A DNA stretch of 25,341 bases. Source: a virus. The position numbers and the translations under genes were made by a program. A model generated the notes under the pieces. It was not told the origin of the DNA, searched no databases, and was given only the letters and a program-made list of their open reading frames with translations. The stretch lies in the IMG/VR virus record IMGVR_UViG_3300011114_000092, positions 1 through 25,341 of that record; one strand, given 5' to 3'. This document shows, in pieces, positions 1-25,341 of the stretch (position 1 is its first letter; each line of letters starts with the position of its first letter).

Positions 1-973
1 GCGCTCCCCTTACCTGTACAGCCGCTTGTTTTGCTTTCTGTACCTGATTCTGTGCGGCATAGTTTTGTTGCTGTTGAGCATATAAACTTTGTGCCAACTG
101 TGGATCAAGCCTTACAGCGGTGTCATAGGCCAGTTGCAATTTCTCGCGTTCTGACATATTACTGATGTCCCCTAATACCTGCGGCGCTTGGAGAAGCGAC
201 AACATACGGTCTTGGACTGCCTCAAAGTGTGCGTTAGCAGGGTCGCCTGCAAACTGCTGGATTACAGAGAGTGCTCTGTTTTCATTCTGTTTCTGTGCCT
301 CGTACTGGCTCTGCGTGATGTGTTGCGTGAGCTGCTGTACTTGTTGCGCCAGTTGATTGTAGTGTGAATCTTGCTGTGGTGGGGCTTCGCCGCCAAAGTA
401 AGCAGCCACTTGATCCAAAGGAATCTGGAATTGCTGGATCATTTGGGCGACCGCTTGCGATTTCTGCTGCGGTGTACCAGTTCTCAGCAATGCCGCCGTC
501 TGGAGCAATGGGCCAATGGCCTGCGCCGGTGTACTGCCCTCATTCCGCAAAATCCACTCATACGGGGCGAATTGTTCGGTAATGGCGCGAACCTCGGCAT
601 CCCGCTGTTTGTATTGACTGATGCCCTTTTCGTAGTCGGCATCCCGTTGGGCAAAGGCTTGCTGGAGTTCTGGCGGGGCTTTTTCCCAGTGCTCTTTCAG
701 CTCTAACCGCAAGCTTTTGGGCATCTCAGCCCTTGGCTTTTCAGCCATTTGCGGTGCTTGGGTCTGGTCGGTCGGGAATTTAGGGGCAAACTTACCCCCC
801 TCACGGGGCTGGGTGGCTGCGTGCTTGCCACGGTTTGTCGGTGTCTTGGTCAGTGCCTCACGAATCGTATCGGCTCTGCTTTGCGGTTCTGCTGGCGCTT
901 GGGGCGCTTCAACCGCTGGGGTTTCGGGTGCTGGTGTTTCTACTGTGTCGGGTGCGACAACTTCGTTTTCCAT
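1..973 (-). CDS. Scaffolding-like protein, N-terminal 324 residues (runs off left edge)
   Basis: An open frame runs from ATG at 973 to the window edge without a stop. The product starts MENEVVAPD and has a disordered Pro/Glu/Ala-rich first ~90 residues. A charged helical part follows (around SLRLELKEHWEKAPPELQ), then a very Gln-rich helical region. I see no enzyme motif. Acidic, disordered then helical proteins placed after the portal and before the coat are typical of scaffolding proteins, which guide procapsid assembly and then leave. P22 gp8 is 303 residues and has the same position. The start overlaps the stop of the upstream gene by one base (TGATG), which suggests translational coupling. 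The function is inferred from position and composition, not from a diagnostic motif. It could instead be another late structural protein. Confidence 0.75.
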   Translation of the reverse strand, partial: MENEVVAPDTVETPAPETPAVEAPQAPAEPQSRADTIREALTKTPTNRGKHAATQPREGGKFAPKFPTDQTQAPQMAEKPRAEMPKSLRLELKEHWEKAPPELQQAFAQRDADYEKGISQYKQRDAEVRAITEQFAPYEWILRNEGSTPAQAIGPLLQTAALLRTGTPQQKSQAVAQMIQQFQIPLDQVAAYFGGEAPPQQDSHYNQLAQQVQQLTQHITQSQYEAQKQNENRALSVIQQFAGDPANAHFEAVQDRMLSLLQAPQVLGDISNMSEREKLQLAYDTAVRLDPQLAQSLYAQQQQNYAAQNQVQKAKQAAVQVRGA

Positions 974-1395
974 CACTTCATCCTTTTCATTTGATCGAGG
1001 GTCATTTTGATCATCTCCTTGCGCTCAGGCATGGGACGGTTGTGTAGGCGGTTTGCCATCTCTACGTTTAGGTTAGACATCTTAACAGGGGAAATTGGTG
1101 CGCCTGGTCGGTCAAACTCTTGCACGGTCTGCAACTGTCCGCGCAATCGGTCTCGGTGCGCTTCTTTCTTTTTGTTCCACTCTTGCTGGGCATACTTAAC
1201 GTCCGAATGCCCCATTTCAATCGAATCGGTGCGCTTTAAGTGGTCACGCCACTGCTTTCTGCCTTCAATCATCTTGCCATCAGGTGACATGAATGGGGCA
1301 ATGTCGCCCATTACGGTGGTGTACTCACCAGACCGTCCACTGGTCTTTTCGTATGGCTCGCTGCCGTCAGATGGAAAAACCCATGTTGTTTTCAA
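973..1395 (-). CDS. Conserved-looking phage protein, 140 aa, unknown function
   Basis: The 140-residue product starts MKTTWVFPSDG and is hydrophilic and rich in Lys, Arg, Met and Glu. A basic helical stretch lies around residues 65-90 (QQEWNKKKEAHRDRL) and the C-terminus is Met/Lys-rich. No signal peptide, membrane segment or known catalytic motif is visible. It overlaps its upstream neighbour by four bases (ATGA) and its downstream neighbour by one base, so it is embedded in the late operon between the fibre-like gene and the scaffold. A minor head or assembly role is plausible from position only. The antisense open frame at 1007-1477 is its shadow. Confidence 0.8.
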   Translation of the reverse strand: MKTTWVFPSDGSEPYEKTSGRSGEYTTVMGDIAPFMSPDGKMIEGRKQWRDHLKRTDSIEMGHSDVKYAQQEWNKKKEAHRDRLRGQLQTVQEFDRPGAPISPVKMSNLNVEMANRLHNRPMPERKEMIKMTLDQMKRMK

Positions 1396-1745
1396 AGAAA
1401 CTCCAATAATGTCTCAAAATCTTCTTCATCTTGTTCAAATTCAATTCGCTTTCTTAGCGTCTCAATCTGAACCATGATCGCATCATAAGTGATTACTGTT
1501 TGTGCCGCAATATCTATTGTCTGGGCTGGCGCTGTAGTGATCTGCTCACGCTCCTCTGGCGGTAAGCCAAACAAGGCGGTCTTGATTTTTTCCCTGCGCT
1601 TTTCCTCTTGCCGCTTTTCTTCTTCCCAATGCTTATCACGCTCATCAAAGCCAAAGTGTCCACCAAGTAGGACTTCAGGCGCTGGGGTTACCGTAACGCC
1701 AATAGTGGCAAACGGTAACTCAGCAAATGAGGTATAGCCAAACAT
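1392..1745 (-). CDS. Small hypothetical late protein, 117 aa
   Basis: The protein starts MFGYTSFAELPFATIG, a short hydrophobic or aromatic N-terminus. A highly charged Glu/Lys/Arg helix at residues ~35-55 (HWEEEKRQEEKRREK) follows, then a helical acidic C-terminus. The start shares one base with the stop of the 805-aa gene, and the stop overlaps the next start by four bases. Small proteins with such an N-terminus (SFAELPFAT...) often sit next to tail or fibre genes, but I do not recognise a family with confidence. No membrane segment or enzymatic motif is seen. It may interact with the adjacent fibre-like protein; this is inference from adjacency. Confidence 0.75.
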   Translation of the reverse strand: MFGYTSFAELPFATIGVTVTPAPEVLLGGHFGFDERDKHWEEEKRQEEKRREKIKTALFGLPPEEREQITTAPAQTIDIAAQTVITYDAIMVQIETLRKRIEFEQDEEDFETLLEFL

Positions 1746-4162
1746 CAGTACGCCTCAAAGATAATAATCCCACCTCGACCTGCTGCGGCTGTTGCGTTGC
1801 CGTGAGCGCCACCGCCACCAGCACCAAAGCCGTTACCTTGTACGCCTGCGGTTGCCACAATTGCTAAGGCAGGGCCACCAGAACCAAAGCCAGGGCAATC
1901 CCCGCCCTTGCCGCCAAAGTTAGTTTGAACTGTTGTGCCTGAGCCGTAAGAATAGCCACCCTGTCCACCAGTGATGTTGACATCGCCGTTGGTTGCTGTG
2001 CCGCCTGCGCCGCCAGCCGTAATTGAGTTAGCGTAAGCAGTGCCTGCGCCGTTTGTGCCTGAGTTTGCCGTTATTGTGGTAATGGTCAACGTACCAGATG
2101 ACACGGTGGATGCTGTGCCAGACGCTGTGCCAACCGTGTAAACCAAGGTCTGTGCTGCGGTCATTGCAAGCCATTTGATAGCCACACCGCCACCACCGCC
2201 GCCTGTTGCCCTTTGCCCAGTCGCCGCCCCGCCGTTACCGCCTGGCCCGACCGCAGTGACCTTGACCCATTGGGTATTTGCAGGTGCGGTATAGGTTTGT
2301 GCTGTACCAGTTGTAAACGCTGACGTACCTTGCGCCAACAGCGAACTGATGGTTTTTGCCGCAGACCCATCGTAAGTCGTGCCTGCGCTTAATGAAATGC
2401 CTGTGCCTGCCGTCAGTGCGTTGGCTACTGAACCAGCAGAGCCAGCAATATTGCCACTAACAGCGCCGCCGCTAATAGCAATAGCGGTGTTCGTGACTGA
2501 GCTGACCTGCCCTTGGGCGTTGGTTGTGATGACTGGGACGGTTGCTGCTGCTCCATAAGTCCCCGCTGTTCCAACGTTAGTAATCGAAAACTGATTGGTG
2601 GTTAAAGTTAAGCCCGTGCCTGCGCTATACGTTTGAATTGCCGCAAACTGGATAAACACAATCGCCGTTGTGCCAATCGTGATTGGTAACGGTGTCTGCT
2701 GTACCCATGAGGTGTTTGCGTTTGTCGTGCCGTTAATCACCAGAATCAAGTCGCCCTGATCTACCTCATTTGTGCCTGCTCCGCTTGTGTCGTAGTCTGT
2801 TGCTCTGGTCAGGATGTATGGCAATAAAGCCGTTCCAGCCTGAGTCAGTGTATATACGCCGTTATTGGCTTGAGTTACTTCGTTCTTAATCAGTAACCGT
2901 TTGCCAACATCACCAATAACTAGCGTGTAACTGTCAATGGTCAGCGTACCAACCGCCACAGCCGTTAATGTTGCGCCAACACCGCTTGAACCATTGTTGT
3001 AAGTGTTTGCTGGTAAAGCCGCCGTGGTTGCATATTGCGCCGCAGCATGAAAGTTAACGCCAGAGGCGATGGAGTCGGCGTATGACTTGTTGACAATATC
3101 CGTGCTTGAGCTAGGTGCGGTCGTAATCGTGCCGCTAGTCAATGCCACCGATGTCAGATTGGTATTTGCCCCGCTGGTCGCAAAACCTGTGATTGCCCCG
3201 CCAAGGGTCAAACTGCCGCTGGTGGTTACCGTGCCAGTTAAAGTTAAACCGCTGACCGTGCCTGTACCGCTGACCGATGTGACCGTGCCGCCACTAGCTG
3301 GCGCTGCGGTCTCCCACAATTGTGTGCTTGAGTTGTAAACAAGAATATCGCCGTTGTTTGGTGACTGAGCCGACACGTTGTGTAGCTCGTCCATCTCATA
3401 GCCGTTTTGCACCTTAACAAACAACTTGCCATGTATAGGATGTGCGTGTTCAACCACGGCCACATAAACCAAATGAATCGGTGCGTATTGTTTGGTTGCC
3501 GTTAAGCCGCCAGGCGTTGTGCCACTCAAATACAACTGCTGACCATCGCTAAACATGGATGTATCTATGTCGGTAATCAAACCGATGATGGTCACATAGC
3601 CGTTAGAGTTGTTTGCCAAATCCTCGGTTAACAAGCCCAATGTTTGGGCAGATGTGGCATCGCTGGTCGCCAGTGCTTTGGTGACCGTAGGGTTTTGCCC
3701 AACAGCGCCGTTAATGTAGACCGCCGTGCCTTTGGTTAAGGTTGCGCCTGAGTTGTTCTTAACCAAGCAGATGACGTTTGTGGTTGCTCCTGAGACCGCC
3801 ACCGATAAGTCCACGATACTGCCGGTCTGCGCTACGCCTACACTGCCATCAGTAGATGTGATTGACGTTATTGTCTTTTCAGCAGGCAGGGTAACAAATA
3901 CGTCTTTTGTCCCGCCACTAAAGTTCACCAAAGAGCCAGCACTAGACGAATCCAGCACCGTGTCCCGAGTCAGTGTGTTTGCGTTATATGTGCCGATCCC
4001 CACTTCCCATTGGATCGTGCCTTGGATTGTGTAGTAAGTGGTGTTTCCATCACCAAGCACCGAAAACCGCTGAAAGCCCTGTACTGCGCCGCCAAGGGTT
4101 ATCGTGCCTGTGCCTGTGGAGGTGGTGGTCTCCCTGACCCTATCGGCTAAGACCAAGCTCAT
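1745..4162 (-). CDS. Large fibre-like virion protein with glycine-rich C-terminus, 805 aa
   Basis: Residues 1-100 (ADRVRETTTSTGTGTITL, then WEVGIGTY and DVFVTLPAEKT) match a module I associate with phage fibre or decoration proteins. The middle is dominated by Ser/Thr/Gly/Ala beta-rich repeats (GTVTSVSGTGTVSG, TLGGAITGFATSG) typical of trimeric fibre shafts. Residues ~637-805 are strongly glycine-rich (GPGGNGGAA, TGGGGGGVA, FGAGGGGAHGN), resembling glycine-rich fibre-tip domains. The likely job is a surface fibre, spike or adhesin that contacts the host. The gene starts with a four-base overlap with the portal stop. Its place between portal and scaffold is unusual, because fibre genes normally lie with the tail genes. 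A second fibre gene exists at 18478-19809. Assignment as a virion surface protein is fairly secure; the exact site on the virion is not. Confidence 0.82.
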   Translation of the reverse strand: MSLVLADRVRETTTSTGTGTITLGGAVQGFQRFSVLGDGNTTYYTIQGTIQWEVGIGTYNANTLTRDTVLDSSSAGSLVNFSGGTKDVFVTLPAEKTITSITSTDGSVGVAQTGSIVDLSVAVSGATTNVICLVKNNSGATLTKGTAVYINGAVGQNPTVTKALATSDATSAQTLGLLTEDLANNSNGYVTIIGLITDIDTSMFSDGQQLYLSGTTPGGLTATKQYAPIHLVYVAVVEHAHPIHGKLFVKVQNGYEMDELHNVSAQSPNNGDILVYNSSTQLWETAAPASGGTVTSVSGTGTVSGLTLTGTVTTSGSLTLGGAITGFATSGANTNLTSVALTSGTITTAPSSSTDIVNKSYADSIASGVNFHAAAQYATTAALPANTYNNGSSGVGATLTAVAVGTLTIDSYTLVIGDVGKRLLIKNEVTQANNGVYTLTQAGTALLPYILTRATDYDTSGAGTNEVDQGDLILVINGTTNANTSWVQQTPLPITIGTTAIVFIQFAAIQTYSAGTGLTLTTNQFSITNVGTAGTYGAAATVPVITTNAQGQVSSVTNTAIAISGGAVSGNIAGSAGSVANALTAGTGISLSAGTTYDGSAAKTISSLLAQGTSAFTTGTAQTYTAPANTQWVKVTAVGPGGNGGAATGQRATGGGGGGVAIKWLAMTAAQTLVYTVGTASGTASTVSSGTLTITTITANSGTNGAGTAYANSITAGGAGGTATNGDVNITGGQGGYSYGSGTTVQTNFGGKGGDCPGFGSGGPALAIVATAGVQGNGFGAGGGGAHGNATAAAGRGGIIIFEAY

Positions 4163-6462
4163 GAAACAATCTCAACACCCGCCGCCCGACCGTCTGGCCC
4201 ACGAATTATGCGTTTGGGTGCGCTAATAGCCTGCATCACGCCTGTGATCTGCCCCAACGTCTGACCGTGCATATCAGCCAATCGGTTGATAGCCTCGCTC
4301 ATACCGTCACCCAAAGTAGAGTCAACTTCTTCGGATGCCGCCAACTGTGCGCTCATCGCCGCCTGATCAAGTCCAGCTTTTGCACCAATTTGAGCCACCA
4401 AGACTTTAGTAGCTGCATCAAGTTCTGCTTTCCATCGCTCATATTCTTCCCGTCCGGCCATCTCTCTGGCCTTTATTTGCATCTCGTTATTTTGCTTTGC
4501 AACCTCAAACTCGGCTTTCATTTGAGCCAATTGTATTTCTGCTTGCGTCTTAGCTTGGTGCATCTGCATCTCAAGCTGCGCTTTGCCCTGCTCAATCTGG
4601 GCTTGCGCTTGCATCTTCATCTGCTCAGTTTGAGATTGCGCCTGCATCCGCATCTGTTCTGCCTGCTGTTCAGCTTGCATTTGCATCATCTCTGGAGGTG
4701 GACCAGGTGGTTGCTGTTTGGCAGCGTCTGCCTTGTCTTGCAGGGCTTTCATTGCCCTTTCGACCGCGCTCTCCAATCCTCGACCGGCTCTAAACCGGCG
4801 CACAAGGAATAACAGCATTTCAGAGGCCATCGGCAGTGTCTCAGGCGCTTGGCTAATCATAGGGATTGCCTCACGCAAGAACAAACCAATAGCTTGGATG
4901 GCCTCTTGTGCGCCCTGCTTTTCGGCTTGCTCGTCAATCTGCGCCAGGCTGTCAGCCTCCACCGCAATGTGGAAATCCCTGATCGTGCTGTTGGACAGCA
5001 TCTGGATCGCCGCTTGCAACATTTGCGGGTCTTGACCATCCGGTGTGTTCATCACCCCAGACATTTCCACAATCAGCTCAGGCGGGTAAAACTTGCAAAT
5101 GACCTGCGCTTTGAGCTTAAAGATGTCGGTAGCAAATCGAGCCACATCGCCCTGGCTACTCTTTAACCGCAAGCTACCAAAATTGGCCTTGAGCTGTTGA
5201 GCACCGAGGGTTTCCTGAGCCTTAGACGATCCACGCAGGATGTCCGATATGCCCATGATTTCGTAGATCGACTGCTTGACCTGCTCTCGGGCGGCGTACA
5301 TCTCCCGCAAGGTCACAATGATCTGCGATGTGTCCATCATGTCGATAGCGCCCTTTAAGCCGCCCTTTTCCGACATTGCAGCCCAGCCGGTCACTGGGAA
5401 TAGCTTGTTGTCCACGCCCTCGCTAAACATCCGCGCCAGTTCTTTGAACTCAGCATTAAACACACCGACCGCTTTACAAGCCTTGGTCAGCAGGTAGATG
5501 CGCTGGGTCAGGTTGTCCAGCTCTTGCGCCTGATCCTCGTACTCACAATAGTCAGGTACAGGAATCATTGTGCCGGTGGTGGTGGTCGCCATCAACGGTT
5601 TAGGACAAGGAAAGAATTCTTCTAGTTCTAGCGGGTCATCACGCTCATCTAGTGCTTGTGGATAACCTTTAGCTATCCAGCAAACCTTACCGCTGCGCTT
5701 GTTCCAAATCTCATAGACCATCGCCTTTTTGTCGTAGGTCATCTTGGCGGTCATGGGATTCTTACCGTCCATGTCGGTGTTTGAGCTGGTCAGGCTAACG
5801 TTTTTAAATACGTCACCAAAACGCTCAATGCCCTCGTCCTTGGTCATGTAAACCGCCCGAGCCACCCACCAAACCTCATCCCATGTGCGGGCGGGTGAAT
5901 GCAAGAAGTCTGACCAGTAGACGTAATCAATCGGGCTGTGTGCTGCGTCAATGCGCTCTGTTGGGTCTTCCACCACACCGCTAACTTGCGGCTCGGTTGG
6001 TTCTTCCATCTGCCCCGCTGTTTCGGTTGATTCGGGCTGCTCATTGACAATGACCGGCTCATAGCGAATCCATGCTGTACCGCGACCAGGCAGCAATCTG
6101 TCCTGCACCGCCCCAGACATGGCAGCGTCAAAGTCACCAAATTGGGTGGTCTCGTACTCCATCACGCGCTCGAGCATCGTGGAGGCCAGCCGACCAACAG
6201 GGTCTTGATCCATGTAGCGGCGTGAAACTTCGGGCTTGGCTTGTCTGCCGTACAAAGCAGGAAATAAGACTTGAATGTTTGACCAGAGGATATTGAACTT
6301 CATCCTTGGCATCTCAATGGCATCACGCTCATCTCGATACCGCTTGACAACCTTTAAGCCGCGCTTTTCCCACTTATCAAATATCTTGATGGCGGTTTCA
6401 ATCTGGTCATGCCAGTACGGGCCTGGGTCTTCGCCCTCGTATGCGCCGTTTTCTTCGTACAT
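4159..6462 (-). CDS. Portal protein (P22-like, head-to-tail connector), 767 aa
   Basis: The portal forms the dodecameric ring at one capsid vertex through which DNA is packaged and ejected. The N-terminal part (WKGRGLKVVKRYRDER-type helix near residues 30-50, then FNILWSNIQVLFPALYGRQAKPEV at about 55-80, too long to be one motif but recognisable by NILWSNIQ) is typical of large podovirus portals. Residues ~587-660 form a long Met/Gln-rich coiled coil (QMQAEQQAEQMRMQAQ), comparable to the C-terminal barrel helices of the P22 portal. The length is 767 residues, against about 725 for P22 gp1. It lies two bases after the preceding small gene and follows TerL, as expected. Its Gln-rich part creates long antisense open frames (for example 4267-4812 on plus), which are shadows. 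Confidence 0.9.
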   Translation of the reverse strand: MYEENGAYEGEDPGPYWHDQIETAIKIFDKWEKRGLKVVKRYRDERDAIEMPRMKFNILWSNIQVLFPALYGRQAKPEVSRRYMDQDPVGRLASTMLERVMEYETTQFGDFDAAMSGAVQDRLLPGRGTAWIRYEPVIVNEQPESTETAGQMEEPTEPQVSGVVEDPTERIDAAHSPIDYVYWSDFLHSPARTWDEVWWVARAVYMTKDEGIERFGDVFKNVSLTSSNTDMDGKNPMTAKMTYDKKAMVYEIWNKRSGKVCWIAKGYPQALDERDDPLELEEFFPCPKPLMATTTTGTMIPVPDYCEYEDQAQELDNLTQRIYLLTKACKAVGVFNAEFKELARMFSEGVDNKLFPVTGWAAMSEKGGLKGAIDMMDTSQIIVTLREMYAAREQVKQSIYEIMGISDILRGSSKAQETLGAQQLKANFGSLRLKSSQGDVARFATDIFKLKAQVICKFYPPELIVEMSGVMNTPDGQDPQMLQAAIQMLSNSTIRDFHIAVEADSLAQIDEQAEKQGAQEAIQAIGLFLREAIPMISQAPETLPMASEMLLFLVRRFRAGRGLESAVERAMKALQDKADAAKQQPPGPPPEMMQMQAEQQAEQMRMQAQSQTEQMKMQAQAQIEQGKAQLEMQMHQAKTQAEIQLAQMKAEFEVAKQNNEMQIKAREMAGREEYERWKAELDAATKVLVAQIGAKAGLDQAAMSAQLAASEEVDSTLGDGMSEAINRLADMHGQTLGQITGVMQAISAPKRIIRGPDGRAAGVEIVS

Positions 6463-6464
6463 GG

Positions 6465-6740
6465 TTAACTACCTGCGGCAAAGAAGAATGTCACATCCAA
6501 TGTGCCGCCAACCGTGGCGTATAGGCTGACACCCACGTTAGCGGGGAATCGGTGAAAACCGATAGCCGGTGTAATCGTGCCACTCATAACCTCACCACTT
6601 GCCCCGCCGTTGCGGAGCACCAATGTGCCTGCGGTCGTGTTGTTGACGTAAAAACCAATCAACTGGCAAGGGCCAGTGCTGACTGCGCCTGTGGCGGTGA
6701 TGTTTTTGTATCCACCGACTTCTGCTACTGGCTGGCTCAT
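6465..6740 (-). CDS. Small beta-rich hypothetical protein between TerL and portal, 91 aa
   Basis: The 91-residue product (starts MSQPVAEVGGYKN) is rich in Gly, Thr, Val and Ala. Alternating hydrophobic patterns (CQLIGFYVNNTTAGTLVLRN) point to an all-beta fold. It has no signal peptide or membrane helix. The start overlaps the TerL stop by four bases (ATGA) and the portal begins two bases after its stop, so it is co-translated with the packaging genes. Such a fold fits a capsid decoration or minor head protein, but this is inferred only from composition and position. Confidence 0.8.
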   Translation of the reverse strand: MSQPVAEVGGYKNITATGAVSTGPCQLIGFYVNNTTAGTLVLRNGGASGEVMSGTITPAIGFHRFPANVGVSLYATVGGTLDVTFFFAAGS

Positions 6741-8056
6741 ATGCGTTCCTCTCTATGTTGCATCTCAAAGTCCCACAGCTCATCTAATGTGATGGTTTGC
6801 AGGGTCTTGCCCTTGGGCGGTGTCTGATCTTTTGCTTCTTGTCTATAAGCTACTGCAAGCATTCTAAACGCATCTGCAGGGTGTGAGCACCAGTCATGGC
6901 GGGGAGTTTGTCGAAAAGTTTTCTTATCTTCATCATATTCCCGCTGATATTGCCTTAACGCTTCCAACCCCTCATCGCATCTGGAATCGAAATAACAGAT
7001 GGGCAGGATCATCCGCACTGCTTGGATGCCGTCCTGTATGCCAATCTCAGGCACTATTGCCAGCTTGCTCATGCCGCCCAGATGTGCAGCCAACTGCTCA
7101 ACAATGGACTTTCCGCCCGAGGCTAGCGTCTTGGCTCTGGCATCATGCGGCAGGTAGTGGCGGGTGTATCGGTAACCCTTAGCTATCACCGCATTACAGA
7201 TTTCCTCAATGCTTGCGCCACTGACAGCGTAATAGTCCATTACCCTGATTTCGCCCCTAACCACCTGATAGAACCAAATTGCCGTGTCATCCCGATAACC
7301 TAAGTCCCATGCGGTGTAGACAGGCGAGTCAGGCTCAAACGGTAGCTCACAAATCCTGCCCTCGTCATCAGCCAGTCGCATCTCTTGACCGTAAAACGCA
7401 CCAAGGATGGCGGCATCAAAGCTGCACTCGTATTCCTGATCGTATTGGTCTTGGCTTAACTGACCCCGAGCCGCCTGCAATTCTGAGTCTGGCAGTATTT
7501 TGGACACGCTGGCTGGCAATTTGAGCAAAAACCAATTTGGTACGTTTTGGCTGACCTTATAAATGTCGTGAAACTGGTTCTTACCCTTTGGCGTTCCCCC
7601 AAACACCGCCCAACCTAATCGGTCTGACAATGTGGGTCGAATAACGTTACCCCACACGCTTGGCTTAAAGTCACCGTATTCATCAAGGTAAACCCCGTTA
7701 AATCCCATACCCCGCATGGCATCGGCGTTATCTGAGCCAAACAGCATGATCTTTGCGCCGTTAAGCAATTCCACCGCTAAATCAGATTCGTTTGTGGTTT
7801 TGGTAATCGGCGCTGCGTAGTGCTTGATGTAATCCCATGCCACTCGTTTAGCCTGGCTTCTGAATGGGGCTATGTAGGCGTACTGTGCGCCTTTGTTGCC
7901 CTCAGTAATGGCTCGCTTGATCAGGTCGTTAATTGCGGCTACGGTCTTTCCAGCCCTACGGTGGGCAACCAAACATGACCAGCGTTCTGTCCTATTGTGG
8001 AATGGCATAAATGCATCCCGAGGGCTGTATGGCAGGATTACTTCACGCCGCCCCAT
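6737..8056 (-). CDS. terL: Terminase large subunit (packaging ATPase and nuclease), 439 aa
   Basis: TerL pumps phage DNA into the procapsid and cuts the concatemer. The ATPase domain carries a Walker A variant HRRAGKT (residues 32-38) and a Walker B strand VYLDE (122-126) whose Glu is the expected catalytic residue. The coupling-type GGTPKGKN segment is at 153-160. The RNase H-like nuclease domain begins near WDLGYRDD (250-257) and provides the first acidic residues. A later HPADAFRML motif near residue 400 supplies the C-terminal metal-binding Asp. The length of 439 is normal for a compact TerL. The start at 8056 overlaps the end of the TerS gene by 19 bases. Identification is strong; the packaging type (headful or cos) cannot be read from this sequence alone. 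Confidence 0.94.
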   Translation of the reverse strand: MGRREVILPYSPRDAFMPFHNRTERWSCLVAHRRAGKTVAAINDLIKRAITEGNKGAQYAYIAPFRSQAKRVAWDYIKHYAAPITKTTNESDLAVELLNGAKIMLFGSDNADAMRGMGFNGVYLDEYGDFKPSVWGNVIRPTLSDRLGWAVFGGTPKGKNQFHDIYKVSQNVPNWFLLKLPASVSKILPDSELQAARGQLSQDQYDQEYECSFDAAILGAFYGQEMRLADDEGRICELPFEPDSPVYTAWDLGYRDDTAIWFYQVVRGEIRVMDYYAVSGASIEEICNAVIAKGYRYTRHYLPHDARAKTLASGGKSIVEQLAAHLGGMSKLAIVPEIGIQDGIQAVRMILPICYFDSRCDEGLEALRQYQREYDEDKKTFRQTPRHDWCSHPADAFRMLAVAYRQEAKDQTPPKGKTLQTITLDELWDFEMQHREERI

Positions 8057-8355
8057 GTCACCACCATTTCTACCGGCCCTTCGTCCTTGCCGGTGATCTC
8101 AGTCCTTGCTAGCTTGGGTACATGGTATTCAACCACTGATTGGAATAGCTCAAACGCTTTGGCAGGGTTGGGTTTTATGTCAGCCTCAGGAATGCCATTA
8201 GCAACGTCATCAAGCCATTGTGTGAGCCGGTGGGCATTACCGTCCACAAACATCGCTATCGCCTCTCTAGCCTGCGCTGTGACCTTATTAGGCGTACCCG
8301 CAGACCTACCGCCAGCTTTCTTTCTAGTCTTAACTACTTTAGTTACATCATTCAT
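8038..8355 (-). CDS. Terminase small subunit-like DNA-recognition protein, 105 aa
   Basis: The basic N-terminus (KTRKKAGGRSAGTPNK, residues 9-24) followed by a helical segment (TAQAREAIAMFVD) is the pattern I associate with a class of small terminase subunits. It lies directly before TerL and overlaps it by 19 bases, the canonical position. TerS recognises the packaging start site and regulates TerL. The C-terminus is acidic or beta-like (GPVEMVVTWGGVK). At 105 residues it is short but within the range of phage TerS proteins. Function comes mainly from gene order plus the N-terminal signature. No pac or cos site was identified. Confidence 0.78.
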   Translation of the reverse strand: MNDVTKVVKTRKKAGGRSAGTPNKVTAQAREAIAMFVDGNAHRLTQWLDDVANGIPEADIKPNPAKAFELFQSVVEYHVPKLARTEITGKDEGPVEMVVTWGGVK

Positions 8356-8369
8356 AATAAAGCATTATG

Positions 8370-8762
8370 TTATTCTGTTGAAATTGGGTATCTTAACTCT
8401 TGTCTTGTGGCAAATGAGCTTTGACCTGCGCCAATTCGTTGTTGGGCGTAGTCTTGTGCTTTTTTGTATATTTCTGGCGTTGGCCTTAATCCCATTTTTA
8501 ACAGGTCAATTTCTTGTTTGTTAAGAGTTGGCACGATCAATGGATGAGATATCAGCTTGCCGTCTTGGTCATAGGCGCTTGACAGTTCAGTCATTGCCCC
8601 ACCTTGGTTCATTGGTATTTCGCCAAAATATCCTTTGCCTTTGGGTGTGGCATCTGACAGGGTTTGCCCCTCCTCCAAATACCTCATGCCGTAAGGTGCA
8701 AGACCAGGCTGTCGGCTGATCGCTTGGGCTAATAATTTGTAATCCCCAATTTTCTTAGGCAT
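8370..8762 (-). CDS. Hypothetical phage protein, 130 aa
   Basis: The product starts MPKKIGDYKLLAQ and contains GKGYFGEIPM, then PLIVPTLNKQEIDLLKMG, then YAQQRIGAGQSSFA. I recall similar segments as a module in proteins of aquatic phages, sometimes fused to structural proteins, but I cannot assign a function. No catalytic motif, signal peptide or membrane segment is seen. It lies 14 bases before the TerS gene and its start overlaps the preceding 53-aa gene by eight bases. A virion-associated or packaging accessory role is possible from context only. Confidence 0.8.
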   Translation of the reverse strand: MPKKIGDYKLLAQAISRQPGLAPYGMRYLEEGQTLSDATPKGKGYFGEIPMNQGGAMTELSSAYDQDGKLISHPLIVPTLNKQEIDLLKMGLRPTPEIYKKAQDYAQQRIGAGQSSFATRQELRYPISTE

Positions 8763-8916
8763 TTTTTTTCGCTATAGCTTTTGCCAGCGCCATCTTTTTG
8801 TCGGCAGCCACATAGTCTTGGGCAACCTTAACAGGGATGTCGGCTTTTTTAGCAAACTCTGGGTTATGCGCCGCCGCTTGCATGAATCGGGCTTGTTTAG
8901 CAGAATGACTAGGCAT
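8755..8916 (-). CDS. Small basic Ala/Lys-rich phage protein, 53 aa
   Basis: This gene runs from ATG at 8916 to TAA at 8755-8757. The product starts MPSHSAKQARFMQAAAHNPE and ends with a Lys/Ala helix (ADKKMALAKAIAKKNA). Short proteins with a SKAQARFM-type start followed by AAAHNP are common in phage packaging regions, so I accept it despite its size. It overlaps the stop of the glycosyltransferase gene by eight bases and the start of the next gene by eight bases, as usual in this operon. A stretch of 3'-end A bases (AAAAAAA) encodes the final Lys residues. The function is unknown; a DNA-binding or assembly role is possible because it is basic. The longer frame at 8772-8975 on the same strand is its shadow. 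Confidence 0.82.
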   Translation of the reverse strand: MPSHSAKQARFMQAAAHNPEFAKKADIPVKVAQDYVAADKKMALAKAIAKKNA

Positions 8917-9589
8917 CGACCACCTCTTTCATCTTGATTAAGCCGTTCATGAGTCGGCTTTTGGTGTTGTACCACTGTTTGCTGAAATCACAATCCTGAT
9001 AATGATCAAATTCAGGAATTCCTAGCGTGTAATGGGCAATCTTGGCGTTCTTGTTTTCCTGCTCGCCAATCAGTACGTTCCATTCTTTCGGTAACTCACC
9101 GATAAGTGAATCGGGCAACCAACCGAATCGGTGTAAGTCTGAGCCGCTGTGATCAGCCACAAAATCCGGTGTCAGCACCTTGTTTCTTGGGTGGTCACAG
9201 TTCCACAGGATCAGGCTTGACCAGTTTTTTCTAGGGTAATCCCTGTTCGCCGCTTCCATCGGTGTGCCAATGTATTTCTTTGGGTGCTTGGTCAAGTAGT
9301 CGTGCTTAACAACTTGCACCGCTTTGGTCGGATCAAATAACTTAGCAAGGTCATCAATGTTGGACAGCATCAACATATCGCTTGCGTCCAAGAATATTGC
9401 CTTGCCTGTGAATTTGGTGAAATAAGGCACTAAAAACCGTTGATACGTAAATGCGTTAGTCCCGTCCCGCTGTGTACCATATAACGGTGTTATGGCTACC
9501 GGCTCGCTGGTGCGCTCAATCAAGCTCTGGCAAAACACATGGTAGCCAATAGCCTCTCTTGGGTCGTAGCCAGCAAATATCCTAATCAT
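8909..9589 (-). CDS. Glycosyltransferase-like protein, 226 aa
   Basis: The start MIRIFAGYDPREAIGYHVFC is characteristic of phage and bacterial glycosyltransferases of the GT-A, GT8-like kind. The segment AIFLDASDMLML (residues 64-75) carries Asp68 and Asp71 in the position of the metal- and nucleotide-sugar-binding DxD motif. A C-terminal HYTLGIPEFDHY (about residue 190) resembles the late His/Gly motif of such enzymes. The protein would transfer a sugar from an activated donor in the host cytoplasm. The acceptor is unknown: modified phage DNA, a virion protein or a host glycan are all possible. It sits between a helical protein and the TerS genes, overlapping neighbours by four and eight bases. 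The fold assignment is good; the substrate is not assigned. Confidence 0.82.
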   Translation of the reverse strand: MIRIFAGYDPREAIGYHVFCQSLIERTSEPVAITPLYGTQRDGTNAFTYQRFLVPYFTKFTGKAIFLDASDMLMLSNIDDLAKLFDPTKAVQVVKHDYLTKHPKKYIGTPMEAANRDYPRKNWSSLILWNCDHPRNKVLTPDFVADHSGSDLHRFGWLPDSLIGELPKEWNVLIGEQENKNAKIAHYTLGIPEFDHYQDCDFSKQWYNTKSRLMNGLIKMKEVVDA

Positions 9590-9942
9590 TTCAGCGTCAG
9601 CTTGTACAGGGTTGTGTCGATCAGCGCCGCAATCTCGTCCACAATGTTCTGGAGCTGGGTGTCATCTGGCAATGCCTCACGGTTTTTGTAAACGTATTCC
9701 TTGATGCTGGTCAGGTACTTAACAGGGTCTTTGGCATTGTGAAAGTTCTCAGGAAAATCCTTGATCTTTTCGTAGCACCCTGCGTAGGCCTCGGCAAACT
9801 GGTCTGCCAAGTCAACAATTTCTGTGTAGTAAGCGCCTAATGCCACATGGACTGAATAAGAGTCGGTCGCTAGGTGCATGAAATGAGTCACCGTAGAGCT
9901 GTGAAACATTGTGGAAATGAAATCGGCAACGTCTTTTTTCAT
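9586..9942 (-). CDS. Helical DUF5856-like protein, 118 aa, first gene after the late promoter
   Basis: I chose ATG at 9942 because AGGA lies just upstream (AGGATTACC before the ATG). A longer frame to 10026 would have to be read through the promoter and terminator found there. The product MKKDVADFISTMFHSS is followed by THFMHLATDSYSVHVALGAYY, a pattern I associate with DUF5856, small four-helix phage proteins that look ferritin or Dps-like. His36 and nearby acidic residues (EIVDLADQFAEAY) could form a metal-like site, but this is unproven. The function is unknown. It overlaps the glycosyltransferase start by four bases and would be the first gene of the late transcript. Confidence 0.8.
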   Translation of the reverse strand: MKKDVADFISTMFHSSTVTHFMHLATDSYSVHVALGAYYTEIVDLADQFAEAYAGCYEKIKDFPENFHNAKDPVKYLTSIKEYVYKNREALPDDTQLQNIVDEIAALIDTTLYKLTLK

Positions 9943-9951
9943 GGTAATCCT

Positions 9952-9977
9952 AAAAAAGCAGGGGTCAATGCCCCTGC
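9952..9977 (-). terminator. Intrinsic terminator in front of the late block
   Basis: On the minus strand a perfect 7-bp stem (GCAGGGG at 9977-9971 pairing with CCCCTGC at 9964-9958) with a 6-base loop is followed directly by six T residues (9957-9952). This is a classical rho-independent terminator. It lies 10 bases before the start of the 118-aa gene and about 20-25 bases after the predicted transcription start of the promoter at 9999-10026. It would therefore end both upstream early transcripts and most transcripts from that promoter, unless an antitermination factor acts. Confidence 0.85.
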
Positions 9978-9998
9978 AAAGGAGACAACTGCTGGTCA

Positions 9999-10026
9999 AT
10001 TGTAAACGCTGGAATTGGTACGTCAA
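9999..10026 (-). promoter_or_regulatory. Strong sigma70-type promoter, candidate late promoter
   Basis: On the minus strand TTGACG (10026-10021, 5/6 to consensus) and TACAAT (10004-9999, 5/6) are separated by 16 bases. Transcription would start near 9992 and immediately meet the terminator at 9977-9952. The promoter stands at the junction between the early block (ending at 10082) and the genes leading into the packaging and head operon. That arrangement resembles the lambda pR' late promoter with its downstream tR' terminator. Confidence 0.7.
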
Positions 10027-10081
10027 CAGGCCACAAGCCTAAGATATACAGTTTTTTTACGGTGGCAATGTGCGCCTTTTC

Positions 10082-10318
10082 TCACATTTCTTTGCGTTCT
10101 TCTTTGTTTAACGTGTTGCCTTGGTCGATCTCATAATGGCATTTGAGGCATAGCGCAGCCACTAAGTTGTCATCAGCCTTAATGCCCCTGCCCTTACCGC
10201 CGCCCCAGTTTGTATGCGCCGCCTGCACCATAACGTCAAACCCACAGGCTTGGCAATCAAGACCCGCCACCAGTTTGAGTAGTTTTTTTGATCTTATGTA
10301 TTGATGTTTTTGAAACAA
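10082..10318 (-). CDS. Small HNH/zinc-finger nuclease-like protein, 78 aa
   Basis: The start is TTG at 10318, chosen because GGAG lies seven bases upstream. The product has CQAC (residues 23-26) and CLKCHYE (about 57-63), the two zinc knuckles of a treble-clef HNH-type fold. Between them lie AAHTNWGGGKGRGIK and a conserved His. The arrangement resembles the small phage nuclease-like DUF1364 proteins in the nin region of lambdoid phages. It may cut recombination or packaging intermediates. The first ~62 bases overlap the preceding zinc-ribbon gene in another frame. It lies last in the early block before the late promoter. The catalytic His is present but activity is unproven. Confidence 0.75.
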   Translation of the reverse strand: MFQKHQYIRSKKLLKLVAGLDCQACGFDVMVQAAHTNWGGGKGRGIKADDNLVAALCLKCHYEIDQGNTLNKEERKEM

Positions 10319-10442
10319 TTATTGTCTCCAGTGTGGTAAATCGGTGCTCGTTAGCGCACTCCAGCCGCCGCCTGCGTGTGTTGCCGGTGCTTGTTCGGGT
10401 TTCTTTGACTATCGTCCAAGTACCACATTCTGGGCATTTCAT
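10257..10442 (-). CDS. Zinc-ribbon protein resembling the NrdR N-terminus, 61 aa
   Basis: The start MKCPECGTWTIVKETR is followed by RRRRLECANEHRFTTLETI. Together these give a CPxC...C-x-x-x-x-RFTT pattern close to the zinc ribbon of NrdR, the repressor of ribonucleotide reductase genes. NrdR's ATP-cone domain is absent, so this is a stand-alone ribbon. The last Cys knuckle is altered (CANEH instead of CxxC), with His possibly serving as ligand. It overlaps the NinB stop by four bases and the HNH gene by 62 bases. A DNA-binding regulatory role is plausible, and interference with host NrdR is speculative. Confidence 0.72.
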   Translation of the reverse strand: MKCPECGTWTIVKETRTSTGNTRRRRLECANEHRFTTLETIIVSKTSIHKIKKTTQTGGGS

Positions 10443-10717
10443 TCCTCAAGTGCTCTGAATTTAACGCCTTGCTGAGCGCCAAACATTGTGGATAACTCAA
10501 TCAACTCGTTCATCTCTGCCACCGTCATTTTGCTTGTCCTAGCTCCAATCACCACAAACCCGCCCTCGATGCCAGGCACGATCTTTTGCTTTTTTAGCCC
10601 CGCTGTCAGCACATCTTTCCATTCCTGCTTGTCTAGCTTTTGACCGTACCAGACCACCTGCTGGGCAATGTCCTCAAGATTCGCCCACATAAGACGGTTT
10701 TGCTCAAGGCTTCTCAC
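10439..10717 (-). CDS. ninB: NinB-family recombination protein, 92 aa
   Basis: The sequence RSLEQNRLMWANLEDIAQQV at the start, WKDVLTAGLKKQKIVPG in the middle and MTVAEMNELIELSTMFGA near the end are the signature blocks of the NinB (lambda Orf) family. NinB binds single-stranded DNA and helps load annealing proteins at SSB-covered DNA in the lambda recombination system, partly replacing RecFOR. Its length is shorter than that of lambda NinB but complete for the short form. It is sandwiched between a VRR-NUC-like nuclease and a zinc ribbon with four-base overlaps, so it belongs to one recombination and repair cluster. The ERF and YqaJ genes on the plus strand are likely functional partners. 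Confidence 0.88.
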   Translation of the reverse strand: MRSLEQNRLMWANLEDIAQQVVWYGQKLDKQEWKDVLTAGLKKQKIVPGIEGGFVVIGARTSKMTVAEMNELIELSTMFGAQQGVKFRALEE

Positions 10718-11001
10718 TTGATCACCCCAATCATTCTCAAAGCCGCATCAGGGCTGTCTACAACCGCCAATGCGCCGCCTTTCCAGCTTCCATGCCACCT
10801 TAGTTGGTCTTCGGTCAAAAGCCGCTTAGACGGGCTTTTAAAGCCGTCTTTAATTTCAAGTAAAAGGGTTTGGCCTTGATAGCCCACCAGCAGATCAGGT
10901 ACACCCTTGCCAACACCAGCCAAAGACTGCACCGTAGCGCCAGCCGACCGTAACGCCAATACAACCGCTTCCTGATTTGCATCAATTTTTGCCGCCCTCA
11001 T
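10714..11001 (-). CDS. VRR-NUC-like PD-(D/E)XK nuclease, 95 aa
   Basis: The core GVPDLLVG (residues 33-40, Asp36) and LLLEIKDG (46-53, Glu49 and Lys51) form the PD...ExK metal-binding active site of restriction-like nucleases, in the spacing of the VRR-NUC family. A later DQLRWHGSWKGGALAVV resembles the family's C-terminal strand-helix. Such small phage enzymes act as Holliday-junction resolvases or structure-specific nucleases. The start at 11001 has GGAG upstream and overlaps the preceding gene by 20 bases. It lies directly before ninB, which supports a recombination role. The substrate is inferred from the family. Confidence 0.85.
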   Translation of the reverse strand: MRAAKIDANQEAVVLALRSAGATVQSLAGVGKGVPDLLVGYQGQTLLLEIKDGFKSPSKRLLTEDQLRWHGSWKGGALAVVDSPDAALRMIGVIK

Positions 11002-11257
11002 TCATGCGTCTCCGTAAGTCATCAGCAGCTTTCTGCCCACGCCGCTTTACTACGTCGGATAAGATTTTCTGCCACCAGGCTAATGCTTCGGCTTTTCCCT
11101 TCTCCCGAATTTTCTTCTTGTAACGCCTGATCCAGTCCTTGGCCTCGGTCTGGCGCAAGGTCTCCTGCATCTCTGAGCGCTGTTCTAATGACAGATTGGC
11201 TAAATTCTTCACCGTCTTTGAGTCGAGAGAGGATTGAGTTTGCAACAAGTCTTTCAT
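10982..11257 (-). CDS. Hypothetical helical basic protein, 91 aa
   Basis: The product starts MKDLLQTQSSL. It is dominated by charged helices (LEQRSEMQETLRQTEAKDW, KKKIREKGKAEAL) and ends in a basic tail (RRGQKAADDLRRRMNEGG). I chose this frame over the competing one starting at 11264 because its start overlaps the methyltransferase stop by four bases (ATGA), in the style of the operon. The amino-acid pattern is also more protein-like. No family was recognised and the function is unknown. It may bind nucleic acid, since it sits between methyltransferase and nuclease. Confidence 0.7.
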   Translation of the reverse strand: MKDLLQTQSSLDSKTVKNLANLSLEQRSEMQETLRQTEAKDWIRRYKKKIREKGKAEALAWWQKILSDVVKRRGQKAADDLRRRMNEGGKN

Positions 11258-12171
11258 GATTCACTTAGGATTCTCCATGCTGTTGCCGCGCATAAAGGCA
11301 CTTGTCCATTTCCAATGGCTTTAAGTCTGTCCACCCTAGCGGCCACCCCATCAGCCACTCTGGAAATGGCGGGTTCAAATTGCCAGAAGTTGGATGAACC
11401 AATTGACTCAACATAATTTGTTTGCCAATTGCAATCCTGCGCTGAATTGATGGATTGCTCATATTGCCCCTGTCCCGATTGTCTGAGGCTTGCGGTGTTG
11501 GCCACATTTTTACCTTTGTTGGCAAATCGCATTCCATTCCTTTCAGACTTCTTCCGCTGCTTCCTTTCCAATCCCTGCTCTGAGGTGTAGGCCAAGTTTC
11601 CTTGCGCTTCTTTAATGCTCGCCTGCTGTTGCTTCCACCGTCCAATCCTGTCGTGTTGGGTGTGTGAAAGCTGTCCACACCATTTGGCGACAATCCAGAT
11701 TCTGTCCCTCTGATGCGGCGCTCCAACGTCCGCTGCTCCCAACACTCCCCATCTCGCATCAAACCCCATTGAGGCCAAGTCTCCGAGAACTCTTCCAAGT
11801 CCCCTAGAAGTGAGCATTGGTGAGTTTTCCACAAAGACGTATTGGGGTCGTACTTCACGAATGATCCTCGCCATTTCTCCCCACATTCCGCTTCGTTCTC
11901 CGTCAATTCCTGCGCCTTTTCCTGCGGCACTAATGTCCTGACATGGAAAGCCACCACTGATGACATCGACAATTCCTCGCCAGGGATGTCCGTCAAAAGT
12001 TTGTACGTTATCCCAAATCGGGAAAGGCGGGAGAAGTCCGTCATTTTGTCGGGCGCACAATACGCTTGCTGGGTAGGCTTCCCACTCAACTGCACAGACT
12101 GTTCGCCATCCAAGGAGTTTGCCGCCAAGTATTCCCCCACCAGCGCCTGCGAAAAGAGCCAGCTCATTCAA
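11254..12171 (-). CDS. DNA cytosine-5 methyltransferase, 305 aa
   Basis: C5 methyltransferase motifs are in order. Motif I is FAGAGGG (residues 7-13, AdoMet binding). Motif IV is GGFPCQDIS (73-81) with catalytic Cys77. Motif VI is ENSP (115-118; canonical ENV, Ser is a variant). Motif VIII is QRDRIW (154-159). Motifs IX/X are LKAIGNGQVP (283-292). The target-recognition region between about 165 and 265 is loosely built and has repeated VANTAS/LAYTSEQ-type pieces. Phage C5 enzymes protect DNA from host restriction. The start is TTG at 12171, overlapping the stop of the replication-like gene; the stop overlaps the next gene by four bases. The whole gene is also open in the +1 frame (see separate entry). 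Specificity cannot be read from the sequence. Confidence 0.92.
   Translation of the reverse strand: MNELALFAGAGGGILGGKLLGWRTVCAVEWEAYPASVLCARQNDGLLPPFPIWDNVQTFDGHPWRGIVDVISGGFPCQDISAAGKGAGIDGERSGMWGEMARIIREVRPQYVFVENSPMLTSRGLGRVLGDLASMGFDARWGVLGAADVGAPHQRDRIWIVAKWCGQLSHTQHDRIGRWKQQQASIKEAQGNLAYTSEQGLERKQRKKSERNGMRFANKGKNVANTASLRQSGQGQYEQSINSAQDCNWQTNYVESIGSSNFWQFEPAISRVADGVAARVDRLKAIGNGQVPLCAATAWRILSES
11265..12167 (-). CDS. Overprinted 300-aa open frame inside the methyltransferase gene
   Basis: This frame is +1 to the methyltransferase and is open over almost its whole length. It starts at an ATG (12167-12165) placed immediately after the TGA of the replication-like gene, whereas the methyltransferase itself uses TTG four bases earlier. 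The product starts MSWLFSQALV. It has two WPTPQ repeats (residues 192-196 and 222-226), each followed by a short (R/S)D stretch, and a conserved-looking end with NLNPPFPEWLMGW (263-275) and GWTDLKP. The WPTPQ repeats are the +1 reading of the VANTAS-type pieces of the enzyme's recognition region. From memory, similar predicted proteins exist in phages, but I have not checked. It may be a real second product, or a conserved shadow of the enzyme's DNA sequence. Confidence 0.4.
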   Translation of the reverse strand: MSWLFSQALVGEYLAANSLDGEQSVQLSGKPTQQAYCAPDKMTDFSRLSRFGITYKLLTDIPGEELSMSSVVAFHVRTLVPQEKAQELTENEAECGEKWRGSFVKYDPNTSLWKTHQCSLLGDLEEFSETWPQWGLMRDGECWEQRTLERRIRGTESGLSPNGVDSFHTPNTTGLDGGSNSRRALKKRKETWPTPQSRDWKGSSGRSLKGMECDLPTKVKMWPTPQASDNRDRGNMSNPSIQRRIAIGKQIMLSQLVHPTSGNLNPPFPEWLMGWPLGWTDLKPLEMDKCLYARQQHGES

Positions 12172-12521
12172 CGTCTTCCCCGCAACGCATCCAGGCGAGC
12201 TTTTATTTCCGCAGGCATCGGCACAGCCCTGGCGCTTTCTTCTGCCAGCTTGTCCAAAATGTGGACGGTTTTTTTAATTTCAGGTATCTCAGCCCCGTCC
12301 CAGCGCCGTTGGTTAAGGTAAACAGCAGGTGATGGGATATATGCACCACCGTCTTTGCGCCACTGGTCGGTGGTTTTCATCCATTCAATGTGCTTAATTA
12401 TTTGGTCACAGCAACTATCACAATAATACTTTTCCCACCGTTTCAAGCAATCAGACTTACCGCCTTTTCGGGTACTTGTAGGCCATGCAGCCCAGAATCT
12501 GTCAAAACCTGATTCAAACAT
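12168..12521 (-). CDS. Replication-protein-like (helical, primosomal O/DnaT-type C-terminal) protein, 117 aa
   Basis: The N-terminal FDRFWAAWPTSTRKGGKSDCLKRW (residues 6 on) and the later IPSPAVYLNQRRWDG (about 83-97) match the C-terminal helix-loop module found in phage replication proteins and DnaT-like primosomal factors. A Cys-rich segment (YYCDSCCDQ, 33-41) is unusual and might bind metal. The start at 12521 has GGAG eight bases upstream. The first 79 bases overlap the zinc-ribbon gene in another frame. Only the C-terminal part of a typical phage replication protein is present; no winged-helix or helicase domain is seen. A replication initiation or primosome loading role is inferred. Confidence 0.68.
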   Translation of the reverse strand: MFESGFDRFWAAWPTSTRKGGKSDCLKRWEKYYCDSCCDQIIKHIEWMKTTDQWRKDGGAYIPSPAVYLNQRRWDGAEIPEIKKTVHILDKLAEESARAVPMPAEIKARLDALRGRR

Positions 12522-12631
12522 TTTTGATTCTCCAGTTGTTCATATCGACCGCATTGATTACAAGTCCATGCAACCCTGTTGTTTGTCAGTTGATGTTCTC
12601 TTATTAACCCACCACATTTGCACTGTCTCAT
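12443..12631 (-). CDS. Small zinc-ribbon protein, 62 aa
   Basis: The sequence MRQCKCGGLIREHQ followed by WTCNQCGRYEQ gives a Cys-x-Cys and Cys-x-x-Cys pair, the shape of a zinc ribbon. An AAGGGA Shine-Dalgarno lies about six bases upstream of ATG at 12631, which supports the start. The C-terminal ~26 residues overlap the replication-like gene. Stand-alone ribbons of this kind are often phage regulators or nucleic-acid binding proteins. No closer function can be given. It is the first well-supported gene after the structured RNA, and so may be controlled by it. Confidence 0.65.
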   Translation of the reverse strand: MRQCKCGGLIREHQLTNNRVAWTCNQCGRYEQLENQKCLNQVLTDSGLHGLQVPEKAVSLIA

Positions 12632-13043
12632 CTGTATCCCTTATTGCCTTTTGGTGATTGTTTGAGCAAAGCACAGCCTTACCGTGGTCAAAACCAAAGT
12701 TCGCCTGTGCCTCGATGCTTGCCTTTCGGAGCCATGTCATCGCAATTGCACTGTCCCAGACTATTTCACCACCACGCTCTAGGACTAAGCCCACGTTCCC
12801 CGATCTGGTCTGCCGTGTATCGGGGTATCTCAAACGCAACCACTGACGTACCGCATTGCGCTGTCCAAAAACAAAAACCCCGCAAGATGCTCTGTGGTCT
12901 TGGTTCTTGGCGAGAACAACAGCAAGGCGATTGAACTGAGTCAAAAGACTCGCTTGCTGTCTGTCAAGACCACACAGAAACCTGCGGGGTTCTAAACTCA
13001 GTTCAACGCCCAGATGCCACTCTAGACGGTTGTGATTATACAT
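12558..13043 (-). CDS. Doubtful 161-aa open frame across the structured RNA
   Basis: This long open frame starts at ATG 13043 (MYNHNRLEWHLGVE), seven bases after the Cro-like gene, and ends inside the zinc-ribbon gene (overlap 74 bases). Against it: no Shine-Dalgarno precedes the ATG; the promoter -10 TATAAT occupies its second and third codons; its first half coincides with the strongly base-paired segment 13010-12878 followed by a T tract; rare codons (AGA, CGG, AGG, CTA, ATA) are frequent in its second half; and no family is recognised. For it: about 160 codons without a stop and a protein-like second half (GNVGLVLERGGEIVWDS). It may be a real protein with an internal start, or simply a non-coding leader. 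Confidence 0.3.
   Translation of the reverse strand: MYNHNRLEWHLGVELSLEPRRFLCGLDRQQASLLTQFNRLAVVLAKNQDHRASCGVFVFGQRNAVRQWLRLRYPDTRQTRSGNVGLVLERGGEIVWDSAIAMTWLRKASIEAQANFGFDHGKAVLCSNNHQKAIRDTDETVQMWWVNKRTSTDKQQGCMDL
12867..12902 (-). terminator. 3' arm of the RNA stem plus T tract, intrinsic-terminator-like
   Basis: On the minus strand the arm ending in TTGCGGGG (12885-12878) is followed by TTTTTGTTTTT (12877-12867). Its partner is CCCCGCA at 12989-12983, about 80 bases upstream, with nested hairpins between. The GC-rich closing pairs directly before a U tract are what an intrinsic terminator needs, although the loop is much larger than normal. If C1 pairs with C2 first, the stem may form less well, giving a terminator/antiterminator choice. 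Confidence 0.6.
12867..13028 (-). ncRNA. Candidate ~160-nt structured RNA with its own promoter and terminator
   Basis: Predicted transcript from about 13028 (promoter -10 at 13040-13035) to the T tract 12877-12867. Minus-strand elements in order: C1 13010-12996; A1 12989-12965; B1 ACAGCAAG 12960-12953; a small hairpin GAGTC-TTTT-GACTC 12951-12938; C2 12941-12926; B2 CTTGCTGT 12926-12919; a hairpin GTTCT-CGCCA-AGAAC 12917-12903; A2 12902-12878; TTTTTGTTTTT. A1 pairs with A2 over 25 positions (21 Watson-Crick, one G-U, three mismatches). B1 pairs with B2 over 8 bp. C1 pairs with C2 over 15 bp with a single bulged A. C1 lies outside the A stem and C2 in its loop, so the pairing is a pseudoknot or an alternative to the B and small hairpins. 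The T tract exists in this orientation only, which fixes the strand. Function unknown: attenuator, antitermination element or regulatory small RNA. Confidence 0.65.
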
Positions 13044-13062
13044 AGTTTTGTTAAGTTGTAAA
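13035..13062 (-). promoter_or_regulatory. Sigma70-type promoter of the structured RNA
   Basis: On the minus strand TTTACA (13062-13057, 5/6 to TTGACA) is separated by 16 bases from a perfect TATAAT (13040-13035). A CTTAACAA site (13055-13048) lies in the spacer, as it does for the cro promoter, so the same repressor could shut both. The -35 overlaps the last codons of the Cro-like gene. The transcription start is expected near 13027-13030. Confidence 0.72.
13048..13055 (-). promoter_or_regulatory. Operator-like CTTAACAA site in the RNA promoter
   Basis: This is one of four copies (one with 7/8 match) of CTTAACAA in 257 bases around the Cro-like gene. Here it occupies the spacer between -35 and -10 of the promoter at 13035-13062 and touches the stop codon of the Cro-like gene. 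Binding of a repressor here would block RNA polymerase. The Cro-like protein is the obvious candidate binder (inference). Confidence 0.5.
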
Positions 13063-13206
13063 CCACTGGGGTCTTAAATCTTTTAATTGCCGCATTCGCA
13101 GCTCTGGCACGGCTTTCCATTGGCAAACCGCTGATCGGCTTACCTTGAGTAACTTAGCAAGCTCAGCCTGTGAGCCTGCCAATTTGATAATGTCTTGTTT
13201 AGTCAT
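13051..13206 (-). CDS. Cro-like helix-turn-helix repressor, 51 aa
   Basis: This short gene runs from ATG 13206 to TAA 13051. The product starts MTKQDIIKLAGSQAELAKLL. It contains a helix-turn-helix (SQAELAKLLKVSRSAVCQWK, residues 12-31) with the Cro/C1-type pattern Q-x-x-L-A-x-x-L-x-V-S-x-x-A-V-x-x-W. It ends just after a short basic segment (RMRQLKDLRPQW), as in the P22-Cro and YdaS-type small repressors. No Shine-Dalgarno is seen and the predicted start of its promoter falls on or beside the ATG, so the mRNA may be leaderless. It probably binds the CTTAACA sites nearby and controls both the divergent plus operon and the leftward transcripts. A partner CI-type repressor was not found in this window. 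Confidence 0.88.
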   Translation of the reverse strand: MTKQDIIKLAGSQAELAKLLKVSRSAVCQWKAVPELRMRQLKDLRPQWFTT

Positions 13207-13212
13207 GCGGTG

Positions 13213-13240
13213 ATTCTATGTTAAGGCAGATAAACAACAA
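13213..13240 (-). promoter_or_regulatory. Promoter of the Cro-like gene
   Basis: On the minus strand TTGTTG (13240-13235) and TAGAAT (13218-13213, 5/6) are separated by 16 bases. CTTAACA (13225-13219) fills the end of the spacer next to the -10. The expected start is about 13206, the A of the cro ATG itself, which would make a leaderless mRNA. Confidence 0.6.
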
Positions 13241-13304
13241 AATCCCCACAAAATGGTCGGGTACTTAACAAATTGCTTGCATGATTGTTTAGTTTGCTTA
13301 ACAA
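13219..13304. promoter_or_regulatory. Operator-like cluster: three CTTAACA(A) sites between cro and the plus operon
   Basis: Copies lie at 13219-13225 (minus orientation, CTTAACA), 13264-13271 (plus, CTTAACAA) and 13297-13304 (plus, CTTAACAA). The last two are 33 bases apart, close to three helical turns. A fourth lies at 13048-13055 in the RNA promoter. Repeated sites in the divergent intergenic region next to a Cro-like gene are the expected arrangement of a phage operator region. Binding is inferred. Confidence 0.5.
13265..13293 (+). promoter_or_regulatory. Weak candidate promoter of the plus-strand operon
   Basis: TTAACA (13265-13270, 5/6 to TTGACA) lies 17 bases before TTTAGT (13288-13293, 4/6). 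It would start transcription near 13300, about 50 bases before the first ATG. The -35 coincides with one operator-like site. Several other alignments in this AT-rich segment are possible, so the exact promoter is uncertain. Confidence 0.35.
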
Positions 13305-13352
13305 TACATCCATGCCCCAGCAATTTCGCACAGGGTCTTAAAGGAGTAAACA

Positions 13353-13475
13353 ATGTTTGACATAGAAACCTACAAAAAACCGACCGATTGGGCGCAAGTC
13401 GCCCTGTATGCGGTATCCATAGCCGCCATTGTGGTGGTCGCTCTTGACGTTTTAGTCTGGAGGGCATCATGCTGA
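13353..13475 (+). CDS. Small single-span membrane protein, 40 aa, first plus-strand gene
   Basis: AAGGAG lies five to six bases before the ATG at 13353, a strong ribosome-binding site. The product begins MFDIETYKKPTDWAQVALYA and has one hydrophobic segment (residues ~15-35, ALYAVSIAAIVVVALDVLVW). The stop overlaps the next gene's start by seven bases. Tiny membrane proteins at the head of early phage operons can act in host takeover or superinfection exclusion, but no function can be assigned. Its size makes it easy to miss. Confidence 0.72.
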   Translation: MFDIETYKKPTDWAQVALYAVSIAAIVVVALDVLVWRASC

Positions 13476-13744
13476 ACGATGGCGAACAAGGCACTTTTGA
13501 GGAATACCTAAATAACTACGGTGAAGTCACGATCGAATGGACTTGGTATGACGGTGACGATTGGGACACAGACGGGTACTTTGACGTGTTTGTCAAATGC
13601 GGCGAACTGGACATTACTTACGACATTTCCAAAGCAGCATTTAAGTACGTCTATCAGTGCGTCAAAGAACGTGCCGGTTATGAGCCGCCCAGCGCCAAGC
13701 GCGTTGGGTTTGTCATCAACGGTTTAGCCAACAACATTTTTTAA
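13469..13744 (+). CDS. Acidic hypothetical protein, 91 aa
   Basis: GGAG about eight bases upstream supports ATG 13469. The protein (starts MLNDGEQGTFEEYLNNYG) is strongly acidic in its first 60 residues (YDGDDWDTDGYFD) and rich in aromatic residues, then helical near AAFKYVYQCVKERAGYE. The acidic, aromatic pattern is reminiscent of DNA-mimic or anti-restriction proteins, but no specific family is recognised, so this is only a suggestion. It is translated in the early plus operon, seven bases overlapping the previous gene. Confidence 0.75.
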   Translation: MLNDGEQGTFEEYLNNYGEVTIEWTWYDGDDWDTDGYFDVFVKCGELDITYDISKAAFKYVYQCVKERAGYEPPSAKRVGFVINGLANNIF

Positions 13745-13746
13745 TC

Positions 13747-13980
13747 ATGAAATACATTCTTTTGCTTTTGCTGGCGGCTTGCGCCAGCGACCCCGAAACA
13801 GCCCAAACTCTTGTCATGGACAAAAACATCCAGCCAATGGGCAGGAATGAGGTCATAGACGCAATCAAGCAATGTGAAAAGAATGGCCTCAGAGCCATCA
13901 CGATATACGGTAAACGCAAGATCAATGGTTACACCGCCGAAACGCTGGTGGACGTGACCTGTGGCCCAAAATTTTATTAA
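13747..13980 (+). CDS. Putative lipoprotein, 77 aa
   Basis: The N-terminus MKYILLLLLAACASDPE has a short positive head, a Leu-rich stretch and a lipobox-like LLAAC. Lipidation would occur at Cys12 and place the mature protein on the inner or outer membrane. The remainder is soluble-looking and contains two further Cys residues (Cys40-ish EKNG and VTCGP near the end) that could form a disulfide in the periplasm. It begins three bases after the preceding stop, without a clear Shine-Dalgarno, so it may be translationally coupled. Phage lipoproteins in early operons can block superinfection; that role is speculative here. Confidence 0.72.
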   Translation: MKYILLLLLAACASDPETAQTLVMDKNIQPMGRNEVIDAIKQCEKNGLRAITIYGKRKINGYTAETLVDVTCGPKFY

Positions 13981-13989
13981 GGAAACATC

Positions 13990-14577
13990 ATGAAACAAAT
14001 TGCAACCGCGCTGGTCAAAGCACAAAAGGCATTTGGGCCTGCTTTGAAGTCCTCTACAAACCCGCATTTCAAGTCTCGCTATGCTGACCTTGCCGCTTGT
14101 GTAGAGGCGGTCATTGCAGGCTTAAACGACAACGGTATAGCCCTGATCCAGAAATGCTATGACTGCACAGATGGCGTAATGGTCGAAACCATGTTTGTTC
14201 ATGAATCAGGCGAAATGCTTGAATGCGGCATCCTCCACGTTCCCGCTAGTAAACAAGACCCACAGGGTTACGGCTCGGCTTTGACGTATGCCAGGCGGTA
14301 TAGCCTAATGGCTGCTTGCGGTATTGCGCCCGAGGACGATGATGGTAACAGCGCCAGCCGCCGCACTGAGATTAAGTCCACGGTCAACGAAAACCAAATC
14401 CTTGACCTACTAGCGGTGATGGATGAGGTCACCACGCTTAAAGAGCTGCAAGATGCCTATAAACAGGCGTACAAGGCCACAAACGGCGAGCAGGCATGGC
14501 AGACCAAGGTCATTGCCAAAAAAGACGTTAAAAAGGCGCAGTTGGAAGCCGCATTGTCTAAGGAGTTAACCAAATGA
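13990..14577 (+). CDS. erf: ERF-family single-strand annealing protein, 195 aa
   Basis: ERF proteins anneal complementary single strands in phage homologous recombination and genome circularisation. The N-terminal core MKQIATALVKAQKAFGPALK, NPHFKSRYADLAACVEAV and the block GYGSALTYARRYSLMAACGI (about residues 96-115) followed by EDDDGN are diagnostic of the ERF superfamily. GGAAAC lies just before the ATG at 13990. The C-terminal 60 residues are helical and charged, as in P22 Erf. It is two genes upstream of a YqaJ exonuclease and near an SSB-like gene, which makes a complete two-component recombination set. Confidence 0.92.
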   Translation: MKQIATALVKAQKAFGPALKSSTNPHFKSRYADLAACVEAVIAGLNDNGIALIQKCYDCTDGVMVETMFVHESGEMLECGILHVPASKQDPQGYGSALTYARRYSLMAACGIAPEDDDGNSASRRTEIKSTVNENQILDLLAVMDEVTTLKELQDAYKQAYKATNGEQAWQTKVIAKKDVKKAQLEAALSKELTK

Positions 14578-14765
14578 ACAACCCACCAGCATTTCCAACA
14601 GGCACAGGAATTACGCCTTACCAGTCTGGCATGACATTGCGTGACTACATGGCGGCAAAAGCTATGCAAGGAATGATGCATGACGTTGATCAACCAAAGT
14701 GTGATTACATAGCGCAGACCGCCTACAAAATGGCAGACACAATGTTAAAAGCGAGGGAAGCATAA
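14574..14765 (+). CDS. Small hypothetical phage protein, 63 aa
   Basis: AAGGAG lies eight bases upstream of ATG 14574, which overlaps the erf stop by four bases. The protein contains GMTLRDYMAAKAMQGMM (residues 19-35), a segment common in small phage and prophage proteins of unknown function, and ends in a helical YKMADTMLKAREA. No catalytic motif is seen. The stop and the HNH start overlap by one base (TAATG). It is probably real because of the conserved look and strong ribosome site; its function is unknown. Confidence 0.8.
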   Translation: MNNPPAFPTGTGITPYQSGMTLRDYMAAKAMQGMMHDVDQPKCDYIAQTAYKMADTMLKAREA

Positions 14766-15232
14766 TGGCTGGCAAACTTCTTTCTATTGAAGAAAAATTA
14801 AAAAGATATGTAATTGATGATCACAATTGTTGGAATTGGATTGGTTCAAAAGATCGTGATGGTTATGGTGTATTTGGGCATCATCGAAATAAACAAATAA
14901 GGGCGCATAGGGCTTCTTATGAGTTACATATTGATGAAATACCAAATGGAATGATGGTTTGTCATTCTTGCGATAACCCAAGCTGTATTAATCCGCAACA
15001 TTTATTTGCTGGCACAGCAAAAGACAATACACAAGACATGATAAGAAAACAACGCCGCCCTGTTTTGTTTGGTAGTAATCATCCAAATGCAAAATTAACA
15101 GAACATCAAGCGCATGAAATAAAACAACTTAGAAAACAAAATGTGCTATTGACAGATATAGCAAATCAATTTGGCATTTCTTTTCAAACCGTAAGTTCTA
15201 TTGCGAAAGGCACAACATGGAAACGCATTTGA
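14765..15232 (+). CDS. HNH homing-type endonuclease with C-terminal helix-turn-helix, 155 aa
   Basis: The HNH_3-like nuclease domain spans residues ~15-95. It includes CWNWIGSKDRDGYG (22-35), AHRASYELHIDEIPNGMMVCHSCDNPSC by pieces (HRASYEL, VCHSCDNPSCINPQHLF), with the catalytic His in CHSC and the final NPQHL motif. A C-terminal DNA-binding helix-turn-helix follows (DIANQFGISFQTVSS, about 134-148). Hand-counted GC of its sequence lines is 27-38%, against about 57% in erf, so it is a mobile insertion. It overlaps its neighbours by one base upstream and 16 bases downstream. Such enzymes promote their own spread into allelic sites. Confidence 0.88.
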   Translation: MAGKLLSIEEKLKRYVIDDHNCWNWIGSKDRDGYGVFGHHRNKQIRAHRASYELHIDEIPNGMMVCHSCDNPSCINPQHLFAGTAKDNTQDMIRKQRRPVLFGSNHPNAKLTEHQAHEIKQLRKQNVLLTDIANQFGISFQTVSSIAKGTTWKRI

Positions 15233-15837
15233 TGCAACAAGGCACTGATTCATGGCATCAAATTAGATGTGGAAAAGTGACGGCCTCAAGAGTTGCCGAT
15301 ATTATTGCCAAAACTAAAAGTGGTTATTCAACTAGCCGCGAAAATTATTTGGCGCAATTGGTTTGCGAAAGAATGACAGGTAAGCCAACTGAATCATTTA
15401 CAAACGCAGCCATGATCCACGGAACGGAAACTGAGCCGTTTGCCAGAGCTGCTTACGAGGCCAGAATGGACTTGCTAGTGACCGAGGTGGGGTTTATTGA
15501 CCACCCTTGGATTGTCATGTCTGGTGCGTCCCCAGACGGTTTGGCTAATGAGGGAATGGTTGAGATCAAATGCCCAAACACCGCAACCCACATTGAGACG
15601 CTGTTAAGTCGTACTGTGCCAGCCAAATACATAACGCAAATGATGTGGCAAATGGCCTGTGCCGACCGCCCTTGGTGCGACTTTGTTTCATTTGATCCTC
15701 GTCTGCCAGAAAGACATCAGCTATTCATCAAACGCATTAACTATGACCCTGAAATGGTTAATTTGCTTGAGAATTCAGTCATCCAATTTTTGGGTGACGT
15801 AGACTTAAAAATCCAACAACTTGAAAGCCTCCCATGA
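15217..15837 (+). CDS. YqaJ/lambda-type exonuclease, 206 aa
   Basis: The PD-(D/E)XK active site is SPDG (residues 105-108, Asp107) and VEIKCP (115-120, Glu116 and Lys118). An early QGTDSWHQIRCGKVTASR (8-25) and a C-terminal-side YITQMMWQMACA give the remaining family blocks, including a catalytic-type Gln. The enzyme degrades one DNA strand so that ERF can anneal the other. The start at 15217 has AAAGG upstream. A second ATG at 15232 (MQQGTDSW) overlaps the HNH stop (TGATG) and may be the original start before the HNH insertion. The 5' third is AT-rich like the HNH gene; from about 15460 the GC returns to the local level. Confidence 0.92.
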   Translation: METHLMQQGTDSWHQIRCGKVTASRVADIIAKTKSGYSTSRENYLAQLVCERMTGKPTESFTNAAMIHGTETEPFARAAYEARMDLLVTEVGFIDHPWIVMSGASPDGLANEGMVEIKCPNTATHIETLLSRTVPAKYITQMMWQMACADRPWCDFVSFDPRLPERHQLFIKRINYDPEMVNLLENSVIQFLGDVDLKIQQLESLP

Positions 15838-16061
15838 AAAAAATCAAAAACATTGTTGTCATTACCGGCACATATACAAACCGCGAGGGCGTAGAAAAGA
15901 AACGCTACCAGACCATTGGCAGTTTGTTTGAAGACGGTGAAAATTTTAAAATTAAGTTAGACACCATACCTTTGGCAGATGGTGGCTGGACAGGATGGGC
16001 AAATTGCTATGACTTGGAGGAAAAGACAAATACAGGGGTTAGAGATGACATTCCTTTTTAA
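15834..16061 (+). CDS. Small SSB-like DNA-binding protein with DDIPF tail, 75 aa
   Basis: The protein starts MKKIKNIVVITGTYTNREG and continues through KKRYQTIGSLFED and IKLDTIPLADGGWTGW. This is the strand pattern of a small OB-fold-like protein seen next to phage recombination genes. It ends in RDDIPF, the acidic tip by which bacterial SSB recruits exonuclease, RecO and other partners. The codons of this tip (GAT GAC ATT CCT) contain the start ATG of the next gene in the +1 frame. Its start overlaps the exonuclease stop by four bases. Inferred role: coating single strands made by the exonuclease and handing them to ERF. Confidence 0.75.
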   Translation: MKKIKNIVVITGTYTNREGVEKKRYQTIGSLFEDGENFKIKLDTIPLADGGWTGWANCYDLEEKTNTGVRDDIPF

Positions 16062-16347
16062 ACGCGCACGGTCACTTGATCCAGTGACCAGCCACGCCGC
16101 AGCCGACCAATTTAAATCTGGTGACTTGCATTTCAAATTGATTGCACATTGTCTTGAACGGTTTGGCCCATTGGGTAAAGACGGCATTTCTTATTTGATT
16201 GGGTTGGATAGCAATCAGGTAGCCAGGCGGTTGCCTGAGATGGCAAGGCTTGGCATGGTGGAGTTAACTGGTCACACTATCAAATCAAAGTCTGGCAGGG
16301 CAGAGCGTGAATGGCAATTTACGCCTGTCCAGCGGGAGTTGATTTAA
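16045..16347 (+). CDS. Winged-helix DNA-binding-like protein, 100 aa
   Basis: I chose ATG 16045 because CAGGGG lies about ten bases upstream and the product start MTFLFKRARSLDPVTSHAAA resembles known small phage proteins. An earlier ATG at 15979 would overlap far into the SSB-like gene. A helix-turn-helix or winged helix is likely at residues ~35-80 (FGPLGKDGISYLIGLDSNQ, VARRLPEMARLGMVE, the latter typical of recognition helix plus wing). The C-terminal basic wing-like tail is KSKSGRAEREWQFTP. A transcriptional regulator or recombination accessory role is plausible. It overlaps the SSB-like gene by 17 bases. Confidence 0.75.
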   Translation: MTFLFKRARSLDPVTSHAAADQFKSGDLHFKLIAHCLERFGPLGKDGISYLIGLDSNQVARRLPEMARLGMVELTGHTIKSKSGRAEREWQFTPVQRELI

Positions 16348-16512
16348 TTGCGTTGGCTAATCTTGTTGTCAATGGCGGTGAGTTGGCATCCACAACCGCC
16401 GACCGTTGCCGAGTTGATGTATAAAGCTAAACAGAAGTCAGTCAGCAAGGTCTGTGACAAGCCCCGCAAGACCAGAGCCGTTAAGGAGCTATGTAAACGA
16501 TGGGAGAAATAA
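16348..16512 (+). CDS. Small basic hypothetical protein, 54 aa, TTG start
   Basis: A short frame starts with TTG directly after the TAA of the preceding gene; GGGAG lies about nine bases upstream. The product has a short hydrophobic start (RWLILLSMAVSW) and a basic body with two Cys (KVCDKPRKTRAVKELCKRW). It resembles small secreted or disulfide-bearing phage proteins. The frame ends inside the next tiny gene. Only tight packing and the ribosome site support it, so confidence is moderate. Confidence 0.5.
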   Translation: MRWLILLSMAVSWHPQPPTVAELMYKAKQKSVSKVCDKPRKTRAVKELCKRWEK

Positions 16513-16595
16513 TTATCACCATTTTGGTCATGGCGGTCGGCGCACTTATTGGCATTGGCGGGGTTGTCTTGCTGCTTTACATTTTTGCCGATTAG
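16500..16595 (+). CDS. Tiny single-span membrane protein, 31 aa
   Basis: ATG at 16500 to TAG at 16593-16595 gives MGEIIITILVMAVGALIGIGG plus a further hydrophobic stretch ending YIFAD. This is essentially one membrane helix with a glycine-rich middle. GGAG lies eleven bases upstream. It is the last plus-strand gene and overlaps the endolysin stop on the other strand by four bases. Peptides of this size in phages are sometimes small holins or membrane modulators; nothing further can be shown. Confidence 0.5.
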   Translation: MGEIIITILVMAVGALIGIGGVVLLLYIFAD

Positions 16596-16930
16596 ACATT
16601 GCGCTCAAAGTGTGGGCAATCCACCAGATTTGAGAAATGACCGCCCCATCGGTTTTTAGGATGCAGGCTTTCCCAGTAAATACCCAGCGGCTCAATAGTA
16701 ACCTTGTCCCAAATGATCTTTCCATCTTTAAAGAAGTTCAGATCAATGGCGCAGCGTTTGAGGTGGATGGAGTTCATGGTCTTGGAACGACCTGTTTTAA
16801 AATAGATGGCCTGCTGCTCTGGCGTTCTGGACAGCTCACCGCCGGTCACGACAAAACCCTGCTCAGTGGCGTATTGAATCAGTTTGCAGGCATCCAATAG
16901 GAATGCGGCTTGTTCAGTGCTTAAGCTCAT
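16592..16930 (-). CDS. Endolysin, M15-type L,D/D,D-peptidase, 112 aa
   Basis: The zinc peptidase motifs of the M15 (VanY/T5-endolysin-like) family are present: SIHLKRCAIDL (residues 54-64, zinc His56 and Asp63) and DCPHFE (104-109, zinc His107). The N-terminal helix plus SRTPEQQAIYFKTGRSK (34-50) matches the family. The enzyme cuts peptide stems of peptidoglycan to release progeny. It has no signal peptide, so it should depend on a holin, and a holin-type gene lies directly upstream (start/stop overlap by four bases). At 112 residues it is a compact single-domain enzyme. It is the last gene of the leftward late transcript and converges with the plus operon. Confidence 0.92.
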   Translation of the reverse strand: MSLSTEQAAFLLDACKLIQYATEQGFVVTGGELSRTPEQQAIYFKTGRSKTMNSIHLKRCAIDLNFFKDGKIIWDKVTIEPLGIYWESLHPKNRWGGHFSNLVDCPHFERNV

Positions 16931-17436
16931 TTTTTCCTCATTTCTGCCAGTTTTTCAACCGTGCGACCACCAAAGTAAGCGCCCATGATCAGCATCCCCC
17001 AGTTGCCCAACAGGGTCACATAGGATTCGTTAGCGTTCAATCCATAGGCTGACATCATGGCAAACAAGAAGTAGCCCAGAAAGATGGCTATAAGGCTCAT
17101 AGGGCGTATGTTTTTGGACAGCCAAGAGTCAGATGCCATATCCGCTTCCCAGCGGTCTGTGATGTTTTCTGCGTCACTCTGGGCGGCTTTTGCTAACAGA
17201 TCAAGTTCAGCCAAATCCATCTTGGCTTTTTCAATGCCCAGCTCTAACAGCCGTTCTTCGTGGTCAAATTGAAGCTGGCGCAGTTTGGCGACATCCTGTG
17301 GGGTCGGTGCGTCAGGAATTTTTACGCCCAAAGTGTTTTCAACAACTTCCTTGCCTTTGGCTTGGATGGCGCTAGAAAGCAGCCCTAAACCGTTCTGGGC
17401 AAGTGTGCCGAGCAATGATGCAACTAGAGGTAGCAT
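16927..17436 (-). CDS. Holin-type protein (GTA_holin_3TM-like), 169 aa
   Basis: The N-terminus has a weakly hydrophobic segment (MLPLVASLLGTLAQNGLG). A charged helix around DHEERLLELGIEKAKMDLAE follows. The C-terminal part holds clear membrane helices: LIAIFLGYFLFAMMSAYG near residues 113-131 and GNWGMLIMGAYFGG after about 143. This arrangement matches the 3TM holin family (gene-transfer-agent type). Holins form membrane lesions at a set time, letting the endolysin reach the wall. It overlaps the endolysin by four bases and the upstream small membrane gene by one base, forming the lysis cassette. Confidence 0.82.
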   Translation of the reverse strand: MLPLVASLLGTLAQNGLGLLSSAIQAKGKEVVENTLGVKIPDAPTPQDVAKLRQLQFDHEERLLELGIEKAKMDLAELDLLAKAAQSDAENITDRWEADMASDSWLSKNIRPMSLIAIFLGYFLFAMMSAYGLNANESYVTLLGNWGMLIMGAYFGGRTVEKLAEMRKK

Positions 17437-17717
17437 TATTTTTCCTTTGCTTTGTCAATCAATTTTTGAACAGTTTGCTGCTGTTGTTTGGTCTGTTCCC
17501 GTACTTCTAAAATGTCAAAGTACAGCATTGCCATTATGGGCAAAAGCACACCAAACACAGCAACCATAGCAATCAATGAAATCAAAAACCCCATTTCGCT
17601 ATCCTCATCTGTCGGATTGCTAGAAACATCAGGTGGAGGTATATAAAAACTATTACCACCCCCGCTATTATTAGCGCCCTGTCTTGTAGTTGGTTTAGCA
17701 TTTTTCTGCGTTGCCAT
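17436..17717 (-). CDS. Small membrane lysis-cassette protein, 93 aa (or 52 aa from an internal start)
   Basis: One membrane helix is clear (MGFLISLIAMVAVFGVLLPI, residues 42-61), followed by a coiled-coil-like Gln-rich cytosolic or periplasmic tail (REQTKQQQQTVQKLIDKAK). The first 41 residues are polar and low-complexity (Asn/Gly/Pro) and overlap the upstream gene by 136 bases in another frame. An internal ATG at 17594 with GAGG eight bases upstream would give a 52-residue protein starting at the helix and an overlap of only 13 bases; this may be the main product. The topology suits a spanin-like or holin-accessory protein; I have no sequence motif to decide. Confidence 0.7.
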   Translation of the reverse strand: MATQKNAKPTTRQGANNSGGGNSFYIPPPDVSSNPTDEDSEMGFLISLIAMVAVFGVLLPIMAMLYFDILEVREQTKQQQQTVQKLIDKAKEK

Positions 17718-18070
17718 GCCACTACCCTTTCCTTGGCCTCTTGCGCTAGTCTCTCCTGATCCTGTTCAGCTTGCAATCTTTCAAACTCATCTTGAAACCG
17801 CGACCAGACCGCCCCCAGTGCGGGATCAACGCCGTAGATCAACAATTCTCTCAGCTCAGTGGCCTGGCGCTCCAGCTCCATCTCTTGAAAGATGTTGTCC
17901 AGTGCCTGCGCTTTTAGTGACTTACCCTTTGGCGGGTTTTTCTTTTGTTCGGCAGCGGCGGTTTTGACTTGTTCATGGGCATCAAAGAATTTACCGATGT
18001 GACCAGAAATTTCCATTGTGATGGCGGTGACATCCTTAGCGACCGACTTTGCATCCTTGTAAAGCGCCAC
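17582..18070 (-). CDS. Tail-anchored helical protein of the lysis region, 162 aa
   Basis: A long charged helix (AKDVTAITMEISGHIGKFF, then ELERQATELRELL and FERLQAEQDQERLAQ) is followed by a C-terminal membrane helix near residues 130-151 (ALIIAGVVIVFIYLHLMFLA) and a short basic tail. The family is one I recall from aquatic phages, which start earlier with a segment like FDPFTLALAA. Here the same segment (IDPFTLALAAIAAIKQG) lies in frame upstream but opens with ATT at 18121, directly after the previous stop. The listed start is GTG at 18070; true initiation might be ATT 18121 (179 aa). The stop is preceded by GGGTTTT, a possible -1 slip site. The role in lysis is inferred. Confidence 0.8.
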   Translation of the reverse strand: MALYKDAKSVAKDVTAITMEISGHIGKFFDAHEQVKTAAAEQKKNPPKGKSLKAQALDNIFQEMELERQATELRELLIYGVDPALGAVWSRFQDEFERLQAEQDQERLAQEAKERVVAWQRRKMLNQLQDRALIIAGVVIVFIYLHLMFLAIRQMRIAKWGF

Positions 18071-18121
18071 ACCTTGCTTGATCGCAGCGATGGCGGCAAG
18101 GGCAAGTGTGAAAGGATCAAT

Positions 18122-18319
18122 TTACAGCCCCAGCAGCTTTTTTATGAATTCGGCAGCAACCCCTGGTCCAAACAGCACGACGACAATCAGTGCGTACAGC
18201 AGGTACTCAATTTTGGTCATGCGCTTGTCCCCCTCAGCCAAAGTCTTTTGGATCGACTCATACCGTTGGGCGCAGATCGCCTCATGCACCGCAAAATCTA
18301 ATTCAAGTTCGTCACTCAT
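18122..18319 (-). CDS. Small tail-anchored membrane protein, 65 aa
   Basis: I chose ATG 18319 because GGAG lies seven bases upstream and the start overlaps the stop of the preceding 54-aa gene. The longer frame to 18391 would read through that gene. The product begins [20 protein letters not shown] and ends with a membrane helix ([19 protein letters not shown]) and a short basic tail (EFIKKLLGL). This is typical of small phage membrane proteins near the holin. It ends directly before the ATT of the next gene. The function is unknown. Confidence 0.78.
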
Positions 18320-18476
18320 CTGCTGGCTCCGGTGTGTTGCCCTCTGCAAGCCAAGCAAGGTAGGTTTGGTAGTCTGTGTTGGCAGGATCAAAGGGAATCA
18401 TTGCGTTATCTGATAAACGCAAAATTTGCATTTGATTTGTTGTTTTTGTAATTGGGTCTATGATTTGTTTATACAT
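18312..18476 (-). CDS. Small hypothetical protein behind the tail fibre gene, 54 aa
   Basis: ATG 18476 follows the tail fibre stop by one base, with GAG in front as a weak ribosome site. The product starts [20 protein letters not shown]. It ends with [19 protein letters not shown], a pattern (Asp-Pro-x-Asn-x-Asp-Tyr-x-x-Tyr-x-x-Trp) I associate with short proteins next to phage tail fibre genes, possibly fibre-assembly chaperones. No membrane segment is seen. It overlaps the next gene by eight bases. It is short but well supported by the conserved pattern and packing. Confidence 0.78.
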
Positions 18477-18477
18477 T

Positions 18478-19809
18478 TTATAACTCAATAGCTGCTGAAA
18501 ATTGACCGCCTACCCATGTCGCATAATTAGCGCCATTAGTTACCATATAAAAAGCAGTCATTCTTGCTGTAGTTTGATAAGAATTAACCGCCGTGCCTGA
18601 CCCAAATGTTGGATTTGTAACTACTGCAATTGTTGGCGAAGCTCTCATTGCAACAGGATATGTGTAATTACTTGCGATTTGATTTCCAGATGGCGCATAA
18701 CCATAAACATATCCCATGTCCATCAATTGATAATATCTCTGACACAAAGCCAACTCAGTGCCATAAGACCTGTAATCAAAGCTTGTTGCTGTTGAGCCTT
18801 TTTCTAGCTGTACGCTGTCAATTACCCAAGTACCGGATGTTTGTGCGCCAACAGTAAACAATATCTGAATACCTGTTGTAGCCGCAGATGGAATGGAAAT
18901 ATTGGTTGTGTATTGTGTTCTGGTGCTAGATACAGTAAATGTTCCAGTAGCAATCTGCGTTACTGTTGGACTTGCCAATGAACCAAACGTGTCTGCTGTG
19001 GTTGTGGCGTAGTAAGCAGTCCATGTCACTGTAGTCAACAATGAATTAGAAATGTAGCAAGACAAGGTGGCAGTTGTATTTGCTAAGTCAAAACAGTTCT
19101 TAGCTTCAATCCGTTGACCAAAACCAATAGCAGTAACTGATGCTGCACCAGTAAATTGATAGCGATACTGTGATGATGTGTATGCACCAGCAATCTGTTG
19201 ACCCGTGACGTTAGCACCTGTGGAATAGGCATACCATCTATCCACGGTGTAAGCTAATGCCGCTGCCGCTGTAATAGTCTGGGATGCACCTGCGTTACGT
19301 TGATCCAAAGCCATCCCGCCATTGATGATGCGGTTCTTGAAGCCTGTGTATTGCACCCCTGTGCAATTTGTCAAAACACCAGATGCTGGAGTTCCTAGTG
19401 CTGGGGTTACCAATGTTGGGCTAGTGTCTAAGACCATCTTGCCTGTGCCGGTCACCGCATTGGTTAACGTCACGCCGCCATAGGTCAAAGTTGATCCCAG
19501 CGTAGCCGCACCAGCCACGTTAGCCGTAGTACCCACATACAACGCTTTAGCCACACCCACACCACCAGCCGTAATGATTGAGCCTGTGGACGTGCTAGAT
19601 GAGTCTGTGACCAGTGTGGATGTAATGCCTTGTGCAAACGGTATACGAGCCGTTGCGGTGGTCTGACCGTCCTTTGTCAAAGCCGTGGATAGACCTGTTG
19701 CCAAGTCCGCTGTAAGGGCGTTAAAGGCGGTTGAGGATATGACCGTGCCTGTGACTACCGGCTGACCAGTGGTGTTTATTTGAAATGTTCCGCTGCCGTT
19801 GTAACTCAT
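18478..19809 (-). CDS. Tail fibre / receptor-binding protein, 443 aa
   Basis: I chose ATG 19809 ([17 protein letters not shown]), preceded by AGGTGA, rather than the longer frame to 19875, which would overlap the preceding gene. Residues 1-90 form the typical fibre attachment start ([20 protein letters not shown]). Next come Ser/Thr/Gly-rich shaft repeats, then a distal domain around residue 160 starting [16 protein letters not shown], a signature of carbohydrate-binding fibre tips. The last residues LCQRYYQLM and the aromatic-rich end fit a receptor-binding tip. The protein probably recognises host surface glycans and sets host range. It is encoded directly after the ejection proteins, as P22 gp9 follows gp16. 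Confidence 0.88.
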
Positions 19810-19813
19810 TGCA

Positions 19814-21799
19814 TCACCTGTTCGGTTGTTGTGCCAAAGTGTTTGCCAAAGCCGCATTTCTGGCTTGAGCTTCATTAAATTGCTTTACCGCCAATGGCAG
19901 CTCTCGCAATGTACGCATTGCGCTTGGGCCTTGTTGCATCAGCAATTTTGCCATTTCATTGCGCGTTTGTTCGGGCGTAGAAATCTTTTTTCCAAGATTC
20001 ATGACCGTGTTTATCAATGGGGCGGCATTGCCTTGACTGGCGCTTGCAACCGCTTGACCTGCTTGCATTACATCACCGGTATCAAGTTCACCTGTTGCCA
20101 ATAAACGTTGTGCTGTTTGTGATCCTCTGCCTACTGATTCAATTTTTTTAAGATTTTCTTCTTTAAAAAGAGAAGCAGTAAATTTTCGATAATCATTGCC
20201 AAAAATTTCTTTTAATGGGCCACTTGTTTTTGTTTCTCTCCAAAAATCAAGCATTGACGTTTGACCCGCTTTTGTTCCAACCTTGTCTCGTAAAGCCTGT
20301 AAAGCACCAATTCTGAATGCTTCCAATTCACTAGCGCCCATGTCTTTCATTAATTCAGAAACGCCAATTTGATCGTTTTTCATTGCAGTGCGACCAGCCT
20401 CAACCGCACTTTTAAGCTGAGATGGCCCTTCAAACGCATTTCTTGCCATCTTGTAAATTGATTCATTGGTTGTTGGGTCTTTGGGACTTAACTGATCCAT
20501 TTTTTTAATCAAATCTCGTCTGAGTTTGTCATACGATGCACTAAGATTAGTTGGCTCGTTAAATTTACCTTTGGAATCATTGCCTAAGTCGTACAAAGCC
20601 TGCTTGACCTTATCCAATGCATCAAATGGAATATCGTCACCAGGCTTAATCTTAGACAAGTCAATTGGTGTCTGACGGTTAAGTTGTGAAAGTTCTTCAT
20701 ATTTACCATGAGACTTTTGCGATGCTTGCAATAATTTATTCAGCTCAGGATCAACCCTTACAGATAAATTTTCAATTTGTTTATACAAAGGAGCCGCGTC
20801 TGTTTTTCTTTGCTCAATTAAGGCATCTAAAGTTGTTTGATAACCAGCGCCACCAGTTTTTAAAGATTCATCAGCCGCCGTCATTATTCGTTGTGCGCGT
20901 GTGGCTTGCCTATTGCGAATAAGCTGTTCCACATAAGTTTTAGCCTGTCCTGGCAAGGTTGCCAACGTGTCAAGCAAAACTTTTGTGGGTTGTCCAGCGG
21001 CATCAAATAAAGTACCTTCTGGGCCAAGTTTGGATAATTTAGCCTCAATCTGGCTTAACGCATTACCAGTACCGCCAGGCTCAAACAATGAGCCTACGCC
21101 GCTTTTTGACAATACTTCGGCAAGTTTTAGTTTTGCAGCTTCAGCAGCCGAACTTTCACTAATTCTTTGAGCAATATTGCCGCCCACAGCGCCAGCGGCC
21201 TTAGCACCACCTTGAAAAACCGGCCCCAGCATACCGCCCATCATCATGTTTGATTTCAGCGTTTCGCCGTAGTCTTTTTGCTGGGCAGGCTCAGTCACAG
21301 GATTTAACAGACTTGTGCCTGCGCCCAAAACGCTACCTGTTGCCAATAATCGAGGAACAGTAGCAACAAGAGATTCTGGCAAAGCCATTGTCAATGCAAT
21401 ATTGGGAGGGCTGATAATGTTGCCAGCTAAACGGCTTGTGTCAAACCCTTTGTTTTGGCGCCCCGCTTGGTACTTGGCCTCACGTTCAGCAATAGCTTTG
21501 TCCATTGCTTGCTTGTCGCCTATGCCGGTCTCCATCGCCAAACGCCCACCAGCATAAAAAGGATCAGTCGCCCCCATGTATAAGCCTGACAATGGGCTTT
21601 CTTCTTTTGGTGGCAACATTGACATCAAATTTACATATTTACTTTTTGGCGCAGCAACTGGTGGCGGCGGTGTAGCAGGTGCTGGTGAAAACAGCTTTTG
21701 TGCTTGTTCAATAATTTCAGCTTCAGACGCACCGGCAGGGCCGCTGATCTGGCGAATGTTTCCTTGCGGGTCTTGGACTTTGTAGATTTGGTCAGCCAT
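19814..21799 (-). CDS. Ejection-type internal virion protein (P22 gp16-like), 661 aa
   Basis: The first residues (MADQIYKVQDPQGNIRQISG) form a short conserved start seen in phage internal proteins. A Pro/Ala linker (SPAPATPPPPVAAPK, 38-52) and a long, mostly helical body of charged and Ala-rich segments follow. Three adjacent proteins of this type before the fibre gene match the P22 set 7-20-16, which is packed in the head and injected ahead of or with DNA to form a channel through the envelope. No enzyme motif was found. Its start shares one base with the preceding stop (TAATG). GC is uneven; a line around 20161-20220 has only 28% by hand count. Confidence 0.75.
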   Translation of the reverse strand: MADQIYKVQDPQGNIRQISGPAGASEAEIIEQAQKLFSPAPATPPPPVAAPKSKYVNLMSMLPPKEESPLSGLYMGATDPFYAGGRLAMETGIGDKQAMDKAIAEREAKYQAGRQNKGFDTSRLAGNIISPPNIALTMALPESLVATVPRLLATGSVLGAGTSLLNPVTEPAQQKDYGETLKSNMMMGGMLGPVFQGGAKAAGAVGGNIAQRISESSAAEAAKLKLAEVLSKSGVGSLFEPGGTGNALSQIEAKLSKLGPEGTLFDAAGQPTKVLLDTLATLPGQAKTYVEQLIRNRQATRAQRIMTAADESLKTGGAGYQTTLDALIEQRKTDAAPLYKQIENLSVRVDPELNKLLQASQKSHGKYEELSQLNRQTPIDLSKIKPGDDIPFDALDKVKQALYDLGNDSKGKFNEPTNLSASYDKLRRDLIKKMDQLSPKDPTTNESIYKMARNAFEGPSQLKSAVEAGRTAMKNDQIGVSELMKDMGASELEAFRIGALQALRDKVGTKAGQTSMLDFWRETKTSGPLKEIFGNDYRKFTASLFKEENLKKIESVGRGSQTAQRLLATGELDTGDVMQAGQAVASASQGNAAPLINTVMNLGKKISTPEQTRNEMAKLLMQQGPSAMRTLRELPLAVKQFNEAQARNAALANTLAQQPNR

Positions 21800-23610
21800 T
21801 ACTTAACCACTTTCCATCCAGAAGTTTTGTTGTATTTAGAATATAACTTTTCAACCTCATCCAAAGCGGCAAGTCGCCTTTGAATTGATACTGTTTCATC
21901 TCCAACCCGACCAGCCATTTCTCGATACAAGCGCACATCAGCATCGGATTGCGGGCCTTCCATTCTTGGCATTGCCATCACCATAGCGCCACCAATGACT
22001 TTTAATCGGTCTGCTTGTGCCGCACCTTGTGGCGTTTTTCCAATAAGTCCACCAAGAACGTCTACAGCCGCACCGCCATAACTTTGAGTAGGCAATTGTG
22101 TTTTTATTGGTTGACCTTGAGCATCAACACCACCATTACCTTGCAAAATTGCTTTGGCAGATGAAATCAAATCTGGCATTTGTTCAAGATTACGAGCTTT
22201 CTTTTGCTCTGCTTTGTCTGCTTCAGTTTTAATTTTTGCTTGATCAAGCATCCATTGCTGTTGTGCTTTAGGGCTTAGTCCTGCTGGTGGTTGTTCTCCA
22301 GTAGCGACAGGGACAGGCGCTACAGCTTGAGGAGGTGTCGCAGCAGCTTTTTCATCTGCCAATGCCGCAGGATATCCTGATCTATAACGATTAATCATAG
22401 ATTTTTTAATTTCTGGAGCAATTGTTTTATCTGCATTTGTTTCTGCAGCAAATGCGTCTGGAGTTTGTAATTTTGATACAAAATTTAATGGTTGATATGG
22501 TTTTTTACCTACCGGCGCAAGTGCTTGGTTAACTACCGGCGCAACTTGAGAGCCAGGCGCAACAACTGGTTGAGCATTTACAGCAGGAGTTGCTGCGGGA
22601 TTAATCGCAGGAATACCTACCGGCGCTGGATTAAGCAAATTACGCATCGGTGCATTTCTTGGAATAGACACAGGGCCAGGGCCGCCTTTGCCAGTTTCAA
22701 ATTGCAATTTTTGCAATTCCTGTCCAAGTTGAGCATTTTTCTGACCGGCTTGCACCAATTGTTCCGCAGTCAAATTACCAAACTTGTATTGATCAAATAA
22801 CAGCTTGGCTTTGTCTGCCATAGGCATAGAGTTCCATTGATCAGGCGTGTAAGCGCCAGCAGTATCAATGACTTTGCGAGTGCCTAAATTGCTAAATGCA
22901 ACTGTTTGAGGCATTCCGGTAACTGGATCAATTTGTGTAACAGGCGGGTGGAATGTTTCTTCTTTTGCTCTTTCGGCAATAACTCTGCCGTTTTGTACAA
23001 GCGCACCACCAGCCGCAAGCGGATGAACTTGCAATGCCGCGGCTTGTGCAGCTTTTGCCGCAGCTTGTTCTTGCGATTTTTGTTGCAATAAAGCCTGAGC
23101 CAGCATCATTCGACCGGCGCTGGTTTTCATGAAAGTAGGATTATTTAACGCATCAGCAGTCAACAAAGGCACTTGTCGATCTGGCGCTCTTACTTCTGCT
23201 GAGCTTGGAGTAATAGGCATAGCTCCAGCAGATATATCAACAGCAGGATATGCCTCACCTGTTGGCAACGTATTTTGTTTTTCTGGATATTGTCCAGTAA
23301 TAGCAGGCGTAGTTATTTCGCCAGGTATGGTTTCTGTTTTTCCAGAATTTCTAAGAATCTTGGCAAAATCTTCCATTGTGGCTGATTCATAGGCTTTTTG
23401 TTCTGCGTCTGATTTTTCAATATTTTTACCAGCAATATAACTTTGCAACAACTTTACAAGACCAGCATAAGGACTGACTGCCACCCCAGGCATAGTAGGC
23501 ATCTCAATTGGCAAAACAGCTTGTTGTTGCATCGCCTCTGCCATCTTACGGCGGCGATCCATCGCCTGCTGTTCGGCAGTGTATGGGGATAAATTTATAT
23601 CTGCCATCAA
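21799..23610 (-). CDS. Ejection-type internal virion protein (P22 gp20-like), 603 aa
   Basis: The protein begins MMADINLSPYTAEQQAMDRRRK and is rich in Gln, Ala, Lys and Pro. Disordered Pro/Val/Ala repeats lie around residues 310-360 (PVGIPAINPAATPAVNAQ) and a helical C-terminus ends in LAALDEVEKLYSKYN. This looks like an unfolded, refoldable injected protein. It overlaps the gene before it by four bases and the one after by one base. The P22 gp20-like role is inferred from position in the 7-20-16-like triplet. No catalytic motif was found. Confidence 0.72.
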   Translation of the reverse strand: MMADINLSPYTAEQQAMDRRRKMAEAMQQQAVLPIEMPTMPGVAVSPYAGLVKLLQSYIAGKNIEKSDAEQKAYESATMEDFAKILRNSGKTETIPGEITTPAITGQYPEKQNTLPTGEAYPAVDISAGAMPITPSSAEVRAPDRQVPLLTADALNNPTFMKTSAGRMMLAQALLQQKSQEQAAAKAAQAAALQVHPLAAGGALVQNGRVIAERAKEETFHPPVTQIDPVTGMPQTVAFSNLGTRKVIDTAGAYTPDQWNSMPMADKAKLLFDQYKFGNLTAEQLVQAGQKNAQLGQELQKLQFETGKGGPGPVSIPRNAPMRNLLNPAPVGIPAINPAATPAVNAQPVVAPGSQVAPVVNQALAPVGKKPYQPLNFVSKLQTPDAFAAETNADKTIAPEIKKSMINRYRSGYPAALADEKAAATPPQAVAPVPVATGEQPPAGLSPKAQQQWMLDQAKIKTEADKAEQKKARNLEQMPDLISSAKAILQGNGGVDAQGQPIKTQLPTQSYGGAAVDVLGGLIGKTPQGAAQADRLKVIGGAMVMAMPRMEGPQSDADVRLYREMAGRVGDETVSIQRRLAALDEVEKLYSKYNKTSGWKVVK

Positions 23611-24689
23611 AGTCTCCCGTAATCAACCATTAGATAACCGCTTGGATGCTCAATCACTGCTTCTGGCATTACTTCCATCAGCTCTTGCGCCATCACACCG
23701 ATTTGGCGACCGCCAAAGATGTCGTATTCGTAGATTCCCACGCCTATTGGGTGAGTGCCAAGTCTGACAATATTTGATTTCAATCGGCGGTCAGAAAACT
23801 TGCCTACTGGCGACATTAAAGCAGCCCCACCTAAACTAAATAAACCCGCTGTATTGGCATTCTGTGAAGCCACTTGTTGGTTATAAGCGTTTTGAGCAAA
23901 TTGACCTTGTTGAGCTGTTGCTTGTGCAATTGGAGCAGGGGCAACATTTGCACCTGTGTAAGCACCAAATTGCGGATTCTGAATCTGTGAACTACTGGTC
24001 AGTGCATTAATCTCATTAAGTGGCATCTGACGTTGCTGTATCGCTTCTGCAAGCGCCTGCTGTTGGGCAGTGTTGCCAAACTGACCGCCTTGTAATGCTT
24101 GGTTAAATCCTTGAGCATTTGCACCAATATCCAAATTAAGACCTTGCAATGCGGCTTGCTGTCTTGCATCATTCTCTTGTTGACCCAATAACTGGATGGC
24201 ATTGTTGTACGCTTCTGTGCCTGGTCGCAAGCCCTGATTAATTAATTGAGTCTCAGTGCTTGTGCGTTGTTTTGCTAAAGACGGTTCAAGGCGAGCCATG
24301 ATTGCCTCTTGCCCTGTTGTACCTGCATTAACTGGCATTTTTGCCACATTACTCAAATCTAATGAAGTCTGAACAGCAGGGCCGTTAAAACTAAAGGGCT
24401 TGTCAAGCACATTAGATGCAATGCCTGTGCCTTTTTGTGCAAGATTTGACAATGAAAAATCAACGTTTTGCTGAGCCTCTAAAGTTCTTTGCGCTGTTGG
24501 TGTGAGGGTTTGAGTAACTGTTGGAATATCGCCGTTATAACTTACGGTTTGTGATCCATAAGGGGTATACATATTAGGGTTAGAAAGCCTTGCCGTAGCT
24601 CTTGCCGCCTCTAAGTTTGCCGCACCTTGGGCTACTGCCGCCCCTGCATAATCAGGTGCTGCTGGTGCTGCCGCTGTTTTCTTTCCCAT
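23607..24689 (-). CDS. Ejection-type protein with C-terminal S74-like chaperone domain (P22 gp7-like), 360 aa
   Basis: Residues 1-295 form a Gln/Ala/Asn-rich body (LALQGLNLDIGANAQG-type repeats) with low-complexity segments. From about residue 298 the sequence changes to FSDRRLKSNIVRLGTHPIG...YEYD...GVMAQELMEVMPEAV...YLMVDYGRL (pieces only). This is the peptidase S74 intramolecular chaperone pattern, with the typical SDRRLK start and MAQE..P core. In fibre proteins S74 domains trimerise the chain and then cut themselves off. Here the domain is short (about 60 residues) and on an internal-type protein, so it may only be structural. AGGGG lies before ATG 24689. Confidence 0.8.
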   Translation of the reverse strand: MGKKTAAAPAAPDYAGAAVAQGAANLEAARATARLSNPNMYTPYGSQTVSYNGDIPTVTQTLTPTAQRTLEAQQNVDFSLSNLAQKGTGIASNVLDKPFSFNGPAVQTSLDLSNVAKMPVNAGTTGQEAIMARLEPSLAKQRTSTETQLINQGLRPGTEAYNNAIQLLGQQENDARQQAALQGLNLDIGANAQGFNQALQGGQFGNTAQQQALAEAIQQRQMPLNEINALTSSSQIQNPQFGAYTGANVAPAPIAQATAQQGQFAQNAYNQQVASQNANTAGLFSLGGAALMSPVGKFSDRRLKSNIVRLGTHPIGVGIYEYDIFGGRQIGVMAQELMEVMPEAVIEHPSGYLMVDYGRL

Positions 24690-25101
24690 ATCGTTCCCCT
24701 AAATATTTGCAATCATTCTTTGCCAATGTGTACAAAATCATGTCCCCATCAGCCATGCCGTCCTTGATCCTTGCTTCTTCTGTGAAGCCCATCTTTTCTA
24801 CCAAGGATATGCTTTTTAAGTTTGTTGCATCTACTGGAACAATAATTTTTTTGACCTTACACACGTTAAATGGATAGTCAAAAATCACCGCCAAGTATCT
24901 AGGTGTCAACCGACCAGAAATAGCGATATGACAAGTAATTGCTTGCCCACACCAGTTCTCGTAAATAACACCAGCAACAAACTCGCCGTTTTGTTTTAGT
25001 CCAATGGCTCGGCTTTTTGCCTCAAAATAGCCCCCCTCAATCTGTTCAGCAGTCCAATGACCCACTGAATGATCAATAACTATCTCAAAGCACACCGCCA
25101 C
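24652..25101 (-). CDS. GNAT-family N-acetyltransferase, 149 aa
   Basis: The core IIVPVDATNLKSISLVEKMG (residues ~87-106) followed by FTEEARIKDG contains the acetyl-CoA-binding and C-terminal signature (N-x-x-S-x-x-L-x-x-K-x-GF) of GNAT enzymes. An earlier IAISGRLTPRYLAVI forms the central beta-strand region. GNAT enzymes move an acetyl group from acetyl-CoA to an amine; the target is unknown. The listed start is GTG 25101; GTG 25095 has a better GAGG spacing and gives 147 residues. The last 38 bases overlap the following ejection gene. Several phages carry a GNAT here, next to structural genes. Confidence 0.85.
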   Translation of the reverse strand: MAVCFEIVIDHSVGHWTAEQIEGGYFEAKSRAIGLKQNGEFVAGVIYENWCGQAITCHIAISGRLTPRYLAVIFDYPFNVCKVKKIIVPVDATNLKSISLVEKMGFTEEARIKDGMADGDMILYTLAKNDCKYLGERYGKENSGSTSST

Positions 25102-25341
25102 CCTCGAATACCAGATCGGTTGCGACCCACTGTAATTGTATGCCCTGCGTGGCAGTTTTTAACAGCGGCGCAAACGTGTACCCAATATTTGTCGCCCCCT
25201 GCCAGTTGGCAATTGGCACTAAGCCTGATCCCCAAATTGCCGCATCCCAAAGCCCAGAATCCCAGATTCCATAGTTTGATACAGAAAAGTTAAGTTGAGC
25301 TGATTCGTCTGCAAGGTTGTAGTCCACATTCACATTACCAA
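25085..25341 (-). CDS. C-terminal end of a tail or head-completion protein (cut by right edge)
   Basis: The frame is open to the window edge and ends at 25085. The visible ~84 residues include NYGIWDSGLWDAAIWGSGL and the end LKTATQGIQLQWVATDLVFEGGGVL (quoted in part), an aromatic and glycine-rich beta end typical of phage tail structural proteins. A downstream GTG at 25333 gives a spurious internal start; the frame clearly continues beyond 25341. It overlaps the GNAT gene by 17 bases. By P22 order it would stand where the tail machine genes (4, 10, 26, 14) end. The exact component cannot be named. Confidence 0.65.
   Translation of the reverse strand, partial: GNVNVDYNLADESAQLNFSVSNYGIWDSGLWDAAIWGSGLVPIANWQGATNIGYTFAPLLKTATQGIQLQWVATDLVFEGGGVL

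Follow-up and report, generated by a model that had tools for sequence, protein, structure and literature searches.

A candidate terminator-gated late promoter with a conserved 10-nt motif in uncultured freshwater phages

How are the virion genes of a phage transcribed when a strong terminator stands between their apparent promoter and the first of them? In lambdoid phages, the RNA made from the late promoter pR' ends at tR' until the Q protein modifies RNA polymerase. The question arises for a 25,341-base linear virus fragment (IMGVR_UViG_3300011114_000092, hereafter the window), in which an earlier note had described a pR'/tR'-like switch ahead of the packaging genes. Here, the site is compared across relatives of the window and in other phage lineages.

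Genomic context of the site

The genes on the minus strand upstream of the site encode a replication-initiation-like protein, a methyltransferase, a small helical basic protein resembling DUF7696 (10982-11257), an endonuclease/Holliday junction resolvase-like protein (10714-11001; phrog_93 1e-9, phrog_5702 8e-5), a NinB-like recombination protein (10439-10717; PF05772 1e-38, phrog_72), a zinc-ribbon protein and an HNH protein. Downstream, on the same strand, are DUF5856, large terminase and portal genes, and the plus strand carries Erf and exonuclease genes. The site lies where a nin-like early region (NinB, resolvase, HNH) gives way to the packaging and structural genes. The first late-side gene (9586-9942, minus strand) codes for a 118-aa DUF5856 protein (PF19174 4e-22; phrog_858 3e-26, annotated in PHROG as 'starvation-inducible transcriptional regulator'). 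The zinc-ribbon protein (10257-10442, minus strand; 61 aa), encoded two genes upstream of the late border, has an NrdR-like N-terminal domain (PF22811 1.6e-8) and a weak match to Ogr/Delta (PF04606, 1.7e-5, below the cut-off), and is a possible late activator.

Most relatives are 33-35 kb long; circular closure was found for several, which share the layout of the window. The earlier estimate of ~25 kb of late genes agrees with the layout of these complete relatives, the window itself being only a 25.3-kb fragment. The named relative MW202520 has portal and coat proteins annotated as P22-type, a search for nucleotide relatives among named phages found none, and a search of Rfam gave no match.

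The HNH endonuclease gene (9965-10318, minus strand) overlaps the promoter, the motif and the terminator described below, and its normal stop (9967-9965) lies in the loop of the terminator hairpin. In the window, the listed frame (10318-10082) ends at a TGA in codon 79 (10084-10082) and runs on past it as EKAHIATVKKLYILGLWPVDVPIPAFTIDQQLSPLQGH to the TGA in the loop. Among 92 distinct relatives this early stop is seen in the window only: the 91 others have no stop there, the other HNH proteins are 105-122 aa long, and their codon 79 is TGG wherever the motif is readable. The gene of the window has therefore been truncated by mutation or contains a base in error. A phage-wide reading of TGA as Trp was ruled out by the relatives without a stop at this place and by the ATGA gene overlap at 4162/4159, which uses TGA as a stop. 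Translation ends in the hairpin loop (codon 118) in 62 of the 92 distinct relatives and before codon 118 in most of the others.

Nucleotide-level selection on the promoter and element E

On the minus strand, the promoter P1 consists of TTGACG (-35; 10021-10026, the codons for P-V-D of the HNH gene), a 16-nt spacer and TACAAT (-10; 9999-10004), which was also found by consensus scan. Six nucleotides further on comes GCAGTTGTCT (element E, 9983-9992), then CCTTT, the hairpin GCAGGGG-CATTGA-CCCCTGC with a 7-bp GC stem (9958-9977), TTTTTT (9952-9957), AGGATTACC and the ATG (9942-9940) of the first late gene, 9 nt after the end of the T6 tract. The Shine-Dalgarno-like (SD) AGGA of this gene occupies 9948-9951. 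Direct reading of the sequence thus agrees with the TTGACG-16-TACAAT at 10026-9999 and the hairpin with TTTTTT at 9977-9952 reported before. The promoter also stands where the earlier note had placed it, at the early/late border, but it is not intergenic, since P1 sits in the 3' end of the HNH gene.

P1 is not exceptional by consensus scan alone, being the second best of 23 promoter-like sites in the window, where 26.5 +/- 4.8 would be expected. Terminator-like sites are likewise near chance (27 against 23.6 +/- 5.3 expected), the terminator of this site (T) being the best listed. It is the comparison with relatives that lifts promoter and terminator above chance. Synonymous codon differences were compared with expectation in 62 relatives whose 117-codon HNH gene is intact. 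The background median score was 0.72, and three low codons in a row were seen nowhere else in the gene. Scores of 0.13, 0 and 0 were obtained for the -35 (codons 97-99) and of 0, 0 and 0 for the -10 (codons 104-106, nCG TTT ACA), where synonymous sites were invariant; together, these codons differ from codons 2-96 with p = 1e-4 (Mann-Whitney). The spacer and the codons following the -10 (codons 100-103, 107 and 108) scored 0.34, 0.84, 0.23, 0.63, 1.12 and 0.96, like the background (p = 0.62), the spacer (codons 100-103) being unconstrained but for CGTT adjoining the -10. Scores fall again in the codons of E (109-113; 0.01, 0.11, 0, 0.01 and 0; p = 5e-4). A low-diversity tail produced by recent recombination was rejected as an explanation, as such a tail is not expected to alternate between constrained and unconstrained codons. 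The pattern indicates that selection is acting at the nucleotide level, beyond coding, on the -35, the -10 and E, and the promoter followed after ~40 nt by a strong terminator, as first described, is a real one.

Element E is the most informative feature of the site and is absent from the earlier note. It is kept where the HNH stop lies upstream, as well as in distant relatives that have the terminator; in three loci with the stop moved upstream (L030, L044 and L097), the sequence after the stop retains AGTTGYC or differs from it by one base. Of 100 T-bearing loci, 96 were scored as having E upstream of T. Transcription would start at its first G (about G9992), judging from the spacing to the -10, so that E would form +1 to +10 of the predicted transcript. 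Two other roles were considered for E and rejected: it contains no nAnnnT, as a -10-like pause element would, and as the -35 of a leaderless promoter it would have a spacing of ~31 nt, which is too long.

In the terminator, stem pairing and the T tract are kept in relatives, and variants such as GAGGGTC/GACCCTC and GGGGGGT/ACCCCCC have changed in sequence with pairing retained. E plus hairpin has a folding energy of -14.4 kcal/mol. A strict stem-plus-T6 search identified T as the sole strong late-strand terminator in 19 of 21 genomes of the first set, one of which has a second, weaker candidate; no strong late-strand terminator was found in G012 and G014.

Predicted late promoter architectures in related phages

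Loci gathered through DUF5856 homologues fall into three groups. Group 1, which includes the window, has P1 with both -35 and -10, followed by E, T and an SD (SD-like match in 61/61 loci); an extended -10 after T occurs in 0/61, and the DNA separating T from the first late gene cannot accommodate a further promoter. In group 2, the -10 is present and the -35 is unconstrained, and E and T are followed by an extended -10, TGNTANNNT. Of 39 group-2 loci with T, 32 have this sequence exactly 6 nt ahead of the ATG (0.1 expected), as do 8 of 16 without T, giving 40/55 overall (e.g. L135, L200-L260); it was found at no other tested distance. Only three of the 39 loci with T have an SD. The conserved TGNTANNNT and the missing SD are the signature of a leaderless late mRNA that would start downstream of T. 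Group 3, to which G012 and G014 belong, has E and T in 0/34 loci, an SD in 34/34 and TACAAT at the end of the HNH gene.

The -35 is thus kept only where no alternative promoter exists downstream of T, which is the best argument that P1 is the late promoter in group 1. If so, late transcription must cross T, giving a layout like that of pR'/tR'. The exchange between sister groups of a terminator-crossing for a leaderless late promoter represents a natural experiment in the evolution of late control.

The best explanation of these results, and one whose chances we judge to be evenly balanced, is a terminator-gated late promoter: in the window and its close relatives, P1 would drive the late operon through T. 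Polymerase would start near G9992, which lies 15 nt ahead of the hairpin, and without a further event would make an RNA of ~41 nt (5'-GCAGUUGUCU...-hairpin-U6) and then stop. The virion genes would be reached only by polymerase crossing T, and E, at the 5' end of the RNA, would be the likely control point for this crossing or for the fate of the short RNA. We infer the start site, termination, the control of read-through and the role of E from sequence comparison, and late mRNA could also come from early transcripts begun upstream. If the proposal is right, access to the virion genes in a large uncultured group of freshwater phages is controlled by a promoter-terminator cassette without a recognised Q, and the 10-nt motif E marks where the missing partner should be sought.

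Some relatives carry inserts of 110-440 nt between the terminator or the HNH stop and the SD (L023, L071, L089, L130, L138, L017, L036, L063, L283, L285, L288, L313 and L326), a type of insert that the window does not have. Their frame is CAACACGCATGGGGATTG, a variable cassette, CAGTCCCCAGCCGTGTTGGT, a second variable cassette and ACCAACAAC-TTAAAGGA, with complementary arms, and two tandem units are present in L011, L130 and L138. Those scanned gave no Rfam match and no tRNA was found. The inserts look like structured leader RNAs with exchangeable cassettes.

Occurrence of E and T in other phage lineages

IMG/VR was scanned with the pattern CAGTTGCC-N2-22-GGGGG-N3-10-CCCCC-T6, with reversed E as the single control, and 99 stretches were found against 0 for the control. 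Other lambdoid-like phages also have E-T at the early/late border, with other genes following it (L404, L413, L442, L473 and L517); so does MW202462 (locus L615), which comes from Manatee Spring, again with a different next gene. In three further lineages, E-T stands directly before a convergent gene (X1, L411-L490; X2, L405, L462 and L466; X3, L403, L412, L452 and L478). The X1 members L632, L633, L637 and L640 have kept E and a terminator with changed surroundings and a changed promoter-like site, and further X1 relatives have neither E nor the terminator. Each of 18 records, all picked for having E-T, contains it in one place (18/18). Its occurrence in varied settings across lineages argues that E-T is a portable unit independent of late genes. 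Gating of late genes cannot be its sole conserved function, since group 2 has a promoter after T and E-T also precedes convergent genes.

E-T may thus be an RNA element in its own right. A broader proposal, which we advance tentatively and would not call probable, is that E-T (CAGTTGYC, 3-22 nt, GC hairpin, T run) represents an undescribed portable phage RNA element, present once per genome where counted, at the early/late border of P22-like freshwater phages and at operon ends of several unrelated lineages. It would act via a shared host factor or host RNA and would have been built into the late promoter in the window's group. E-T as an element of the host itself was rejected: among 300 genomes from the order to which one MAG belongs (host order uncertain) it was found in one, not exceeding the reversed control. 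A motif that accompanies terminators across lineages is a short lead, amenable to testing, to what may be an unknown phage RNA or termination-control element.

Alternative functions of the site

The distribution of E-T bears directly on a rather doubtful alternative, that P1-E-T is mainly a small-RNA gene whose ~41-nt product acts in trans on a host RNA or protein, with E as its unpaired 5' segment and the late genes served by leaky read-through. E is the most conserved part of the site and is predicted to be unpaired in the window (0.94), which such an RNA would explain, as it would the convergent genes of unrelated phages, where no same-strand gene follows E-T directly. The 99 stretches against none for reversed E, the single place per record in the 18 chosen records and the precedent of StxS (PMC7873438) point the same way. 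Against this, sites complementary to E are not enriched near gene starts in phage genomes, E is predicted to be paired in lineage X1, and part of X1 has E-T without a recognisable promoter. Presentation of E in a hairpin loop was rejected, because the stems enclosing it are no better than chance (30 loci), which also counts against a small RNA.

Alternatively, the hairpin could be a plain terminator of the early operon, with P1 a minor promoter and late genes transcribed by partial read-through from early promoters. This would suit the position of T after the last early gene (HNH), its standing as the sole strong late-strand terminator and the arrangement in group 2, where T divides the early operon from the late promoter. 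We regard it as improbable, because it leaves unexplained both the nucleotide-level selection on the -35, -10 and E in the HNH gene and the coupling of E to T in nearly all T-bearing loci. Translation-coupled attenuation, in which ribosomes finishing HNH keep T open on early transcripts and untranslated P1 RNA terminates, draws on the HNH stop in the hairpin loop in 62/92 distinct relatives and is very improbable in view of the earlier stops in most others, the premature TGA in the window and the group 2 HNH genes that end ahead of the hairpin.

Search for Q and other protein partners

A Pfam profile search for the three Q families found none of them in the relatives searched. PF06530 and PF03589 were absent from 22 and 23 records, respectively, with working controls, the window being a 25.3-kb fragment, whereas for PF06323, which gave no match either, the control was silent too, so that this result is uninformative.

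Among right-arm genes, the best follower of T is that for the DUF7696-like protein, present in 25 of 27 genomes with T against 2 of 14 without it (41 genomes), a contrast that comes mostly from one clade. The protein goes with the terminator in the window's phage group and is dispensable for E-T elsewhere: it is absent from the E-T phages of X1-X3, from MW202462 and from G027/G028. No solved structure matches its predicted fold. It was rejected as the antiterminator, given the largely single-clade contrast and the existence of E-T elsewhere without it, and is at most a weak candidate.

Comparison with known late-control systems

StxS is a small RNA formed from the pR'-tR' transcript of Stx phages, and demonstrates that a leader of this kind can serve both as a regulatory RNA and as part of a switch (PMC7873438). 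The short RNA predicted in the window would likewise run from a late promoter to its terminator, and its genomic position is the same (PMC7873438). RNase E processes StxS, which is bound by Hfq and has known targets, whereas the predicted RNA would be only ~41 nt long.

The AlpA system of Pseudomonas aeruginosa also has a promoter followed by an intrinsic terminator, which is overcome there by a dedicated factor. AlpA is unrelated to Q in sequence (PMC7969949). Its binding element, GGGACG, lies between the -35 and -10, and the system also requires a -10-like pause (PMC9371919); in contrast, neither a GGGACG-type element nor a -10-like pause is seen in the window. The terminators begin 54 nt (PalpB) and 26 nt (PA0807) after the start, compared with 15 nt after the predicted start in the window. 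The leaderless extended -10 promoters, with TGN-TATAAT-like sequences 6 nt before the ATG and no SD, are a feature of the group-2 relatives and not of the window.

Two sequences are required in Q as well as AlpA systems, a binding element located between the -35 and -10 and a -10-like initial transcribed sequence (PMC6606751, PMC9371919). No nAnnnT hexamer was read in the initial transcribed region of the window, TGACCAGCAGTTGTCTCCTTTG, and no constrained 6-bp element was seen in the P1 spacer. Of the proposed pR'/tR'-like switch, the layout and position hold. Assignment to the Q systems is not supported, as neither a Q family nor a pause element was found and no conserved Q-type site is evident; antitermination can reasonably be inferred for the window's group.

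The lambdoid pR'-tR' regions of lambda, 21 and 82 lack nothing of this arrangement: a near-consensus sigma-70 promoter after a nin-type region, a terminator tens of nucleotides further on and the late operon. Unlike them, the window has no Q found, no -10-like pause and no evident conserved site between the -35 and -10; instead, its promoter is embedded in an HNH gene, and a conserved element, E, lies between the start and the hairpin.

Follow-up and report, generated by a model that had tools for sequence, protein, structure and literature searches.

In the pRNA of phage phi29, a helix formed between the 5' and 3' ends closes a three-way junction, and the structure and a matched pair of loops are kept. 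The immunity RNAs of phages P4 (CI) and P1 (C4) are small phage RNAs in which variable segments set the specificity through complementarity, and their partners sit elsewhere on the phage transcript. The sequence of phi29-type pRNAs is described as varying greatly (PMC12670572). Lambda OOP is presented in PMC12197685 as a short phage RNA with its own promoter, pO, and antisense to cII; according to the same account, OOP and other phage small RNAs are mostly antisense or Hfq-bound. GOLLD and ROOL are reported as ornate RNAs with covarying contacts, some of which are formed between molecules (PMC12286853). Also, the putRNA of phage HK022, as described in PMC9378689, is composed of two stem-loops in about 70 nt and, while still part of the nascent transcript, acts on the elongation complex. 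Put elements suppress termination and pausing in cis, through the zinc-binding domain of beta'.

The locus described here is found in a 25,341-nucleotide stretch of viral DNA (IMGVR_UViG_3300011114_000092, positions 1 to 25,341; hereafter, the window), to which all coordinates refer, and occupies positions 13062-12867 on the minus strand. As judged from the sequence, this locus is a gene of a phage RNA family absent from Rfam 15, and its RNA, called RNA-1, is class I of several architectures. RNA-1 is approximately 160 nt long and terminates in UUUUUGUUUUU on the minus strand. The nearest known system in kind is the phi29 pRNA, with which RNA-1 shares a similar size, a three-way junction closed by a 5'/3' helix and a variable sequence with a matched pair; in contrast to the pRNA, RNA-1 ends in a U-run, its presence is patchy, and its carriers have conventional terminases. 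Indeed, the TerL in the window belongs to phrog_2 and those of other carriers to phrog_38 or phrog_9 instead of a phi29-type packaging ATPase, and the phi29 pRNA family gave no Rfam row for the window, either at the gathering score or up to E 10. As a side note, the annotated phages nearest to the window in terms of the terminase, including Rhodoferax phage P26218 and Pelagibacter phage HTVC010P, are about 38-43% identical.

The P4 CI and P1 C4 RNAs resemble RNA-1 as small phage RNAs with variable complementary segments, but no second target of the variable segments of RNA-1 (C1 and C2, see below) was found in 110 loci of up to 12 kb each, where the longest match of C1/C2 elsewhere in their own locus (7.7-8.1 nt) equalled the cross match. 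Unlike lambda OOP, RNA-1 runs in sense to cro and rep and has a compact fold. GOLLD and ROOL are far larger than RNA-1, for which no Rfam 15 family was matched at the gathering score in the window and 16 further loci. When hits up to E 10 were allowed for the window, only mir-146 (E 1.4) and PreQ1 (E 2.6) appeared, far below their gathering scores; these and WT1-AS_5 (E 0.64), also below its gathering score, are taken as chance matches. Tandem repeats as in type III toxin-antitoxin RNAs are absent, with RNA-1 occupying one place per matching record, while the promoter and terminator sequences expected of an intrinsically terminated phage small RNA recur among its homologues. No tRNA or tmRNA was detected in five loci, and a search of open-licence PMC text with narrow terms returned no description of such an RNA.

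RNA-1 lies beside a gene for a 51-aa Cro-like repressor (13051-13206, minus strand; Pfam PF14549, P22_Cro, E 7.4e-11, above the cut-off), the final codons of which overlap the -35 box. The preliminary description had proposed a self-contained unit of promoter, RNA and terminator at this place, and the elements of that unit are indeed present: on the minus strand, TTTACA (13062-13057) and TATAAT (13040-13035) are separated by 16 nt, and a U-run, the tail of an intrinsic terminator, extends over 12877-12867 after the last helix. Among 120 distinct upstream 50-mers, 46 matched the -35 and -10 boxes at 10 or more of the 12 positions with a spacing of 16-18 nt, compared with 1% of base-shuffled sequences, and the other 74 fell below this level; in 79 of the 120, the best -10 box ended 3-4 nt ahead of the start of the model. 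Since the -35 box is inside the last cro codons, its conservation in the cro contexts may stem from the protein. All 39 rows of the first alignment have five consecutive U behind GGG(G).

The fold of RNA-1 begins with a 5' hairpin of 8 bp (H5, 13028-13007; loop GUGGCA at 13020-13015), in which 6 of the 8 pairs change on both sides among 79 homologues. It is followed by C1 (13006-12995), the hypervariable 5' arm of a pseudoknot, which is supported by a permutation test and by two helices in the alignment. A1 (12991-12965) is the 5' arm of the long terminator stem and pairs with A2 (12902-12876), as seen in the covariation alignment (26 pairs scored, 95.0% paired). The inner stem is formed by B1 (12960-12950) and B2 (12930-12919), again found by covariation in the alignment (93.8% paired, both-side changes in 7 of 11 pairs), and its loop contains C2 (12942-12931), the 3' arm of the pseudoknot, for which the permutation test and the alignment both provide evidence. 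Abutting A2 is a small hairpin (D, 12917-12903; loop CGCCA), paired in 98.0% of the cases with a both-side change in 1 of its 5 pairs. A three-way junction of A, B and D and the matched C1:C2 pair are thus both present in this fold.

Most of the pairings in the preliminary description were recovered, including the two small hairpins (H5 and D) and an 8-bp B stem, to which 3 bp around a bulged C are added. The 25 positions originally assigned to A1/A2 contain 21 Watson-Crick pairs, one G-U pair and three mismatches; at full length, the arms cover 27 positions with three mismatches. As for C1/C2, which had been drawn with 15 bp, the pairing is real but is 11-13 bp in length (duplex -15.7 kcal/mol), and the extra GCG:CGC uses bases of H5 and B2. 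Arms of this kind had been considered unexpected in a coding sequence. RNA-1 also folds better than chance; its minimum free energy is -71.2 kcal/mol against a mean of -46.1 for shuffled sequences (z -5.9), and none of 200 shuffles was as low. Furthermore, the UGGC of the H5 loop complements the GCCA of the D loop (12911-12908) over 4-6 bp, a match that had escaped the preliminary description. Both motifs occur in 38 of 38 full-length distinct rows from loci chosen independently of them; the count in the larger set is uninformative, being true by construction, as the motif parser required GTGGCA and GCCAAGA. With both loops nearly invariant, a docking of the H5 loop (UGGC) on the D loop (GCCA) is put forward as a proposal.

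Class I homologues were found with a nucleotide profile in 177 of 282 sequences (281 loci and the window, redundancy included), among which there were 113 distinct cores. These loci were collected in several ways: three IMG/VR contigs were found by an exact pattern of 23 nt, protein searches with rep and Erf gave at least 80 loci each, and a conserved 22-nt pattern gave at least 120 stretches, in which part of D and A2 is present by construction but from which C1, C2, H5, B and the promoter had been left free. The cro-rep context is over-represented, with 50 of the 58 loci in the first aligned set obtained via rep; six loci without landmarks were dropped, and 3 of the 113 cores were unparsed. 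When the class I model was run on 34 chosen whole virus records, 24 matched, each at a single place if reverse-strand echoes and one record with overlapping ends are set aside. The ten unmatched records were eight Erf relatives, that of L064 (class III, see below) and that of L023; the last was missed in this whole-record search though the model alignment had scored L023. Neither class I nor classes II and III gave any blastn match among 50,697 annotated phage records, and the class I model gave no convincing hit in MW202484, Methylophilales phage MEP301 or Rhodoferax phage P26218 (best E 4.8).

One line of evidence for the pseudoknot is independent of any alignment. In 95 distinct pairs of tail and middle segments, the longest Watson-Crick run between C1 and its own C2 averaged 9.58, compared with 4.80 (sd 0.12, maximum 5.31) for permuted partners in 10,000 permutations, which ignore relatedness. 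A run of at least 6 was found in 94 of the 95 own pairs, the exception being L171 with a run of 4. The matches comprise 69 kinds of string, including longer or shorter cuts of one allele; with so many different matched sequences, one inherited change is excluded as the cause of the matching.

The alignment leads to the same fold. In 79 non-redundant homologues, 92.5% of 4685 cells pair, versus 35-47% in controls slid by 1-3 columns, although the window sequence served to draw the structure, which favours it over its slid versions. The compensatory changes suggested for inspection in related phages were abundant: both sides change in 32 of 60 pairs, in 385 cells versus 132 expected by shuffling, and none of 500 shuffles reached any of five covariation measures. 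In the A stem, 10 of the 26 pairs change on both sides and 12 never vary. The C helices are 84.8% and 79.5% paired with both-side changes in 8 of 10 pairs, so that the pseudoknot of the preliminary description is borne out by the alignment as well as by the permutations; it is because MAFFT misplaces C arms of unequal length that these were also tested alignment-free. Column variability is 0.342 in C, 0.118 in other paired positions and 0.165 in unpaired ones. This covariation fits intra- and intermolecular C1:C2 pairing alike. The linker between C1 and A1 is 0-7 nt, and the combined length of B and C is close to that of A. As far as the geometry can be estimated from helix lengths, this allows an intramolecular fold, in which B and C could run alongside A. 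What these comparisons show at the level of sequence is a set of sigma-70-type promoter boxes, the conserved H5/A/B/D fold, the C1:C2 pseudoknot and the U-run tail, with no protein frame.

The pseudoknot arms differ even between close relatives. In L021 and L015, the upstream 144 nt are 100% identical and the downstream 300 nt 97.7%, but the RNA is only 84.0% identical and carries different C arms; the corresponding values for upstream, downstream and RNA are 100%, 98.7% and 89.4% in L262/L208, and 95.1%, 97.0% and 75.3% in L024/L028. Ten of the 18 pairs whose flanks are most alike carry different alleles, and in the other eight the RNA is identical or almost so. In 78 of the 133 pairs with flanks at least 80% identical, the similarity of the RNA is below that of either flank. 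Moreover, in L023, the cro end, the promoter and the downstream part are as in its relatives, but the RNA is 182 nt long and BLAST sees just its 5' part; it was found by the class I model (E 3e-12), with helices kept by the model alignment; reading by eye showed new C arms, GCCAAGAG/CUCUUGGC, together with the loops UGGCA/UGCCA.

In other phages, the site between cro and rep is occupied by different RNAs built on the same plan, in which pairing joins a 5' segment to one within the terminator hairpin. Six of the 80 rep loci listed (from at least 80 matches) do not include the region; among these listed matches, such an RNA was found in 73 of the 74 that do, namely 50 of class I, one diverged form, 19 of class II and 3 of class III (classes II and III being called here by a terminator-arm motif), and one had none. 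A terminator scan of the rep loci without class I revealed class II, in which the loop of the 5' hairpin complements a single-stranded junction within the terminator hairpin. In 13 class II sequences, the own match was 7.08 against 4.84 for permuted partners, above all 10,000 permutations, even with L084, which has no usable 5' part, entered as zero. The class II terminator-arm pattern then yielded 112 stretches with 110 new loci, and 100 of these (L300-L399) were combined with four earlier ones; 103 of the 104 were parsed. In the 89 distinct sequences, the own match was 7.89 against 5.13 (highest of 10,000 permutations, 5.61), with 28 kinds of matched string and a mismatch in L365. Class III (L064 and L057) shows the pairing GGCUUGGU/ACCAAGCC, and class IV (L095, L100 and L107, found via Erf) UUGGCGG/CCGCCAA; as each has one matched sequence, variability is not established for these two classes. 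In L099, L101 and L110, which lack class I, the terminator hairpin departs from the pairing plan.

A second structured RNA, RNA-2 (12861-12652, minus strand; module alpha), begins 5 nt past the U-run of RNA-1. RNAalifold gave 38 pairs in 31 sequences, 13 of which show compensatory changes, and the region has frame-breaking indels and flat codon positions. A direct repeat of 7-8 nt, AAAGGCAA in the window, occurs once inside RNA-2 after GGCUCC (R1, 12726-12719) and once right after its 3' end, CACCA (R2, 12651-12644), both on the minus strand. The repeat differs between phage groups, and the string shared by the two copies is 7.71 nt in 45 distinct pairs (one below 6) versus 4.44 when permuted (highest, 5.36); in class II loci, the values are 7.43, 3.81 and 6.57, respectively (7 distinct pairs). 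In L422, situated behind a terminase, the copies share just 5 nt. No complement to the repeat was found in RNA-1 or RNA-2, and a search for a third copy within 2-3 kb gave no clear excess (own 6.21 and 6.54 versus cross 5.98 and 6.39). Other phages carry other RNA-2 modules, and the modules combine with both RNA-1 classes. Where the sequence extends far enough, RNA-1 is followed by a labelled module in 121 of 131 loci of class I and in 67 of 93 of class II, and six further class I loci were read as module alpha by eye. Downstream in the window are an ORF of 62 aa with CxC..CxxC (12443-12631, minus strand), which is zinc-ribbon-like by eye and has a Pfam hit below the cut-off (Zn_ribbon_LapB, E 0.028), and rep (12168-12521, minus strand), a gene for a replication-initiation-like protein (phrog_9474, 5.5e-15; no Pfam row up to E 1). 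The neighbours seen beside RNA-1 are RNA-2, a small ORF, and rep or late genes.

We envisage that RNA polymerase would start near 13028, that C1 would pair with C2 once the latter emerges, and that A2 would then close the long stem, freeing a compact RNA of about 160 nt. The freed RNA-1 would act in trans as a folded object, and not as an antisense RNA to a nearby phage site. Its scaffold would require matching C arms but no given sequence, making the pseudoknot an interchangeable allele. The replacement of alleles at constant flanks points to selection for differing from the copies of other phages; for example, cross-pairing between the RNAs of co-infecting phages might be prevented, or recognition by the host avoided. 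A hypervariable C helix can, however, result from neutral double substitution or from plain recombination of whole RNA genes. That RNA-1 is a transcribed structured RNA with the C1:C2 pseudoknot is nearly certain in our view, and its release as a separate RNA is quite probable; as to a trans role with allele specificity, we consider the chances evenly balanced. Taken as a whole, we lean slightly towards a released, folded and accessory phage RNA that acts in trans and whose pseudoknot is an interchangeable allele.

Among the alternatives, the one that survives best is that RNA-1 is an attenuator or leader, which mainly controls readthrough in cis into RNA-2, the zinc-ribbon-like ORF and rep. 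In such a case, the folding of the pseudoknot, perhaps sensed via a second copy or a protein, could set the passage past the A stem, and the transcription so controlled could start at the RNA promoter or at the cro promoter; we regard all of this as possible but doubtful. The position between cro and rep suits such a role, as does the frequent presence of a labelled RNA-2 module behind RNA-1. Also, RNA-2 begins 5 nt behind the U-run, too close for a promoter of its own to fit between; some transcripts would therefore probably pass the U-run, and regulated readthrough stays in play. The terminator may also be leaky. On the other hand, C1:C2 and A1:A2 are compatible with each other, to which a classical attenuator with mutually exclusive hairpins does not fit; conservation of the A stem in its upper part and of the loops of H5 and D goes beyond the needs of a terminator; and RNA-1 is found behind terminase genes as well, with other genes following.

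It would also be conceivable, albeit unlikely, that RNA-1 is self-assembling, with C1 pairing with C2 of another molecule (and H5 possibly with D) into phage-specific dimers or rings, as in the phi29 pRNA. The variable but matched arms and the three-way junction are in line with this idea, and so are the adjoining terminase in some phages and the two exact patterns having no match (0 each) in genome_contigs (bacterial genomes), a search that tests those strings only; the intramolecular geometry estimated above, nonetheless, is feasible. With regard to packaging, class I is directly behind a terminase gene in 7 of 135 non-redundant loci and class II in 2 of 103, where 73 of the 103 class II loci have none of the four query genes near and their neighbours are mixed. 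A terminase search gave 80 loci, of which 4 were too short and 76 usable. A labelled RNA-2 module was close behind the terminase in 22 of the 76, with a class I, class II or class II-like RNA ahead of the module. A class II-like RNA was present somewhere in 19 terminase loci, and 15 distinct sequences of it gave an own match of 7.07 against 5.31 for permuted partners (highest, 6.40), with 6 kinds of string. A role as a packaging RNA is disfavoured by the three terminase PHROG groups of the carriers and by the 54 of 76 loci without a labelled cassette close behind the terminase; the latter argument is weak, since at least three of the 54 (L416, L436 and L444) have a class II-like RNA at another place in the locus, and unlabelled classes may also sit among them. 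From this distribution, the RNA cassette resembles a mobile accessory unit more than a part indispensable for packaging. None of our estimates rested on packaging, and they are hence unaffected by the terminase counts.

An antitermination element in cis of the HK022 put kind, which the preliminary description had considered, appears very improbable. RNA-1 does lie downstream of the Cro gene in the same direction, and it is like putRNA a phage RNA element downstream of early promoters; put also works as RNA alone (PMC9378689). Nevertheless, RNA-1, with about 160 nt, four helices and a pseudoknot, differs in size and fold from the putRNA described there, no Rfam family was matched at the gathering score, and the put-like reading is unsupported because the conserved fold includes the terminator arm and is complete only in the finished RNA. 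Finally, that the frame across RNA-1 (12558-13043) is a coding sequence with chance inverted repeats is hardly credible: of 131 loci, 87 have it open, as does the window, but stops close it in the other 44, its variability is flat over the codon positions (0.138/0.172/0.155), it has no PHROG match up to E 0.01 and no Pfam match up to E 1, and the pairs covary; in short, the pairs are kept and the frame is broken, the reverse of what the preliminary description had named as evidence against a structured RNA. We are accordingly inclined, with restrained confidence, to consider a trans-acting folded RNA likelier than a cis attenuator, an oligomer-forming RNA or a put-like element.

As a trans-acting RNA, RNA-1 would be the first half of an accessory cassette of two RNAs that is moved between phage genomes, being placed behind cro in some and behind the terminase in others. 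To extend this idea speculatively, and with little expectation that all of it holds, RNA-1 and RNA-2 might constitute a mobile, protein-free cassette in which the RNA-1 types (I, II and others) and the modules alpha, beta, gamma, delta and epsilon combine freely, the allele-specific pseudoknot of RNA-1 tells the copies of different phages apart, and the repeat of RNA-2 copies the 7-8 nt past its own 3' end, as if the RNA contained a record of its genomic position or a guide to it.

If confirmed, RNA-1 would represent a new class of phage RNA gene, which recurs in many uncultured phages and has no Rfam family. Its C1:C2 helix would be a natural experiment with dozens of pseudoknot alleles on a constant scaffold, and with so many alleles, the cause of variability in an internal helix is directly testable by swapping the arms. 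The replacement of one RNA by another of the same plan at a single locus, furthermore, suggests that these different RNAs have a common function.

The second structured RNA, RNA-2, lies downstream of the pseudoknot RNA (RNA-1) on the minus strand and is represented in the window by its module alpha (12861-12652), which starts 5 nt past the RNA-1 U-run. The stems of module alpha covary, and the indels that it carries break the frame. When module alpha was searched against Rfam, no families were found above the gathering score.

A hypervariable direct repeat is also associated with RNA-2, with one copy (R1, window 12726-12719, minus strand) directly after GGCUCC and the other (R2, window 12651-12644, minus strand) after CACCA, the conserved 3' end of RNA-2. 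Among 45 distinct pairs, each copy matched its own partner far above permuted partners; a complementary partner of R1/R2 was sought in RNA-1 and RNA-2, and none was found. Just past R2 begins a small minus-strand ORF (MRQCKCGG..CNQCG, window 12443-12631). By eye, a comparable ORF start can be read after RNA-2 in several other phages, including behind the terminase in loci L202/L410. On the other side of the Cro gene, a divergent regulatory region (window 13206-13354) separates this gene from the rightward operon, which includes an Erf-type annealing protein (window 13990-14577).

Behind both RNA classes, furthermore, the place of module alpha downstream of the RNA terminator is taken in L217, L220, L073, L226, L051, L320, and L338 by other conserved, structured-looking modules, some labelled beta, gamma/zeta, delta, or epsilon and others without a label; Rfam gave no matches at the gathering score in these seven loci. 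In L181 and L223, RNA-1 is located directly behind the terminase large subunit genes (L181:6439-8694, minus strand; L223:56-1570, plus strand), both of which, as judged by eye, are seemingly split by an intein-like insert.

The same plan, in which a 5' segment pairs with a segment inside the terminator hairpin, is found in further small classes (III and IV, in L064:4503-4700, L057, L095, L100, and L107; also L470, by eye only) and in the class II RNA of ~110 nt (L048, L051, L053, L059, L061-L063, L065, L066, L077-L086, and L300-L399). In class II, the loop of the 5' hairpin is complementary to the junction within the terminator stem, and the matched strings are of 28 kinds among 89 distinct sequences.
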